Shown here piece by piece: positions 1 to 64,000 of a stretch of 64,000 bases of DNA. The notes below the pieces were generated by a model. That model did no database searches and was not told the origin of the DNA. It saw nothing but the letters and a program-made list of their open reading frames with translations. The stretch is from Catenovulum maritimum (GTDB taxonomy: Bacteria > Pseudomonadota > Gammaproteobacteria > Enterobacterales > Alteromonadaceae), in contig NZ_KQ130485.1 in the NCBI RefSeq assembly GCF_001050375.1, positions 124,001 to 188,000 of the forward strand, written 5' to 3'. Position 1 is the stretch's first letter; every line of letters starts with the position of its first letter. The translations under genes and the position numbers were made by a program.

Positions 1-1213
<1,213 letters not shown>

Positions 1214-1231
1214 TTTAGCCGGAGGTAATTT

Positions 1232-1657
1232 ATGGCAGCTATGACAACGCATTTAAATGTAGTCAGCGCCGAAGAAAGTATCTTCTCCGGTTTAGTTGAA
1301 TCTATCCAGATTACGGGTATCGAAGGTGAGCTAGGTATCATGCCTGGCCATACACCTTTAATTACACCGATTAAACCTGGTATGGTAAGACTAGTTAAAG
1401 AGTTTGGTGAAGAAGAACTAATCTATTTGTCTGGTGGCATTTTAGAAGTTCAACCGACTAATGTTATTGTTCTTGCAGATACAGCCGTTCGCGGTGAAGA
1501 TTTGGATGAGCAAGCTGCATTAGAAGCTAAACGCCAAGCTGAAGAGCATATTAATAACCCTTCTGCTGATTTCGAATACGCTCAAGCAGCGATCGAATTA
1601 GCTAAAGCGGTAGCTCAATTAAGAGTAATCAGCGACTTACGTAAAAATACTAAGTAA
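1232..1657 (+). CDS. atpC: ATP synthase F1 subunit epsilon
   Basis: Epsilon subunit of the central stalk, which couples rotor movement to catalysis and inhibits ATP hydrolysis. The 141 aa match the usual bacterial length. The N-terminal beta-sandwich is recognisable ([14 protein letters not shown], then [14 protein letters not shown] at about residues 31-44) and the C-terminal part is the helical, Ala/Glu-rich arm. A strong GGAGG at 1221-1225 sits six bases before the ATG and fixes the start. It is the last gene of the atp operon and is followed directly by a strong terminator. Confidence 0.97.
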
Positions 1658-1676
1658 GATTACTTTTACCAGCGAT

Positions 1677-1705
1677 AAAAAAAGGACGGCTTGCCGTCCT
1701 TTTTT
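1677..1705. terminator. Bidirectional intrinsic terminator after atpC
   Basis: A seven-pair GC-rich stem (GGACGGC / GCCGTCC, two-base loop) is flanked by an A-run on the left and a T-run on the right, so it can end transcripts from both sides. It lies between atpC (plus) and the convergent gene ending at 1728 (minus). Confidence 0.9.
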
Positions 1706-1727
1706 ATTTTTTGCGTTAAATAAAAGA

Positions 1728-2591
1728 CTAATTATTTTTATAATCTGCTTCTAATTTACTTAAGTAATTCTCAATCGCCACGACAAGCTTAGCTTTATCA
1801 TTTGCTTTTTCTGCATCAGAGTAACCTGTTTCGAATCTAGCAATAGCCTTTAACATATAAGCTTTGCCTTCATTAGTATCGACTACTTCTTCTGCAACAT
1901 ATTCAACTGACTCAAATTTAGCTTCACTGGTAATGGCTACTTTATCGCTTTCTAACATAAAGTTATTAATCACTGAGCTAGAGGTAAGCGAAAGACTACG
2001 TTTTTCACTAAGCTCTTTGAGTAAAGTGGCTTTAGCTTCAGATTTACATTGCATAGTGTCTTCGCTTGCACATGGATAGGTGATTTCCCCTTCCACTGTT
2101 TTGCTATTTAACGACTTTTCGTTAAGTGCAAAGTCGAGAACTTTTTGCTTACTAAGTTCTAGTTTTTGATTGGACTCACGATATTCTTGCTTAAATTTAG
2201 CACTAATCAAACTAGCGTTATCGATAATAGTATCGCATTTATATTTTGCTGAAATTAGATTTTCATGTTTTTCAGTCAAAGACATTAAGTCTAGCTCAGC
2301 AAAGGAATCACCTTGCTTAAGCTTCTTTTGTAACTGTTTGATTTTATTCTTAACGTAATCTATCTCTGTCGTAATTGAGCTAGATTGCTCAGAACATATT
2401 TGGTATTTCTGATTGAATATATTCAATTTATCTTGATTAGTTAATTTAGCTAATTGATGCTGCTTTAGATCGCTAAAGTATTGTGAATAAATTTGGTCAA
2501 TAGATTGAGCAGTTAAAACAGCAGGGGACATTGCAATGCAGAAGGCTGATAGCTTGATTAGCTTTCTAGGAAAAAAATTGAAATTGTACAT
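1728..2591 (-). CDS. Exported coiled-coil-like protein, unknown function
   Basis: I do not recognise this protein (287 aa from the chosen start). It opens with a signal peptide (basic FPRKLIK, hydrophobic core LSAFCIAMSPAVL, likely cut after LTA), so it should be periplasmic. The rest is rich in Lys, Glu, Gln and Ser, with heptad-like helical stretches at about residues 75-115 and 135-165 that suggest coiled coil. Three or four Cys in the mature part could form disulfides. An in-frame TTG six codons upstream gives a longer form, but AAAGGG lies eight bases before the ATG at 2591, which I prefer. It is monocistronic, convergent with atpC and divergent from glmU. Confidence 0.65.
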   Translation of the reverse strand: MYNFNFFPRKLIKLSAFCIAMSPAVLTAQSIDQIYSQYFSDLKQHQLAKLTNQDKLNIFNQKYQICSEQSSSITTEIDYVKNKIKQLQKKLKQGDSFAELDLMSLTEKHENLISAKYKCDTIIDNASLISAKFKQEYRESNQKLELSKQKVLDFALNEKSLNSKTVEGEITYPCASEDTMQCKSEAKATLLKELSEKRSLSLTSSSVINNFMLESDKVAITSEAKFESVEYVAEEVVDTNEGKAYMLKAIARFETGYSDAEKANDKAKLVVAIENYLSKLEADYKNN

Positions 2592-2758
2592 AAAGCAAAC
2601 CCTTTGCAAGTAAAAATTATCATGGCGTTATTATGGTAACTTAAATAACAAGAGTCGAGTAATTTAATGATTATTAATTTTAGGGTAGCAAATCTTTGTA
2701 TTATTTTTGAGTAACAAGCTATTTTCCTCATTTATAAAATTATTTATAACTTATTAGG

Positions 2759-2788
2759 TTGACCTAAATATAGTGGCTTGGCTATCCT
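2759..2788 (+). promoter_or_regulatory. Candidate sigma-70 promoter of glmU
   Basis: TTGACC (2759-2764) and TATCCT (2783-2788) are separated by 18 bases, 38 bases before the glmU start. The -35 matches consensus in five of six positions and the -10 in four. This is pattern matching only. Confidence 0.4.
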
Positions 2789-2826
2789 AGGCTAAAATTA
2801 TGATTAATTATAAATAAACAGAGAAA

Positions 2827-4197
2827 ATGATGTCTCAACCATTATCTACAGTGATCCTTGCCGCAGGCAAAGGCACACGCATGAAATCCAGTTTACCTAA
2901 AGTCCTACATAAAATTGGTGCAAAATCCATGGTCAAGCATGTTATAGATGCTTCTTACCAACTCAATTCAGAAAAAATTATATTGATTTATGGTCATGGT
3001 GGTGAGCAATTAAAGGCTAATGTTATTGAAGATAACTTAGTTTGGGTTGAACAAAAAGAACAACTCGGTACAGGCCACGCTGTTCAACAAATATTACCTC
3101 ATATAGATGAAGAACAAGTACTTATCCTATACGGAGACGTACCACTTATCACTGCTGAAACTTTGCAAAATCTGTTAGCAGTAGCACCAACTAAAGGCAT
3201 AGGTCTGCTGACGGTTGATCTACCTAATCCAAAAGGTTATGGCCGTATTATCCGAGATGCTGAAAATAATGTAGTTGCTATCGTTGAAGAAAAAGATGCT
3301 AACGATGAACAAAAGTTAGTGAATGAAGTTAATACTGGTATTTTAACCGCCCCCGCTGCACTATTAAAATCTTGGTTAGCTAATCTATCGAATAATAATG
3401 CCCAACAAGAATATTATTTAACCGACATTATTGCTATGTGCGCCCAAGAAGGTTACCCAATTGCAACTGCTCAACCTGCAGAAGCCGCTGAAGTGGAAGG
3501 TGTTAATAATAGAATGCAACAAGCAACTTTAGAGCGAATTTATCAACAGAAACAAGTTGAAGCTTTAATGGTTGAAGGTGTTACTTTTAGGGACCCAGCA
3601 CGAGTTGATGTAAGAGGATCGGTTAAAGTCGGCCAAGATGTTGCTGTTGATGTTAACGCAATTTTCGAAGGCGATGTTGAGTTAGGCAATAATGTGACAA
3701 TTGAAGCCAATTGTATTATTCGCAACAGTAAAATTGCTGACGGCACTTTAGTTAAAGCTAACTCAGTGATTGAAGATGCAACTATTGGCGAAGCCTGCTT
3801 TATAGGTCCATTTGCAAGAATTCGTCCAGGCTCTGAATTCGCTGAAGGTGTTCATATAGGTAACTTTGTTGAAACCAAAAACACTAAAATTGCGAAAGGC
3901 TCTAAAGCAAACCATTTAACTTATCTGGGTGATAGTGATATTGGTTCTGGCGTCAATGTGGGTGCAGGTACTATTACTTGTAATTACGATGGCGCGAATA
4001 AATTTAGAACAACCATAGAAGATAGTGTGTTTGTTGGTTCTAATTCATCAATTGTCGCTCCTGTCACTTTAGCTAAAGGCACAACAGTTGGTGCTGGTTC
4101 AACAATTGTAAAAAGTTCAGCTGAAGATGAACTCGTTATCGCTAGAGGAAAACAAAGGCATATTGCTGGTTGGCAGAGACCGGTTAAGAAAAAATAA
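2827..4197 (+). CDS. glmU: Bifunctional GlcNAc-1-P uridyltransferase / GlcN-1-P acetyltransferase
   Basis: Makes UDP-GlcNAc in two steps: the C-terminal domain acetylates glucosamine-1-phosphate with acetyl-CoA, and the N-terminal domain transfers UMP from UTP. The N-terminus has the pyrophosphorylase signature LAAGKGTRM (residues 11-19) and YGDVPL; the second half is a left-handed beta-helix of hexapeptide repeats ending in the conserved GDSDIG / [13 protein letters not shown] region. The 456 aa equal the E. coli length. Two ATGs in tandem open the gene; GAGA lies just upstream. Cytoplasmic and expected to be essential. In many relatives glmS follows closely; here about 3.6 kb with a lipoprotein and a peroxiredoxin gene separates glmU from the glmS operon. 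Confidence 0.97.
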
Positions 4198-4229
4198 CGT
4201 CCTCAATAGAAGTTTTTAAAAAATCAACC

Positions 4230-4264
4230 AAACGCAGCTATCGACCAGCTAGCTGCGTTTTATA
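4230..4264 (+). terminator. Intrinsic terminator of glmU
   Basis: An 11-pair perfect stem (AAACGCAGCTA / TAGCTGCGTTT) with a nine-base loop begins 32 bases after the glmU stop and runs into a T-rich tail. Confidence 0.85.
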
Positions 4265-4490
4265 TATAAGAAATTTTTGACCTTTCAATCATTAAAAATA
4301 CTCTCTAATAACCTGTATTCCTATCTTGTTATAGGGGCTGTTATATTTTATTTACGTTTATTTTTAAGAGCCTTTAAAAAATTTAATGCTTTGGCTATTG
4401 GCTTGTTTCTTATGGTTTACTTATAGTGAAGTTGAAAAAATCTCATTGTAGGGAAGTAAGGGAAGGGACATGAGAAGTGCTAAATTACTC
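4265..4490. other. Intergenic stretch, no gene seen
   Basis: Non-coding gap of about 360 bases between glmU and the minus-strand lipoprotein gene, with a terminator at each side. The part between the terminators is AT-rich with stops in all frames, and I see no gene, repeat or clear regulatory site in it. Confidence 0.5.
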
Positions 4491-4533
4491 TTGAAAAAAA
4501 TGCTCCCAATCATTAAGGCAATGATGGGAGCAT
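4491..4533 (-). terminator. Intrinsic terminator of the lipoprotein gene
   Basis: On the minus strand a 14-pair stem with a single bulge (ATGCTCCC..ATCATT and its complement, loop of five) is followed by a run of seven T. It begins 22 bases after the stop at 4556. Confidence 0.85.
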
Positions 4534-4555
4534 TAATCCAAATAGATAGTTGTTT

Positions 4556-6895
4556 TTAGATCGGATTAGATACTGACGAGGATGTCATCACTTGTAAGCT
4601 AGCTTCTCTATCTCCGTTGGCCTCATCTTGGTCGATTTCTCCTATTAATTCGCCACTGCTAAATGTACCTTGAATAAGTGAATAGATATCAGAGGTTGGG
4701 GCATTTTCTAAATCAATTTCTAACTCTCCACTTTGAGTTATTGACCAAGTGAAGTTTTCAATATCATTGGCGTCATCATCCCATTTGACACTCCCAGAAC
4801 CATTATTTACGAATGTAAACTCACCCGTTCCGTCAGGGTTACCAGCAGCATCAAAATAGCTGAACAAGACTGTACCGGTAATATCACCTGCCATTAATGG
4901 GATAATGGTTGAACCTGATGAAGTTGGTAATGAACTCTCATATTGGAAATGCTCATCGTCACTGATAGTACCATCGTTGTTATCATCAAGAATCTCAACG
5001 AGCTTTCCATCGGTAAATGTACCTTCTAATAACCGAGTTACGGATGTCCATGTCTTATCGTCTTTTACCCAAGTTAGTTCTAATTCGCCAGCATCATTGA
5101 CTGACCAATCAAAGTCTTGAAATTGCTCCCAAGTTACTGAACCTGTGCCATCTGAATTAAATGTGTATGGGATGACTAGTGGAGTACCATCAGCCTCAGT
5201 ATAAGTAAGATTAACACTAACAATGTCAGAAGAGGTCAGTGGAATATAGTCATCCATCATAGATATCGTTTTGATTAGAACACCTTCGCCATCTAGTTGA
5301 CCATCACCATCATCGTCCCAAGACATTGATAAATAGCCGTAACTGAGAGTGCCACCAACGAGTGTGAAATAATCAACTGCGTTATCTGAATAAGTAAGCT
5401 CTAAACGACCATCCTTAATAGACCAAGAGAAGTTATCTGAAGATACATTTCCAGAGTCATCTTCGTGTGAATAGGTACCTGATTTATCATCATTAAACAT
5501 AAAGCTTTCTTTATTGCCATTTACCATTGACTCAAAGTGATCTACATCCGATTCCATAATCATTTTTGGATATAACAGAGGCATAATAGAGAAGCTAGAT
5601 TCAACATTTAAATCATCTATTTCGGTTACACTTAAATCCCCATTCATTTTAACCATAATGTTGGTAACTTCTTGATTGGTTTCTTCCGCGTCATATAAAC
5701 CACCATTACCATCTAAATCAATGCTTGGTGTGTTTATGGTAAAGCCTCCATTGTCATCATGAGTAAAGCTGCCCCATTCAGATGATGCGGAAAGTGGTGT
5801 ATCAGTCCCATAAGCTTCTGTATTCATAGTATGTGCAACAACATACTCACCATTGCCAAATAAGGTGATCACATTAATGCTGTCCATTATTGGATCGCCA
5901 TTGTCGTCTATTTCTGATAATACCCAACTACCAGTCATTGGATCTGCAGGGTTAAAAGCGTTATCTAGATATAAGGTATTAAAATCCCCCCAATTATCTT
6001 GGTTGGTATCCCAATTACCATCTGCTAATTCAGGCGCTTCACGTATAGTCAGTTCTAATTGACCATTTGCATTATAGCTAAAGTATTGCTCGTTTGGTCT
6101 GCCTTCATTTTCTAAACCGCCATCGCCGTCAGATGCTGAAATAACTTGCTCTACTTTAAATTCACCAGTTAAATCATCAATTGAATATTTGCCATACTCA
6201 ACGGAACCTGCAATCTGATCACCGCCTTCATCATCGGCAGTCTCATGAACTAAAATGTACTTGTTGTCATCAAGAAAAGTTAGTACATGACGGCCTTCAG
6301 CTTGGCCTGCATCATCTGTTTCTGTAAATACCCAGCTTCCATGTAGCATAGGTCCAGTATGATATGTTGGTAAATTTAAGAAATGAGCCAAAGCATCTTG
6401 CTCAGACACTAAAGTTAAATTGAGTGGTGTGATTATAGCTTCAAAATCGGAATCGAAAGTATCCGAGTAAAAGTCTAGCGACTCTCCGGTAAAGCTAGCA
6501 TCAATGGCGGATGTTATATAGATACCATTACTTGGATCGGCATCGTCATCTAAGCTTTGTAAAAATTGAAGAATATTGATAACGGTTGAATCAGTAGGAT
6601 CTGCACCAACTAAATCAACAGGGGTTATTTCTGCTTTGGCCATAGTGGTTGGTAAGCTAACATCTCCGATTGAGAATGTAATACTGTCACCTTCTTGATA
6701 GTAAAACATGCCGTCATAACCAGTGAAACCCGATTCGCTTTCGGTTTGGTAATATACGCCTTCTACACCGCTATCAACAAAGTAACCTACTTTAACTTCT
6801 TCATCTTCATCATTTAAATCAACTGAAACATTACAGCCAGAAACCCCTAAACTAATCGCGATTGCAATCAGACTTGGCTTAAATATACCCTTCAT
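4556..6895 (-). CDS. Repeat-built acidic lipoprotein with Ca-binding-like loops
   Basis: A 779-aa lipoprotein of unknown function. The N-terminus is a lipoprotein signal (hydrophobic IAIAISLGV, lipobox VSGC, lipidated Cys21), so it is anchored in the envelope. Internal repeats are visible: two modules beginning GSWV at about residues 186 and 322, each with a DDxG loop and a later Asp/Gly loop, and three C-terminal modules at about 455-545, 557-650 and 668-770, each with a W-S-[IV]-x-x-x-G-x-L-E-L core and a following DDDxDG-type loop (DDDGDGQLDG, DDNNDGTISDDE). The loops resemble EF-hand or thrombospondin-3 calcium sites. CGGAGT precedes the ATG. Monocistronic with its own terminator. A surface or matrix role is inference. 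Confidence 0.75.
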   Translation of the reverse strand: MKGIFKPSLIAIAISLGVSGCNVSVDLNDEDEEVKVGYFVDSGVEGVYYQTESESGFTGYDGMFYYQEGDSITFSIGDVSLPTTMAKAEITPVDLVGADPTDSTVINILQFLQSLDDDADPSNGIYITSAIDASFTGESLDFYSDTFDSDFEAIITPLNLTLVSEQDALAHFLNLPTYHTGPMLHGSWVFTETDDAGQAEGRHVLTFLDDNKYILVHETADDEGGDQIAGSVEYGKYSIDDLTGEFKVEQVISASDGDGGLENEGRPNEQYFSYNANGQLELTIREAPELADGNWDTNQDNWGDFNTLYLDNAFNPADPMTGSWVLSEIDDNGDPIMDSINVITLFGNGEYVVAHTMNTEAYGTDTPLSASSEWGSFTHDDNGGFTINTPSIDLDGNGGLYDAEETNQEVTNIMVKMNGDLSVTEIDDLNVESSFSIMPLLYPKMIMESDVDHFESMVNGNKESFMFNDDKSGTYSHEDDSGNVSSDNFSWSIKDGRLELTYSDNAVDYFTLVGGTLSYGYLSMSWDDDGDGQLDGEGVLIKTISMMDDYIPLTSSDIVSVNLTYTEADGTPLVIPYTFNSDGTGSVTWEQFQDFDWSVNDAGELELTWVKDDKTWTSVTRLLEGTFTDGKLVEILDDNNDGTISDDEHFQYESSLPTSSGSTIIPLMAGDITGTVLFSYFDAAGNPDGTGEFTFVNNGSGSVKWDDDANDIENFTWSITQSGELEIDLENAPTSDIYSLIQGTFSSGELIGEIDQDEANGDREASLQVMTSSSVSNPI

Positions 6896-7091
6896 AATGG
6901 ACTCCGTTTATTTGATTCTAATAAAATTACCTATTTAAACTCGTCTTTAATTATTATCTGTTTTTACAAATCTACCAGCTTGATTGCCTATTATTTATTC
7001 ATTAGGTGGATTAACATAATCAAGTTGAAATTTTTATTCACTTTTGTGTGTCTTCTAAACCAGTCGTAAATATTTAAATTAAGGAAAGCTA

Positions 7092-7664
7092 ATGTTTAAT
7101 TTTAAACATGCCATTGTCACAACTTTGATGATTTTTATTACTGCTTGTTCTTCATCTGGAATAAATAAAGAGCAACTATTAAGTGCGAGTTATTCTGATG
7201 TTGAAGCAGTTAATTTAAAAGTGGGTCAACAAGCACCTAATTTCAGCCTAAATAATTCAGCAAATGAAAAGGTTTCATTAACGCAAATATTGGATAAAAA
7301 GCATGCTATGCTCGTTTTTTATCGTGGAGAGTGGTGCCCTTACTGTATTAGTAATTTGGAATCATTTGAATCTGTATTACCAGAATTAGCAAAGCATAAT
7401 GTTCAGTTGGTTGGAATCAGTCCAGATGCGGTTTCAACTAACAAGAATACGCAAAGAAGTTTTGGTCAAGATTACTTATTCTTAAGCGATTCTGATTTAA
7501 CCGTTAGCCAGCTATTTGGTATTAAAAGAGACGAGAAGATACCTCATCCAGCTGTATTTTTAATTAAACAAGATGGCTCAATTGCTTGGTATCACGCCAG
7601 TAAGAATATTAAAGTTAGGCCTTCTGGTGAGCAAATGTTAGAAGTAATAAAAGCTAAACTTTAA
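7092..7664 (+). CDS. Peroxiredoxin-like (AhpC/TSA) lipoprotein
   Basis: A 190-aa thioredoxin-fold protein of the AhpC/TSA group, expected to reduce peroxides or act as a thiol oxidoreductase in the periplasm. It starts with a lipoprotein signal (FITAC, lipidated Cys19), then VGQQAPNFSL and the redox site FYRGEWCPYC with Cys82 and Cys85 in a CxxC arrangement, then LSDSDLTVSQLFGI, typical of the bacterioferritin-comigratory-like branch. AAGGAAA precedes the ATG. It stands alone between the lipoprotein gene (divergent) and the DeoR-glmS operon. Substrate and electron donor cannot be read from sequence. Confidence 0.85.
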   Translation: MFNFKHAIVTTLMIFITACSSSGINKEQLLSASYSDVEAVNLKVGQQAPNFSLNNSANEKVSLTQILDKKHAMLVFYRGEWCPYCISNLESFESVLPELAKHNVQLVGISPDAVSTNKNTQRSFGQDYLFLSDSDLTVSQLFGIKRDEKIPHPAVFLIKQDGSIAWYHASKNIKVRPSGEQMLEVIKAKL

Positions 7665-7682
7665 GTAAACTCTATATTTACA

Positions 7683-7713
7683 GAAAGCAGAACGTGAATT
7701 TTTTCTGCTTTTT
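7683..7713 (+). terminator. Likely intrinsic terminator of the peroxiredoxin gene
   Basis: GAAAGCAGAA pairs with TTTTCTGCTTT across a short loop, followed by a T-rich tract, 18 bases after the stop. Confidence 0.65.
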
Positions 7714-7734
7714 GTTTTTTAATCCTTCAATTTA

Positions 7735-7816
7735 TTGCACCTCTATATATCTTCTGATTTAATAGCGCCTAAATTTCGAAACGAAACTTATTTGGATTAA
7801 ATCGAAAATGTCGAAA
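7735..7816 (+). promoter_or_regulatory. Candidate promoter and DeoR operator cluster
   Basis: A -35/-10-like pair (TTGCAC at 7735, TTTAAT at 7758, spacing 17) is followed by the palindrome TTTCGAAACGAAA at 7774-7786 and by further CGAAA units at 7803-7807, ending at the start codon, and 7812-7816. TTTCG/CGAAA units are common in DeoR-family operators, so this is a plausible autoregulatory site for the regulator whose ATG lies at 7808, and would also control glmS. Confidence 0.5.
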
Positions 7817-8572
7817 CGTAATACCCAGCAAAGGCGCCATACAATTGTTCAGCTAGTGAACGAGTTAGGCGAAATTACGGTTGATGAACTTTCGTTACGT
7901 TTCGAAACATCTGTCGTCACGATTCGAAAAGATCTTGCAGAACTTGAAAAAAGTGGTTTGCTGCTACGCCGTTATGGTGGCGCAGTACCTTTGCCTCAAG
8001 AAGTCATTCTAGATGCAGAGAAAACCATATCAGCAGCTAAAAAAGCCATAGGTGAAAAAGCAGCTGAGTGTATTCGTGAGCACAACCGCATTATTATTGA
8101 TAGTGGTAGGACTACAGCTGCCTTATTACCGCATTTAAGCCAAAAAGCTGGTTTAGTGGTAATGACAAATGCCCTTGAGGTTGCTAACCAGTTAAGAGAG
8201 TTAGAGCCAGAGCCAACCATATTAATGACAGGTGGCACTTGGGATCCAAACTCAGAATCTTTTCAAGGTCAAGTTGCAGAGCAGGTATTAAGGTCGTATG
8301 ATTTTGACCAGCTATTTATTGGGGCTGATGGTATTGACCTAAAACGTGGAACGACTACTTTTAATGAACTCATTGGCTTAAGTAGAGTCATGGCTGAACA
8401 AGCAAGGGAAGTTATCGTGATGTTAGAATCCGATAAAATAGGTCGAAGAATTCCAAACCTTGAACTGACTTGGCAACAAATTACAACACTGGTTACTGAT
8501 AACGGTATAACACCAGAGGCAGTGGCACAAATTAAAAATATGGGTGTGCAAGTTTTAATTGCGCAGTCTTAA
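7808..8572 (+). CDS. DeoR-family transcriptional regulator, likely controls glmS
   Basis: A 254-aa repressor-type regulator. The N-terminal winged helix-turn-helix is clear (RRHTIVQLVNELG, then VTIRKDLAELEKSGLLLRRYGGA at about residues 36-58), followed by the DeoR C-terminal sugar-phosphate-sensing domain with IIDSGRTTAALL and the FIGADGID region near residue 170. glmS begins 26 bases downstream, so the two are probably co-transcribed; a DeoR protein paired with glmS in this order suggests sensing of amino-sugar phosphate and control of glucosamine-6-phosphate synthesis. That role is inferred from position. The start has no strong Shine-Dalgarno; instead CGAAA repeats cover the start region. 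Confidence 0.85.
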   Translation: MSKRNTQQRRHTIVQLVNELGEITVDELSLRFETSVVTIRKDLAELEKSGLLLRRYGGAVPLPQEVILDAEKTISAAKKAIGEKAAECIREHNRIIIDSGRTTAALLPHLSQKAGLVVMTNALEVANQLRELEPEPTILMTGGTWDPNSESFQGQVAEQVLRSYDFDQLFIGADGIDLKRGTTTFNELIGLSRVMAEQAREVIVMLESDKIGRRIPNLELTWQQITTLVTDNGITPEAVAQIKNMGVQVLIAQS

Positions 8573-8598
8573 AATATAACGATAGCTAGGAATATATT

Positions 8599-10428
8599 AT
8601 GTGTGGAATCGTAGGAGCAGTAGCGCAGCGTGATGTTGCAGATATTTTATTAGAAGGATTACGTCGTTTAGAATACAGAGGATATGACTCTGCAGGATTA
8701 GCCGTAATTAATAATAGCGAAATCCAAAGATTACGTCGTGTTGGTAAAGTTAAAAACTTAGCTGATTCAGTTGCAGAAAGCTTTCCACAAGGCGGCACAG
8801 GCGTTGCTCACACGCGTTGGGCGACACACGGTGAGCCAACTGAAGCAAATGCACATCCACACATGTCACAAGACCGAATTGCTGTTGTTCACAATGGCAT
8901 TATCGAAAACTATAAAGAACTTAAAGCGGAATTAAGTGAAGAAGGCTATCACTTCTCATCAGAAACCGATACTGAAGTATTAACTCACTTAATCTATAAA
9001 TTATTAAGCCAAGGTGAGTGTTTATTAAAAGCAGTTCAAACGGCGGCAAAAACAGTGACTGGTGCTTATGGTACAGCCATTATAGATAAGCAAAACCCTG
9101 ATGTTATGGTTGTTGCGCGTTCAGGTAGCCCGTTAGTGATAGGTTTAGGCATAGGCGAAAACTTTGTTGCTTCAGACCAATTAGCGCTTTTACCTGTTAC
9201 TAGTCGCTTCATTTACCTTGAAGAAGGTGATGTTGCACGCATTAGTCGTAAATCAGTTGAAATTTTTGACAAAAACGGTGAGCAAGTTGAACGTAAAGTT
9301 AACCTAGTCGATGCCAAAGCTGATTCGGCAGACAAAGGTGAATATCGTCATTACATGATGAAAGAGATTTATGAGCAACCAACTTGTGTTCGTCAAACAT
9401 TAGAAGGTCGTATTTCTGCTTCTGGTATCGAAACGGGTATCTTTGGTCAAGGTTTTGAAGAAGTCGTACCAAAAATTAACCATGTCACTATTGTTGCCTG
9501 TGGTACGAGTTATCACGCAGGTATGGTTGCTAAATACTGGTTTGAACAATACGCAAATGTTAGCTGCAGCATAGAAATCGCTTCAGAATTTAGATACAGA
9601 AAATTCTATGTACATGATGGCAGCTTGTTTGTTTCTATCTCACAATCAGGTGAAACAGCAGACACTTTAGCAGCTTTACGTTTAGCCCAAGAGCAAGGTT
9701 ACTTATCTTCGCTCAGTATTTGTAATGTGATGGGATCATCTTTAGTACGTGAATCTGATTATCACTTTATGACACGTGCAGGGACAGAAATCGGTGTTGC
9801 TTCAACTAAAGCATTTACCACTCAGCTTGTTTCATTATTAATGCTAGTTTTAACTATAGGTAAACACAAAGGTTTACCAGCTGGCGTTGAACTAGAAATT
9901 GCCAATGCATTAATGCAGCTGCCAAGCAAAATTGAAAATGCATTACTTGCTAATAAAGAAATTGAAGCGCTAGCAGAAGAGTTTGCCGACAAGCACCATG
10001 CACTATTTTTAGGTAGAGGCGATCAATACCCAATCGCGATGGAAGGTGCATTAAAGCTTAAAGAAATTTCTTACATTCATGCCGAAGCTTATGCTGCTGG
10101 TGAGTTAAAACATGGTCCAATTGCGTTAATTGATGCTGAAATGCCAGTTATCGTTGTTGCCCCTAAGAATGACTTACTTGAGAAACTGCACTCTAACGTT
10201 GAAGAAGTACGCGCTCGTGGTAGCATTTTATACGTATTCGCCGACAAAGACGCTAAATTCCAAAGTGAAGAAAATGTACGTGTAATCAATGTAACGCCAA
10301 CAGAAGACATAATTGCGCCTATGGTATACACAATTCCATTACAGTTATTGTCATACCATGTAGCTGTTATTAAAGGTACAGACGTCGACCAACCTAGAAA
10401 CTTAGCTAAATCAGTAACCGTTGAGTAA
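8599..10428 (+). CDS. glmS: Glutamine--fructose-6-phosphate aminotransferase (isomerizing)
   Basis: Makes glucosamine-6-phosphate from fructose-6-phosphate and glutamine, the first step to UDP-GlcNAc. The N-terminal glutaminase domain begins MCGIVGAV with the catalytic Cys2, then [12 protein letters not shown] and [13 protein letters not shown]. Two SIS sugar-isomerase domains follow (about residues 290-420 and 460-600), with SQSGETADT and the conserved C-terminal end [13 protein letters not shown]. The 609 aa match E. coli GlmS. AGGA lies nine bases before the ATG. It follows the DeoR regulator in the same operon. No ribozyme or riboswitch is visible in the 26-base gap. Confidence 0.97.
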
Positions 10429-10519
10429 AAGCTAGGTTTAAGAGTTTAATTTTTGTGGGCGGGCATATATGATGCACGCTCACATTTGTATTCGTTTTTA
10501 ACTATTTCAGGTCATAAGT

Positions 10520-10768
10520 ATGAGCGACAATAACGCTAAACCAGATTTACCCGATCACCTTGCGAGCAACTCTCGTAGTCCACATTATGTTGCAGAGTGT
10601 TTTGAGCACCCAATTGGTATTCGCCTTAACGGCAAAGAGCGTAATGATGTTGAAGAATATTGCATTAGTGAAGGTTGGGTTAAAATTCCTTCACCAAAAG
10701 CATTAGATCGCCGTGGTCAGCCTATTTTAATTAAATTAAAAGGCACAGTTGAAGCTTATTATATTTAA
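10520..10768 (+). CDS. DUF3297 family small protein
   Basis: An 82-aa cytoplasmic protein of the conserved DUF3297 family, whose function is not known. The family signature is well kept: PDLPDHLASNSRSPHYV, FEHPIGIRLNGKERNDVEEYC and the C-terminal LIKLKGTVEAYY. Length is normal for the family. Separated from glmS by 91 bases, so it may have its own promoter. Convergent with the VOC gene, with a shared hairpin between them. Confidence 0.85.
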   Translation: MSDNNAKPDLPDHLASNSRSPHYVAECFEHPIGIRLNGKERNDVEEYCISEGWVKIPSPKALDRRGQPILIKLKGTVEAYYI

Positions 10769-10780
10769 GCTGCTAAACAG

Positions 10781-10816
10781 AGATAGTGCATAAAAAATTT
10801 TATTTATGCACTATCT
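10781..10816. terminator. Bidirectional hairpin between convergent genes
   Basis: A perfect 14-pair stem (AGATAGTGCATAAA and its complement, eight-base AT loop) lies in the 56-base gap between the DUF3297 and VOC genes. No long T-run follows, but its place between convergent stops fits a terminator. Confidence 0.65.
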
Positions 10817-10824
10817 AGTTCCAT

Positions 10825-11163
10825 TTACTCAAACAAACAAATTTTGTTGCCGTCTAAATCTCTAATGTAAGCTGAAAATCGACCGGAGCGAATTTTAGGC
10901 TCTCCTTCATCTGTACCGCCAAGGGTTAATCCTTTTTTATATATTGCTTCCACTTCAGTCGATGAATTTAAATTAAACCCAAGCATAGTGCCATTGCCAA
11001 CAGTCGCTTTATTGCCATCGAAAGGCTCGGCTAAAGCAAACATAAAATCTTCACCTGCCCATAATGTCATTCTGCCTTCTGCGTGAATTTTATTAATTGA
11101 GGTATCATTAAAAAGCGCATCATAAAATTCAACCGCAGCTTGCATCTTGTTATACCAGTTCAC
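10825..11163 (-). CDS. VOC/glyoxalase-fold protein, short at the N-terminus
   Basis: A 112-aa protein of the vicinal oxygen chelate fold, PhnB/glyoxalase-like. Visible features are the helix AAVEFYDALF, the central beta strands and the end RDLDGNKICLFE, where the last Glu is the usual metal ligand. Typical members are about 120-130 aa and open with a beta strand carrying a His or Gln ligand; here the frame starts with GTG directly after an in-frame stop, so most of that first strand is absent and helix 1 begins within about ten residues. The gene may be N-terminally truncated or use a variant fold. Substrate unknown. Confidence 0.65.
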   Translation of the reverse strand: MNWYNKMQAAVEFYDALFNDTSINKIHAEGRMTLWAGEDFMFALAEPFDGNKATVGNGTMLGFNLNSSTEVEAIYKKGLTLGGTDEGEPKIRSGRFSAYIRDLDGNKICLFE

Positions 11164-11400
11164 CTAAATTTTTGATCTATATTTTACGTAGAAAAAAAGT
11201 GCGCTAACAAGGCATGAATTGCCGCTACTAGTAAACTAATAGCAAAATTCATAACGCAGTTTACGTGCTTTTTAACCAGTAAAATTGAGCAATAATTAGG
11301 ATGGATTGGTATTAGTACCAAATACGAAATAATTCATTTTCATTGTATTTCTCCTTTGAGTATTTAACCTGTACTTGAGCTAAAAAATTAGCTAACTAAA

Positions 11401-12183
11401 CTAAGTTATATAGTCAGCGTTATAAATGACGGGCATCTGGCTTCGCCATTTTTGCCATAAGGTATTGTCACGGATTAGTTGAGACATAAAGTGTGCAGCA
11501 TTAATTCGGCTGGTTTTTCCCGGATCAAAAATCGCACTTCGAATAGGGGATGGGTAGATCTCATATGTGCTGACTTTAGTGTCATTGGTTAAGCTGTCAG
11601 GGCGAACGACAACCCATTCAAGCTTAGTTTGTATTTGCTGTGTGGTATTGCTGGACTGTGTTTGAGCATGGTTCGTTTGTAAATATTGTGCGGCATCTTC
11701 ATTATCAGCATGCGGTGGCAAAGCTAACCTAAGTAAGCTTATCACTAAGCTTTGTGACACAGATACTTTTTCTCCAGCTTTGTGGTTTTGATTACCTGTG
11801 GTGTTCATTAATACTAGTTTAATCGGCATCTTGTATGGTGCATCACCTGGTATTTGTTCAATCGCGTGACAAACCTTTTGTATTGCTTGGGTAACGAGTC
11901 GCTTAGGTTGGCAAAATAAACCTTTAAAATTTAAGTTATGTCCAAGACAGGATACGACAGCTTGACACCCTTGCAATATACTTGTCAGCTCTGCGTTAGA
12001 CATGGCTAATATGTTAGCCTGTATTATGCTGAGCTGGTTGTTTTGTTGAATGTACTTGGCTTGGCTATTGATAAAATCGGATTTGGATCTCACTACCGCT
12101 TTAACATTTATACCTTGTTCTAGTAATAGCTGAACCAGCTTGCTTCCAGTTGCGCCACTGGCTCCTAAAATTAAAACTGTCAT
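11401..12183 (-). CDS. NAD(P)-binding NmrA/SDR-like protein
   Basis: A 260-aa Rossmann-fold protein of the atypical short-chain dehydrogenase type (NAD(P)H-binding, NmrA/YwnB-like). The dinucleotide site GASGATG lies at residues 7-13, followed by NVKAVVRS, typical of NADP preference, and CLGHN in place of the usual TVG-type loop. No catalytic YxxxK pair is evident, so it may be a redox sensor or an oxidoreductase with unknown substrate. It is divergent from the LysR gene at 12281 across about 100 bases, the usual arrangement of a LysR regulator and its target. Confidence 0.75.
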   Translation of the reverse strand: MTVLILGASGATGSKLVQLLLEQGINVKAVVRSKSDFINSQAKYIQQNNQLSIIQANILAMSNAELTSILQGCQAVVSCLGHNLNFKGLFCQPKRLVTQAIQKVCHAIEQIPGDAPYKMPIKLVLMNTTGNQNHKAGEKVSVSQSLVISLLRLALPPHADNEDAAQYLQTNHAQTQSSNTTQQIQTKLEWVVVRPDSLTNDTKVSTYEIYPSPIRSAIFDPGKTSRINAAHFMSQLIRDNTLWQKWRSQMPVIYNADYIT

Positions 12184-12202
12184 TGTATTAAACCAATTGT
12201 CA

Positions 12203-12276
12203 TTGAAATATAGGTCTACTTTACCTATACAAACTTGGTATATATACTCAGGTATTTGTATTTATGGTATACAAAT
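12203..12276 (+). promoter_or_regulatory. Promoter and palindromic operator in the LysR/NAD(P) intergenic region
   Basis: TTGAAA (12203-12208) and TATACA (12226-12231) at 17-base spacing could be the LysR promoter. Just downstream is a perfect inverted repeat ATTTGTAT-N7-ATACAAAT (12254-12276), and a third TATACAAA copy overlaps the -10 at 12226-12233. The arrangement fits an autoregulatory LysR-type site (T-N11-A class). Confidence 0.5.
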
Positions 12277-12280
12277 TCGT

Positions 12281-13195
12281 ATGACTTGGCATTCAGTTCA
12301 TTTTGATTGGAATCATCTACGTGCATTTTTAGTAACAGCTGAGGAAGGTACTTTGTCGGCTGCGGCTAAAGCGTTAAATTCAACCCAGCCTACCTTGAGT
12401 CGGCAAGTTTGTGCATTAGAAGCCGAATTAAAGGTTTCCTTGTTTGAACGAGTTGGGCAGCGGCTTGTACTGACAAAAAGTGGGCTAGAGCTATTAGAGC
12501 ATGCACGAATTATGGGTAATGCAGCGTTAGATTTTGCGCTAACAGCCACAGGTCAGTCTCAACAAATTGAAGGCACTGTAATTGTTTCGGCTGGTGAATT
12601 AACTGCTACTTATATTTTGCCAAAGATTATCGCTAAACTTCGTCGGCTTGAACCTGGGATTGAAATTGAAGTGGTTGTGACTAATGAGCCGAGCGATTTA
12701 AAACGTCGAGAAGCAGACATTGCGATTCGTAGCTTTCATCCTAAGCAGCCAGATTTAATCGCCAAAAAAATAGGCGAGGAAGTGATATGGCTTTATGCTT
12801 CGCCTGACTATTTAAATCAACTAGCTGAAATTAGCGATTATTCGCAACTAGAAAATGTACATATTATCGGCTTTGATCAAACTAGTTCGGTTGCTGATAT
12901 ATTGAATCAACAAGGCTGGAATTTATCCCAGCAAAACTTTCCTGTCATTACGCCTTTTCAGCTGCTTCAATTAGAATTGTGTAAAGAAGGTTTAGGTTTG
13001 ATTTTTTTTCCTGAGCAAATGGGAGACCCTGAGCCTAAGCTTGAAAGGGCGTTTGAGCATATGGGGCCTATTATGACTTTACCTGTTTGGTTAGTTTGTC
13101 ATCAGGAATTGCGCACTAGTTTAAGAGTTAGACGTGTTTTCGATTTTATTGCCAGCGAAATGCAAGAGATATATAAATCACCAGATCAAGTTTAG
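12281..13195 (+). CDS. LysR-family transcriptional regulator
   Basis: A 304-aa LysR-type regulator. The N-terminal helix-turn-helix is standard (WNHLRAFLVTAEEGTLSAAA, then STQPTLSRQVCALE at about residues 34-47), followed by a periplasmic-binding-like effector domain (GTVIVSAGELTATYILP). The open frame reaches back to 12140, but that would add 47 residues unlike any LysR N-terminus and overlap the divergent gene; the ATG at 12281 gives the family length. The Shine-Dalgarno is weak. Probably regulates the divergent NAD(P)-binding gene and itself. Confidence 0.88.
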   Translation: MTWHSVHFDWNHLRAFLVTAEEGTLSAAAKALNSTQPTLSRQVCALEAELKVSLFERVGQRLVLTKSGLELLEHARIMGNAALDFALTATGQSQQIEGTVIVSAGELTATYILPKIIAKLRRLEPGIEIEVVVTNEPSDLKRREADIAIRSFHPKQPDLIAKKIGEEVIWLYASPDYLNQLAEISDYSQLENVHIIGFDQTSSVADILNQQGWNLSQQNFPVITPFQLLQLELCKEGLGLIFFPEQMGDPEPKLERAFEHMGPIMTLPVWLVCHQELRTSLRVRRVFDFIASEMQEIYKSPDQV

Positions 13196-13269
13196 CGACT
13201 CGCAAAATAACCAGAGTTAGCTAAACTGAAAATATTCAAGTGACTAAAACCTGCGCTAATGGGCTAATT

Positions 13270-13491
13270 ATGAAATGTATGTTTTGTAACGAAAATATTT
13301 TAGAAAACGATGATTCTCTTGGTAAACCTATGACAGTGCCTGGTCGGGGGGTCGCTCATTCTTATTGTGCAGAGAAAGACCTAAATAAAAAAAGAATTTT
13401 TGGAAGTGTCCATATAGCTGATTTAGAAGATGATGATTTGCTTGAGCTGTTTGAGTTAGTTCAAACAGAAGTAAAGGAGAGAATCGCATAG
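13270..13491 (+). CDS. Small Cys-rich protein, possible zinc-binding
   Basis: A 73-aa protein of unknown function beginning MKCMFCNENI. CxxC near the N-terminus and a later HSYC (His and Cys, about residue 32) could bind one zinc, as in small DUF2175-like proteins. The C-terminal half is acidic and helical (DLEDDDLLELFELVQTEVKE). The frame can start ten codons earlier at a GTG, but neither start has a strong ribosome site; the ATG places the CxxC at the N-terminus and is preferred. It stands alone between the LysR gene and a small orphan gene. Confidence 0.55.
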   Translation: MKCMFCNENILENDDSLGKPMTVPGRGVAHSYCAEKDLNKKRIFGSVHIADLEDDDLLELFELVQTEVKERIA

Positions 13492-13676
13492 CTGACGATG
13501 CAGCTAATCAGTTATTCATCAAATCAAGTTATTAAAGCTAAGAGTTGCTTTATATTTACAGATTAACCAATTTATTGATTTGCATTGTGAGCTGTTCTAC
13601 AAATACATTTAGATATAAAAAGATAATTAGGCTAGAATTTAATCAGTATTAATTTTTATGTGTAGTTGGATAAATT

Positions 13677-13997
13677 ATGTCGATCAATTCAATTAATAAT
13701 AGTTTAAATCAATCTATTCTGAATAGCACTTTTGGTGATCAATCCAATTCACTGGTTGCTACTTCAGTTAATCAAAATATTACCAACCAACTACAAACTA
13801 AAGAAGAATTACTTGCGAATGTTGCAACCCAGCAAATTGGACAAACCAGTCAAATTTTATCTGGGATTAGTGGCGGTGATTCTGTAACAAATGAACTGGT
13901 TTCTTTATCTGTAAATTCTAATAATGCGCTATCGGCAACAGAGCTTTCTGGTGATGCTAGTAACGTTGTTGGTAGAATCATTAATGAAATCGTTTAA
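13677..13997 (+). CDS. Small Asn/Ser/Gln-rich protein, unknown
   Basis: A 106-aa protein I do not recognise. It has no signal peptide, no Cys, and a composition dominated by Asn, Ser, Gln, Leu and Thr; the N-terminal third reads as alternating short polar segments (NSINNSLNQSILNS). The last 15 residues (DASNVVGRIINEIV) are more ordinary and helical. The composition resembles small secreted or filament-type proteins, but this is only an impression. The start has TTGGA eight bases upstream. Flanked by 185 and 157 non-coding bases. Coding status is supported mainly by length and by the coherent amphipathic pattern. Confidence 0.5.
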   Translation: MSINSINNSLNQSILNSTFGDQSNSLVATSVNQNITNQLQTKEELLANVATQQIGQTSQILSGISGGDSVTNELVSLSVNSNNALSATELSGDASNVVGRIINEIV

Positions 13998-14154
13998 TTT
14001 AACTTTAATAAATTAATTAAAATTTCGAATTTAAGCCCCCATTTTATTTCTTATAAACCTCTACAGATCCAACTCTAAACTTTGTTTATTAGTCTATATT
14101 TAGACATAGATTTTATTCTCTATTCTCAAGGAAAATGTCGATGGGGATTTATAG

Positions 14155-16275
14155 ATGACAATTCAAGAGTTGACCCTGCATAGAAGTATGCAGTTAATGA
14201 TGGTAATTTCAGTGCCCATCATGGCTTTTTCTGTGATGCGGATGTCTCAAACTGGGTTTCTTCCACTTATCTTCATCCAATTAATAAGTGTTTCTTTATT
14301 TTGGTTATCTTACTTATTAAGAGAAAAATTAAGCTATTTGGTTAAATCTTATTTTGTTATTTCAATCATACTTATCATTGGCCTATTAGGCATTGTTCAG
14401 TTTGGCATCATAGCGTCAGCCGGTATCGTTTTGGTGTTTGCATTATTACTATCTGCTTTGCTGCTTGAAGCCAAAGCGGTTTATATAATAACAGCTGTGG
14501 TATTAACTATTTACTTACTTGGATTTATAGCTCATTCCTCTGGCATAGTGGGAGGAGAAGTAGATGCTAATCAATATGGTCTTAATTTCGCAGCTTGGGC
14601 GATGGAAGCTTTCCTTGTTTTTTGCGTCAGCATCAGTTGCTTTATTTTAATTAACCAAATTAAAACGCAATACGATACTTTTTTAAAAAACGCAGATAAA
14701 AAAATTGAAGGCGCTAATCTGCAATTGGAGCAAGCAAATAATGAACTGGTTGAGTCTAATTCGTTATTGCAGGCTGTACTCGACACTATACCAGCAAGAG
14801 TTTTTTGGAAAGATACACAGTGCAACTTTTTAGGCGCAAATCAGGCTTTTGCTAATGATGCTGGCGTGAGTGATGCTGCTTATGTTGTCGGTAAATCAGA
14901 TTACGATATGCCGTGGTTTGAAGAAGCTGATTTATATCGAGAAGATGACAAAGAAGTTATACACAATTTAAAAGAAAAAATTAAAATTGATGAACCGCAA
15001 ACTAAACCTGATGGTTCACTTGGTTGGATCCGCACCACTAAAGTACCATTGAAAGATCATAAAGGAGATGTGATTGGCTTACTTGGCACTTATGAAGATG
15101 TTACAAAAGAAAAGCGTAGTATTGAGGAGCTTTCTATTGCAAAGCTTAAAGCAGAATCCGCGAACCAGACTAAATCACAATTCTTAGCCAATATGTCACA
15201 TGAGGTTAGAACACCTCTGAATGGTATTTTAGGTATGACCCAGCTTATTTTAGAGACTAATTTAGATGCTCAGCAGGCCGATTATCTAGTTAAAATAAAA
15301 TTATCAGCTAATCATTTACTAGCGGTGATAAATGATATTTTGGATTTTTCTAAAATTGAAGCTGGAAAATTAGAAATAGAATCAACCCCATTTAACCTCG
15401 AGCAGTTATTTCTGCAGTTAGAAGCTTCGTTAGGACTTCAAGCGAGAGAAAAAGGACTTGAGTTAAAATTAGAGAGCATTGTAGAACTAGATAAAATTTT
15501 TGTTGGTGATCCCCTTAGAATAGGACAAATTCTCAATAACTTGACCTCCAATGCGTTGAAATTTACTCAAGCTGGGAGTGTTCGAGTCGAGCTCGTGAAA
15601 GCTGAACTCAAATCTGGTCTATATCATTTAAAGTTCACGGTTTCAGATACAGGTATTGGAATATCAGAAGATAATATTAAAAATTTATTTAGTGCTTTTA
15701 ATCAACTCGATGCTTCAACTTGCCGTAAGTACGGTGGAACAGGATTAGGTTTAGCGATCTCAAAACGCTTAGCGAATTTAATGACTGGTGATTTAACTTG
15801 TCGCAGTGAATTAGGCAAGGGGAGCCAGTTTGATTTTGAATTAGTGGTACTTGAGTCAACGGCTGCGCAGTATAAATCTTTTTATCAACAAGATAGAGGC
15901 GGTCTAAAGTTAAATTTATCGGGAAAATCTATTTTATTAGCCGAAGATAATGAAATTAATCAAGAAGTGGTACTAGCCATTTTAGCTGGGTTAAATGCCA
16001 AAGTCAGTCTTGCCTGTGATGGTGCAGAAGCTGTAAGAAAAGCGCTCGAAAACCCACCTGATATTATATTAATGGATATTCAGATGCCGAACTTGGATGG
16101 AATCGGTGCAACGCAGCAGATCAAACAAGCACTGCCTAATATTCCAATAATCGCCTTAACTGCAAATGTCATGAAGCAAGATTTTTTAGAGTATCAAAAA
16201 CATGGAATGGTTGACTGTATTGCTAAACCAATAGTGGTTAAAGACTTTTATACAGTACTTGCTAAGTACACTTGA
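14155..16275 (+). CDS. Hybrid sensor histidine kinase with PAS and receiver domains
   Basis: A 706-aa inner-membrane sensor. Residues about 12-175 form five or six membrane helices, followed by a short coiled coil (to about 205), a PAS domain (about 206-320, ending in the PAC-like LGTYEDVTKEK), then HisKA with the phosphoacceptor His349 in FLANMSHEVRTPLNG, HATPase_c (N box NNLTSNALKFT, G1 DTGIGI, G2 GTGLGLAI) and a C-terminal receiver (LLAEDNEINQ, phospho-Asp641 in LMDIQMP, ALTANVM). The input signal is unknown. No cognate regulator is adjacent; it converges with a periplasmic binding-protein gene. GGGGA about ten bases before the ATG. Confidence 0.92.
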   Translation: MTIQELTLHRSMQLMMVISVPIMAFSVMRMSQTGFLPLIFIQLISVSLFWLSYLLREKLSYLVKSYFVISIILIIGLLGIVQFGIIASAGIVLVFALLLSALLLEAKAVYIITAVVLTIYLLGFIAHSSGIVGGEVDANQYGLNFAAWAMEAFLVFCVSISCFILINQIKTQYDTFLKNADKKIEGANLQLEQANNELVESNSLLQAVLDTIPARVFWKDTQCNFLGANQAFANDAGVSDAAYVVGKSDYDMPWFEEADLYREDDKEVIHNLKEKIKIDEPQTKPDGSLGWIRTTKVPLKDHKGDVIGLLGTYEDVTKEKRSIEELSIAKLKAESANQTKSQFLANMSHEVRTPLNGILGMTQLILETNLDAQQADYLVKIKLSANHLLAVINDILDFSKIEAGKLEIESTPFNLEQLFLQLEASLGLQAREKGLELKLESIVELDKIFVGDPLRIGQILNNLTSNALKFTQAGSVRVELVKAELKSGLYHLKFTVSDTGIGISEDNIKNLFSAFNQLDASTCRKYGGTGLGLAISKRLANLMTGDLTCRSELGKGSQFDFELVVLESTAAQYKSFYQQDRGGLKLNLSGKSILLAEDNEINQEVVLAILAGLNAKVSLACDGAEAVRKALENPPDIILMDIQMPNLDGIGATQQIKQALPNIPIIALTANVMKQDFLEYQKHGMVDCIAKPIVVKDFYTVLAKYT

Positions 16276-16334
16276 TTTGGAAGCTGGTAATATTCATTGG
16301 AGAGCGTAGGGAAGATAAGACAGGGAAGTATGCT

Positions 16335-16358
16335 AGGCGTTATCTGTTTATAACGCCT
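16335..16358. terminator. Hairpin between convergent genes
   Basis: A perfect nine-pair stem (AGGCGTTAT / ATAACGCCT) with a six-base loop lies 60 bases after the kinase stop and 16 bases from the stop of the convergent gene. No T-run follows on either side, so a terminator role is likely only from position. Confidence 0.45.
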
Positions 16359-16373
16359 CGCTATCATGATTGC

Positions 16374-17240
16374 TTAAATGTCTGGTATATCTTCTATATT
16401 TAACCAGTACTTTGGCTCATCGACTGGTGTATCTGCTGACATGTGTGGGTTATCAACTCTAAAAACTCTACGTTGTTTAATATTTACTTTTTTCAAGACA
16501 TCTATAATTAGGGGATGGCTATAAAAGAATTTATCAAACTCTCCAGAATCAATCGAATTTTCTAGTTTCATCGTCATATCTTTTGCGAGTTCTTGGTTGT
16601 CTTTTGATACGAATAAGTAAAGCGCAAGTGGATAAACCATCATCAATTTAGGCTCAACAACTAGGTTAAGTTCAGGTCTTGCCGCGACCTCAGAAAAGGG
16701 TTCGTGTACGCCTCTTGGAAAAAAATCAAACCTGCCACCTTCCAGCATTAAAAAAAGGTTAGGGTATTTTACGGCGGTAATGGTATTTAAACCTGAAGTT
16801 TCTAAAACAGCTGTATCCGCCCAAGTTCTACCTTGACCAGCTTTAAATGCTAATAATTCATCAAATGAATTTATATTGGCAAATTTAGACTGCTCCCCAT
16901 CTCGTATGATGAATATTCTATGGCCTAATAGCCCTTTTAAAATTGGAATTCTGATAGGTTGCAGTCGTTGCTCTATCTTTTTATCCGTCGCAAAAGCAGC
17001 AACGGTAAGCTTTCCTGCTTCTATCTCACTCTTTTGGCGGCCGTAAGATATTTCACCTCTATATGGTCTCAAGGAGTAATTGGGATCGTCTTTATACAAG
17101 AATTTAATTAAATCAATATGGTATTTATCTTTGGCTTCATCAGCTTGGAGAAATACAATTTCTTTAGCAAAAATAGAGCTAGTAAATAGAGATAAAAATA
17201 TCAGGAAGATGCTCGATATTGAATTTATATTTAATTTCAT
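16374..17240 (-). CDS. Periplasmic solute-binding-like protein (SBP_bac_3-like)
   Basis: A 288-aa exported protein with a signal peptide (SSIFLIFLSLFTSSIFA, cut about residue 25) and the two-lobe pattern of type 2 periplasmic binding proteins: an N-terminal lobe, the segment SFDELLAFKAGQGRTWADTAVLE at the hinge, and a return through LALYLFVSKDNQELAKDM. Such proteins in Alteromonadales often lack a linked ABC permease, as here, and can act as sensor partners rather than transporters. It faces the hybrid kinase gene in convergent orientation. Ligand unknown. Confidence 0.7.
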   Translation of the reverse strand: MKLNINSISSIFLIFLSLFTSSIFAKEIVFLQADEAKDKYHIDLIKFLYKDDPNYSLRPYRGEISYGRQKSEIEAGKLTVAAFATDKKIEQRLQPIRIPILKGLLGHRIFIIRDGEQSKFANINSFDELLAFKAGQGRTWADTAVLETSGLNTITAVKYPNLFLMLEGGRFDFFPRGVHEPFSEVAARPELNLVVEPKLMMVYPLALYLFVSKDNQELAKDMTMKLENSIDSGEFDKFFYSHPLIIDVLKKVNIKQRRVFRVDNPHMSADTPVDEPKYWLNIEDIPDI

Positions 17241-17643
17241 AAGTAATTATTATTAACTCTACGCTATATAACTTTGATAAAACTATTTTAGCTTAAATTT
17301 AAAATAATGTTAATGAGATATTTGTATGCTAAATCTTAATTTATTAGAAATATGACGATATTAACCTTTCCTGCCTCCTAATGATTTAGCCCAGTGAATA
17401 GGCTGCTAGCTATTTAGTCTAAGCTTTACTGACTTTAAGTCGGGGTCGTTTGCTAAGTTATTAAATTCATGCGGTTAAATTGCATGGTTATGTAAGGGTA
17501 TGCTGGCATTAGGGTAGTAAGGTGAGTGTTTAATTAAGTGGTTAGCAGGCTAATAAATATCTGCAGGGTTAACTCGAGAGTCAGCAAGTTGGTATGACCA
17601 GCCTGCAAAATGTTGCTAACACAGGCTGAGTCCATTGAGTACT
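17241..17643. other. Intergenic stretch of about 400 bases, nothing recognised
   Basis: Between the binding-protein gene start and the ceramidase-like gene stop. All frames carry frequent stops. I see no gene, no long inverted repeat and no clear promoter other than AT-rich sequence just upstream of the binding-protein gene. Confidence 0.5.
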
Positions 17644-18396
17644 TTAATTATCCTGATAACCTATTACTAAAGGCGCTAAAGCAAGCCCTGAAATAATATG
17701 CTTTAAACTGTGACCACTGATTGTTTGATTTAATACATCATAAATTTGCTGATCAAAATGCTCGCATATTTTTGCCAGTATATAGCCAATAATTAGGATG
17801 AAAAATGCACGTTGAGTGTTGCCGGATAAGCGAAATAAACTGATTATAATAAATAAGATACCGCCAAATTGAATTAAAGCATATGCGCGTAAATCACCTA
17901 AATTATTCAGCTCAGACCAGTACCAATAAAGCACAGATCCTAAGCAAGCGACGAGTAAAGCTAGGCCTAATTTCCATACTGAAGCGATAGGGTTTAAATT
18001 TGCAGTATTATTTGCACTATTAAGCTCATAACATACTAGTGTCAGAAGCGCAGCAAAACAGGTAGACATAGCTAATCTGTCCCATAATAAAGTCGCATTA
18101 CTTGGTGCTAAATGATAATACCCTGAGCCTAAAGCGACTAAAATCAAACTAATAGCTAAACTCATTTTAAGTGTATTTCTAGATGATTTCGGCGCTGAGA
18201 ATAACTTTATTAAGCCGATTGCACCTATTATAAAATATGGCACATTCGACAATACATTCATGCCATTTGTTAGATTACAAAAGTGCGTTTGATCTGCAAA
18301 AGTGTGATAGCTCAGATCTTGCGCAATAGGTGTTATCAAACTAAAGGTGGCTAAGCTAACTAGCAAGCCAAACAAAATTCGTTTATTAAGAGTCAA
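17644..18396 (-). CDS. Alkaline ceramidase-like membrane protein
   Basis: A 250-aa inner-membrane protein with about seven hydrophobic segments. It carries marks of the alkaline ceramidase/CREST superfamily: a Ser in the third segment, YHLAPSNATLLWDRLAMS at about residues 93-110 with the conserved His and Asp, and the C-terminal GHSLKHIISGLA with the paired His that complete the zinc site. Members hydrolyse ceramide or act on related amide lipids; the bacterial substrate is unknown. It begins with TTG, supported by AAAGGA seven bases upstream. The start overlaps the end of the 40-codon gene at 18386-18508 by 11 bases, suggesting translational coupling. Confidence 0.78.
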   Translation of the reverse strand: MTLNKRILFGLLVSLATFSLITPIAQDLSYHTFADQTHFCNLTNGMNVLSNVPYFIIGAIGLIKLFSAPKSSRNTLKMSLAISLILVALGSGYYHLAPSNATLLWDRLAMSTCFAALLTLVCYELNSANNTANLNPIASVWKLGLALLVACLGSVLYWYWSELNNLGDLRAYALIQFGGILFIIISLFRLSGNTQRAFFILIIGYILAKICEHFDQQIYDVLNQTISGHSLKHIISGLALAPLVIGYQDN

Positions 18397-18508
18397 TTTG
18401 AATTCCTTTTAGTATTTGGATAAATCTAAAAAATAATAATATCGCGATAAGAATTAAGCTGGTCGCGATTACTGAGCTAGCACTCAACTCAAAACTGAAA
18501 ATATTCAT
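18386..18508 (-). CDS. 40-aa single-pass membrane microprotein, candidate
   Basis: A short open frame of 40 codons from ATG to TAA. The product has a polar N-terminus (MNIFSFELSASS), one clear membrane helix (VIATSLILIAILLFFRF, about residues 13-29) and a basic tail (ILKGIQIDS). Its stop lies 11 bases inside the TTG-started ceramidase-like gene, and its last codons contain that gene's Shine-Dalgarno. No strong ribosome site precedes its own ATG, which lowers confidence. I do not know a homologue. It could be a small partner of the membrane enzyme or a leader peptide that couples its translation. Confidence 0.4.
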   Translation of the reverse strand: MNIFSFELSASSVIATSLILIAILLFFRFIQILKGIQIDS

Positions 18509-18521
18509 AGGCTTATTTAAT

Positions 18522-18555
18522 GAGGAGCTGGCGGTTTGTCCAGCTCCTCGTTTTT
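18522..18555 (+). terminator. Strong terminator-like hairpin without an obvious upstream gene
   Basis: A perfect ten-pair GC-rich stem (GAGGAGCTGG / CCAGCTCCTC, eight-base loop) is followed by G and five T on the plus strand. No plus-strand gene ends here. On the minus strand it lies in the leader just upstream of the 40-codon frame. Confidence 0.6.
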
Positions 18556-18578
18556 AACTCATTTATTATTGGTTAATC

Positions 18579-18846
18579 TAGGGGCTGTTGACGTTTGATG
18601 TACAAATTTTGTTCTAACTAAATGCTTTTTTAATCGAGGCGCAGCGTTGAAGGCCTAATGGATTAAGTCAAAACGCTGTAACAAAGAGTAAAACGCATTT
18701 AGGACGAACCTGAAAGGCAGCGTTTGTTTGGCATTTCTTCTACGTTATAGCTCATTTGTGTAGCGCACTACACGTCAATCACTATGCCTTGTATAAATAC
18801 CAAACAAACAGCTGCAAAATTGTACTCAAAAGATCAACAGACCCTA
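18579..18846. mobile_element. MITE-like element with imperfect terminal inverted repeats
   Basis: A 268-base block, including the flanking TA pair, bounded by inverted ends of about 30 bases: the left starts GGGGCTGTTGACGTTTGATG (18581) and the right, read inward, starts GGGTCTGTTGATCTTTTGAG; both then read GTACA..ATTTTG. TA flanks each side, as expected of a two-base target duplication by Tc1/mariner/IS630-type transposases. There is no transposase gene inside, and a short palindrome GTGTAG-CGCA-CTACAC lies at about 18757-18772. Non-autonomous status and TA targeting are inference. The right end lies within the 3' end of the VIT/VWA gene. Confidence 0.65.
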
Positions 18847-20834
18847 ACAAATTTAATAACCCCGAAACACAGCACTAGCAGAATGCTTATACTGCCGCCT
18901 CCACTGCCTGAGCCAGAACTATTACTTGTTGTTGCTCTAGCGCCGCCAAAGTTTTGCTCTGAACCTGATATATGATTTGAACTTGGTTGAATGTTTTTCC
19001 TGGTTTCTCTTGCTTGGCTCTCCAGCTTAACTCTTTGTGCATTTTTACGCTGAATGCCTAAATCTTCGTATTCAGCTTCAGTGAGCAATAACATAGAGGT
19101 GTAGTCTGTTACTAAGCCATACTCTAATGCGATATCTGTGATTGCTTGGGTTGCATCGTCTGTTTTACCAAATCGACGCTGCTTTTCTTCTATATCCAAA
19201 ATTTGAGCGTAGGCACTTAGTCTTTCTATTTCTGGGTATTGAGTTGATTCACTTGGCAAATCAAACTTTGCTTGATAACGAATAGGTTTACCTGACACTT
19301 TGGCCGATACTATTAATTCTACTTGCTCTGCCTTATGATATTGACCAAACAAAGTGAGTTGTTCGCCACGATATAAACTTTGTATTTCTGCTGGATTCAA
19401 GTTGATGACTTTGCCACCTTTTATTTTAATCTCTATATCATGCATTGCGGTATGGCTAACCTTACTAGCAGCAAGCATCACCTTACCTACAATATCATCA
19501 CTATTTGAAATGGTTTGCGCAAAACCATTACTTTGCTTGGCTAAGTGTTCAAGTAGTGGTGCGTTGGCATTGTTGCCCATAATAAAAGTGAATAATCGAA
19601 TATCTTTTTTATCTAATAAAGCCATTAGCTTGCGCTCACTTTTTTCTCCAACTGTCGCTACGCCATCCGTTACTAATACTATGCCTGAGGTTCTATCTCT
19701 ATCTATGCCAGATACACTTTCTCTAACCGCTTTATATAAATTTGTACCATCACTTGGAGCGTAATTTTGCATTGCTGCTATAAGTTGCTGCTTACCCTCT
19801 GCATCAAGTTGAACATAACCATTGGTGATGTCTTTAGTATTGTTATCGAACATTAGAATACGAACCCGGTTATTGGCAGGCATTTTGTTGATTGCGATTT
19901 CTACACCCGCTAGCAGACTATGCCATTTGCCTTGCATAGAGCCAGATTTATCTAAAACAAAAGTCCAATCCGAACCCTGATTGATAGGTTGTAAATCATT
20001 GCCTGGGGTTAAGGTCAGCATAAAAGTGCCTTGATTCGCATTTTGGGTTTTATAACTTATTAAGTTTAGTCCTGCAGGAGCATTGTCTGCTAAGCGCCAG
20101 TAAGCCAAAATATCTTGATTGAGTGAAAAGCTTTGTCCGCCTTCTACACCTGAATTAGTGAAACTGACTTGCCATTCTTGTTCTGAAATTTGTTGAATAT
20201 TAGCTTGAGGATGTTTTGGCAATCTGAAACTATCAATTGGATAGCTTGAGTGTAGGTTTAAGTTAAAGCTAAATAACTGAGTTACTTTGTCATTGCGACT
20301 CCAAAATGCATTAGCTACTTCATCTGTTCCTCCATTTTCTAGAGCATAGTTAAGCTCAAATATGCCATGGTCTGCTTTTAATTTTTGGATATAAACTAAT
20401 TTTATCTTGGCATCTTGCTGTGCCAAAACTTGAGTGAGCTTTATTTTAAAATCATAGAACTTATTTTGCTCGACTAAGGCGGCGTTTTTCCCGGCTGCTT
20501 TTTGCTTTTGATAAATTTGTTTTGCTTGTTCTTTTTTTACCACTTCAGCTTGGATCTCTTGTCCGTTCAACCACCAAGAAAATTGACCAACTGCAGCGTA
20601 ATTAGGTACTGGAAATTGATAAATGGCTTCGAGATCTTGCTGGCTTGGGTTAAAAAAGGTTTGTTCAATACTAACGACAGCAAGATTATCAAAAACTTGG
20701 ATATCAACTTTATGTTCTGTTAGTTCTAGCTCGGGTAGTTGGCTATTTGTTGGCTTAATTAAACCTGCAGCCTGAGCGCTCGAAATAGCGAATAAACTTA
20801 TTAGGCTTAAAACAGCAATACGGAGTATATTCAT
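18834..20834 (-). CDS. VIT and VWA domain surface protein
   Basis: A 666-aa exported protein with a signal peptide (residues 1-22, ISSAQA). A VIT domain spans about 33-160 (EQTFFNPSQQDLEAIYQFPVP), and a von Willebrand A domain starts at about 290 with an intact metal site: DKSGS at 295-299, SDGT and VTDG. Related proteins are envelope-anchored adhesion or inter-alpha-inhibitor-like proteins, sometimes with sortase-like C-terminal signals. Here the tail is a Ser/Gly tract, a hydrophobic stretch (ISILLVLCFGV) and a short basic end, a GlyGly-CTERM-like layout recognised by rhombosortase in related bacteria. AAGGAAA precedes the ATG. The final three codons and the stop come from the MITE-like repeat. 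Confidence 0.85.
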   Translation of the reverse strand: MNILRIAVLSLISLFAISSAQAAGLIKPTNSQLPELELTEHKVDIQVFDNLAVVSIEQTFFNPSQQDLEAIYQFPVPNYAAVGQFSWWLNGQEIQAEVVKKEQAKQIYQKQKAAGKNAALVEQNKFYDFKIKLTQVLAQQDAKIKLVYIQKLKADHGIFELNYALENGGTDEVANAFWSRNDKVTQLFSFNLNLHSSYPIDSFRLPKHPQANIQQISEQEWQVSFTNSGVEGGQSFSLNQDILAYWRLADNAPAGLNLISYKTQNANQGTFMLTLTPGNDLQPINQGSDWTFVLDKSGSMQGKWHSLLAGVEIAINKMPANNRVRILMFDNNTKDITNGYVQLDAEGKQQLIAAMQNYAPSDGTNLYKAVRESVSGIDRDRTSGIVLVTDGVATVGEKSERKLMALLDKKDIRLFTFIMGNNANAPLLEHLAKQSNGFAQTISNSDDIVGKVMLAASKVSHTAMHDIEIKIKGGKVINLNPAEIQSLYRGEQLTLFGQYHKAEQVELIVSAKVSGKPIRYQAKFDLPSESTQYPEIERLSAYAQILDIEEKQRRFGKTDDATQAITDIALEYGLVTDYTSMLLLTEAEYEDLGIQRKNAQRVKLESQARETRKNIQPSSNHISGSEQNFGGARATTSNSSGSGSGGGSISILLVLCFGVIKFVRVC

Positions 20835-20861
20835 TTTGATTTCCTTAATGGATTAAAATTA

Positions 20862-20929
20862 TGAACGTTGTTTTTTATTTATTATGAACAGTGTTTTTAA
20901 TATTGCAAGTTTATTTTGAACGTTGTTTT
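20862..20929. promoter_or_regulatory. Triple TGAACGTTGTTTT motif upstream of the VIT/VWA gene
   Basis: Two exact copies of TGAACGTTGTTTT (20862-20874, 20917-20929) flank a third with two changes, TGAACAGTGTTTT (20885-20897). They lie 28 to 95 bases upstream of the VIT/VWA start. The rest of the 380-base gap up to serC (to 21216) is AT-rich with no gene seen. Repeated half-palindromic motifs at this place suggest operator sites; the regulator is unknown. Confidence 0.45.
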
Positions 20930-21216
20930 ATTTTTATTGGGAAGTGAGCTCAAGATGGTAGAAGAAAATAATCTAACCAATGGACACAACTTATATAAGG
21001 CGTAATTTTTGATGCCAATAAATCACTATTTGGCGTTAGATATTTTTGCTGTGGGCTGGGCAATAAATATGCACAAATTTGGCAATTAAATTATTAGGTA
21101 AAGTATTGAGCATTGTATAGAATTAAGGCACTATAAATTTTATATATGTTACTAAATTGTGAACTTAATCAGGCTAAGTCTGCCGAATAAGCTCCAATAT
21201 GCCAAAAGGAAAATAA

Positions 21217-22335
21217 ATGAAACCTAGCCTTAAACCAGCCAACCCTAACTTTTCATCTGGCCCTTGTACTAAGCGCCCTGGCTATAATCTAGCTGAATTA
21301 GATACTTCAGCTTTAGGTCGCTCACATCGTAGTAGTTTAGGTAAAGAAAAGTTACAACTGGCTATTACTGAAACTGCGCGTTTACTTGAATTACCAGAAG
21401 GCTACCGAGTTGGTATAGTTCCGGGATCAGATACAGGTGCTATGGAAATGGCTATGTGGTCTTTATTAGGCCAACGACCGGTTGATGTATTCTCATGGGA
21501 ATCATTTGGTTCTGGTTGGGCTTCTGATATTGCTAAACAATTAAAATTAGAAGATGCACGTTCATTTACTGCACCTTATGGCCAATTGCCTGATTTCAGT
21601 CAAGCTAATCCAGATCACGACATAGTATTTACTTGGAATGGTACAACTTCTGGCGTTAAAGTTAATAATGCAGATTGGATTAGTGATGATCGTCAAGGGC
21701 TAACTATTTGTGATGCAACCAGTGCTGTATTTGCAATGCAAATGCCTTGGGAAAAAATTGATGTAGCCACTTTTAGTTGGCAAAAAGTATTAGGTGGTGA
21801 AGGCGCTCATGGTGTACTAATTTTAAGCCCGAGAGCAGTTGAAAGACTTGAAACTTACACGCCATCTTGGCCTATGCCTAAAATTTTCTTACTTGCTAAA
21901 GGCGGCAAGTTAATTGATGGTATCTTCAAAGGGGCGACAATTAATACACCTTCTATGCTTTGTGTTGAAGATTATTTAGATGCCCTGAATTGGGTTGAAA
22001 ATATTGGTGGTTTATCTGCAGCAGTTGCGAAAAGTGAAGCTAACTTAAAAGTCTTCACTGATTTTGTTGCACAAAATGATTGGATAGATTTCTTAGCTGA
22101 ATCAGCTGATATCTGTTCAAACACGAGTGTTTGTTTTCAATTGAAAGCAGATGAAGATCAAGTAAAAGCTATTGTTAAACTACTCGATTCAGAGCAAGTT
22201 GCTTACGATATCGGCGCTTACAGAGATGCGCCTGCTGGGTTACGTGTTTGGTGTGGTGCAACAGTTGAAAAATCTGATCTTGAAGCCTTATTGCCTTGGT
22301 TAACTTGGGCTTATCAAGAAGTGACAGCAGCTTAA
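21217..22335 (+). CDS. serC: Phosphoserine aminotransferase (TIGR01365-type)
   Basis: Second enzyme of serine synthesis: converts 3-phosphohydroxypyruvate and glutamate to phosphoserine and 2-oxoglutarate with PLP. The 372-aa protein starts [17 protein letters not shown], typical of the alphaproteobacterial/methanosarcina-type branch rather than the E. coli SerC branch. The PLP lysine is Lys190 in [15 protein letters not shown]. The C-terminus has [20 protein letters not shown] good ribosome site (AAAGGA) precedes the ATG. The next gene is the dehydrogenase of the same pathway, 215 bases downstream, so the pair supplies phosphoserine. Confidence 0.92.
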
Positions 22336-22363
22336 TTTAAACTCAATTAAAATTTAATATTAA

Positions 22364-22399
22364 TAGCCTAGCAGCGACCTTCTTAAGCTTGCTAGGCTA
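22364..22399 (+). terminator. Hairpin after serC
   Basis: A perfect ten-pair stem (TAGCCTAGCA / TGCTAGGCTA) with a 16-base loop begins 29 bases after the serC stop and is followed by a short T-containing tail. It may end or attenuate the serC transcript. Confidence 0.5.
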
Positions 22400-22550
22400 A
22401 TTTGATTCACCTTAAAACTAGTATTCAAGCATATAGTTAAGTAAATAATAATGAAGCATACGGAAATGTGATGAAATAATACCTAAGTGGTATCTGGTAT
22501 TTGCAGTATTCATCCTTAAGTTAAATTAAAAACAATAAGAGCTAACAAAG

Positions 22551-23720
22551 ATGAAAACCATAAGAACCTACAATAATATTGCCGCTAAAGGCTTAAATAA
22601 ATTCCCTCAAGACAGTTATCGAGTATCGGCTGATGAAGCAGAACCAGATGCTGTTTTACTCCGTAGTCATAAATTACACACAGAAGCTTTGCCTAAATCT
22701 GTATTAGCAGTTGCTAGAGCAGGTGCGGGTGTAAACAATATTCCTGTCACAGATTATACACATCAAGGCATAGTTGTATTCAATACACCGGGGGCAAACG
22801 CAAATGCAGTTAAAGAACTTGTGCTTGCAAGCCTTTTGCTTGGCTCTCGTGGTGTCACTCAAAGTATGAACTATGTTAAGTCGCTAGCGGATGTTAATGA
22901 CCCACATGAACTACATAAAAAAGTAGAAGCGGGTAAAAAGCAATACGGCGGATGCGAATTAGAAGGCAAAACCTTAGGTGTGGTTGGTTTAGGTGCTATT
23001 GGCGCTAAAGTGGCTAATTTAGCACTTAGTTTAGGCATGAAGGTTATTGGCTATGATCCTAAATTAAGTGTTGAAGCGGCTTGGCGACTCTCAAGTAATG
23101 TAAAAAAAGCGGATAATTTAAATGCGCTCTTATCTCGTTCTGATTATGTCACTTTGCATGTGCCAGTGGTTGAGGCAACAAAAGAGTTTATGAATGACGA
23201 TGCTTTTGCTGCAATTAAGCAAGGCGCTAAATTGATTAACTTAGCGCGGGGTGAATTAGTTGAAGAAAATGCAGTGTTAGCAGCATTAGAAAGCGGTAAA
23301 TTAAGTGCATATATTGCAGATTTTCCGAGTCAAAACTTAATTAAAAACGACAATGTTATTCTATTTCCACATTTAGGCGCTAGCACAGTTGAAGCTGAAG
23401 AAAATTGCGCTGTGATGGGCGCAGAGCAGCTTATCGACTTTTTAGATAATGGTAACATTACTAATTCAGTGAATTTCCCAGCTGTGAGCATGGAGCGAAC
23501 CTCTGGTTACCGAATTACTTTTGCCAACGATAATGTACCTAAAGTATTGGGTGTTGTACTTAACTTATTGGCAGATTTAAATATTAATGTATTAGATATG
23601 GTCAATAAAAGCCGAGACGACATTGCTTATACTATTTTGGATATAGAGCAACGACCTACTGCTGACTTGATTCAAAAAATCTCGAGTGTTGAGCATGTTT
23701 TTCATGTTAGAAGTGTATAA
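22551..23720 (+). CDS. serA: D-3-phosphoglycerate dehydrogenase
   Basis: First enzyme of serine synthesis, oxidising 3-phosphoglycerate with NAD. The 389-aa protein has the D-2-hydroxyacid dehydrogenase layout: substrate segment RAGAGVNNIP, the nucleotide motif GLGAIG at 146-151, the catalytic Arg in NLARGELVEE, and the His in FPHLGAST. A C-terminal ACT-like domain starts near residue 320 (VPKVLGVVLNLLADLNINVLDM), as in regulated forms inhibited by serine. It is shorter than the E. coli enzyme (410 aa). Follows serC, so pathway assignment is strongly supported by context. Confidence 0.9.
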   Translation: MKTIRTYNNIAAKGLNKFPQDSYRVSADEAEPDAVLLRSHKLHTEALPKSVLAVARAGAGVNNIPVTDYTHQGIVVFNTPGANANAVKELVLASLLLGSRGVTQSMNYVKSLADVNDPHELHKKVEAGKKQYGGCELEGKTLGVVGLGAIGAKVANLALSLGMKVIGYDPKLSVEAAWRLSSNVKKADNLNALLSRSDYVTLHVPVVEATKEFMNDDAFAAIKQGAKLINLARGELVEENAVLAALESGKLSAYIADFPSQNLIKNDNVILFPHLGASTVEAEENCAVMGAEQLIDFLDNGNITNSVNFPAVSMERTSGYRITFANDNVPKVLGVVLNLLADLNINVLDMVNKSRDDIAYTILDIEQRPTADLIQKISSVEHVFHVRSV

Positions 23721-23770
23721 CTGACTTAGGGTAAAACTAGCTAAAACACGAAAACAGGTTTAGGTATATA

Positions 23771-23800
23771 ATAAGTCTAATATTTAATTATTAGACTTAT
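23771..23800 (+). promoter_or_regulatory. Perfect 12-bp inverted repeat abutting a start codon
   Basis: ATAAGTCTAATA and its exact complement are separated by six bases and end two bases before the ATG at 23803. No Shine-Dalgarno is visible in the space it occupies. The stem may act in translational control of the TPR gene or be an operator. Confidence 0.5.
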
Positions 23801-23802
23801 AT

Positions 23803-26583
23803 ATGCAATTTTTAAAAGCGATTCAGCCCTTTTTATTAGCCTCTTTTATTTCGTTCTCTGTTTATGCTGAGCAAGCTGGCGACAGATATGAAAAAGCATT
23901 AAAAGCCTTTCATCAAGGTCAAACAGAAGCGGCTGTTATTCATTTAAAAAGCAGTTTGCAAATTTCGCCTGATTTCACGCCTGCAAGAATTTTACTGGGT
24001 AAAATTTATCTGCAACAAGAAGACTGCCTATCTTCAGAAAAAGAGTTACAAAATGCGTTAGATTCTGGTGGTGACTGGAGCCAAATTTTACCTATGCTGG
24101 TGGAATGTAAAATCCAACTGAATAAAATTGAACAAGCAGATGAATTATTAATTCAGTACAAATATAAATATCAAAATGATCCCAGTATTCTCACATTAAA
24201 ATCTAAATTATTATTACAACAAGAAAAATACACACAAGCAGAAAGTCTTTTAAACCAAGTTATACAATATGCCCCCGATTTGTTAGAGGCTAAATTAGTA
24301 CTAGCTGAAACCTATGAAAAACAGCTGAAACTCGAATCAGCCCAAACAGTTGTGCAGCAAGTTTTAGAGGTTTCCGCGCAAAATGTACCTGCTAATTTGC
24401 TATTTGCTCGAATACTAGAGTCTAGCAATCAGTTAACCGAGTCTTTAGCCATTTACGACAAAATTTTAGCCTTCAGTTCAGAAAATGTCTTGGCTCTATT
24501 AGGTAAAACTTCTATTTTACAAAAGCTAGGGCGTGGAGAAGAAGCGCTAAATTTAGTCGTTTCGTTAAGAGATAGAATGCCTAATAACCCTTTTGTTAAT
24601 CTACTCTACGCGACTATTTCAGGTGCTAATTTAGATCAGGGAAGAGAAACCAAAAGTATATTAGCTGATATTAATCATCAGCTGTCTCTAGTTGATAAAG
24701 AAAAAGTACCTAGCAGTCAAATCTACTTGTTGACGGGTTATGTGAATTACTTAACCGCTAAATACGACAGTGCTAGAAGGGACTTTCTTAATTATAAGTT
24801 AATGAACGAAAATGATGCTCAGATTTATAAAATCTTAGCTGAAACCGAGATAAAACGAAAAGATACAGCTCAAGCCTATCAGTATTATTTAGAATATAAC
24901 TTTAGAAAACCGAAAGATGAGTTTGGCTTAACTCGACTATTGTCCCTTGCGAGTAAACACGAAACAAAACAAGAGTTTAAATCTAGGCTTGAAAAAGCCT
25001 ATCAGGCTTTTCCACACAATAACTCGATACGAAACCATCTAGTTGCATTAAATATAGCGGATAACAACCTAACACAAGCTCGTCAGCTGATAGCTCAAAA
25101 CAGTTCAGTATCTAATAATTTTTTATTAGATTTAGAGCTAGCTAGGTTATTGATTCAACTCAATGAGCTTCCATTAGCTGGCAAAGTCGTATCAAGTTTA
25201 ATACAGCAAGATGCGTTAAATCCTCATAGCCATCAAACCGCGGCTAACCTTTATTTGAAGGCTGGAAATTTACCAGAGGCCAGAAAATTTTTAGAGCAAG
25301 CTTTAGCCATACAAGCTGATTTTTATCCAGCCTTGCTGACTTTAGCGAGTATAGAGTTAAATGCTAAAAATTATGATGAAGTAACGAGTATTTTAGATAA
25401 GGTTCAAGGTAACCAAGAAGAGGTTAATGGGTTAAAAGCTTCGTTGGCCATAGCGCAAGGGCAGTATTATAAAGCTATTAATTTACTAGAAGCTAATTAT
25501 CTAAAAAATAAAGCATTAACCACAGCAAAATCTTTGATAGAGCTTTATTTAAGAACTAATGAGCAAAACAAAGCCGAAGCCCTAATTACAACTATTGTAA
25601 AAGAAAATAGACTAGATCCCGATGTACTCGACTTTCAGGTTAGGTTGGCTATTGCTAATAACCAAGTAGATTCAGCAACACGCGCCTTGCGCACTTTATT
25701 TGGCTTAAATTATGATAAGGCTCAATTATTAAAAAGATTATTTGTTTTAAATACACAAGCCGGTGATCTTGAAGGTCAGGTTAAGATAATTAATCGACTT
25801 GAAAAATTAGATGTAGAAGAAACTGAAATTTTATTTTTAACTGCTCAGTACCAGCTAAATGCAAAACAGTTCAGTAAGGCAGCTAACAGCCTAAAGCAGC
25901 TGGTTAGTTTTGCTGGAACGAATGAGTCGATTAGAGAGTTAGAGTTTAACCTTGCTTTTGAGACGCAAGATTATGCGCTAGCTGAAAAAATTATCAGCAA
26001 TTTATTTTTAACAACGAGAAAAGTCGAACATTTCAAATCTTTAATTGGGACTTTATTAAAACAAGCCAAATATAGTGAAGCGGAAGCGCAATTAAAAGTT
26101 TGGATAAATCAATACCCTAAAGACATGACTGCAATTTACTTACTAGCATCTTGTTATAAACAGCAAAATAAACTTAGTCTAACAATAAGTTTACTTGAAA
26201 AAGCGAATGAAAGCTTAGAAAGTGCGATTACACACCATAAGCTAGCCTACTTGTATCAAACGGAGTCATTAGAAAAAGCTGTAAAACATGCTGAAAAAGC
26301 ATATAAGTTACAATCAGAAAGTGTTGCCTTTACAGATACCTATGGCTGGTTTTTAGCGCTTTCTGAGCGGTATTCAGAGGCTTTGCATTACCTTAGATTG
26401 GCTCATGCTAAAAATGCTAGCCAACCTGATCTTGTATATCATTTAGCCTATACACTGGATAAATTAAATCGGCACTATGAAGCCTATGAGTTGCTAGATA
26501 ATGTTTTAAAACGTCAATTTGAATTTAAAAATAAGAGTAATGCAGTAAAACTAAAAGATAAATTAGAACGAGTAATCAGATGA
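23803..26583 (+). CDS. TPR-repeat exported protein, PrsT-like (PEP-CTERM system)
   Basis: A 926-aa protein made almost wholly of tetratricopeptide repeats after a signal peptide (residues 1-22, SFSVYA). Repeats are visible from about residue 28 to the end (e.g. ARILLGKIYLQQEDCLSSEK, ARKFLEQALAIQADFYPALL). Length, N-terminal layout (DRYEKALKAFHQGQTEAAVI) and position before a PEP-CTERM protein fit the PrsT family linked to exosortase systems, although the signal lacks the lipobox Cys typical of PrsT. It likely works in the periplasm or outer membrane in export or assembly of surface polysaccharide or protein. No Shine-Dalgarno is evident. The anchor-A gene follows 58 bases later. Confidence 0.72.
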   Translation: MQFLKAIQPFLLASFISFSVYAEQAGDRYEKALKAFHQGQTEAAVIHLKSSLQISPDFTPARILLGKIYLQQEDCLSSEKELQNALDSGGDWSQILPMLVECKIQLNKIEQADELLIQYKYKYQNDPSILTLKSKLLLQQEKYTQAESLLNQVIQYAPDLLEAKLVLAETYEKQLKLESAQTVVQQVLEVSAQNVPANLLFARILESSNQLTESLAIYDKILAFSSENVLALLGKTSILQKLGRGEEALNLVVSLRDRMPNNPFVNLLYATISGANLDQGRETKSILADINHQLSLVDKEKVPSSQIYLLTGYVNYLTAKYDSARRDFLNYKLMNENDAQIYKILAETEIKRKDTAQAYQYYLEYNFRKPKDEFGLTRLLSLASKHETKQEFKSRLEKAYQAFPHNNSIRNHLVALNIADNNLTQARQLIAQNSSVSNNFLLDLELARLLIQLNELPLAGKVVSSLIQQDALNPHSHQTAANLYLKAGNLPEARKFLEQALAIQADFYPALLTLASIELNAKNYDEVTSILDKVQGNQEEVNGLKASLAIAQGQYYKAINLLEANYLKNKALTTAKSLIELYLRTNEQNKAEALITTIVKENRLDPDVLDFQVRLAIANNQVDSATRALRTLFGLNYDKAQLLKRLFVLNTQAGDLEGQVKIINRLEKLDVEETEILFLTAQYQLNAKQFSKAANSLKQLVSFAGTNESIRELEFNLAFETQDYALAEKIISNLFLTTRKVEHFKSLIGTLLKQAKYSEAEAQLKVWINQYPKDMTAIYLLASCYKQQNKLSLTISLLEKANESLESAITHHKLAYLYQTESLEKAVKHAEKAYKLQSESVAFTDTYGWFLALSERYSEALHYLRLAHAKNASQPDLVYHLAYTLDKLNRHYEAYELLDNVLKRQFEFKNKSNAVKLKDKLERVIR

Positions 26584-26641
26584 ATTGATTTTGTTTAAAA
26601 AATAAACTAATATGACCGCGCTTCAATTATGGTGGTCAAAA

Positions 26642-27748
26642 ATGAAATTGAAATTTTTATTAGTTTTAAGTCTATTTTCTATAAATTTACATGCTTGGGA
26701 AATAGATCTTGGTGTTGCAAAAGACTACAACATCTTTGTACAGAACGATTTTACACATACAGCATGGAGCGATTCCCAAGGGAAAATAGCTGTAGGTGGT
26801 GATGCTAATATCGGCAACCTAGATGTTGCGGTAAATTATAACCCTAATCAAAGCTTACACGGTGTTCAGTTTGTTGAAGCCGGTGCTGGTTATGATGATG
26901 TACTCGTTGTCGCTGGAGATGTTTCAGTAAGCCGAGTGGACAATATTAAAGGCAATCTAGTATTAGGTGGCGATTTAATTAAAAGTGGTAGTGTTGTTAA
27001 TGACCCAAATGCTCTAGTACAAGGCCAAGACCCTGTATTAGGTGAGGTGTTTAATTTTAGCGATAAGCCAATTGATTTTGATGGTGCTTTTGAGCATCTA
27101 AACCAGTTATCGGAAGACTTAGCTGCATTATCAAATACAGGCGAAATTATAGCGAAAGGAAATGCTGACTGGACAAGTGAAACTGAGTTTATTTTTACGC
27201 CAGATAATGAGCTCGTTAATGACGCTGGTGTTTTAGTTGTGAGTATTTCAGGCGAAAACCTGAAAAAGGCAACTGATTTTTATTCGACTAATTTAGATCC
27301 TAGTACACCTATAGTTGTTAATGTAAGTGGCACAGATGTGCATTTAGACTGGGTCACTTATTATGATGATCTGGCACAAAATTATTCGGGTGAATTCGCT
27401 TATGTGGGTGGCCAAAAGAATATGCCGAGTAACATTATCTATAATTTTTATGAAGCAGAAGAAGTTACGATAGACCATTCTGGTTTTTATGGACACATTT
27501 TAGCGCCTAAGGCTGATTTTGAAATTTTAGGTGGCGACTTAAGTGGCCAAGTTATTGCTAAAAGTTGGCAAAGTAGTGGTGGGCAATTCAATTTATGGAA
27601 TGGTTTATACCCTTCAGGTGAGTCGCCAGAGACCCCTGCTGTATCTGAACCAGCTATGCTAGTGTTGTTTGCTTTTGCATTGTTTTTAGCGCTTAGAAAG
27701 CGGCGTGAGAAAAGCCAAATACAGAGCCCTATTGTTTCATATGCATAA
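26642..27748 (+). CDS. Choice-of-anchor A protein with PEP-CTERM sorting signal
   Basis: A 368-aa exported protein (counted from ATG at 26642, which starts a clean signal peptide, KFLLVLSLFSINLHA; an ATG ten codons earlier is possible). The body begins LGVAKDYNIFVQNDFTHTAW and continues GKIAVGGDANIG, typical of the choice-of-anchor A domain. Near the C-terminus is a PEP-CTERM-like tail (about residues 344-365): SEPAMLVLFAFALFLALRKRRE, with EPA in place of PEP, a hydrophobic span and an Arg-rich block, then an extra hydrophilic tail. Such signals are processed by exosortase, though no epsH gene is in the window. Paired with the PrsT-like gene upstream. Confidence 0.85.
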   Translation: MKLKFLLVLSLFSINLHAWEIDLGVAKDYNIFVQNDFTHTAWSDSQGKIAVGGDANIGNLDVAVNYNPNQSLHGVQFVEAGAGYDDVLVVAGDVSVSRVDNIKGNLVLGGDLIKSGSVVNDPNALVQGQDPVLGEVFNFSDKPIDFDGAFEHLNQLSEDLAALSNTGEIIAKGNADWTSETEFIFTPDNELVNDAGVLVVSISGENLKKATDFYSTNLDPSTPIVVNVSGTDVHLDWVTYYDDLAQNYSGEFAYVGGQKNMPSNIIYNFYEAEEVTIDHSGFYGHILAPKADFEILGGDLSGQVIAKSWQSSGGQFNLWNGLYPSGESPETPAVSEPAMLVLFAFALFLALRKRREKSQIQSPIVSYA

Positions 27749-27780
27749 TAGTATCATGCGCATAAGCACTAAAAATTAAA

Positions 27781-27805
27781 AAACGGGAAGCTTAGCTTCC
27801 CGTTT
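27781..27805. terminator. Terminator between the anchor-A gene and tpm
   Basis: An 11-pair perfect stem (AAACGGGAAGC / GCTTCCCGTTT) with a three-base loop. The minus strand reads into a T-rich tract, so it ends the mutY-yggX-tpm transcript and probably also the plus-strand one. Confidence 0.82.
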
Positions 27806-27811
27806 CGTTAT

Positions 27812-28444
27812 CTAGCTTAGCAGCCAGATAGATTCGTTAGCGGCTAGTTTGCCTTTAAGTCCGCCTTCTACCTTTATACTTTCTAATAAATTTAATTGAT
27901 AGCTTTTGGCGTAGTAGGCCGAGATATCTTCTGCATGTATTGCAAAGGGTGGTCCCTGCATTTCCGCTTGTTGATACTCAACACAAATAATGAGTTGTTT
28001 TACTTTATTTGTCAGCTGCATTATTTGCTGTGTATATTTAATTCGCATCTCTATAGGTAATGCGATTAAAGCCGCCCTGTCATAAACAGCATCTATTTTT
28101 CCGATCAGCTCTGAGCTTAGGTTAAAAAAATCGCCTTGGAAAACAGATAACTGCTTAGCTTTATAGAGATTAAGCTCGTCTAGCTGAGTGATTTGAGCGG
28201 TTACATTTAGCTCTGAAAATAAGGCTTCAACAGCTGTCTTATTTAGCTCTACAGCAACAACATTTAACCCTTGCGCTAATAGCCAAGCAATATCTTTAGT
28301 CTTGCCACACAAAGGTACAAAAATAGTTTGTCCTTTAGTAAGCGCTAGGCTATCGAAATGTTTGAGTAATAGAGGATTAGCTTGATCAAGATGAAAGCCT
28401 ATTTCCCCTTTATCCCATTTTGAATGCCAAAAACTAGCTTGCAT
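27812..28444 (-). CDS. tpm: Thiopurine S-methyltransferase
   Basis: A 210-aa SAM-dependent methyltransferase of the TPMT family, which methylates thiopurines and, in bacteria, selenium or tellurium oxyanions. Signature segments are FWHSKWDKGEIGFHLDQANP at the N-terminus, VPLCGKTKDIAWLLAQG (SAM loop, residues 43-59), VVAVEL and YDRAALIALP. Length equals that of Pseudomonas and Vibrio homologues. AAAGGA precedes the ATG. It is the last gene of the mutY-yggX-tpm operon. Confidence 0.93.
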   Translation of the reverse strand: MQASFWHSKWDKGEIGFHLDQANPLLLKHFDSLALTKGQTIFVPLCGKTKDIAWLLAQGLNVVAVELNKTAVEALFSELNVTAQITQLDELNLYKAKQLSVFQGDFFNLSSELIGKIDAVYDRAALIALPIEMRIKYTQQIMQLTNKVKQLIICVEYQQAEMQGPPFAIHAEDISAYYAKSYQLNLLESIKVEGGLKGKLAANESIWLLS

Positions 28445-28470
28445 ATTTATCCTTTAACTTATTACTAAGG

Positions 28471-28743
28471 CTAGGCTTTTGGTGGCTGGTAGCCCTCAAT
28501 TTCAACATCTTTACCTTCAAACAAAAAATCAACCATAGCGGCTTCTAAAAATTTTCTATCATCTGGATTCATCATGTTCATCTTTTTTTCATTGATTAGC
28601 ATGGTTTGTTTTTTTTGCCATTCAGCCCAAGCTTGTTTAGAGATATTATCGTAAATGCGTTTACCTAGTTCACCAGGGTAAAGTTGAAAATCTAAGCCAT
28701 CGGCGTCTTGTTTTAAATGTTGGCAAAATACTGTTCGTGACAT
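28471..28743 (-). CDS. yggX: YggX, iron-trafficking / oxidative damage protection protein
   Basis: A 90-aa cytoplasmic protein that limits iron-driven oxidative damage and protects labile Fe-S enzymes. The family pattern is complete: [19 protein letters not shown] with the conserved Cys7, [18 protein letters not shown] and the C-terminal [13 protein letters not shown]. mutY lies just upstream (18-base gap), as in most gammaproteobacteria; MutY is itself an Fe-S enzyme. Confidence 0.96.
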
Positions 28744-28761
28744 AATTAACTCGCTTATTGA

Positions 28762-29811
28762 CTATAATTGTTCTGAAATTAAATTAAGAATTTTTTGGGT
28801 TGGTACAGACATACCAAATTCTGCATCTGATTTTAACTGAAACCAGACTTCAGAGGTATCTCGAATTGAAGATATTACTTGCTTTACTTCAATTTCAATT
28901 GGCGTGACATCTAAATGAAAATGTGTGAATGTGTGTCTAAACTCAGGTTTTTCGATTACCTTGCTCACTTTTACTGAGAAAAGCTGTTCAATTTCTGCCT
29001 CATTCAGCTTTCTATCTGATTCAGGTAGTGTATATAAACCGCCCCATATACCTGAGCTTGGTCGTTTAGCTAATAACACTGATTGTTTATAATTTAGCGC
29101 CAGCATGTAGGTTTGCTTGACCGGTTTATCTTTTTTAGGCTTAGAAATGGGTAGCTGCTTGGTTAGCTCTTTTTTGTATGCTTGGCATGAATTGACTAAA
29201 GGACACAAACTACATTTTGGTTTACTTCTGCTACAAATACCTGCGCCTAAATCCATCATAGCTTGATTAAAATATTCAATGTCTTGTGCCGGCGTAACTT
29301 GCTCGCTTAATTGCCAAAGTTTATCTTGTGTCTTTTTTTCACCTGACCAAGTTTGAATTGCAAAATAACGGCATAAAACACGCTTAACATTACCATCTAA
29401 AATAGGATACGCTTGTTTTAAAGTAAGTGATAAAATTGCCCCTGCGGTTGAACGGCCAATACCGGGCAAAGCTAAAACCTGATCAAAATTTTCAGGAAAT
29501 CCCTTATGTTCCGAAATCATAGTTTTAGCGGCTTTCAACAGGTTTCTTGCTCTGGCGTAATAGCCTAAACCAGTCCAAAGCTGTAGCACCTCATCTTCTT
29601 CAGCTTTAGCTAGCGCTTCTAGCGTTGGAAAACGAGTCGTGAAGCGTTCAAAATAAGGGATTACTGTGGTTACTTGAGTTTGTTGCAACATAACTTCGCT
29701 GAGCCATGTTGTGTATAGCGTTTTATTTTGCTGCCAAGGTAAATGTTTGCGCCCGTGCTGGTGATACCAAGCGATAACTTGATCGCCAAATTCTGTCTTG
29801 TTAGCTAGCAT
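28762..29811 (-). CDS. mutY: A/G-specific adenine DNA glycosylase
   Basis: Base-excision enzyme that removes adenine mispaired with 8-oxoguanine. The 349-aa protein has the catalytic Glu in [11 protein letters not shown], the helix-hairpin-helix [12 protein letters not shown] (about residues 118-129), the catalytic Asp in LDGNVKR, the 4Fe-4S ligand set C-x6-C-x2-C-x5-C (about residues 194-210) and a C-terminal NUDIX-like domain for 8-oxoG recognition ([14 protein letters not shown]). AAGGT precedes the ATG. First gene of the operon mutY-yggX-tpm. Confidence 0.95.
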
Positions 29812-30005
29812 GAATACCTTATTTTTTGTTAAACCTTACTTTCATTTTATGTGTATCTGATAATTAAGGTTTGAATTTTGCTCGCTATTTTGCCAACATC
29901 ACACTCAATTTAACAGTCCCAATTAAATTGATTTAGCTCTATATAGTCGTTTAAGGATTGTTTTCTAGTTGTTTTATATATGGGTTCGATTAAGAGTATT
30001 AAAAT

Positions 30006-30320
30006 ATGTCATTAGTTTATAGTACAGACGGCGGCAGAATTAAGCCTGAAGAGACCAAAGAAGAGGCTCAAACATTTAGTGACGGCTTTATTCGGGTTAG
30101 ACGAGAAGTCGCAGGCCGTAAGGGAAAAGGCGTTATTACGATTGCTGGATTGCCTTTAGTTGGCGCCGAACTCAAAAAAATCGCGCAAGTTTTAAAGAAA
30201 AAATGTGGAACGGGTGGTTCAGTTAAAGATGGCATCATTGAAATTCAGGGCGATAAGCGAGATTTAATTAAAGCTGAATTAGAAAAGCTAGGCTATAAAG
30301 TAAAATTTGCTGGTGGCTAA
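30006..30320 (+). CDS. yciH: SUI1/YciH translation initiation factor-like protein
   Basis: A 104-aa protein of the SUI1/eIF1-like family, bacterial YciH type, which affects fidelity of translation initiation. It shows GFIRVRREVAGRKGKGVI, then KKIAQVLKKKCGTGGSVKDG (about residues 61-80) and DKRDLIKAELEKLGYKVKFAG. Length is typical. It stands alone, divergent from mutY, and is followed by two large inverted repeats. Confidence 0.92.
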   Translation: MSLVYSTDGGRIKPEETKEEAQTFSDGFIRVRREVAGRKGKGVITIAGLPLVGAELKKIAQVLKKKCGTGGSVKDGIIEIQGDKRDLIKAELEKLGYKVKFAGG

Positions 30321-30329
30321 CCTTTTCTG

Positions 30330-30389
30330 TAATTAACCTGAGCTCGGGATAAGAATTTAGCTAATGCTATCCAAAGCTCAGGTTAATTA
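30330..30389. repeat. Inverted repeat (15 bp perfect arms) after yciH
   Basis: TAATTAACCTGAGCT (30330-30344) and its exact complement (30375-30389) bracket 30 bases, inside which GGATA and TATCC can pair again, giving a long interrupted hairpin. It starts nine bases after the yciH stop. It may end yciH, but no T-run follows. Confidence 0.6.
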
Positions 30390-30417
30390 GGTTTAATGAT
30401 TTAAACAAGATAAGAAA

Positions 30418-30516
30418 GGGTGTGTTTATGGTATTACATGAATCGTATTACTTTTGCTTTGTTTAATTCAATTTGTCTTTTAGCTCAAATTGAATTAAAC
30501 AAAGATAAACACGCCC
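30418..30516. repeat. Inverted repeat with 19-bp perfect inner arms
   Basis: CTTTGTTTAATTCAATTTG (30457-30475) and its exact complement (30486-30504) are separated by ten bases. A further outer pair, GGGTGTGTTTAT (30418-30429) and ATAAACACGCCC (30505-30516), matches with one mismatch. It lies eight bases beyond the phytase stop and could end that transcript or mark an insertion scar. Confidence 0.55.
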
Positions 30517-30524
30517 GATCTGAT

Positions 30525-32534
30525 TTAATTGTTTGAAATTAATGGTGCGATTGATTGCCAAGGCACAAGTTTAAAGTTCTGTGGTTGGCTTGGCATCACA
30601 TTGCGACCATCTTGAACAACGAGTAAGCCTTGACTAAACTCACCGCCCAAATTTGCACTCGTCACGTCTAAACCATCGGTTTCAGAAGCGCCATCTATCC
30701 CTTTAAGTAAATTAGCGCCAATTTTAAATTGAGCTTGAACTTGATATGGTGCTTGGGTTGAAATAAGTAAATAACTATCATTACCTTGGCTAGAAGCCAC
30801 TAGGTAAGAGTTGTCTTTGCCGTGATAAATAGCTAAGCCTTCAACATCATCAAATAATGTTTTATTGTCGACTTCGTATATTAACTCTGGAATAGCCGTT
30901 AAATCAGGCTCTGCCGTTATTTTCCATATTCCCTTATCTTCCTCTCCAACATACAAAGTTGCACTCGTCGCATCCGCAACACAGCCTTCTGGTTGCGTTT
31001 CTAACTTGAACACTCTAACCAATTTACCGCTAGGTTTCGCGTTTGAAAAATCAATTTGGTACTGTTGGTAATGCCCACTTTCATCATTGATAAATACATA
31101 GTGAATACCTGTTTTTTGCGACTGGTAATTACACAAGCCATAAACATCAGGTAGGCTGGTTTTTATTTCTCCCCAGTCTGAAACTAAACCTTGGCTAGAA
31201 ATTTTATACAAAGTGATACTGTTATTTGTTCTGTTACTGGCAGCTGCAAAGTCAAAAGTACCCGAAAGTGTTTTGGCTTGGTAGCTCACATCTATATTAT
31301 TGATTCTACCCGTTGCTATCGTTTGTTGGGTTTTTCCTGCGAGGTCAAAAACATATAAACCAAATGTTTTATCTGTGCTGAGTATCAAACTTTGCTCTGG
31401 CGTTACTTTATTTACCCAGATTGCAGGGTCATCAGCTGCATCGCCAAAACGGCTTACTGTATCGGTTTCAATGCTAGGTTGAATAGATTTAATTGAGCTG
31501 TTATTTGGGATCTGTGATGAAATTGGACGCGCAATTTGAGTTGTAAAATAACTGTCTGTGTTGTCATCAAAGAAGCTAACTTCAATTTGTTTAGTTGATG
31601 TTGAAGTTGATATTGATATTGAAGTGCTCGCACTTAAGCTTTCAATTGTCTGTTCCAGTTGATAAACCACAGGCTGAACTTGGAATTTACTATCAACAAC
31701 TGCATAGTGTTGGATTTGTTTGGATTCTGGCAAGGCCAAAATAATACTGCCATCAAGCAGTAAGCTAACGTCTTTTATTTCCCCCTCAATAAAGCCAAAG
31801 GGTTTAGTTAGCGCAATTGGTTGACGGTTCAAATCTTTTTCAGGGTCAACTTGGTATTGCCATACACCTACGGTTTCTTCCACTATATAGAGTAATCCCG
31901 CTTGGTCGTTGACCACGCAAGCTTCACTAGCTGGTGGTGCCGAAAATGAGCGAATCAATTTATTGGTATAAGTTTGCTTGCTCGCTAAATAAACAAGTCT
32001 TTGTTCTACTCGGTTATCTACTGTCAGTATAAAACTGAATATATCACCTTGATTTGGATCTTGGTAAAGGCAAATATTTTGCGCAACCGTGCCTTCAAGC
32101 TGCAAACTATTCTTAGCGATTAAACTCTGTTTTGAGCTCAGTTCAAATAATTCAATTTGTCCTAGCTCTTTATTTAAGCTAATCACCAAGCTTTCACTTG
32201 GCGTGATCGTTCGAGTATCTAAACCTTCATAGTTACCACCTGTTTGCTGCAATATTTTTCCTGTTTGGTCAAATAACATGACCCCATAATTTTCGCTGTT
32301 TGCAAGCCAGAGATTTGGCTGCTGGCGAACAGGTACCGCTTTGTGACCATTTAGCTTTTCTAATGACAGCAAAGGCTTAGCGTCTAGCTGTATTGCAGTT
32401 AATACTGATTTTTGATTGTTATCATTAAGATTACAACTGATTAAACAAACTAGACAGAATTTAAGCATTAGATACTTACCAATAATTACCAGCTTCTGTG
32501 TGTTTAATTTTTTATTTAATTTGATTTTATTCAT
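30525..32534 (-). CDS. Beta-propeller 3-phytase, two-domain lipoprotein
   Basis: A 669-aa exported enzyme that removes phosphate from phytate (inositol hexakisphosphate), calcium-dependent in this family. The signal is lipoprotein-like (CLVCLISC, Cys about 34). The C-terminal half (from about 355) is the classic beta-propeller phytase with RFGDAADDPAIWVN, STDKTFGLYVFDLAG and DVYGLCNY; the N-terminal half (about 45-330) looks like a second, diverged propeller without the DDPAIW motif, the arrangement of dual-domain phytases. It is the third gene of an operon with a TonB receptor and a metallophosphatase, eight bases after the phosphatase stop. Confidence 0.85.
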   Translation of the reverse strand: MNKIKLNKKLNTQKLVIIGKYLMLKFCLVCLISCNLNDNNQKSVLTAIQLDAKPLLSLEKLNGHKAVPVRQQPNLWLANSENYGVMLFDQTGKILQQTGGNYEGLDTRTITPSESLVISLNKELGQIELFELSSKQSLIAKNSLQLEGTVAQNICLYQDPNQGDIFSFILTVDNRVEQRLVYLASKQTYTNKLIRSFSAPPASEACVVNDQAGLLYIVEETVGVWQYQVDPEKDLNRQPIALTKPFGFIEGEIKDVSLLLDGSIILALPESKQIQHYAVVDSKFQVQPVVYQLEQTIESLSASTSISISTSTSTKQIEVSFFDDNTDSYFTTQIARPISSQIPNNSSIKSIQPSIETDTVSRFGDAADDPAIWVNKVTPEQSLILSTDKTFGLYVFDLAGKTQQTIATGRINNIDVSYQAKTLSGTFDFAAASNRTNNSITLYKISSQGLVSDWGEIKTSLPDVYGLCNYQSQKTGIHYVFINDESGHYQQYQIDFSNAKPSGKLVRVFKLETQPEGCVADATSATLYVGEEDKGIWKITAEPDLTAIPELIYEVDNKTLFDDVEGLAIYHGKDNSYLVASSQGNDSYLLISTQAPYQVQAQFKIGANLLKGIDGASETDGLDVTSANLGGEFSQGLLVVQDGRNVMPSQPQNFKLVPWQSIAPLISNN

Positions 32535-32542
32535 TGACTACT

Positions 32543-33595
32543 CTATTTATTTTGCGCTGTAAGCTCTGTTTTATAAATTACTTGGCCTTGGGCATTTACC
32601 ATTTGCACGAGCAATTTTTGGCTATTAACTGAAACAGCCATCACACCAGATTCGGCTTTAGCGAAGCGCGTAAAACTACGATTTTTGACGGGTCTTGTGG
32701 TGGCCCCTGCACCTGAAATAAAATGGTGGAGCTGTTTACCTTTAACTTTATTGTGCTGCAGATCATGTTCATGCCCAGCAATGTATGCATCAACTTGGTG
32801 TGCTTCTAGTCTATCTTCTAAGGTTTGTCGGATTGATTCCGTCTTGCCAAAGCGTTTACCACTTGAATACATAGGGTGGTGGCCAACAACTAGTTTCCAT
32901 TTTGCGTGACTGCTAGATAGCTGCTGTTCCATCCAATTTAATTGTTCTTCTGCATTTTGAGAACGCACTGAAATATATTTATCATTAGTTTGATAATCTG
33001 CTTCAAACGGACTTGTATCTAAAAAAACAATTAATATTTGGTTATTGTTTGATGCAATATCACCTTGGTTTTCTAGCTTGAAAGTTTTGCTGTAATAGCG
33101 CTCGGGTAAATTCCACCTTTGACTAATTTTAGTGTATGCAATTTGTGCTAGCACTGACCCTCTGTAATCATGGTTACCTAAAGTCAGATACCAAGGTTCA
33201 AATAAATTAGGGCCAGAATAAACTTGTTCAAACGAAGTCTGCAAATATGGATCATTGACACTTGAAATACCATTAGGATAAAAATTATCACCTGTCGATA
33301 TTATAAAATCGCCATCAAGCCAATACATTAGATTGTCCATTTGATTCGCAACAGCCTGCTGCTGATAATGACCATTGCGTCCCCAATCACCAATCACGAC
33401 AAAATTAATTGAGTCATCCAGCTGTTGCAAATTCGCAATCGTGTTTTGTTGATACCAAGCTTCTGTTCTGATTGGGGTTGTAGCCAACACCAAATTATTG
33501 ATCAGCAAACTACAAGCTAACAAACTTATCTGCGTAACTAGCTGCGCAAAACGCAGCCTAGTTTGTTGATTAAAACGAGTAAAAATATTCATCAT
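32543..33595 (-). CDS. Metallophosphatase, acid phosphatase type 5-like
   Basis: A 350-aa exported calcineurin-fold phosphoesterase, close to purple/tartrate-resistant acid phosphatases. A signal anchor region spans about 17-38. The metal ligands are all visible: GDWG (about residues 68-71), GDNFYPNG, GNHD, GHHPMYSSG and GHEHDLQH. It should remove phosphates from inositol phosphates or other esters in the periplasm. Its start overlaps the TonB receptor stop (TAATG, one shared base), so the two are translationally coupled. Confidence 0.88.
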   Translation of the reverse strand: MMNIFTRFNQQTRLRFAQLVTQISLLACSLLINNLVLATTPIRTEAWYQQNTIANLQQLDDSINFVVIGDWGRNGHYQQQAVANQMDNLMYWLDGDFIISTGDNFYPNGISSVNDPYLQTSFEQVYSGPNLFEPWYLTLGNHDYRGSVLAQIAYTKISQRWNLPERYYSKTFKLENQGDIASNNNQILIVFLDTSPFEADYQTNDKYISVRSQNAEEQLNWMEQQLSSSHAKWKLVVGHHPMYSSGKRFGKTESIRQTLEDRLEAHQVDAYIAGHEHDLQHNKVKGKQLHHFISGAGATTRPVKNRSFTRFAKAESGVMAVSVNSQKLLVQMVNAQGQVIYKTELTAQNK

Positions 33596-36309
33596 TAGAA
33601 TGAGTTCCAGCTGAAGCCAAGCTCAAAGGTTCGGCCGTATACTTCGTACTGAGCATTGTTAATTTTGCTGTCGAAGTAGTGGTACATAGGCTCATCATTT
33701 AAGTTGATCGCGTTAAAATAAACATGAGTTCTTTGATTAATAAAGTACTTAGCGGTGAAGTCATATTGGGTATGACTATCTTCAAAACGAATCATATCAC
33801 CATCGATTTCTTCTTGATTTCCGCTTTTGTAAACACTGGTTAGGCGCAAGCTAATATCGTCCGTTTCATAACCTATCATTAAGTTTGCAGTGGTATCTGA
33901 TTGGTTTGGTAAGCTAGTTACAAAACGTTCTTCATCTAAAAGGGTTACAGCTTCAGAATCTGTCAACGTAGCGTTAGCAGACATAATCAAACCATTATCA
34001 AAGCTTTTCACCCAAGATAACTCAACCCCATTTAATGTCGCTTGCTCACCATTTATCGGTTGATATACATCATCATAACCATCCCATTCTGGTGTGTTTG
34101 CTACATTGGCAATAATCACAAAATTGCTAATTTTTTTATGGAAATAGCCAATTGACATCACACCAATATGACCCGGGTAATATTCGAGCGACAAATCAAA
34201 ATTGTCTGAAAAATAAGGTTTAAGTTCAGGGTTTCCTACTTCAGCTTCCCTTTCTGTTTCAAAAGTGTTTGAGTCATCATCAAACTCTGTTTTTGATTCG
34301 ATTACTTGCACAGCGGCAACATCACCAAAGTTTGGCCGAGCAAGGGTTTGACTATAAGCTGCGCGGGCTATTAGTTTTGTTGTTAATTCGTAGCGAGCAT
34401 TAATACTTGGTAACCATTTGGCATAACTTCGATCTGATATCCAAGGCGTGTTTACAACTTCTTCATTGTCATTTTCTTCGTCTTCAATCAGTTCGACTCT
34501 TGCGCCTGTGGTTGCAAAGTCGGTTTTTTCATATCGCACACCAGCAACAAGCGTTAGCTTATCTAGGTTTATTTCTGTCATTATGTATGCGGCAAAAATA
34601 TCTTCAGAAATGTCAAAGCTACTGCCTTCCGATTCAACTCTTGAATTGAGTTGATTCAGCTCTAAATTAGTTGAGTGAGTGCGGTATAGGTTTTCTAGGT
34701 AAGCTTTATCTAGCGCCGGACCAAACTGACCTAAACTCCACTCTAGATGCGGGTTTTTAGCTGAAACAAAATCTATATTGTCAAAACCATCATCATAAAT
34801 ATTGATATGGGCATAGGTTTGTTTTTCTCTTTGACGGTACTTTGCACCAAACTTTAACTGAGCCTGTACGCTATCAAACTCTAATGATTTGGTTAAATCA
34901 AGTTTCAAGCTAGTTTCTTTATCTTGGCTATGATCCGACTCATTCGATATTTCATCCAACTCATAATTTGATAAATCTTGCACTGCTTCTGATTGATTCA
35001 CTTTTGGTATTGGGCCTTGCATATCGGTAGATATATCAAGTTCTTCTGCCACTAGTGTGTAATACAATGCATTTGGATTATCTTCGGTCGATTTTGAATA
35101 ACCAAGCTGCCAATCAATTTTCCAGCTATCTACTATATGCTCAGCGCCAGCTGTCATAGATAAAATCGTTTGAGTTTCTTTGCGTGATTTAGTCCCAGAT
35201 TCTATTTCTGTTTCGTCATCAAACACAAAAGTATTGGCGAGTCTGAACTCTTCATCTGAAAATTCGCTATATAAACTTCTTAAAAAATACTGGTTATTAA
35301 AATCAGCTCTATAGTCTAGATTAACGGCTGCACCTAAACGCTCACGGGTAATATTGTAATGCCTATGTTCTACCTCATCATCGCCATTAGACTCGACATT
35401 GTCGGAACCAAATTTACGTTTAGACCAAGACACAGCAGTAGCGATTGCAAGTTCATCAGCTCCCACTTGATATACGTCAGTAAAGCTTAAACCAAGTTTA
35501 GGGCTTAACTCATCTCTCAGTTGGTTCTGTGAAACCTGAGCATTAAAACTAATACTTTGCTCTGCACGATCAAAACCACTTAAGCTTTTAACCTCAATTG
35601 AACCACCAATTGCATCACCATCCATATCAGGTGTTACCGACTTAGAAACTTCTAAGGAGCCGATAAGCTGTGACGGAATAACGTCAAGTGCAACTGAGCG
35701 AACACCGCCTTCTGGAGAGGGCAGGTTTAAACCATTAATCGTGACATTATTTAAGTTGGGATCGATACCTCGAATACCGACAAATCGTCCCTCACCTTGA
35801 TCTCGTTCAATCGACATACCCGGCAATCTTTGTAATGCTTCTGATGCATTTTGATCTGGAAACTGGCCAATGGAATCCGCGGAAACAATAGATTTAATAC
35901 TTTTTGAGTTCTTTTGGCCGTTAATTGCGCCCGCTTGCCCAGCTCTTTGCCCACGTACAATTAAATTCTCAATTTCTTGCTCGGCTTCTAGCATAACTTC
36001 TTGGTGAATAACCCCTTCTTCGGACACTTCAACTTGACTGGTATAAGGCTTAGCGCCTATATAGTTTATTTCAAGTGTGTAAGTACCCGCTTTCAAGTTA
36101 TCGAACCGAAAGCTGCCATCTCTTTTACTAACAGTAGTTAAACCAAGCTCTTTAATTTTAACATTTGCACCCGTTATCAGTTGGTTTGCGGCAGGTGCCT
36201 TAATTTCACCTTGCAATGTAGCAGCAGTTGCTTGTGCTTGAACGAACATAGTTAAACTAGAAGCTAATGCAATTACACTCGGTTTTAAGTTTATTTTTTT
36301 GCCTTTCAT
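33595..36309 (-). CDS. TonB-dependent receptor, phytate-operon member
   Basis: A 904-aa outer-membrane receptor. After a signal peptide (about 1-30) comes a carboxypeptidase-regulatory-like beta domain (about 30-110: GEIKAPAANQLITGANVKI), then the plug (QFPDQNASEALQRLPGMSIE, FVGIRGIDPNLNNVTINGL) and the 22-strand barrel ending in FELGFSWNSF. The plug pattern is that of the TIGR01782 group. It is first in the operon with phosphatase and phytase, so the likely cargo is phytate or a product of its breakdown; this is inference from context. AAAGGAA lies nine bases before the ATG. Confidence 0.9.
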   Translation of the reverse strand: MKGKKINLKPSVIALASSLTMFVQAQATAATLQGEIKAPAANQLITGANVKIKELGLTTVSKRDGSFRFDNLKAGTYTLEINYIGAKPYTSQVEVSEEGVIHQEVMLEAEQEIENLIVRGQRAGQAGAINGQKNSKSIKSIVSADSIGQFPDQNASEALQRLPGMSIERDQGEGRFVGIRGIDPNLNNVTINGLNLPSPEGGVRSVALDVIPSQLIGSLEVSKSVTPDMDGDAIGGSIEVKSLSGFDRAEQSISFNAQVSQNQLRDELSPKLGLSFTDVYQVGADELAIATAVSWSKRKFGSDNVESNGDDEVEHRHYNITRERLGAAVNLDYRADFNNQYFLRSLYSEFSDEEFRLANTFVFDDETEIESGTKSRKETQTILSMTAGAEHIVDSWKIDWQLGYSKSTEDNPNALYYTLVAEELDISTDMQGPIPKVNQSEAVQDLSNYELDEISNESDHSQDKETSLKLDLTKSLEFDSVQAQLKFGAKYRQREKQTYAHINIYDDGFDNIDFVSAKNPHLEWSLGQFGPALDKAYLENLYRTHSTNLELNQLNSRVESEGSSFDISEDIFAAYIMTEINLDKLTLVAGVRYEKTDFATTGARVELIEDEENDNEEVVNTPWISDRSYAKWLPSINARYELTTKLIARAAYSQTLARPNFGDVAAVQVIESKTEFDDDSNTFETEREAEVGNPELKPYFSDNFDLSLEYYPGHIGVMSIGYFHKKISNFVIIANVANTPEWDGYDDVYQPINGEQATLNGVELSWVKSFDNGLIMSANATLTDSEAVTLLDEERFVTSLPNQSDTTANLMIGYETDDISLRLTSVYKSGNQEEIDGDMIRFEDSHTQYDFTAKYFINQRTHVYFNAINLNDEPMYHYFDSKINNAQYEVYGRTFELGFSWNSF

Positions 36310-36695
36310 ATAGCCAATTTCCTTTGTTCTTGAGTTTAAAAAATATATTAAGTGCTATTCCCAGACGGTTAACCTTGCTATGGGCTAGCTTCATTTATGC
36401 TGCGGATTAAACGTGAGTTGAGATTTTTTTCTATTAATCTTTTATTAAAACTGTTTGTTTTTTAGTCAAGTCTAATTACAGGTCATTAAATAAAATAGAT
36501 TTTGAGCTAAATTGACATGCCAATTAAATGTCTTATTTTCAATTTGTTATGGGTTTTAATTACAATGCTGCTGGCGTTTTATTTTGTATCAAGTGGTTTA
36601 AGGTCAGTTGGCTGAGCCAATTTGACCCTTTGCGTTTATTTTCCTTTCAATTAGCATGTAGCGGCTCATTACTCTCTAGATCGGATACAGACGCA
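36310..36695. other. Intergenic region between the phytate operon and a GGDEF gene
   Basis: About 385 bases. It should hold the operon promoter (minus) and that of the plus-strand gene. I looked for a Pho box on the minus strand; CTGTAAT-N4-CTTGACT near 36465-36482 is only a partial match. An open plus-strand frame from 36528 runs into the next gene, but its 56 extra residues look non-coding (unusual composition, no domain). Confidence 0.4.
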
Positions 36696-37598
36696 ATGAA
36701 TTTTTCTTTTATCAAGCGCCAACTAAAATTGGTGCTCCTAGTGGCAACTTTATTGCTGATAACACTCGTTAGTGCATTTTATAATGGTGAATTTAAGCCT
36801 GCTGACGCTATCGATTGGCTAGATGTTTTAGGTGAAGGCGGCATGACGTTAATGACGGGTGTTTGGATTTTCTTTATTCTTGCGAGTCGACCGCAAGGTA
36901 GAGTAACCAACTTACTAACCCTTGGCTTAACTTGCTTTTTGATCTCTTGTAGCTTGGATTTACTAGATGAATTTATAACCTACCCTGATGAACACTTCTG
37001 GCTATATTTACTTGAGTCAATTCCTGCATTAATTGGCATGGTAATGATGACTTGGGCACTGTATCAATGGCATCAAGAACAATTAAAGCTAACTGAACAA
37101 TTAAATCGTCGTGAGGCATTAATTAGAGAGCACACGCAAATAGACATTACAACTCAACTATATAGCGCCGACTATATGCGTGAACAATTAGATTTAATCG
37201 CTCAATCACAGCAAGACTGCACGCTTGCTATGTTTGATATAGATGATTTTGCTAAATTTAATCGACAATTTAGCCTAGCGGATGGTGATAGATTGCTGCG
37301 AGAAGTTGCTGATATTATTGTTATGAATCTACGCCAGAGCGACCTTGCTTGTCGCTATGCAGGAGACAGGTTCATTGTTTTATTCAATCAAATTAGCTTG
37401 TTAAATGCTCAATTAATTGTGGAGCAAATTTGCACTGCGATTCAACATTTAGCCTTTAAACCCAATCAAACGGGCACTGCAGAGTTCCACACTGTCTCCG
37501 CGGGTTTAATTGAATCCAAAAAACGGGATTCCGCAGCAGATCTAATTAGGAGAGTAAATCTAGATTTAGAGAATAAACGCGCAATAAGAGTTAATTAA
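36696..37598 (+). CDS. Membrane protein with degenerate GGDEF domain
   Basis: A 300-aa protein (from ATG 36696) with four membrane helices in residues about 10-145 (LKLVLLVATLLLITLVSAFY, TLMTGVWIFFILA, LLTLGLTCFLISCSLDLL, LIGMVMMTWALYQW) and a C-terminal GGDEF-family domain. The active-site loop reads YAGDRFIVLF instead of RYGGDEFxxxL, so cyclase activity is doubtful; D-IDDFAKFN is the usual upstream metal motif. It could bind rather than make cyclic di-GMP. The next gene, an AraC regulator, starts one base after its stop, so the two are probably co-expressed. Confidence 0.78.
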   Translation: MNFSFIKRQLKLVLLVATLLLITLVSAFYNGEFKPADAIDWLDVLGEGGMTLMTGVWIFFILASRPQGRVTNLLTLGLTCFLISCSLDLLDEFITYPDEHFWLYLLESIPALIGMVMMTWALYQWHQEQLKLTEQLNRREALIREHTQIDITTQLYSADYMREQLDLIAQSQQDCTLAMFDIDDFAKFNRQFSLADGDRLLREVADIIVMNLRQSDLACRYAGDRFIVLFNQISLLNAQLIVEQICTAIQHLAFKPNQTGTAEFHTVSAGLIESKKRDSAADLIRRVNLDLENKRAIRVN

Positions 37599-37599
37599 C

Positions 37600-38613
37600 T
37601 TGCACGCTTATTTTACTTTAGAAGATAAGTTTATACAGGCTCAGCAACTTGCTGCTAGCTTGATTGAGCTGGCAGCTTCCAGAGGCGTAAATAAAGATAA
37701 ATTACTGAGAGGCACTGGAATTTTCTATGAAGATTTAAGTTCAGATACCTTACTGATTAGTGCAGATCAGTTACTAAAATTAATCTCTAAAACACGCCAA
37801 CTCATGGCTGGTAATGCGACCAGCTTTTTGCTTGGTCAAAGATTGTTTCCGAGTAATTACGGTGCAATAAGTGAAGCCTTATTTTATGCTAAAAACTTGT
37901 TAGACTGCATTCATATATTGAACAGCTATCGCTGCGAAATAGCGCCTTTATTGTGTACTAACTTAGTCTGGACAAAGCACGAATGTATCATTCAATTTAA
38001 AGACGCAATTGGTTGCGATGAAAATTTTCAATTTTTGCTAGAACTATACTGCACCGCAATTCATTCAAGCTTGAGGTATTTATCTAATCGTCGAGTCAAT
38101 GTTGCCTATGATTTTGAATTTTCCCAACCTAGATATATTCAAGAATACGAAGAAAATTTAGGCTTCAAAATCAATTTTAATCGAAGTACTAATCAAATCA
38201 GACTAGCTCGGCAAGAGCTTGTCGCTTTATTGCCAAATTATAGCCAAGTAAAGCGGGATCATGCATTACACAAGTTAGCGCAACAAAGCCGCTATCAATT
38301 TGGTTTTCGAGAGCGAGTGATTCAATTAATCGCCAACAATAGTCAACTGAATCAAGCAGACATTGCTGAACAGCTAGGCATAAGCAACGCTACTTTTAAA
38401 CGGCGTTTGAAACAGCATGGAACTCGTTTCTTGGCACTGCAAGACGAATATCATAGACAAAGAGTGCTATCGATACACTGCGATATCCAACGAAGCAATG
38501 AGGATTTAGCAAGCCGTTTAGGATTTAATGATGTGGCTAACTTTAGAAGAGCCTTTAAGCGCTGGTTTGGCTTAACGCCTAGTCAATTTAAGCAAAAATT
38601 TAGGCATGGGTGA
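37600..38613 (+). CDS. AraC-family transcriptional regulator
   Basis: A 337-aa regulator of the AraC type with the N-terminal 'arabinose-binding-like' domain (LIELAASRGVNKDKLLRGTGI at about residues 21-41) and the C-terminal double helix-turn-helix (ADIAEQLGISNATFKRRLKQ; EDLASRLGFNDVANFRRAFKRWFG; LTPSQFKQKF). The only plausible start is TTG, one base after the upstream stop; AAGAG lies 11 bases before. The close coupling to the GGDEF-like membrane protein suggests joint function. Target genes unknown. Confidence 0.85.
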   Translation: MHAYFTLEDKFIQAQQLAASLIELAASRGVNKDKLLRGTGIFYEDLSSDTLLISADQLLKLISKTRQLMAGNATSFLLGQRLFPSNYGAISEALFYAKNLLDCIHILNSYRCEIAPLLCTNLVWTKHECIIQFKDAIGCDENFQFLLELYCTAIHSSLRYLSNRRVNVAYDFEFSQPRYIQEYEENLGFKINFNRSTNQIRLARQELVALLPNYSQVKRDHALHKLAQQSRYQFGFRERVIQLIANNSQLNQADIAEQLGISNATFKRRLKQHGTRFLALQDEYHRQRVLSIHCDIQRSNEDLASRLGFNDVANFRRAFKRWFGLTPSQFKQKFRHG

Positions 38614-38634
38614 ATTAACACCTCATGCCGTTTT
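38603..38634 (+). terminator. Intrinsic terminator of the GGDEF-AraC operon
   Basis: GGCATGGGTG pairs with CACC-t-CATGCC around a six-base loop and is followed by G and four T. It overlaps the AraC stop codon and lies before the convergent alpha-E gene. Confidence 0.7.
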
Positions 38635-38638
38635 AAGT

Positions 38639-39565
38639 TTACTCATTTGGTAAAAAGTAAGATTTAGCTATCAGGTTATGTATTCCTGCTAGGTCAATTT
38701 GTACTTTATCTAAGAACTCGTGCAGGTCCCCATTTTTCAGGCTTCTGACTTTAGTTTGTTTTAAATCGTCAGTCACTTTTTCAAGTAAGTTTTGCATATC
38801 GTCAGAATGATGAATTGGCGTAATTAAACGTTTTAATTCTTCCAAACAATATAGCACAGAGCGTGGGAATACTGGGTTATGTAACATAAACTCCAATACA
38901 TCGGCACGATTAACTCTGACTCCCATTTGCTGGCGATACATTTGATAAGCACTTAGTGAACGTAGCACACTAATCCATTGGATATTGTCAAATGGTCTGC
39001 TGGTATCATTTTCTATTAGGCTAGCAGATCGAACATCGAGTATTCGCGTCGTCATATCCGCTCGTTCTAATATGGAACCGAATCGTAAAAACTTATAACC
39101 TTGATCATGGTTAATCGAGGCATCTAGTGAACCAAATATTAAATGTGCGGATTCGATCACATGCTTTAAGTATTTAAAACGTCCACGTTTAGTTAAACCT
39201 TCTGATTGATTCTCTTTGACATATAAATAAAGTGAATTAATCCCTTCCCACACAGCTCTCGGAATAACATCTCTTACTGTGCGAGCATTTTCACGTGCAT
39301 TCCATAACGAGTTAATAATGGATGAAGTATTGTTTGAACTCATTAATAAGTAGTTTAATGCGCTGCGTTCGTTAAAATCTTTGTGGCTTTTAAGGTAGTT
39401 TTCCCTATGACCGATAATATCAATGATAGGTTCCCAACCGGTTGAAATGCCTTTAGGTAAATCCATAAGTAGTATGTTGTTTACATTGACTAGCCTAGCG
39501 ACATTCTCGGCTCTTTCAACATATCTCGCCATCCAATATAGGGTTTCAACAACTCTTGATAACAT
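38639..39565 (-). CDS. Alpha-E domain protein (DUF403)
   Basis: A 308-aa helical protein of the alpha-E family, starting MLSRVVETLYWMARYVERAE at the ATG 39565, which has a strong GAGGAGG just upstream; the longer frame from 39613 is disregarded. Conserved features include NARTVRDVIP and FLRFGSILERADMTTRILDVR. Family members are encoded next to circularly permuted ATP-grasp ligases and transglutaminase-like proteases, and are thought to take part in an unknown peptide modification or ligation system. Here the preceding ATP-grasp gene is truncated by an insertion sequence, so the system is probably inactive. Confidence 0.88.
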   Translation of the reverse strand: MLSRVVETLYWMARYVERAENVARLVNVNNILLMDLPKGISTGWEPIIDIIGHRENYLKSHKDFNERSALNYLLMSSNNTSSIINSLWNARENARTVRDVIPRAVWEGINSLYLYVKENQSEGLTKRGRFKYLKHVIESAHLIFGSLDASINHDQGYKFLRFGSILERADMTTRILDVRSASLIENDTSRPFDNIQWISVLRSLSAYQMYRQQMGVRVNRADVLEFMLHNPVFPRSVLYCLEELKRLITPIHHSDDMQNLLEKVTDDLKQTKVRSLKNGDLHEFLDKVQIDLAGIHNLIAKSYFLPNE

Positions 39566-39566
39566 A

Positions 39567-40627
39567 TTACTGACCCTCCTCGTCAATGATCCAAGTATCT
39601 TTACTACCACCACCTTGAGAAGAGTTCACAATTAGAGACCCTTTTACTAAAGCAACTCGTGTTAGCCCACCGGTTGTTACTTGGATGTTTTCCCCACCCG
39701 AAGATAAGATAAACGGACGCAAATCAACATGTCTGCCTTCTGCATTGCCATCGGCTAGCGTCGGGACTGTTGATAAATTGAGTGTGGGCTGGGCGATGTA
39801 ATTTCTTGGATCCGCTTTAATTTGTTTAATGCATTCTTGCTGTTCTTTTTTGGTCGATTTAGGCCCAATTAATAAACCATAACCACCAGATTCATTAGCA
39901 GGTTTTACGACTAGCTTATCTATGTTTTCTATTACATATTTACATTCGTCTGGATTCATACATTTGTAAGTCGGCACATTTGGCAGCTTTATTTCTTCAT
40001 TCAGGTAATATTTGATTATTTCAGGGACATAAGCGTAAACCACTTTATCGTCAGCAACACCAGCCCCCGGCGCATTAACAAGTGCAACATTACCTTTGCT
40101 CCAAGCTCTCATTAAACCTGCAACACCAAGTGTCGATTCTGGGTTGAAGGCTTCAGGATCTAAAAACAAATCATCTACTCGGCGGTATATGACATCAACA
40201 CGGCGTAAACCATAAATGGTTTTCATATATACACAATCATCATCATTTACGACTAAATCGCGTCCTTCAACTAACTCACATCCCATTTCTTGAGCTAAAT
40301 AACAATGCTCAAAATAGGCAGAGTTAAAGATACCTGGTGTTAATACGACGACTTCTGGTTTCTCTTCTTTGCGAGGTGACATAGCCGCTAACATGTCAAA
40401 CAAATGAGATGGGTAATCATTAACAGGTAAGATATTATTTTGTTCAAAAACCTCAGGGAAGACTCGCTTCATAACTGACCTGTTTTCAATCATATAAGAT
40501 ACACCGGAAGGGACTCTTAAGTTATCTTCTAACACATATATTTGGCCGGTGTCATCACGAACCAAATCAGAGCCACATATATGAGCCCAAATGCCATTAG
40601 GCGGAGAGATACCCACACATTGAGGTC
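39567..40627 (-). pseudogene. Circularly permuted ATP-grasp protein (short type), N-terminus lost at an IS
   Basis: The C-terminal ~353 codons of a circularly permuted type 2 ATP-grasp ligase (DUF404/407). Readable are [55 protein letters not shown] and [11 protein letters not shown] (ATP-grasp core). Intact family members have about 470-480 aa; roughly 115-125 N-terminal residues are absent because the sequence changes to the IS3-family element at 40628. The first in-frame ATG inside the fragment (near 40616) is not a natural start. The alpha-E gene follows one base later. The product, if made, would lack the N-terminal part. Confidence 0.82.
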
Positions 40628-40694
40628 TGTAACGGTAGACTTATCTTGGAGACTTGTTTAGAGGTATTATTCAATACAACTAGTGAGGTCCAAA

Positions 40695-41000
40695 ATGCCC
40701 AGAAATATTACACCAGAATTTAAACTAGAATGTGTCGACCTAGTGATAAACCAAGGTTACAAACATCAAGATGCAGCCGATGCTATGCAAGTTGGGTTAT
40801 CATCAATTCAACGTTGGGTTAGCCAATACAAAAAAGAACAACAAGGATTTACACCCAAGGCTGGCGCAATAACGCCAGAACAAAAGCGCATTCAAGAGCT
40901 AGAAAAACAAGTTAAACAACTTCAAAGTGATAACCAACTGCTAAAAAAGGCTTCCGCCTTCTTCGCTATGGAAATGAACAGCGGCAACAAGTTGCGGTAG
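40695..41000 (+). CDS. IS3-family transposase OrfA
   Basis: A 101-aa DNA-binding protein starting MPRNITPEFKLECVDLVINQ, with a helix-turn-helix (HQDAADAMQVGLSSIQRWVSQ, about residues 23-42) and a leucine-zipper-like coiled coil (ELEKQVKQLQSDNQLLKKAS). GAGG six bases upstream selects the ATG over the GTG at 40683. It is joined to OrfB by a -1 frameshift at the A6G heptamer at 40943-40949. Confidence 0.9.
   Translation: MPRNITPEFKLECVDLVINQGYKHQDAADAMQVGLSSIQRWVSQYKKEQQGFTPKAGAITPEQKRIQELEKQVKQLQSDNQLLKKASAFFAMEMNSGNKLR
40943..40966 (+). promoter_or_regulatory. Programmed -1 frameshift site of the IS
   Basis: The heptamer AAAAAAG at 40943-40949 reads A AAA AAG in the orfA frame and is followed by the short hairpin GGC-TTCC-GCC. 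A -1 slip enters a frame (FRYGNEQRQQVAVGLKKAGY) that continues directly into orfB, giving the OrfAB transposase. Confidence 0.75.
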
Positions 41001-41002
41001 GT

Positions 41003-41839
41003 TTGAAGAAGGCAGGCTATAACATTAAGCAAATTTGTCAGAGTTTAGATATCGCACCAAGTTCGTTTTATTATCGAATTAAACCCAAAGAGATTAATGC
41101 CAATAAACTCAGGTTAGAAGCGGCGATGAAGCATGTTCATCATGAAATGGATGCAACGTATGGCAAGCGTCGAATGATGGCAGAATTGAAGGATTTAGGT
41201 TTCGATATTGGAATAGAAAAAGTTAGAAGTTGCATGAAGAAGCTGGGCTTGATTGCTAAGCGGCCAAAGCCGCATAAATATTCAAATGGTCAAAAAGCTT
41301 CGGTTATCGCACCGAATATATTGAATAGACAATTTAACCCTGAAAAATTAAATACTTATTGGTCTGGCGACATCACCTACATTCGAACACAGCAAGGTTG
41401 GTTATACTTGGCAGTAGTTGTTGATTTGTGTTCCCGTAGAGTCATTAGTTGGGCATTTTCGGATAAGCCGAACAGCGAGCTGACTATTCGAGCATTGCGT
41501 TTGGCGGTTCAAAAACGAAATATCAAAGGTGAGGTTGTATTCCATTGCGACCAAGGTTGCCAATATACCAGTGAATCGTTTCAACAAGCGCTAAAAAGTA
41601 ATGGCATTACATCTAGCATGAGCCGAGCGGGCAATTGCTTAGACAATGCTGTGACAGAACGATTTTTTAGAAGTTTAAAATCGGAGCGAGTTAACTACCG
41701 TCGGTATGAAACTAGACAAGAGGCTAAAATAGATATTATTAATTACATTGAACCATTTTATAATCAAAAACGAAGACATTATAAGTTAGGAAATATATCT
41801 CCAGCTCAGTATGAAACAAATTTATTAAAATGTGCCTAA
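41003..41839 (+). CDS. IS3-family transposase OrfB (DDE integrase)
   Basis: A 278-aa rve-type catalytic part. The DDE residues are visible in YWSGDITYI (first Asp), FHCDQGCQYTS (second Asp) and DNAVTERFF (Glu). An HTH_21-like N-terminus (DATYGKRRMMAELKDLG) precedes. The nominal TTG start is artificial: translation is expected mainly by -1 frameshift from orfA. Confidence 0.92.
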   Translation: MKKAGYNIKQICQSLDIAPSSFYYRIKPKEINANKLRLEAAMKHVHHEMDATYGKRRMMAELKDLGFDIGIEKVRSCMKKLGLIAKRPKPHKYSNGQKASVIAPNILNRQFNPEKLNTYWSGDITYIRTQQGWLYLAVVVDLCSRRVISWAFSDKPNSELTIRALRLAVQKRNIKGEVVFHCDQGCQYTSESFQQALKSNGITSSMSRAGNCLDNAVTERFFRSLKSERVNYRRYETRQEAKIDIINYIEPFYNQKRRHYKLGNISPAQYETNLLKCA

Positions 41840-41869
41840 AACAGTCTCCAAATTTAGTTGACCGTTACA

Positions 41870-42164
41870 CTATTGTTTTCCAATCGCAATCAGAAATCAT
41901 CATAGGCATAGGATCAAGTTGCCATAATGCTTCTGAGTCTTGGGTTTTAGTTGCAACTGCGTCTTGAATTAAGCGTTTTATTTCATTTGTTCTTAATAGA
42001 ATATCTTTGCTATTTAAATTCGAAAACTTATTAAAAAGTATATCCCAGTGTTCGCTATTCCCGCCGTTGTAATGCTCCACTTCATCATGTTGATCTGCAT
42101 TTTTCAGATACTGAGCAAGCCAGTCTGGCATGTTTTGCATATTATGAGATTCGCTGTAATACAA
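41870..42164 (-). pseudogene. N-terminal fragment of an ATP-grasp protein, cut by the IS
   Basis: About 98 codons (from TTG 42164; ATGs follow eight and eleven codons later) that end where the IS begins. The reading MPDWLAQYL, then WQLDPMPMMISDCDWKTI resembles the N-terminus of the long (about 850-aa) circularly permuted ATP-grasp type rather than the short type found on the other side of the IS. The region before WQLD appears shortened relative to that family, so it may be decaying. The frame stops at once inside the IS end. Confidence 0.6.
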
Positions 42165-42277
42165 TTGAATAATCCTTCAGTATATACCCAATTTAGTAGA
42201 AACTGCATTTTGATATAGCGCCATAACGAATTGGTCACTATTACAGTCCCAACCACCTTAAGTTAGGGTATTAGACC

Positions 42278-42505
42278 CTATTTGGTTTTTAATTTTTTTG
42301 GAAATACCACCCGAATCAGATAATTTCCAACAGAGTCTTGTAGCCAGTTTATAAAATGATTATCGGGGTAAATTTTTAGAAGGTAATTTTTTATGGGTGT
42401 ACGACTATGTGGAGCTCGGCGTAATCTAAATATATGAAGGTCTAATTGAATAGCTTTATCGTACTTGTTTTCAGCGTGGTGCGTGATTCCAACCTTTATG
42501 GTCAT
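42278..42505 (-). pseudogene. N-terminal remnant of a DUF2126-type transglutaminase
   Basis: 75 codons starting MTIKVGITHH with AGGAG seven bases upstream, then KYDKAIQL, RRAPHSRTPIKNYLLKIYPD and HFINWLQDSVGNYLIRVVF, which match the N-terminal beta domain of large (about 1,100-aa) bacterial transglutaminase-like proteins. The frame then stops at KTK, far short of the catalytic domain. It is a remnant of the gene that normally precedes the ATP-grasp gene in this cluster. Confidence 0.7.
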
Positions 42506-42621
42506 ATCGAGCTCCTGCAAAATTTTGATGTACTTATCTACTCATTATTTAAACTATTTAGCAAGCAGTATTAGTCTAATCGAACTGAAAATTTTAGAGC
42601 TAACAGGCTGTTAACAAATAA

Positions 42622-45600
42622 TTAATTCTCACGCCAAAAAATTACTTTATCACTACCTCTAAATACGCCCCAAATTAAGCTGCTGTTAATGGCATCATCT
42701 AAAGTTGAGTTTGAATCCCAGTCATATCTTAGATATGGCAAGCTAGATAAATCGACTGAGATAGGTAGTTTACCTTGCTTACCGCTACCGGGAGCCTGAA
42801 ACTCAAAGTCGTATAAGCCGATACTCGGTACTGCTGCATTAGTCGCGTTGGATGGGGCCAATAATAGGCTTGGGTTTGAAGGCGTTAAACTGTAACTTGC
42901 TTCCCAGTTCTCTCCCGAGTTATGAGTTGTTCCGCCAATTGTAAATAAACTAGAAGCTAAGCTTGTTTGACTATCCGTTGAGTTTGTCACCCAAGTGGAT
43001 GTTGCATCTAAATATTGAATTTCTAATGGCAGGCTCAGGTCATCTGTTTCTGGTCCGTAGTTAAAACCAATTTTTAATCGGCCTAGTCTAATATTTGCTT
43101 GTGCTGGTGAAAACGAAGCCGTACTCGTATTTTGTATGCTATTTATGCTGGCATCGTAGAAGGTATTTGTTGCGAAACTTAAAGCAATATTTGTGACGAA
43201 CGGGGTTTGGCTTAATTCACTAACCCCTCTGGTATGAATAAAATTATCCGCGCTGCTAAATTGATAACTAAAACTACCATCACCATTATCAGTTAAGCTG
43301 CCATTAGCCAAGCTAGAGGTTAAATTTATCCCATTATCGGTCGCGCTGGCTGTGATATTACTGGTATCCGCATTTATGTTGGCGGTCGAGTGTACGCTTG
43401 AGTAGTTAAAGGTTGGCTGATTATCTGCATTTAGCGCAATTATCATTACTCTTGGTGCATCATTTGTAATATAGCCAAAGCTTTGGCCTAAATAAGTAAA
43501 TGTATTATTAATTAGATTATCTAGACTGCCGAGTATAGTTTCGTCTGCATAAGTAAAACTGTCTCCAGACGGTAAAGTATCGCCATTGGTATATATTTCT
43601 AATTTAGCTGGGATAAAGCCACCTAAAGTTAAAGTATTACTTGAGAAGCTTAAACCTTGATAATTGTTATCTCTTAAGCTGAGTTGAATTGAACCTACTT
43701 CTGAGTATTGTGCAGAGTTATATAAGTAGACGCCTTGGCTAAAACTTAGGCTGGCAAGATTAACAAAGCTGGCCGATAAATCTGATGTGGTACTTTGTGA
43801 GTTGGCATAAGTTAAAGTACCGTCAATTCCATTCACACTCGGGATTGTTCTAGTTAGCTGAGCTTCTAAATCTCCAGGTTGGTAGTTGGCTGTATTGGTG
43901 CCATTGCTACATTGAGCTTCAATCTTAAGTGAAAAGTCATCCGCCGCGATTGTATTGCTTGTGTCATTGTCGAATGTAATTCCATCTTTACTGCTACTTA
44001 AGGCAAATTGACTCGGGGCAAATAAGATGGTGCTAGAACTAGACTGTAATACTGCATCCGGATCACTTGCGGTTATTGTTAGCTGACCCGCATCGTTATA
44101 GGTAAAGTTGGCAGTCGCTTCAGCTGAATTATTAAAGCTTAATTCTATTGTTTGATTAGTATTAGCGTTAATTCCATGGGTGGTATTTTTATCAGTGACA
44201 TTGAGCTGAGTTGCCCAAGCGTTTGAGTTTGGAGTATGGTAACTAAAACTGATATTTAAATCTCTATCGCCAACCCAAGCTGGTGCACATGTGGCTCCAC
44301 CGTCATCTTTAAGCGCTTGGATAGTCACACTTGAACCTTGGCAGCTAGTTCCATTAGTCACGCTGGATAATACAAAACCAGAATTTGAAAAGACAACTTC
44401 ACAGTTTCCATTTGTATTGCAGGTAACAGGAGCTGATGGCGATAAGTTCGTTAAGCCTAGAGTTACAGTTGCGGCACTCGTTTGCTGTAAGCTAATCGAT
44501 TTACTGCCTGTAAAAGCAGCTGAGTCAACGGTAGTTGTGGTACCCGAAATGGTTTTGGTTAAGCTCGCATTGGTGACTTGGTCATATAAAGTACAATTAG
44601 CGTCAGCGCAGGCTTTAACTGTAATATCTGCACTGGTACAAGTGAGTGCACTTGTGTCATGCGTTATCTCGTAATGATCAACCGTGGCGGCACAATCCAC
44701 TGGGTCCAATGTTACTAACGCGTCTATTTCTGCTTCTGTCAGTGCACCTGTGTATATTCTAAAATCGTCAATTGAACCATGAAAAGATTGGCTTCCAGAT
44801 CTCCAACTGCTTCCGCCTAAATGAAAGACTGAAGCGGATTGAGCGGCTAGTGCTTCAGTGCCGCTATCATCTAACTCACCATCTTTATAGACAGACCAAG
44901 TATTATCATTTGCATTAGATAAAATAGCTATGTGAACCCATTCACCTAAATCTGAGTTACTAAAGGTGGTTGAGATACTAGAGTTGCTGCCTGTTTTGTT
45001 GATGTCCCAATAAACAGTATTACCTGATTCCCACCTTGCTTCGTAGCCATCGCCAAAACCAAAAATTCGTTGGCGGCTAGTAGGAAAACTGTCAATCTTG
45101 AACCAAAATGCCACAGTACCGTTAGCCGGTGGGGCAAAACTAGGGGCGATTAATCTTTGGTTACTCGAGCTATCTAGATTTATAGAATAACCGTTATCAG
45201 CACATTGCCAAGTTGGATCTTGGTTGTCTGAACTATTACTGCTACCAAAGGTTGCATCGTAATTGTTACCACTGCTATCGCTTGCGGTTTGGCCGCTGCC
45301 AGAATCAAATGGATAATGGAGTAATAAGCTAGTAGTGGCTTCAGTATTCGAACTACCAGGTGTCGATGGATCACAGTTAGAATTCCAATCATTGGTATCC
45401 GTTTCACCATCTGTTATTGCGCAAGCTGTGCCATTATTTCCGGGAGGATCTATATCCGTTGTTGCATTTGGGTAATCAGTTAAGCAATCACTCCATAAAT
45501 CAGCATTGTTATTATTATTGGCGTAGTGCAGGTAATGAACTAAGTTGTCAGAACTGTCGACGAGTAAGATTTCTTGAAAGTTGTTATGCCATTCAATATC

Positions 45601-46749
45601 ACTATTTTGGTATTTGTTGGTGATACCGGATAAATGAGGGCTTTGAGTATCTTCAAAAACGATATAAGAGCCTGAATTAAAACTAGTGCTTGAATTAAAC
45701 AAAGTTGCTTCGAATTGACTGCCATTACTCGTGCCGTTAGCCTTTATCTTCCAACCATTTAAGTCGACGCTGTTAGCGCTTTTAACATATAGCTCAATCC
45801 AGTTATTTTTATTTTCAATGTGGATTTCATTAATTATTACATCGGAAAGCTGACTACTTGCAACTGGGCAGCTGGAAACATTTGTTTGTTCGCAAGCGCT
45901 GCCGATATCAACTTGATTGGCATCACCTGCATATTCCACACTGGCACTGCTATTCATAGTTAAGCTAGAAACGGATAAACGACCCTTTACATAGGCATTA
46001 GAATTAATGACGGCTTTACCATAAATATTATTACCTTGTTTGCTATGCTCAACATAGACGAAGCCTGTAACACCTGAGTTGCTATTCAACACTAAACCAT
46101 TAGTTTTATTTTGGCTGTGAATGAAAATAGCAAAGTCATTAGGGTCTCCATTTTTATTGATACCATCATTGTTTAAAGTGAGTTGACCTAAAATATGAAA
46201 CCTAACACCACCCGTACCTCGGCTCGAATCAAACACTATAGAAGCATTACTATTCAAGGTTAACGAACCAAAATAATAATCACCAGGGGGAAAGAGCATG
46301 GCTTCGGCTGTATTTATCGTCAGTGATGTAAAGCGATACACGCTATTCGCAGCAGCAAAGCCTAAGGTTACGCCGCTGTTAACACTTACATTACCATTAT
46401 GCTCTGAGCTTATTGTCGAGTCATTGTTATAGTCATACCAAGAGGTGTTGCTTGAGGCTAAATAACTAGGCATGGTTAAGCTATCGGAAGCGCTGCCACT
46501 TATGCCGCAGGTGACACCTGAACCGCAGGTATTATTTGCTATTTGATATTTTATTTTTTTAAATGGCAAATTTTGGTTATCTGGGTCATTGATGATTTGT
46601 GAGTTGCTATACATAGTCAGCTCACCTTGATTGTAGTTAGAGCCGATAGCACCCTTAAACACATCACTACAACTCGCCGCATACAAATAGCTAGGAAAAT
46701 TGAGCAACAAGCATAAAACCAGACCCTTAGTGAGCGTTTTCCAACTCAT
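42622..46749 (-). CDS. mshQ: MSHA biogenesis protein MshQ
   Basis: A 1,375-aa exported protein with a signal peptide (GLVLCLLLNFPSYLYA). It is a mosaic: an N-terminal beta region to about 290, a lamin-tail-like domain near 300-410 (DVIINEIHIENKNNWIELYVK), a LamG/concanavalin-like domain at about 475-690 (LLLHYPFDSGSG..; GSIDDFRIYTGALTEAEID) and a long C-terminal DUF6701-type beta region. MshQ is the last gene of the MSHA locus in Vibrio and relatives; it probably sits at or near the pilus tip or surface and may act in adhesion. Its ATG overlaps the mshP stop by four bases. Confidence 0.85.
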   Translation of the reverse strand: MSWKTLTKGLVLCLLLNFPSYLYAASCSDVFKGAIGSNYNQGELTMYSNSQIINDPDNQNLPFKKIKYQIANNTCGSGVTCGISGSASDSLTMPSYLASSNTSWYDYNNDSTISSEHNGNVSVNSGVTLGFAAANSVYRFTSLTINTAEAMLFPPGDYYFGSLTLNSNASIVFDSSRGTGGVRFHILGQLTLNNDGINKNGDPNDFAIFIHSQNKTNGLVLNSNSGVTGFVYVEHSKQGNNIYGKAVINSNAYVKGRLSVSSLTMNSSASVEYAGDANQVDIGSACEQTNVSSCPVASSQLSDVIINEIHIENKNNWIELYVKSANSVDLNGWKIKANGTSNGSQFEATLFNSSTSFNSGSYIVFEDTQSPHLSGITNKYQNSDIEWHNNFQEILLVDSSDNLVHYLHYANNNNNADLWSDCLTDYPNATTDIDPPGNNGTACAITDGETDTNDWNSNCDPSTPGSSNTEATTSLLLHYPFDSGSGQTASDSSGNNYDATFGSSNSSDNQDPTWQCADNGYSINLDSSSNQRLIAPSFAPPANGTVAFWFKIDSFPTSRQRIFGFGDGYEARWESGNTVYWDINKTGSNSSISTTFSNSDLGEWVHIAILSNANDNTWSVYKDGELDDSGTEALAAQSASVFHLGGSSWRSGSQSFHGSIDDFRIYTGALTEAEIDALVTLDPVDCAATVDHYEITHDTSALTCTSADITVKACADANCTLYDQVTNASLTKTISGTTTTVDSAAFTGSKSISLQQTSAATVTLGLTNLSPSAPVTCNTNGNCEVVFSNSGFVLSSVTNGTSCQGSSVTIQALKDDGGATCAPAWVGDRDLNISFSYHTPNSNAWATQLNVTDKNTTHGINANTNQTIELSFNNSAEATANFTYNDAGQLTITASDPDAVLQSSSSTILFAPSQFALSSSKDGITFDNDTSNTIAADDFSLKIEAQCSNGTNTANYQPGDLEAQLTRTIPSVNGIDGTLTYANSQSTTSDLSASFVNLASLSFSQGVYLYNSAQYSEVGSIQLSLRDNNYQGLSFSSNTLTLGGFIPAKLEIYTNGDTLPSGDSFTYADETILGSLDNLINNTFTYLGQSFGYITNDAPRVMIIALNADNQPTFNYSSVHSTANINADTSNITASATDNGINLTSSLANGSLTDNGDGSFSYQFSSADNFIHTRGVSELSQTPFVTNIALSFATNTFYDASINSIQNTSTASFSPAQANIRLGRLKIGFNYGPETDDLSLPLEIQYLDATSTWVTNSTDSQTSLASSLFTIGGTTHNSGENWEASYSLTPSNPSLLLAPSNATNAAVPSIGLYDFEFQAPGSGKQGKLPISVDLSSLPYLRYDWDSNSTLDDAINSSLIWGVFRGSDKVIFWREN

Positions 46750-47183
46750 AATTCTATTGCCTCAATGGTTAACTGCCGGCTAGTGGTAAAGTCGCCACTA
46801 CTACAAGTGCCTGTACTGGTTAGCTCTATAATATCTCTCGAGCCATCGATGACATTATCTCTGGTTGAACAAGTTAAACTGACGCTGCAATCCGACATAC
46901 CATAAGTACTAGGTAAACTAACGCTTGATGTAGTGACAGTGGTACAGTTAGTCGAGGATGAAGTTGTCAGTGGATAATAGCGAGATAAGCCAACTTCTAT
47001 CCCAGTATGAGCAGCTTGTAACGCCCTCAAGCCTATTACTTCATATGCGGTATTGATGCCACCTATATTTATTAAGCGCATCACACCGGCAAGGATAATC
47101 GCCATAAAAACAATAATGAATATAGCAGAAGTTAACATGCTACCTTTTTGGCTATGTTTAGTTGCGCTAAATTTAAGGTGCAT
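46746..47183 (-). CDS. mshP: MSHA biogenesis protein MshP
   Basis: A 145-aa minor-pilin-like protein: a short basic segment, one hydrophobic helix (MLTSAIFIIVFMAIILAGV, residues 16-34) with GSML in place of the usual GFTLIE, and a small periplasmic part with several Cys. It overlaps mshO by 11 bases and mshQ by four. Role in initiation of the MSHA pilus, by position and family. Confidence 0.82.
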   Translation of the reverse strand: MHLKFSATKHSQKGSMLTSAIFIIVFMAIILAGVMRLINIGGINTAYEVIGLRALQAAHTGIEVGLSRYYPLTTSSSTNCTTVTTSSVSLPSTYGMSDCSVSLTCSTRDNVIDGSRDIIELTSTGTCSSGDFTTSRQLTIEAIEL

Positions 47184-48030
47184 TAGGTACCTGCACTAAA
47201 TGATGGAAAAACATATTCTCATTATCGTCAGTTAATCGCGAAAATTCCAAATAGATAGCAATTTGAGCATGGCGAATTAAGCTCGAATTGTCATTCACAT
47301 GAAAAGGCGTTTCAGTTGCAAGTGAGTTGGATACATTTTCTGCCATTAACGCATAGCTAACATTGCTTGCCGCCTTTAACTGAGTCGGAGTTAGTTGGTT
47401 CGTTGTTGCAGCATAAGACTGGTAACGGTAAATATCATATTTGTCGCTATTTAGCTCCAAGCAATAACTTACAGGTGTCGACCAAATGTAATATCTTTGC
47501 GCGGGTGAAATATCATCAAAAGAGATAGCAGAAGAAAAACTGACAGTTTGGCTAGAATCCAGCGCAATCGCACTGACGCTATCTATAGTAAAAGTTTGGT
47601 TATTGCTTGAATCATAAACCTCATTTGCCGAAGTGGTAAATACACTAAACAGATTACCTGCCGCTAAGCTACCTGATGTTGGGCTGATCACAGAAACTGT
47701 AATATCGTCGCTATCAGCAGGGTTTTGAGGAATATCAATATAACGACCACTGGCTACTATGGGGACATATTCAATGCAAGCATATTCGTCGTTGTCAGTC
47801 AGGGTTCTGACACTGTAAGGTAAAGCAGTGCGTAACTCTCTGGTTAGTCGCTCAATAATAAAACGGCTATCATCTAACACAAGCTGGCGTTCGCTGACAT
47901 CCAAATAATATCTCGCGCCCCAACTAATAAAACCAAAAGTAAAAGTACTTAATATGCCAAGCATAACGATAACTATGATCAATTCAATTAGCGTAAAGCC
48001 GTGGTTGGCTATTCGAGTTTTTACCTTCAT
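47173..48030 (-). CDS. mshO: MSHA minor pilin MshO
   Basis: A 285-aa type IV prepilin-like protein with the peptidase site in GFTLIELIIVIVMLGIL (mature protein begins at the Phe) and a large beta-rich C-terminal part. Its start shares one base with the mshD stop. MshO is one of the minor pilins thought to prime pilus assembly. Confidence 0.88.
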   Translation of the reverse strand: MKVKTRIANHGFTLIELIIVIVMLGILSTFTFGFISWGARYYLDVSERQLVLDDSRFIIERLTRELRTALPYSVRTLTDNDEYACIEYVPIVASGRYIDIPQNPADSDDITVSVISPTSGSLAAGNLFSVFTTSANEVYDSSNNQTFTIDSVSAIALDSSQTVSFSSAISFDDISPAQRYYIWSTPVSYCLELNSDKYDIYRYQSYAATTNQLTPTQLKAASNVSYALMAENVSNSLATETPFHVNDNSSLIRHAQIAIYLEFSRLTDDNENMFFHHLVQVPNAP

Positions 48031-48617
48031 TAGTAATTACTCCGATAGCTAGCAAATTGAATCTGGTTATTGAGCGGATCTGTCACTGTTACTCTAATCA
48101 ATTTATGAGCACCAATTGCGGCATCGTCGACACCATCAAAGTTCGCATCGTAAAATACAGTGACACTCAGTTGGTAGTTAGCATAACTAGCCGATAAACT
48201 TTGGTTACCACTGGTGACAATTTCTATGATATCGGCTCCAGATTGAGTTAAACCATGATAATCGTCTACATCATCATAATCATCTCGGCTCGATTCACTG
48301 TCACTGCCTAAGTTAGCTGGGCTTGTGCAATTTACCGCACCAGTATCACTACTGCTGCATCTAATTAAACCGCCATTTCGATCTGAATTTTCATCAAAAG
48401 ATTTTGCATTTATTTCGCTCAAAAGAGCAGAAGCAAGTTCTGATGCCCTGACTTGATGCCAAGGATCAGCAACAAATTTATTGCTATTCGTCAGCATATT
48501 GGTGAAATAAGCTAAAGCGATACTCATAACCAGCATACCAATAACTAGTTCGATTAACGAGAAACCAGCTGATGAAGTCAGCTTTGTGTGTTTATGCGGC
48601 TTAGCAACAGGCATCAT
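48030..48617 (-). CDS. mshD: MSHA minor pilin MshD
   Basis: A 195-aa prepilin with AGFSLIELVIGMLVMSIAL at about residues 17-35 and a hydrophilic C-terminal domain holding an acidic SDSESSRDDYDDVDDY segment. The four-base overlap with mshC and one-base overlap with mshO indicate coupled translation. Confidence 0.88.
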   Translation of the reverse strand: MMPVAKPHKHTKLTSSAGFSLIELVIGMLVMSIALAYFTNMLTNSNKFVADPWHQVRASELASALLSEINAKSFDENSDRNGGLIRCSSSDTGAVNCTSPANLGSDSESSRDDYDDVDDYHGLTQSGADIIEIVTSGNQSLSASYANYQLSVTVFYDANFDGVDDAAIGAHKLIRVTVTDPLNNQIQFASYRSNY

Positions 48618-49099
48618 CTGTGGATGTAACCTTGAGACTCTATTGTAATGGTATAGGCATCATTGTCGGTTAGCGTTAGGCTACAACCGACCGAGCAATC
48701 TTCCAAAGGTAAACCTAGCGAGCTAAAACGAATATCAAAATTACCAGAAATAGCCGAGCCATTAGCGGTAAATACGATATCAGCACTCGCGTCCTCAGCA
48801 GAGCTAAAACCTAAATAATTTGGTTCAAAACTCGTTGGAATACTTGAAGAGGAGCAATCTGTATTTTGACCAAAACGGGAAGCACTAACCAAAACTCGAT
48901 GACAAGTGTCTTGGGTATTTTGCATAGCTTGCAGTTGAGTGTGGCGGAGTAAAGCAATAAGCCGAGAGCGAGCTTCTGCTAGATCTGAACCTGAAGAGAT
49001 AAGCGACATCTTAGGTAGTGCGACTACCGATAAGATGCCGATTAAGAGGATAACAACGATAAGTTCAACTAGGGTGAAACCCTTTAGTGCGAACTTCAT
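48614..49099 (-). CDS. mshC: MSHA minor pilin MshC
   Basis: A 161-aa type IV/GspH-like prepilin: KGFTLVELIVVILLIGILSV at residues 6-25, conserved Glu5 of the mature protein, and a C-terminal domain with paired Cys (CSVGC). Encoded 29 bases after mshA. Confidence 0.88.
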   Translation of the reverse strand: MKFALKGFTLVELIVVILLIGILSVVALPKMSLISSGSDLAEARSRLIALLRHTQLQAMQNTQDTCHRVLVSASRFGQNTDCSSSSIPTSFEPNYLGFSSAEDASADIVFTANGSAISGNFDIRFSSLGLPLEDCSVGCSLTLTDNDAYTITIESQGYIHR

Positions 49100-49128
49100 A
49101 TTATTATCCTAAATTCTAGAAATGTTTT

Positions 49129-49563
49129 TTAGCAGCCTGTTGTTGTGGCGACTACAGTTGGTGGCACATCGGCATCTGTCGTTTCAGTATAAACAACTGT
49201 GCAGTTAGTTGTACCTGTTCTTGTGGCAGTATAAGTTGTACCTGAGCTTGTATCTGTCCAGCCAGCCGGTAATTCCATGAGACCTTCAATTGATTGTCGT
49301 GCAGGATAACCGTATTCTATCGCAACATTACTACCATTTACCGAAACATTAGCGGATGCTGATGTATTGTTACCAGCGATTAATGATTTTGCATGTACCA
49401 TGTTTGAAATAGAATAAACAGATCCTTGTATCGACGAAGCGACTGACTTATGAGCATCATCTTGAATATCAATAAACTTAGGTGCTGCTGTCACTGCCAA
49501 AATACCTAAAATCACAATAACTATGATTAATTCAATTAGGGTAAAACCTTGAGCTTTTTTCAT
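49129..49563 (-). CDS. mshA: MSHA major pilin MshA
   Basis: The 144-aa main subunit of the mannose-sensitive haemagglutinin type IV pilus, used for surface attachment in Vibrio and Shewanella. The prepilin site is QGFTLIELIIVIVILGILAV (residues 5-24); the mature part has PKFIDIQDDAHKSVASSIQG and a C-terminal Cys pair (TNC and the final TGC) for the disulfide loop, with a Thr-rich D-region. AGAGG precedes the ATG. A 130-base gap upstream, the largest within the locus, probably holds its own promoter, in line with the high amount of MshA needed. Confidence 0.95.
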   Translation of the reverse strand: MKKAQGFTLIELIIVIVILGILAVTAAPKFIDIQDDAHKSVASSIQGSVYSISNMVHAKSLIAGNNTSASANVSVNGSNVAIEYGYPARQSIEGLMELPAGWTDTSSGTTYTATRTGTTNCTVVYTETTDADVPPTVVATTTGC

Positions 49564-49693
49564 ATCTAACCTCTACTGTGTATTAACTTAAATTTAGTTG
49601 ATTCTATAAAATTTATCTATCGTTAAATGATTAAATCTTTATGGTTTTTAGTCATTTAATTAAAAAATTGCTTAATTCGTCATATTTCGCTTA

Positions 49694-50308
49694 CTAATTG
49701 TTACTAAAAACGCTGACTTGGCCTGTTTGTGGCAAGTATTCAAAGCCATTGCCTGAACCACTGCCACTTGGGCTACTAGATCCATTTTTAATGGTTTGGA
49801 CTAGGTAATAAAGGCAAGTGCTTTGACCACTGTTAGTGCCAGTTTGGGTGTAGTAGTCATTTTCGGCAAAATTTGAATTGTTATTGCCACTAAAGCTAGT
49901 CGTTATTTTTGGTGAGCTTTGTAAAATGCGAATAAAAATTTGTTGGCAATCATCATCTGTTAAAGCACTAGAGCTTGAATTATTGTCACTTTCTCCACCG
50001 GTTGGGTAGCCTTTTAAAGGGTCCACCGCCACTATCACACCATCTAAACTCACAGTAGCGACATTTGCTCCCGCATTACTGGCTGGTCGTCCATCTAGCT
50101 CCCATTGTGAGCGAACTAAACCAACTGCAGTAGCAAAACCACCCGCGACACCTTCTACCGTGGCATCTTCAGCATCATCTGTGACACTTAATAATCTAGG
50201 CAAAGCTGTTGCTGCTAATAAACCCAAAATGATGATTACGATAACTAACTCTATTAACGAGAAACCGCGTTGAGCTGTTAAATTCGCTCTTTGTATTTGT
50301 TGTGCCAT
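49694..50308 (-). CDS. mshB: MSHA minor pilin MshB
   Basis: A 204-aa prepilin with QRGFSLIELVIVIIILGLLA as the N-terminal helix and a C-terminal domain with a Ser/Asn-rich loop. Two ATGs lie two codons apart; GGGAG stands six bases before the second (50308), which I choose over 50314. Encoded 11 bases after mshF. Confidence 0.88.
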   Translation of the reverse strand: MAQQIQRANLTAQRGFSLIELVIVIIILGLLAATALPRLLSVTDDAEDATVEGVAGGFATAVGLVRSQWELDGRPASNAGANVATVSLDGVIVAVDPLKGYPTGGESDNNSSSSALTDDDCQQIFIRILQSSPKITTSFSGNNNSNFAENDYYTQTGTNSGQSTCLYYLVQTIKNGSSSPSGSGSGNGFEYLPQTGQVSVFSNN

Positions 50309-50325
50309 TTCCATCTCCCAAAATA

Positions 50326-50820
50326 CTATTTTTGCTCAATAAAACCACTTGAGGCGTTGTAGCTAATGATATTATCACCAACTAAATAATCACAAATCGT
50401 CTGTTTATGCTCTTCACGGTAGTAAACCAAAATTGGCTCTTTTACTATACTTAACGGCTTATCTAGTAAATCTAACCATATTTGCTCACAACCACTTTGA
50501 TTCAGTGATGAAAGTTTAGGCCAACCTTGTTTATTCATCTTTAAGGTTAAGCCTGTAGATTCATCTTGCCAGTCTGAATACAAGGTAACTTTCTCTGCCC
50601 CTGCAGTTCGAAGCCACTCTAGATGAGCTAAATTGACTGCATCTCTAAATTCTTTTGCTGCCATATTAAAACTAACCTCAACCGCACTATTTTCAGTTGA
50701 TTTAAAGTTAGTTAACCAAAGCATCATGAGTAAAAACATAATACCCACAGCAATCACAATTCTACCCATACCAAATTCGGCTGGTTTTATTTTAGATTGA
50801 TGCTGGTGGTTGTTTTTCAC
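50326..50820 (-). CDS. mshF: MSHA biogenesis protein MshF
   Basis: A 164-aa inner-membrane protein with one N-terminal helix (RIVIAVGIMFLLMMLWLT, residues 20-37) and a periplasmic part with two Cys. It begins with GTG (AAAGG seven bases before), two bases after mshG. Recognised mainly by position, size and topology; the role in pilus assembly is not settled. Confidence 0.78.
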   Translation of the reverse strand: MKNNHQHQSKIKPAEFGMGRIVIAVGIMFLLMMLWLTNFKSTENSAVEVSFNMAAKEFRDAVNLAHLEWLRTAGAEKVTLYSDWQDESTGLTLKMNKQGWPKLSSLNQSGCEQIWLDLLDKPLSIVKEPILVYYREEHKQTICDYLVGDNIISYNASSGFIEQK

Positions 50821-50822
50821 AT

Positions 50823-52049
50823 TTAGCCTTTAATTACATTCATCATATTCCACATCGGCATGAAAATACCAAGTGCCAAAATTAATACCATACCTGCGAC
50901 TATACTGATTAAGATAGGCTCAATTTTGGCGGTTAAACTTTTTAAATCGAAATCAACTTCGCGTTCATAAAAATCTGCCACTTCGGTTAGCATCTGGTCT
51001 ATGCTGCCAGTTTCCTCTCCGACTGAAATCATTTGTAACACCAATGGGGTAAACAGGTGACTTGCATTCGCGGTTCTGAGCAAGCTGTCGCCTTTTTCTA
51101 TGCCTCGCCGCATTTTGAGAACTTGCTGCGACATATAGGCATTATCGACAGCCTCAGATACTAGATTTAGTGCTTGTGTAAGTGGAACCCCAGCACTGAG
51201 CATCATAGAAAACGAACGTGAAAAGCGTGATAACGTCGAGCGTTCAATAATACTGCCAACCGCTGGAATTTTGAGCTTATATTTATCCCATTTAACCGCA
51301 CCAGACTCTGTTTTTATATATTGCCTTGCTGCGAATAATCCACCAAAAATAACAGCTATGACGACATACCAGTAGTTAACAAAAAAGTTTGAGCTGGATA
51401 TCAGAATTTTGGTCATGGTCGGTAAATCAGAACCGAATTTTTTAAACATTTGGGCAAAGGTTGGGATTACCCAAATGTTCATCGCGAAAATAGCACCTGC
51501 AATCGCAACTAGTACCATTATTGGATAACGTAATGCAGATTGAATTCGCTTACGAGTTTCTTGCTCTTGTTCGTAATAGTAAGAAAGTTGCAAGAACGCT
51601 GCATCTAAATTACCTGTGTTTTCTCCAACGCTGACCATGCTGATAAAAAGTCGAGAAAATACTTTTGGATGTGCCGCAATCGCGTTTGATAAAGGTTTAC
51701 CTTTTTCTAGATCTGCATTAACTAACTGCAAGGTACGGCTAAGCTTAACGGAAGTTGTAGTATCCGCTAAACCATTTATCGCCCTCATTATCGGAATACC
51801 AGCTTTGACTAGCGAGTACATTTGGCGCGAAAACATAACTAAATCAGCGAGTGTTACATTAGGCACAAAAAGCTCTATATTGGCCAATGATTGGCCACCA
51901 TCACTTGATGATTTTTTCTCAAGCGAAATAGATAAAGGCATTATTTGCTTTTTCATTAAAGCTTCAGCTGCAGCGGCTTCGCTAGTCGCTTCTATTTGAC
52001 CGCTAACTGGCTTGCCTGCATTTTTACCTTGGTAGCTATAACTCGCCAT
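50823..52049 (-). CDS. mshG: MSHA inner-membrane platform protein MshG
   Basis: A 408-aa GspF/PilC-family protein: two T2SF domains (about 70-190 and 275-395), each with the G-x-P-[IL] and GExxGxLDxxF-type motifs (VGENTGNLDAAF, VGEETGSIDQML), and three membrane helices, the last at the C-terminus. It is the inner-membrane platform that links the MshE motor to pilin assembly. One-base overlap with mshE. Confidence 0.93.
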   Translation of the reverse strand: MASYSYQGKNAGKPVSGQIEATSEAAAAEALMKKQIMPLSISLEKKSSSDGGQSLANIELFVPNVTLADLVMFSRQMYSLVKAGIPIMRAINGLADTTTSVKLSRTLQLVNADLEKGKPLSNAIAAHPKVFSRLFISMVSVGENTGNLDAAFLQLSYYYEQEQETRKRIQSALRYPIMVLVAIAGAIFAMNIWVIPTFAQMFKKFGSDLPTMTKILISSSNFFVNYWYVVIAVIFGGLFAARQYIKTESGAVKWDKYKLKIPAVGSIIERSTLSRFSRSFSMMLSAGVPLTQALNLVSEAVDNAYMSQQVLKMRRGIEKGDSLLRTANASHLFTPLVLQMISVGEETGSIDQMLTEVADFYEREVDFDLKSLTAKIEPILISIVAGMVLILALGIFMPMWNMMNVIKG

Positions 52050-53809
52050 TATTCAGTGACCTGCTCTTGAGCTAAAATAGTTTGCGCTTGGCGATCGAGT
52101 TCGGCAATATTTTCAACCAGTTTTAGTACCTCTGAGACTGTGGTAACGCTTAATATGGCATAATCAAGCGCAGCTTGAGCAAGCGAATGATAATGCGGGC
52201 TTAATTTAGCTCTTTTAGAAAAATCTTCGGTATCATTACGTTTTAATGCATTCATCATGTCTTCATCGAGTTCTAAAAACTCGAAAACACCAACTCGGCC
52301 TTTAAACCCCACGTAATTACAGCTTTGGCAACCTGTGCCTTGGAAGAATGCTTGATGCTCAACACTTTCACCAGCAAGTCCAGACATCCAAACTTTCTCA
52401 CTTGGTGTTAATTCGTAAGTCGTTTTGCAATCATCACAAATTCTTCTTATTAACCTTTGAGCAATAACCGCCCTGAGTGAGCTCGCGACTAAATAGCCAG
52501 GGGCATTCATATCTATTAAGCGAATCGCACTGGAAATGGCATCATTGGTATGTAGGGTTGATAGCACTAAGTGACCTGTTAATGCGCCGCGTAAACCAAT
52601 TTCAACCGTTTCTTGATCTCGCATCTCACCAACCATGATGACATCTGGATCTTGGCGTAGTGCCGTTCTTAATACGCTCGCAAAAGACAGGTTTATTTTA
52701 TTATTAATTTGGACTTGGTTGATTCTAGGTAAGCGATACTCAACCGGATCTTCAACTGTGATGATTTTAGTACTGGCTTGGTTTAGTTCGCTTAACGCGC
52801 CATAAAGCGTTGTGGTTTTACCTGAACCTGTTGGACCTGTAACCAATATCATGCCGTTTGGCCTATGGATAACATTTCGCACACGTTGCAAGATATCATC
52901 GGGCATCCCAGTTTGATCTAAAGTTAATACCCCGCCTGATTGATCTAATAAACGCATTACAACCGATTCGCCATACTGAATCGGCATGGTTGAAATACGC
53001 ACATCTATGCTTTTGCCTTTAATTTTTACATTAAAGCGACCATCTTGTGGCAGGCGTTTTTCTGAAATATCTAGACCAGACATTAGTTTTAATCTGAGTA
53101 CCAGAGCTTGCGCAATTCTGGCTTCGTTTAATACTGACTCTTGTAAAACACCATCAACCCTTTGGCGTATTCTAAGTTGCTTTTCGTCAGGCTCGATATG
53201 TATATCGGATGCTTTTACCTGAACCGCATCTTCGAATATGGTATTGAGTAATTTGGCGACTGTAGCCTCTTCTTCATCACCATCAGTACTAAAACCGCCA
53301 ACTTCAAAATCTTCGGTTTCGTTATACTCATCTTGTAACTGTGAGGCGAAAGATTGTATGTCTGCCGTGCGGCGATACATATTGTCGAAAGACTCTAAAA
53401 TTTGGCTTTCGCGCACCGCAACAATTTTTAATGACTTGTCGGTCAGTATTCCAGAAACCGCATCTATTGCGTTAATATCAGCTGGGTCACTCATTCCCAA
53501 CGTGTATTCTTTATCTGATTCCTCGACCAACAAGACCCTATGTCGACGAGCTTGTACTTCTGGTATCTTTTGGACTGTACTGGAATCAATTCGACGTTGA
53601 GAAATATCCCAAAATGGTACATTTAACTGCTGGGCTAAAAAGGTCAGTAATTGACGCTCTGAAATAGCACCGGAGGCAATCAGAGTACCACCTAGTTTGC
53701 GTCCAGACTGTTTTTGTTGTTGTAGTGCGGATGTTAGTTGACCTTCGGTTATAATACCTTCTTCAACCAATAAATCCCCTAAGCGTTTTTTTAATTTAGG
53801 TTTTATCAT
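52049..53809 (-). CDS. mshE: MSHA assembly ATPase MshE
   Basis: The 586-aa GspE-type motor for pilus extension. The N-terminus holds two tandem MshEN motifs, RLGDLLVEEGIITEGQLTSA and KLGGTLIASGAISERQLLTF (about residues 9-58), the known cyclic di-GMP binding fold. The ATPase part has Walker A GPTGSGKTTTLYG (about residue 320), the Asp box EDPVEYRL, Walker B VIMVGEMRD and the HTND His box; a tetracysteine zinc site is formed by CDDC and CQSC. Overlaps mshN by four bases. Confidence 0.95.
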   Translation of the reverse strand: MIKPKLKKRLGDLLVEEGIITEGQLTSALQQQKQSGRKLGGTLIASGAISERQLLTFLAQQLNVPFWDISQRRIDSSTVQKIPEVQARRHRVLLVEESDKEYTLGMSDPADINAIDAVSGILTDKSLKIVAVRESQILESFDNMYRRTADIQSFASQLQDEYNETEDFEVGGFSTDGDEEEATVAKLLNTIFEDAVQVKASDIHIEPDEKQLRIRQRVDGVLQESVLNEARIAQALVLRLKLMSGLDISEKRLPQDGRFNVKIKGKSIDVRISTMPIQYGESVVMRLLDQSGGVLTLDQTGMPDDILQRVRNVIHRPNGMILVTGPTGSGKTTTLYGALSELNQASTKIITVEDPVEYRLPRINQVQINNKINLSFASVLRTALRQDPDVIMVGEMRDQETVEIGLRGALTGHLVLSTLHTNDAISSAIRLIDMNAPGYLVASSLRAVIAQRLIRRICDDCKTTYELTPSEKVWMSGLAGESVEHQAFFQGTGCQSCNYVGFKGRVGVFEFLELDEDMMNALKRNDTEDFSKRAKLSPHYHSLAQAALDYAILSVTTVSEVLKLVENIAELDRQAQTILAQEQVTE

Positions 53810-54906
53810 GGTTGTATCTCTAACAATCTTTGCTGCGCAAATTCAAGCGATGCTTGGCTTAAGCCTGAATGACTTAGGGCAAGCTGATAATAATGAATTG
53901 CATCTTGGGTTTTGTCTATTTGGTCTGCAGCTATCGCTGCGCCTAATAACCAGTTTGATTGATTGGGATTTAAGCCGAGTAATTCTTGCCACGTTGTCAA
54001 AGCCGGCTGCCAGTTTTCTGTTTGTTGAGCCAGCAGCGCTTTAAACTGGTAAAAGTCTGAGTGCATACTGATTTCTGGTGTTCGGTTTGCAATTAATTGC
54101 CACGCAGCGTCTGGTTGTTCTATTTCAGTTAATATTCGAGCGGCTAAAAATGGATAGTCTAGATGCTCAGGGTAAGCTTGTATGCCTTGTTGCAAAATCG
54201 ACAATGCGCTTGGATAATTTTGCTCACCGTATCTAATACTCATCCAAGTAATTCTTGCTTGATGAAAATCCGGCTTTAAGTTTAAAGCTTGTTTTAGTAG
54301 CTGTTCAGATTTAACAAACAAGCCTTTACTCAAAGCTTCTTTAGCTTGATTAAACTTGTTTTGAGCTATTTCTTCTGGTGTTTTAGTCGTTGCTGCAATG
54401 GACACTTTGGCTTTCGCTGGGGCCGTCGACTTTTGCTTAGGCTGAGAATTAGCTGTGTTATTTACTTTTTTCGAAGGCTTATTCGGCTCTGATTTGGTTT
54501 GGCTAGGTGTAAGTTTAGGTTCTACTAGTGTTGACGGTGGCGTTAACTTTGGCGCTTGTGTTGTTGACTCTGCTGAGGTGTCAGCTTTGGCTTTAACCAC
54601 AGCTTGAACTATGTTTGTTGGTTTTTTAGCTTCAGATACTGGTTCTTGAACTTTCGATTCTACCGGTATTATTGCAGGATTTTGTTCAGCGTGTTTTGCT
54701 TCCATTGGTACTTTGGTCGCTTGATTAAAATAAAAGTACCAGCCAAGAATAGCGGCTATCGAAATCAGTAAAAATATAATGCTGATATCAAGCGGCTTAA
54801 ATTTAGAGGTTAATTTTTTTTCAACCTCTAAGATAGGGTAATCTGCATCGGCAGTTTGCTTAGGCTGCTTGTCTAAGTTCTGCAACATTTGATTGATCAC
54901 GCTCAT
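53806..54906 (-). CDS. mshN: MSHA biogenesis protein MshN (TPR)
   Basis: A 366-aa protein with one membrane helix (about 39-57, ISIIFLLISIAAILGWYFYF), a Pro/Lys/Thr-rich linker to about 180, and a C-terminal TPR domain (KSEQLLKQALNLKPDFHQA; HYYQLALSHSGLSQASLEF). MshN is thought to help secretin or platform assembly. Overlaps both neighbours by four bases. Confidence 0.88.
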   Translation of the reverse strand: MSVINQMLQNLDKQPKQTADADYPILEVEKKLTSKFKPLDISIIFLLISIAAILGWYFYFNQATKVPMEAKHAEQNPAIIPVESKVQEPVSEAKKPTNIVQAVVKAKADTSAESTTQAPKLTPPSTLVEPKLTPSQTKSEPNKPSKKVNNTANSQPKQKSTAPAKAKVSIAATTKTPEEIAQNKFNQAKEALSKGLFVKSEQLLKQALNLKPDFHQARITWMSIRYGEQNYPSALSILQQGIQAYPEHLDYPFLAARILTEIEQPDAAWQLIANRTPEISMHSDFYQFKALLAQQTENWQPALTTWQELLGLNPNQSNWLLGAAIAADQIDKTQDAIHYYQLALSHSGLSQASLEFAQQRLLEIQP

Positions 54907-55829
54907 ATGCTTAACCCTATAACTAAGCCCAGGCTAATCAAGCTGACAAACCCTACGCTGGCTAGAGCAATTTGTTTCTGCTTGGTATTTAACGCTAAAA
55001 ATTCAAACTTTTTGCTTTGACTTGCGGTTGATTCGGTATCCGATATAGCTGATTTTGCGTTGTCTAGAGTGACTTCCTTATTACTTTCACTAAAGGCCAG
55101 CATTAAACATTTGTGTGCCAGTACATTTAACAATCTAGGTGTGCCTTGAGTTGCTTTATATAAAAGCTGGCAAATTTTCTCAGGGAAAACCGGCATACCT
55201 TGGTACCCAGCGACTGTCATTCTATGATGCAAGTAAGCTTGTACCTGATTTTCAGCTAAGCCATCTAACTTAAAGGAAAAGGTGATCCTTTGTTTTATTT
55301 GACGCATCTTATGTGCATCGAGTCTTTCATCTAATTCTGGTTGAGCAAACAGAACAAGTTGTAGTAGCTTTTTGTTTTCTGTTTCTAAGTTGGTAAACAA
55401 CCGCAGCACTTCTAAACTTTCGTCTGGTAAAACTTGTGCTTCATCTAAGATGAGCAGGGCGGTTTTACCTTGGCTAGAAATTTCCATTAGCGTGTTTTGA
55501 ATTTGCTGGGTTAATTGGTTTAAGTCAACCGACTCAGTGTTAATTCCTAGTTCTTTCGCCAGAGCAATTCTCAACTCATCCGGTTGTAAATAAGGGTTTG
55601 GAATATAAGCCGTTATGAAGCCATTCGGCATGTCATTCATTAATTTACGACATAACAGGGTTTTACCTGTGCCAACTTCACCGGTAATTTTAATAAAACC
55701 TTCGCCCATTTTTAGCGCTGTCAGCAAGGTTTGTAATGCTTGATGATGGCTAGGCAAACCCAAGAAAAATTGAGTGTTTGGGGTTAAACCAAAAGGTAAT
55801 TCTTTTAATCCAAAATGATACAAATACAC
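54903..55829 (-). CDS. mshM: MSHA biogenesis ATPase MshM (ExeA-like)
   Basis: A 308-aa AAA-type ATPase of the ExeA family: starts MYLYHFGLKELPFGLTPNTQ, Walker A GEVGTGKTLLCRK (about residues 51-63), Walker B TALLILDEAQ, ending in a hydrophobic helix (ASVGFVSLISLGLVIGLSI). By analogy to ExeA it may help insert the secretin through peptidoglycan. Confidence 0.92.
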   Translation of the reverse strand: MYLYHFGLKELPFGLTPNTQFFLGLPSHHQALQTLLTALKMGEGFIKITGEVGTGKTLLCRKLMNDMPNGFITAYIPNPYLQPDELRIALAKELGINTESVDLNQLTQQIQNTLMEISSQGKTALLILDEAQVLPDESLEVLRLFTNLETENKKLLQLVLFAQPELDERLDAHKMRQIKQRITFSFKLDGLAENQVQAYLHHRMTVAGYQGMPVFPEKICQLLYKATQGTPRLLNVLAHKCLMLAFSESNKEVTLDNAKSAISDTESTASQSKKFEFLALNTKQKQIALASVGFVSLISLGLVIGLSI

Positions 55830-55836
55830 TGATTGT

Positions 55837-57480
55837 TTACTCCGACTTGTACCATTTATCTAGTAAATCTGAAGAACGTTTTAATTGCTCTTGCCAAGTT
55901 CCAGCGCCAACAACAGTTGGCTTAATCATAATGATTAATTCTTTTTTCAACGATTTTTCTGTTTTCGATTTAAATAATTCACCTAAGTAAGGGATATCAC
56001 CGAGCAAAGGTGTCGAAGCATCGACTTTACTGGTTAAGGTTTGCATTAAACCACCTATAACGACAATTTCACCACTGTTAGCTCGGATTATGGTATCTGA
56101 CTCTCTGACATTACTTTGCGCTAGTGGCAGAGTGAAATCTTGTTGGTTTAATGTCACCACTTTAATTTGTTCGCTGGTGTCGATAACAGATGGGTGAACA
56201 TGCAAGGTAACACTGCCATTTTCATCTATTTGCGGGGTTACATCTAAAGCTATGCCACTAAAGAAAGGTTCAAGCTCTATATTCGGCGAGGATGTGGTTG
56301 CTGTACCTGTTACCGTTGTCGTTGATACCTCGGTAACAAAGTATTCATCAGTACCTACTTTGATGACCGCTTTTTGGTTATTTGAGGCCGTTAATCTTGG
56401 GCTAGATAATACTTGAGCGTCGCCTTGCGTTTGTAGTAATTGGACTAAACCTGTAAAGTCACTTCTATTCACAGTTATGCTAGTGACGCCACCAAGTACA
56501 CTCGATACCGCATTTTGGATACTACCACCTGAACGGCCAGATAAAACCGTTGTGTTATTTTGTGGACCCAGTATGGTTTGCCATTCTATACCTTGTTGGT
56601 AATCGTCGTTTAAGCTGACCTCGATTACTTTTACTTCTAGTATTACTTGGCGCTGCATTTGCTCTTCAGTAGCGGCTAAAAATTCTTTTATATTTCGAAT
56701 TTCGTCAGGGAAAGCTCTTACTGTAACTAAACCAGCTTGCGGGTTTACTATTATGCTGCGGTTTTCGCTATCACCTATAAGTGTGGTAAGTGCCTGTTTA
56801 AGGTCTTTCCAGAAGTCATTATTACTACCTGAAACTATGGTCGTACCATTGCTAATATTACTACTACCAAAATCACTACTCGAATTATTCGCATTTTGCC
56901 CAGTAAGGCCTAAATTAGAATTACTATTTTGACCTCTAGAAGAGCCACCACTACTTTGTTGGTTGCCATTTGAAGCATTTGAAACACCACCAGAGGTAAT
57001 TGAAGTATACGAAGCGCCACTACGCTGCATGGCTAGGTAATTGACTGATATGGTTTCTGTTCTTAAACCCGCAGGATAAATCTGTAGGATACGACCTTTT
57101 AATTTGATATCGTAGCCGTACATATCAGAAATAAGCTCGACCACTTCTTTTAGAGTGACTCCTTTTAAAGTTAAGCTAATCTCACCTGATGTATTAGGGT
57201 GAAGAATGACATTGAGTTGAGTTCCAGTAACTAAACTTTGAAAAAAGGCACCAATTTCAACATTTTGTGCATCTATGTCGAATCTTTGCTCTGCAACTTG
57301 CTCAGTACTAGACATTTGTTCGAGTTGCGGCATTAAGTCAGCTAAAACTTGAGCTGGAATCTTTTTCTTTTCCGACTTAGTTTCTTTTAAAGCTGAGTCA
57401 ATCTCTGGCTGCAGCTGGGTTGTTTGACAGCTTGCGAGTAAATTGACCGCGATTATTAGGAAAAAAAGATTAATTCGCAT
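55837..57480 (-). CDS. mshL: MSHA outer-membrane secretin MshL
   Basis: A 547-aa lipoprotein secretin. Lipobox LLASC (Cys18), an N-terminal STN/secretin-N region (about 65-150), a low-complexity Asn/Ser/Gly linker at about 165-220, and the secretin domain with VILEVKVIEVSLND and the final VVIGGLMQTL..KVDASTPLLGDIPYLGELFKS segment. It forms the pore through which the pilus emerges. Seven bases after it begins mshM; it overlaps mshK by 11. Confidence 0.93.
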   Translation of the reverse strand: MRINLFFLIIAVNLLASCQTTQLQPEIDSALKETKSEKKKIPAQVLADLMPQLEQMSSTEQVAEQRFDIDAQNVEIGAFFQSLVTGTQLNVILHPNTSGEISLTLKGVTLKEVVELISDMYGYDIKLKGRILQIYPAGLRTETISVNYLAMQRSGASYTSITSGGVSNASNGNQQSSGGSSRGQNSNSNLGLTGQNANNSSSDFGSSNISNGTTIVSGSNNDFWKDLKQALTTLIGDSENRSIIVNPQAGLVTVRAFPDEIRNIKEFLAATEEQMQRQVILEVKVIEVSLNDDYQQGIEWQTILGPQNNTTVLSGRSGGSIQNAVSSVLGGVTSITVNRSDFTGLVQLLQTQGDAQVLSSPRLTASNNQKAVIKVGTDEYFVTEVSTTTVTGTATTSSPNIELEPFFSGIALDVTPQIDENGSVTLHVHPSVIDTSEQIKVVTLNQQDFTLPLAQSNVRESDTIIRANSGEIVVIGGLMQTLTSKVDASTPLLGDIPYLGELFKSKTEKSLKKELIIMIKPTVVGAGTWQEQLKRSSDLLDKWYKSE

Positions 57481-57847
57481 TATTTTTTACACTTAGTTGG
57501 TTTTCTGAGAATGATTTTACTTGTGTTTTGTTAAGCAAAAGCTTTTGTTTTTTACCTTGGTTATTTAACAGCACGTAATTGTTTTCGATTGCGATTAATT
57601 TAACCTGATTACTCAGTCGATCGCCTACCTGGTATACCTTGTTATTGATGATAGCTGATCGTGCATTACCTGAATATGTTAATGCTTGTAATTTATAAAC
57701 TTTATTTTTTTGTTTTTGAATAAAATTTGTTTGTTTTTGGCCTGCTTGGCCAAGCACACTAAAATCAGGCAGAGTCGGATCGACAAGATCAGCTAAGCTA
57801 ACTCGGCTAAAGGTTGCCAAAATGAGTAATAGAGTTACTTGCTTCAT
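57470..57847 (-). CDS. mshK: MSHA biogenesis protein MshK
   Basis: A 125-aa exported small protein (signal about 1-19, ATFSRVSLADLVDPTLP) of the PilP/MshK type, with a beta-rich core (SAIINNKVYQVGDRLSNQVKL). Thought to link the inner-membrane complex to the secretin. Overlaps mshJ by four and mshL by 11 bases. Confidence 0.85.
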   Translation of the reverse strand: MKQVTLLLILATFSRVSLADLVDPTLPDFSVLGQAGQKQTNFIQKQKNKVYKLQALTYSGNARSAIINNKVYQVGDRLSNQVKLIAIENNYVLLNNQGKKQKLLLNKTQVKSFSENQLSVKNNAN

Positions 57848-58530
57848 AAGCCTATAAACTCCTCGGTTAAGCTCAGCGATATTATCTCTATGGTTAAAAT
57901 ACCATTGGGATAAGTTTCCACACTGTAATCAAAGTTTTGCCAATAAAAACGCCAAGGTAAAGATTCAACCTGTTTTAAAAATTGGTAAATATCTTCATAT
58001 CTACCTTCTAATTTAAGCTTTATGCCATGTTGATATAAAACAATTTTCTCTTTATCGGCCGGTTCTATAGTTTCTGTTAGCTCTGCTTTATTGTTTAGTA
58101 AACTTTCACTCGGTATTGCGGCAAGGCTAATTATTTTCAGGTTAGATGTTTTGATTAACATACTTTCTAACACTTGAGTCATTTGCTCTGCACTAATTAA
58201 TTCTGTTTTTAGCTTTTGAATTTGCCCTTCAACCAATTCTATATTTTGGTTTAATTGCTCAATTTGTTGCTTGAGTGGCAAATTTACATCTATTTTAAGT
58301 TGTTCTTGAAGCTTGAGCGACGTTGAGTTGAGCCGAGTTAGCTTTTGTTCAAAATTTGTCAGTTCAGCTTGTTGCTGTTGCCATTTTTGCCATGTTGGCT
58401 CTATAAACCAAGTAAAGCCGCCAAATAAAAAGAAAACTAAGCCAGCAGATAAAATCATCACTTTTTCACGGATAGAAAAAGCCGTGTATTTTTCGCTTAT
58501 ATTTTGCCATTGCTGTTGGGCTTTATTCAT
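57844..58530 (-). CDS. mshJ: MSHA biogenesis protein MshJ (PilO-like)
   Basis: A 228-aa bitopic protein: one membrane helix (VMILSAGLVFFLFGGFTWFI, about 23-42), a coiled coil (about 45-115) and a ferredoxin-like PilO domain. Forms the alignment complex with the MshI proteins. Four-base overlaps on both sides. Confidence 0.87.
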   Translation of the reverse strand: MNKAQQQWQNISEKYTAFSIREKVMILSAGLVFFLFGGFTWFIEPTWQKWQQQQAELTNFEQKLTRLNSTSLKLQEQLKIDVNLPLKQQIEQLNQNIELVEGQIQKLKTELISAEQMTQVLESMLIKTSNLKIISLAAIPSESLLNNKAELTETIEPADKEKIVLYQHGIKLKLEGRYEDIYQFLKQVESLPWRFYWQNFDYSVETYPNGILTIEIISLSLTEEFIGL

Positions 58531-59174
58531 TCTGAATTGCCCCCTAATTTAGGTAGCGCTAGCTTAGTTTGCTGACTCATTTTATTGGTTTCGAATTGAC
58601 TGGTGACTGAGAATTCAGTGTACAAACCATTATCGGATGCCTTTAATTCTAAATTTTTGAAGCTTCGACCATTAAAGTAATTAGAGCTACTGAGTTGCTT
58701 CAGCCATTTAGGTATTTTATAGACTTGGTTGCTTGCACCGTTGAGTTTGATGTCATCTTGATTAAAGCTTATCTTATTAAGCCAAACACCCGCTAAGCGT
58801 TTATGAGATAAATCAAACATCAATTTTGAATATCCGAATTTTTCACCTTTAGTTCTTCTATTTACTTCAAACATTATTTTTTGTTCTAACGCGAGTTTAC
58901 GTTTTAAAATTTCAATGTTTTCAATTAACTTAGGATCTTGTTTTCGAGTCTGAATTGCACTATTGAACTCTTGGATCATAATTTCTTTGCTGTTAACCGA
59001 TTGCTTTAATTGCTTGTGTTCAGCATCAACTTGCTTAGCTTCTTGCTTTACCCAGAAACTAAAAATGGCAACCAATAAGATACTGACAGTCCAAGCTACT
59101 AATACTTTGGTTAAAGATAGTGGATCTGGCTTTGGCTTAAATTCATCTAAATAAAAATTGATATTGCGTTTCAC
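58527..59174 (-). CDS. mshI2: MSHA biogenesis protein MshI2 (PilN-like)
   Basis: A 215-aa PilN-type protein starting MKRNINFYLDEFKPKPDP, a membrane helix (KVLVAWTVSILLVAIFSFWV, about 23-42), coiled coil and a small periplasmic domain. The family is split in some bacteria as MshI1 and MshI2; here the two are separate genes with a four-base overlap. Confidence 0.87.
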   Translation of the reverse strand: MKRNINFYLDEFKPKPDPLSLTKVLVAWTVSILLVAIFSFWVKQEAKQVDAEHKQLKQSVNSKEIMIQEFNSAIQTRKQDPKLIENIEILKRKLALEQKIMFEVNRRTKGEKFGYSKLMFDLSHKRLAGVWLNKISFNQDDIKLNGASNQVYKIPKWLKQLSSSNYFNGRSFKNLELKASDNGLYTEFSVTSQFETNKMSQQTKLALPKLGGNSE

Positions 59175-60109
59175 GAATCAACTCCATTTAGTAACTCTTT
59201 TGCAGCGCCTACGGTTGGATAGAAACCTTGATCTACGTCTACCTCTGGTAATTCGTCAGCAACCCTATTTTTGAGTGGTAATACGGGAATGGTAAAATTC
59301 TCGCCAATTTTATCGATTAATAAATTTTGGTGTGGATTCGAAACTGCAAGGTAGATTCTTTTTACTGGCGCTTGTCTTAATTGGCTTTCAAAATAATCCA
59401 ATGAGCGCTGAATCTCTAAGCTTAAACTGTCTGATGCACCATGACTAATTTCTAGCTCTGCAAATTGCTCTAGATTGGTAAATCCTCTAATTCGTCTAAA
59501 AAAGAATAATTGACCATCTTTAACGATTTGCATTAATAGCTCTTCTTTAGGGTGATGGATAACTAGCATAGACGCATCTTCATCATTATTGAAAATATCT
59601 TGGTAAGCTAGCTCATCAACCGTGATTCTATGTAAGCTGTGGCAAGCTTTAGTCGCTATTTTAATTAACTCTTCAATAAATTTTTTCTTCGCCGCGATTA
59701 AATTGATTTTGTTTTGACCAAATATTTGGGTAGGTATATCAAAATATTCTATGACAACATCTTCTAAACTGCCTGAAATATAGTCTTTTGCTGAATATTT
59801 TAAAGCCGCAGCTATTTCTGCTTCTTCAACATCCGGCTTATCAACGACTAACATTTGATACTGGTCACCAGGCAAAACTATATTGAGTGTGGCGGTTTTT
59901 AGTAGTTCGTTTTTTAATATTTCTTCAATGCATTCACCCCAGCTAGTATCTGGCGTTTTAATTATTTCTTCATGGTGAACTGGCTTCTTTTGACCATTTA
60001 AGTATATGAGTAAATATAGGTGGGTACTGGTCATCATAAGCGCGGCAGTATGTGTAGCTGCACTTTTACGTTTTAATTTACCAATTAAGCTTCGAAAAAT
60101 ATTTGTCAT
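59171..60109 (-). CDS. mshI1: MSHA biogenesis protein MshI1 (PilM-like)
   Basis: A 312-aa cytoplasmic actin-like protein of the PilM/MshI type (LPGDQYQMLVVDKPDVEEAE; YFDIPTQIFGQNKINLIAAK). The ATG at 60109 has TTGGA six bases upstream and is preferred to the TTG at 60118. It is the first gene of the msh run; the 240-base region to the next gene start should hold the operon promoter. Confidence 0.85.
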   Translation of the reverse strand: MTNIFRSLIGKLKRKSAATHTAALMMTSTHLYLLIYLNGQKKPVHHEEIIKTPDTSWGECIEEILKNELLKTATLNIVLPGDQYQMLVVDKPDVEEAEIAAALKYSAKDYISGSLEDVVIEYFDIPTQIFGQNKINLIAAKKKFIEELIKIATKACHSLHRITVDELAYQDIFNNDEDASMLVIHHPKEELLMQIVKDGQLFFFRRIRGFTNLEQFAELEISHGASDSLSLEIQRSLDYFESQLRQAPVKRIYLAVSNPHQNLLIDKIGENFTIPVLPLKNRVADELPEVDVDQGFYPTVGAAKELLNGVDS

Positions 60110-60346
60110 AAAATCCAAGTTGGTATAAGCGTTGACTATATTAAAATAATGAACAAATTAGAGTTATTTATATTCCATTAATAATTATAAAAATCCATTT
60201 ATTAAGATAGAAACACAACTTTAGATTCTGGTTACTCCGCCAGTACTATAAACATTCACGCTATATCATGTGTAATGAATAAGTATATAATCTAATTATT
60301 GCTTATTAATCACAGCTTGCCAATAAGATTTAATCAGGAAGTTTAT

Positions 60347-61264
60347 TTGTTTCAAATACCTAGCCCAATTCAACAACTAAATTGTGAGCTTTTATCCAAA
60401 CATAATGTTGAATTATTCATCAAGCGAGATGATTTAATTCATAATGTAGTTTCAGGCAATAAATGGCGAAAATTACAGTCATACTTGGCTTTGGCTCAAG
60501 CTCAAAGCAAAGATGTAATGTCGTTTGGTGGTGCTTATAGTAACCACTTACATGCTTTAGCCTATGCTTGTGCCCAGCTTAAGCTGAAAGTTAGCGCTAT
60601 CATTCGCGGTGATCAAACAACTTCGCTTAATCCAACTTTGTTAGATTGCCAAGCTCAGGGGATGGCATTTCAGTTTGTTGATAGAAAAACCTATCAGCTT
60701 AGATATGACTCGCAATTTTTATCTGACTTACAGCAAGCAAATCCTAACTCGCTGATTATTCCTGAAGGTGGCTATGGCCAGCCTGCTATTGAGTCTGTTG
60801 CTCAGCTAGTTTCAGAAATAGACATAGATTTCGATACGATTGTTTGCCCTGTTGGCAGCGGAACAACTTTAGCTGGGGTTATATCAGCTTTAAAACCGCA
60901 TCAGCAAGCAATTGGTGTTTGTGCAATCGCGAAAGGTGAATATTTAGCACAGCAGATAGCGGATTTAGTCCCTAAAACGAGTAAAAACTGGCAGCTATGG
61001 ACAGAGTTTCATTTAGGCGGGTTTGCTAAGCTAAGCCCTGAGTTGCTGGCTTTCGTTAAAGACTTTTATCATACACATCAGATTTGCTTAGATCCTATTT
61101 ATACCAGTAAAACGGTTAGAGCTTTATTTGAGAAAATAAGTACCAATGCTTTTAACGGGCAAAAAATTGTCTTGATCCATACAGGAGGAGTACAAGGGTG
61201 GCGAGGCTTTGAACAAAGAGGTTTGGTAAACATTAATTCGCTCTTTGGTGATATTTTACTTTAG
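60347..61264 (+). CDS. D-cysteine desulfhydrase / ACC deaminase-family PLP enzyme
   Basis: A PLP enzyme of the tryptophan-synthase-beta fold, close to 1-aminocyclopropane-1-carboxylate deaminase and D-cysteine desulfhydrase. Core motifs are ELFIKRDDLIH, VSGNKWRKLQ with the PLP lysine, SFGGAYSNHLHALAYAC, VCPVGSGTTLAGV and a C-terminal LIHTGGVQGW. Which substrate is used cannot be told. No ATG fits: the frame can start at TTG 60299 or TTG 60347; AGGAAG lies seven bases before the second, which also puts the start right before the family's PSPIQ, so I choose 60347 (305 aa). It is on the plus strand between mshI1 and csrD/mshH. Confidence 0.85.
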   Translation: MFQIPSPIQQLNCELLSKHNVELFIKRDDLIHNVVSGNKWRKLQSYLALAQAQSKDVMSFGGAYSNHLHALAYACAQLKLKVSAIIRGDQTTSLNPTLLDCQAQGMAFQFVDRKTYQLRYDSQFLSDLQQANPNSLIIPEGGYGQPAIESVAQLVSEIDIDFDTIVCPVGSGTTLAGVISALKPHQQAIGVCAIAKGEYLAQQIADLVPKTSKNWQLWTEFHLGGFAKLSPELLAFVKDFYHTHQICLDPIYTSKTVRALFEKISTNAFNGQKIVLIHTGGVQGWRGFEQRGLVNINSLFGDILL

Positions 61265-61282
61265 CTGTTGTGTGAGGCGATA

Positions 61283-63160
61283 CTACTTGGTGAGTAAGTT
61301 GGCTTCGGGTTGATTAAAGTAGTGGCCTTGGGCCCCTGCTAAATGTAGCTGTTTAATTACTTGCCACTCAGCTTCCGTCTCTAAACCAAATGCGAATATC
61401 TTTATATTAGAGCCGGCACATGTACCTTGTAAGCTTCTGATAAAAAGTTGGTTCTCACTTCTTAGGTTGATGTTTCTAACAATGCTTGAATGTAATTTTA
61501 AGTAGCTGACCGGGTGCTGTTTTAAGTAACTTGAGTTAAGTACATATTGGCCAACTTGATCTATCAACAACCTAACATTGAGCCTGTCTAACTGGAAGAG
61601 GATGTTTTCTAACTCTTCACTATGCGTGACTATCGCATGCTCTGATATTTCAATAATTAAACGTTCAGCGTGGTGGGCATGAATAGTTAAGTGATTTATT
61701 AACCATTGTTTAAATTCCAAGTTAAGTAAAGATTCAACGTGGACATTGACACTACAGCGGACGGGGCTATTAATATCTTGATCAAATAGTTCAAATAATC
61801 GATTTAAAACATACCTATCAATAGGCGTTACTAAACCGCATTTTTGAGCCATAGGCATAAATAAGCTGGCGTTTAGAACCTTGCCATCTCGGTTTCTTAA
61901 TCTAACTAATACTTCTTGGTGATTGAGTTGCCGAGGTTGGATATTAATAACGGCCTGAAAATATAAGGCGAAACTCTGGTTGCTTAATGTCGATTCAAGC
62001 AAGGTGCGCCATTGTAACGAGCCCATAGTGACTGTTTTTACATTATCTTCATCCTGATACATAAACCAGTTACAGCTGCCTTGAAGCTGTGCTGCCCTAA
62101 TCGCCATATCAGCTTCAAGCAATATTTGAGTCAGGTTGTCGCCTGATTTGAAGGTCGCCACACCTATATGGTAGAAGCTATCTTTATCAACTTCTTTGGG
62201 GAGCCGAACATGCTCAAGTGCTCTAAGTAAATGATTACAGAGTTGCTCTATTTCTCGGATGGCAATATTAGGCAAAATAATGGCTAAATCTTGTGAGCTA
62301 TAGCGAGCAAAGATAGCTTGTGGATGTCTTCTTAGGCTTTGATTAATAATATTTGAGTATTGGTTTAACACTTCTATTGCTAAGTCTTCACCAAACTTCT
62401 CTTGCAGTTCATCGTAATGATTAAAACGAATGCCGATAACCGCGCCTTGCTCAATTTGTTCTTCAATATTGAGTAATGCTTCTAGCCTATTTTCAAAAAA
62501 AACTCGATTTCCAATCCCTGTTTCTGGATCTAAGAAGGTTTGAACCCGAATAAACTTGTCGACTTTGTTTTGTTCTTGTCTGGACCAAGAAAGTTCATCT
62601 AGCAGTTGGTTTATAACAGTGAATAAATCTTCGTGTTGGCTCTTATTTCTCGCTCTAGCCGACAGGTTTAACCGTCGCGCTTTTCTTTCTAAACTAAATA
62701 GCTGTTTTTCTGTGGTTCTGCTGAGTGACCAAAAAACTGAAAGGACAATTAGCCAAAAGCAAAAAAGGCTAACGGTAATAAAAATAATATGAGCCCCATC
62801 GACAACTATGTATCTTAAGTAAAAGCTTTTATTGCCCTCAATAGTGAAATTTTCGCTTTGTTGTGACCAATCTAACCAAGACTCTGGATTTAGTGGGATT
62901 CGCTTTTGTGTATCTAATTCGACAAACCAAGTCAATGTTGGATTGGACACTAGCGCTTGCTCTAATTCTTCTAGGCTAATCTCAGGTTTTAACTTAATTT
63001 GGTTAATAATATATTGATTGATTTGCTGCTCGGTAAGGTGGGAAATAGTTAAACACCAGACACTCACGCACGAAAGCATTAAAAAGCCTATGGCGATAGT
63101 GAATCTTCTTTGCCAAGCAAAGAGTGTTCTAGCTGATGTTTTTAGCGGAAGCGAGGCCAT
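61283..63160 (-). CDS. csrD: CsrD/MshH-type degenerate GGDEF-EAL regulator
   Basis: A 625-aa inner-membrane protein: two membrane helices (about 18-40 and 120-145), a periplasmic loop, a HAMP-like segment, then GGDEF-like (about 210-370) and EAL-like (about 385-620) domains. Both are degenerate: the GGDEF loop reads RYSSQDLAII and the EAL motif EVLVRL. That is the pattern of CsrD, which promotes RNase E decay of the CsrB/C regulatory RNAs rather than making or cleaving cyclic di-GMP, and in Vibrio it heads the msh locus as mshH. AGGT precedes the ATG. Confidence 0.82.
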   Translation of the reverse strand: MASLPLKTSARTLFAWQRRFTIAIGFLMLSCVSVWCLTISHLTEQQINQYIINQIKLKPEISLEELEQALVSNPTLTWFVELDTQKRIPLNPESWLDWSQQSENFTIEGNKSFYLRYIVVDGAHIIFITVSLFCFWLIVLSVFWSLSRTTEKQLFSLERKARRLNLSARARNKSQHEDLFTVINQLLDELSWSRQEQNKVDKFIRVQTFLDPETGIGNRVFFENRLEALLNIEEQIEQGAVIGIRFNHYDELQEKFGEDLAIEVLNQYSNIINQSLRRHPQAIFARYSSQDLAIILPNIAIREIEQLCNHLLRALEHVRLPKEVDKDSFYHIGVATFKSGDNLTQILLEADMAIRAAQLQGSCNWFMYQDEDNVKTVTMGSLQWRTLLESTLSNQSFALYFQAVINIQPRQLNHQEVLVRLRNRDGKVLNASLFMPMAQKCGLVTPIDRYVLNRLFELFDQDINSPVRCSVNVHVESLLNLEFKQWLINHLTIHAHHAERLIIEISEHAIVTHSEELENILFQLDRLNVRLLIDQVGQYVLNSSYLKQHPVSYLKLHSSIVRNINLRSENQLFIRSLQGTCAGSNIKIFAFGLETEAEWQVIKQLHLAGAQGHYFNQPEANLLTK

Positions 63161-63338
63161 CCATTACCTGCATTACATTATAATTATTATTAAATAACTC
63201 TAACCTAAAATCCTATATTCGCAACTATTGGATGAAATTTATACAAAATAATGTTTATTAAGGAGCAAGAGGATAGCACTCAAATGCTGACAGGGTTATC
63301 TGTTATTAATCTATTGGCGTGGATACTTGGCAGTCGTT

Positions 63339-63374
63339 ATAAAGCCTAACATTAGGTTTAATCTTAGGCTTTAT
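63339..63374. terminator. Hairpin downstream of the 134-aa gene
   Basis: An 11-pair perfect stem (ATAAAGCCTAA / TTAGGCTTTAT) with a 14-base loop that itself contains a CCTAA..TTAGG alternative pairing. It starts eight bases beyond the stop at 63382 in the minus direction. No T-run follows. Confidence 0.5.
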
Positions 63375-63381
63375 GAGGTGG

Positions 63382-63786
63382 TTATTTCATGAATGAAAAT
63401 AATTTAGAAAATAATCCAGCTTTTTCCGGTTTAATTTCTTGTGGTACAAAAATTCTCAAAGAGGCTGGTGCGCCTGGACCCCATGGCCACCAAGCAGCCA
63501 TAACTTCTGGAGATTCTTCTTCACCAAAAAGAAGTTGATCCCTTTCCATATCGGCAAAAATACCTGCACCTTGTTTTACTTCTTTTGGTGCTTTTTTGAT
63601 ATTTTTATTATTCCATTTTTGAGAAAAATGTTCCTTTAATGTTTGACTAACTTCAGGCATTAAAGGTTTAGGAATTTCGGCAATTAAAGCATCAAATCTT
63701 TGATCTGGTTGCCATTCAATTCCCTTCGGTAATTTAGCTAATAAACTATCACCGTGTTGTTTAATCATTTCTTGATTAACACTCAT
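63382..63786 (-). CDS. Conserved-looking 134-aa cytoplasmic protein, unknown
   Basis: I do not recognise this protein. It has no signal peptide and is mixed alpha/beta by pattern: an N-terminal helix with a LAKLPKGIEWQPDQRFDALI segment, a Lys-rich middle (NNKNIKKAPKEVKQG), then a notable run EVMAAWWPWGPGAPASLRIF and a hydrophobic end (LFSKLFSFMK) that could touch membrane. GGGAA stands ten bases before the ATG. Monocistronic. The Trp/Pro-rich stretch is unusual and may be a binding surface. Confidence 0.65.
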   Translation of the reverse strand: MSVNQEMIKQHGDSLLAKLPKGIEWQPDQRFDALIAEIPKPLMPEVSQTLKEHFSQKWNNKNIKKAPKEVKQGAGIFADMERDQLLFGEEESPEVMAAWWPWGPGAPASLRIFVPQEIKPEKAGLFSKLFSFMK

Positions 63787-63928
63787 TTTTCTAATTCCCG
63801 TTACAAACCAATCCCATAATTTTAGCAGAGTAAGGGGAATATAAGTATTAAATAATTTATGATTTAGTTCTCATTTTAGCTAAAAGCGCTTAATCTATTG
63901 ATTAGGATAAGTATGTGGGATTTAGGCA

Positions 63929-64000
63929 TGAAAAAAATAATCAGTAAAGTTTGCCAACTTGTAATTTTAATTGGGTTTGTTTGTTCTGTTAATGCTAAAG
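63929..64000 (+). CDS. Exported protein, 5' end only
   Basis: The first 24 codons of a gene that runs off the window: MKKIISK, a hydrophobic core (LVILIGFVCSV) and NAK, a standard signal peptide with likely cleavage after VNA. An ATG five codons upstream (63914, with AGGA before it) is also in frame. Product unknown. Confidence 0.5.

Follow-up and report, generated by a model that had tools for sequence, protein, structure and literature searches.

A 264-bp MITE in the last codons of a VIT/VWA surface-protein gene of Catenovulum, one of many similar insertions of its family

Introduction

The locus described here raises the question of how the gene of a surface protein has come to take its stop codon from a small repeat, and what the change has meant for the end of the protein. 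It lies in a stretch of 64,000 nucleotides from Catenovulum maritimum (the window), in which an earlier note had recognized a MITE-like element at the 3′ end of a gene with VIT and VWA domains and had regarded it as a direct case of a mobile element redesigning a protein tail. In the account favoured here, a non-autonomous MITE of 264 bp, moved in trans by an IS5-family transposase, would have inserted at a CTAA target inside a conserved Arg codon at the 3′ end of the VIT/VWA gene, with duplication of the TA. The gene would then have used the second frame offered by the element end (AGG-GTS-TGT-TGA), by which the Arg was restored and the terminal LTNNK was exchanged for VC. The GlyGly-CTERM-like signal was probably kept, and the insertion would thus have been tolerated. 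Taken as a whole, from the MITE insertion, the rebuilt Arg and the VC tail to the kept signal and the tolerance, we hold this account with high confidence; the anatomy of the element, its copies, the TA duplication, the reading of the empty site, the orthologue tails and the recurrence at gene ends are matters of observation.

The element and its copies

The terminal inverted repeats of the element are those of a MITE, its length comes to 268 bp with both TAs counted, and no ORF of at least 60 aa lies wholly within the window copy, which is without a transposase gene. The designation as MITE-like was thus confirmed by the inverted ends, the TA on both sides and the many copies devoid of transposase. 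An Rfam search of the element gave GlmZ as the best match (14.2 bits, below the gathering threshold of 60) and no family above threshold. On the plus strand a run of T accompanies the inverted repeat found just beyond the native stop, and the element now separates this repeat from the gene; a simple scan of positions 18400-18900 revealed no promoter- or terminator-like site and did not pick up the repeat.

Table 1. Coordinates of the features at the VIT/VWA gene end and of the related transposons (window positions unless a locus is named)
Feature	Position	Strand	Basis
MITE, 264 bp between the TAs	18581..18844	no strand	sequence; repeat family
Left TA copy of the target duplication, outer base C	18579..18580	no strand	sequence; target tally
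Right TA copy of the target duplication, outer base A	18845..18846	no strand	sequence; target tally
Left terminal inverted repeat GGGGCTGTTGACGTTT	18581..18596	+	sequence; paired copies
Right terminal inverted repeat GGGTCTGTTGATCTTT, into which the VIT/VWA gene reads	18829..18844	-	sequence; paired copies
VIT + VWA surface-protein gene, 666 aa	18834..20834	-	ORF; Pfam VIT, VWA; orthologues
AGG GTC TGT TGA: rebuilt Arg codon, then element-derived Val, Cys, stop	18834..18845	-	sequence, ORF
Remnant of the original gene end, now stranded: remaining bases of the AGA codon, followed by TTA ACC AAT AAT AAA TGA	18559..18578	-	empty-site translation
Inverted repeat, possible terminator, just beyond the native stop	18519..18552	no strand	sequence
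IS5-family transposons with MITE-type ends	L158 3001-3886, L161, L157, L190		intact copies in G005; degenerate ones in G005 and G006

The search for further copies, proposed in the earlier note as the way to define the ends and the TA duplication, was successful on both counts. Seventeen places in the window genome match the element, itself included, three of the other copies nearly end to end, and a sister copy used as query found matches in 7 of 8 Catenovulum genomes. A 24-base end pattern occurs in all 8, with 28 hits in the window genome against one for the reversed control (genome G004 shows only 2 against 0), while a 13-base pattern with 2 mismatches was less clear-cut (116 against 67 in the window genome). 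At least 85 copies with paired ends, and hence 170 sides, were collected across the 8 genomes from places chosen among the matches listed; two recognisable ends were required, and the lengths vary. Of these copies, 36 have perfect ends, 69 carry no more than 2 mismatches over both ends and 16 carry 3-5, among which some may be chance pairs. The outer bases around the TA read CTAG in 43 copies, TTAG in 17, CTAA in 11, TTAA in 5 and otherwise in 9. Since 33 of the 85 show a YTAR other than CTAG, the target is taken to be YTAR and the duplication TA alone, in line with the varying outer bases.

A second MITE of 268 bp resides in the Catenovulum genome G005 (L086 1646-1913, L088 1170-1703), with similar ends and a largely different interior; in the best local alignment with the window element only some 100 bases at the end are included, and by eye the hairpin layout is similar. 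At L088 two copies of this sibling are nested or in tandem and share one TA. One contig of the window genome stops 104 bases into an element end (G000:C34:23907-24010, L219), so that the assembly may lack some copies, a longer one perhaps among them.

The present gene end and the empty site

The VIT/VWA protein consists, towards its C-terminus, of a Gly-rich linker, a hydrophobic stretch and a basic end, and the present ORF closes with ...KFVRVC and a stop. On the minus strand the last codons are AGG (18845-18843), GTC (18842-18840), TGT (18839-18837) and TGA (18836-18834), the latter inside the right inverted repeat, in full agreement with the claim that the element sits in the 3′ end of the gene and supplies its stop. 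The further claim that Arg-Val-Cys and TGA are all read from the repeat holds for the GG of the Arg codon, for Val, for Cys and for the stop; the A of the Arg codon, however, comes from the target, being the complement of the T of the right TA, and the Arg itself was already native.

Removal in silico of the element and one TA gives an empty site that reads ...GVIKFVRLTNNK or, in longer form, ...SGSGSGGGSISILLVLCFGVIKFVRLTNNK, each followed by the stop, in a protein of 669 aa. Its tail is ...KFVRLTNNK, and the inverted repeat follows directly after the stop. Compared with the present gene, LTNNK was replaced by VC, and the conserved Arg codon was split and rebuilt, from AGA to AGG. As a second strain of the same species lacking the element was not found, the empty site is a reconstruction rather than an observation. 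The description of the event as redesigning the protein tail is correct insofar as the end was replaced, but overstated, for the change amounts to VC in place of LTNNK, with the Arg rebuilt and Lys and Arg kept.

Orthologues and the native tail

Within Catenovulum the VIT/VWA gene is present in 2 of 8 genomes, that of the window and G005, whose orthologue has a tail resembling that of the empty site (...CLFRLNNRAGELYK before the stop; also ...LFRLNNRAGELYK and ...SGGGSINIWVLLFLPLVCLFRLNNRAGELYK). A protein search of a sample of the bacterial family gave some match in 145 of 295 genomes, with a close group of 11 besides the window genome, from which nine readable orthologues remained once L024 (cut by its contig) and L029 (split) were left out; a protein search of genome contigs added two further matches of 42-45% identity. 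Because the orthologues are only 42-49% identical to the VIT/VWA protein over their best matches, the last residues of the native protein are taken from the empty-site reading. All nine end with the Gly-rich and the hydrophobic stretch and one or more basic residues, and in all nine, as well as in the present and the empty-site tail, an Arg stands 16-17 residues past the GG (GG+16). None of the nine ends in VRVC, an ending that, in orthologues without the element, the earlier note had named as refuting its reading; its other refuting condition, a lack of further copies, fails as well. L023, however, ends ...GKVC without an element. The close relatives (L019-L028) carry GlyGly-CTERM-like tails, and many of the more distant VIT/VWA proteins of the same bacterial family (L030-L047) have LPQTA- or MPKTA-like ones.

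It might be argued that the repeat belonged to the 3′ region of the gene from the beginning and that the orthologues have lost it, and the element is indeed old and widespread, with matches in 129 of the 295 sampled genomes of the family and in 38 of 52 genera. A stop followed by an element end is, however, seen in none of the nine readable orthologues (60 bases past the stop), and the copies are flanked by TA on either side and adjoin varied genes. An ancestral origin is therefore extremely improbable and was rejected in view of the orthologues that lack the element.

The sorting signal

In the window tail, GGGS is followed by the Arg at GG+16, and the GG motif, the hydrophobic stretch and a C-terminal basic residue are all present; these are the features (GG motif, helix, basic end) which the protein has in common with the GlyGly-CTERM/rhombosortase proteins described in PMC3237569, a paper in which, so far as its available text goes, a figure panel aligns VIT/VWA proteins bearing such tails. 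The curated model TIGR03501, unlike for these proteins, lists neither the window tail nor the empty-site tail, so that the insertion made no difference to listing. Among the nine orthologue tails, that of the same-genus L019 (G005) passes with 20.1 bits (cut-off 15.5), L020 falls just below with 14.2, and seven are not listed; in a genome-wide search with the model, neither the VIT/VWA gene nor the L019 gene was reported. Membership of the VIT/VWA protein in the GlyGly-CTERM group accordingly rests on its layout and on the rhombosortase encoded in the genome (TIGR03902, G000:C1:178683-179135, 162.4 bits, cut-off 84), not on the curated model. A rhombosortase scores above cut-off in 8 of 8 Catenovulum genomes, and 14 control genomes match only below it. 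The marine sortase target model TIGR03788 was not reached (209 bits, cut-off 551.65), and by eye no LPXTG-like motif was seen in the window tail, unlike in many of the more distant relatives. The statement that the native C-terminus was replaced where a GlyGly-CTERM signal would have its basic end is thus borne out for a signal that is GlyGly-CTERM-like, by the empty site, the orthologue tails and the rhombosortase throughout the genus, and the protein may well be processed by rhombosortase.

In Vibrio cholerae, VesB without its last five residues, charges included, was freed from the cells (PMC6219818, as far as the accessible text reports), from which it follows that the basic end can matter; in the window protein, Lys and Arg stay. 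One could imagine that the loss of the last Lys and the gain of a C-terminal Cys altered the fate of the protein, leading for example to release instead of retention at the surface. The window tail is in fact the shortest after the GG, with 19 residues where the empty site has 22 and the nine orthologues have 23-46. Against this stand the Lys and the conserved Arg still in the tail, the orthologue L026 with a single K/R after the GG, and the nearly equal scores of the window and empty-site tails with the GlyGly-CTERM-type model NF038115 (13.6 and 13.9 bits for inputs of 60 and 75 residues, both far under the cut-off of 150). An altered fate is for these reasons considered unlikely, and gross damage to the sorting signal was rejected, the Arg being kept and the model score hardly changed. 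The GlyGly-CTERM-like signal is probably intact after the insertion, and the exchange of LTNNK for VC was probably near neutral.

Stop codons at the element ends and their recurrence

Each end of the element reads TA followed by GGG; one frame thereby yields TAG and a second AGG-GTS-TGT-TGA. Among the 170 Catenovulum ends, translation in the frame TA-G meets a stop immediately at 150; in the frame T-AGG it does so after three codons at 116, and in the remaining frame it stays open over a length that varies. An in-frame YTAR is impossible in coding sequence except at the stop, so the first frame is used at stop codons only. As both ends usually bring stop codons, the family repeatedly ends genes: in Catenovulum, at 12 of the 170 sides an ORF of at least 70 codons finds its stop inside the element or right at it. 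Seven of the 85 copies hit a native stop (TAA or TAG) exactly, so that a stop was rebuilt and the protein left unchanged (three of the seven are sibling-type copies of G005 with largely different interior); from their sequences we take genes of this class to resemble those of tRNA nucleotidyltransferase, DgkA and SixA. A further side (G007) has a mutated element end.

The second frame, with its R-(V/T)-C tail before the stop, was used four times, once in G006 in what is presumably a LysR-type regulator gene, and three times in the window genome, namely by the VIT/VWA gene, by an ORF of 185 residues and by a transporter gene, presumably of RND type, where the copy is degenerate and has 5 mismatches in its ends. 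The native end of this transporter, according to its empty site, is ...NLDKPIDLALNSKH. Six loci were read for the comparison, the window-genome one included; four relatives end in ...LDQVKPVTKSN, ...LDKAKPHSPPQNSTN, ...LGKPINTQSE and ...LGKVDKATL, and the fifth (L239) has no match at the tail.

In other genera, where 82 copies were drawn from the family search as the best one to three matches per genome, 18 of 163 sides qualify; 15 of them rebuild the native stop exactly, one brings a TAG two codons early, and two read on into the element in its open frame. By hand count, the transcripts of the 15 stop-codon hits carry one strand of the element in 6 cases and the other in 9, and a role of the RNA of one strand, for which such orientation would have spoken, was rejected for want of bias. 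At L104 (position 1058) and L105 (position 1057) the first bases of an element end also provide the stop codon at the end of an ORF; with one end recognised only, both are outside the counts. The window insertion is thus one of many similar events in the element family.

Survival or targeting

Whether the family chooses gene ends or survives there can be judged against background sites, the genes in these tests, as in those for recurrence, being ORFs of at least 70 or 100 aa rather than curated calls. Of the 167 copies, 158 had enough flank; 13 of these lie in coding interiors, compared to 14,555 of 18,841 background YTAR sites (about 77%). Specific targeting of stop codons or gene 3′ ends finds some favour in the insertions outside coding interiors, 20 of 140 of which lie in a stop where 12.1 were expected for matched targets (P 0.016, ORFs of at least 70 aa), or 19 of 143 where 9.5 were expected (P 0.004, ORFs of at least 100 aa), and the other genera alone give 13/70 against 4.9 (P 0.001) or 13/68 against 6.1 (P 0.007). 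Catenovulum alone, on the other hand, shows no excess (7/72 against 5.7, P 0.34; 6/73 against 4.4, P 0.27; in an earlier test 6/72, P 0.48), the 13 of 158 in coding interiors amount to strong purging, and purging from promoters would raise the share of gene ends without any targeting. Moreover, a TAA or TAG stop with C or T in front of it is always a YTAR site in its own right. Targeting is therefore quite improbable, and we read the positions at gene ends as a reflection of survival. As to the choice of frame, the last ten codons of Catenovulum ORFs hold 121 second-frame and 145 third-frame sites; four second-frame cases against zero intact third-frame cases are weak evidence at best.

The putative transposase

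Two near-identical IS5-family transposons of 886 bp (both TAs counted) were found in G005, with ends TAGGGCGTGTTGATCTTTGT / TAGGGCCTGTTGATCTTTGT that match those of the MITE; their transposase of 253 aa is recognized by PF13340, PF01609 and NF033580 (275.5 bits with the latter, cut-off 110). Two degenerate relatives of 887 bp with similar ends occur in G005 and G006. The copies in the sister genome thus share with the MITE the type of end and the flanking TA, and the MITE differs from the insertion sequence in the lack of a transposase gene. No match to the IS5-family transposase was obtained in the window genome, a draft of 47 contigs, at E 0.001, and the mover is for this reason inferred from the sister species; the MITE would have been mobilized in trans by such a transposase.

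Spread and fold

Ten records of plasmids from Pseudoalteromonas, Vibrio and Catenovulum match a sister copy of the element, and the end pattern occurs at 3 loci in viral contigs. An alignment of 26 copies exhibits a closing stem and hairpins, with compensatory changes in 35 of 70 pairs and a covariation score of 0.322, compared to 0.125 (sd 0.007) for shuffled and 0.05-0.07 for slid versions. A larger alignment, for which 105 of 114 copies of 262-272 bp were used (nine low scorers, all from G005, were left out), has 44 pairs predicted from both strands, with 4267 Watson-Crick, 127 G-T, 58 A-C and 153 other cells. The window copy itself folds with z values of -7.8 (minus strand) and -6.6 (plus strand). 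The surplus of G-T cells hints at RNA. Near-palindromes are subject to correction by template switching, and such correction, or relatedness of the copies, could be the source of the pattern; the strong covariation across genera suggests that selection or palindrome correction maintains the folded form.

It is tempting to go further and to see in the 268-bp element a portable, genus-crossing gene-end module, with a selected fold, harmless landing by its stop cassettes and a 3′ untranslated structure that spreads with it. We regard this as speculative and rather doubtful; were it true, the 3′ untranslated structure of the element could influence the mRNAs it joins.

Parallels and implications

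Searches among open PMC papers gave no description of this element family. Comparable elements are QMITE1 and QMITE2 of Coxiella burnetii (PMC5896051), whose overlap with functional genes, 1-50 bp long, lies at the 3′ end; according to the authors, this position applies to every functional annotated gene affected, and in one case, EnhC, the C-terminus is extended. These are other elements in another host, and the available text of the source does not mention the rebuilding of a native stop or of an invariant residue. The ERIC, NEMIS/Correia, RUP, YPAL and RPE sequences (PMC2229807, likewise according to its available text) are also small, have inverted repeats and mostly end in TA, their transcripts form long stem-loops, and in-frame reading with host genes occurs for some of these elements. 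Several of them carry an open frame fused to host genes, whereas in the present family most ends bring an immediate stop, or one within three codons, in two of the three frames, and the window element differs further in its 268 bp and multi-hairpin fold. The single case resembles the known insertions of MITEs at gene ends, and the wider family is of more interest than the window case.

The locus provides a clean example of a small transposon that sits in the last codons of a gene at almost no cost. The element's own end restores either the stop or the last residue that matters. The same principle is found repeatedly in a family of marine bacteria and offers a testable reason for the build-up of MITEs at gene ends. 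The conserved fold, in turn, makes the action of structured MITEs on the mRNAs they join directly testable.
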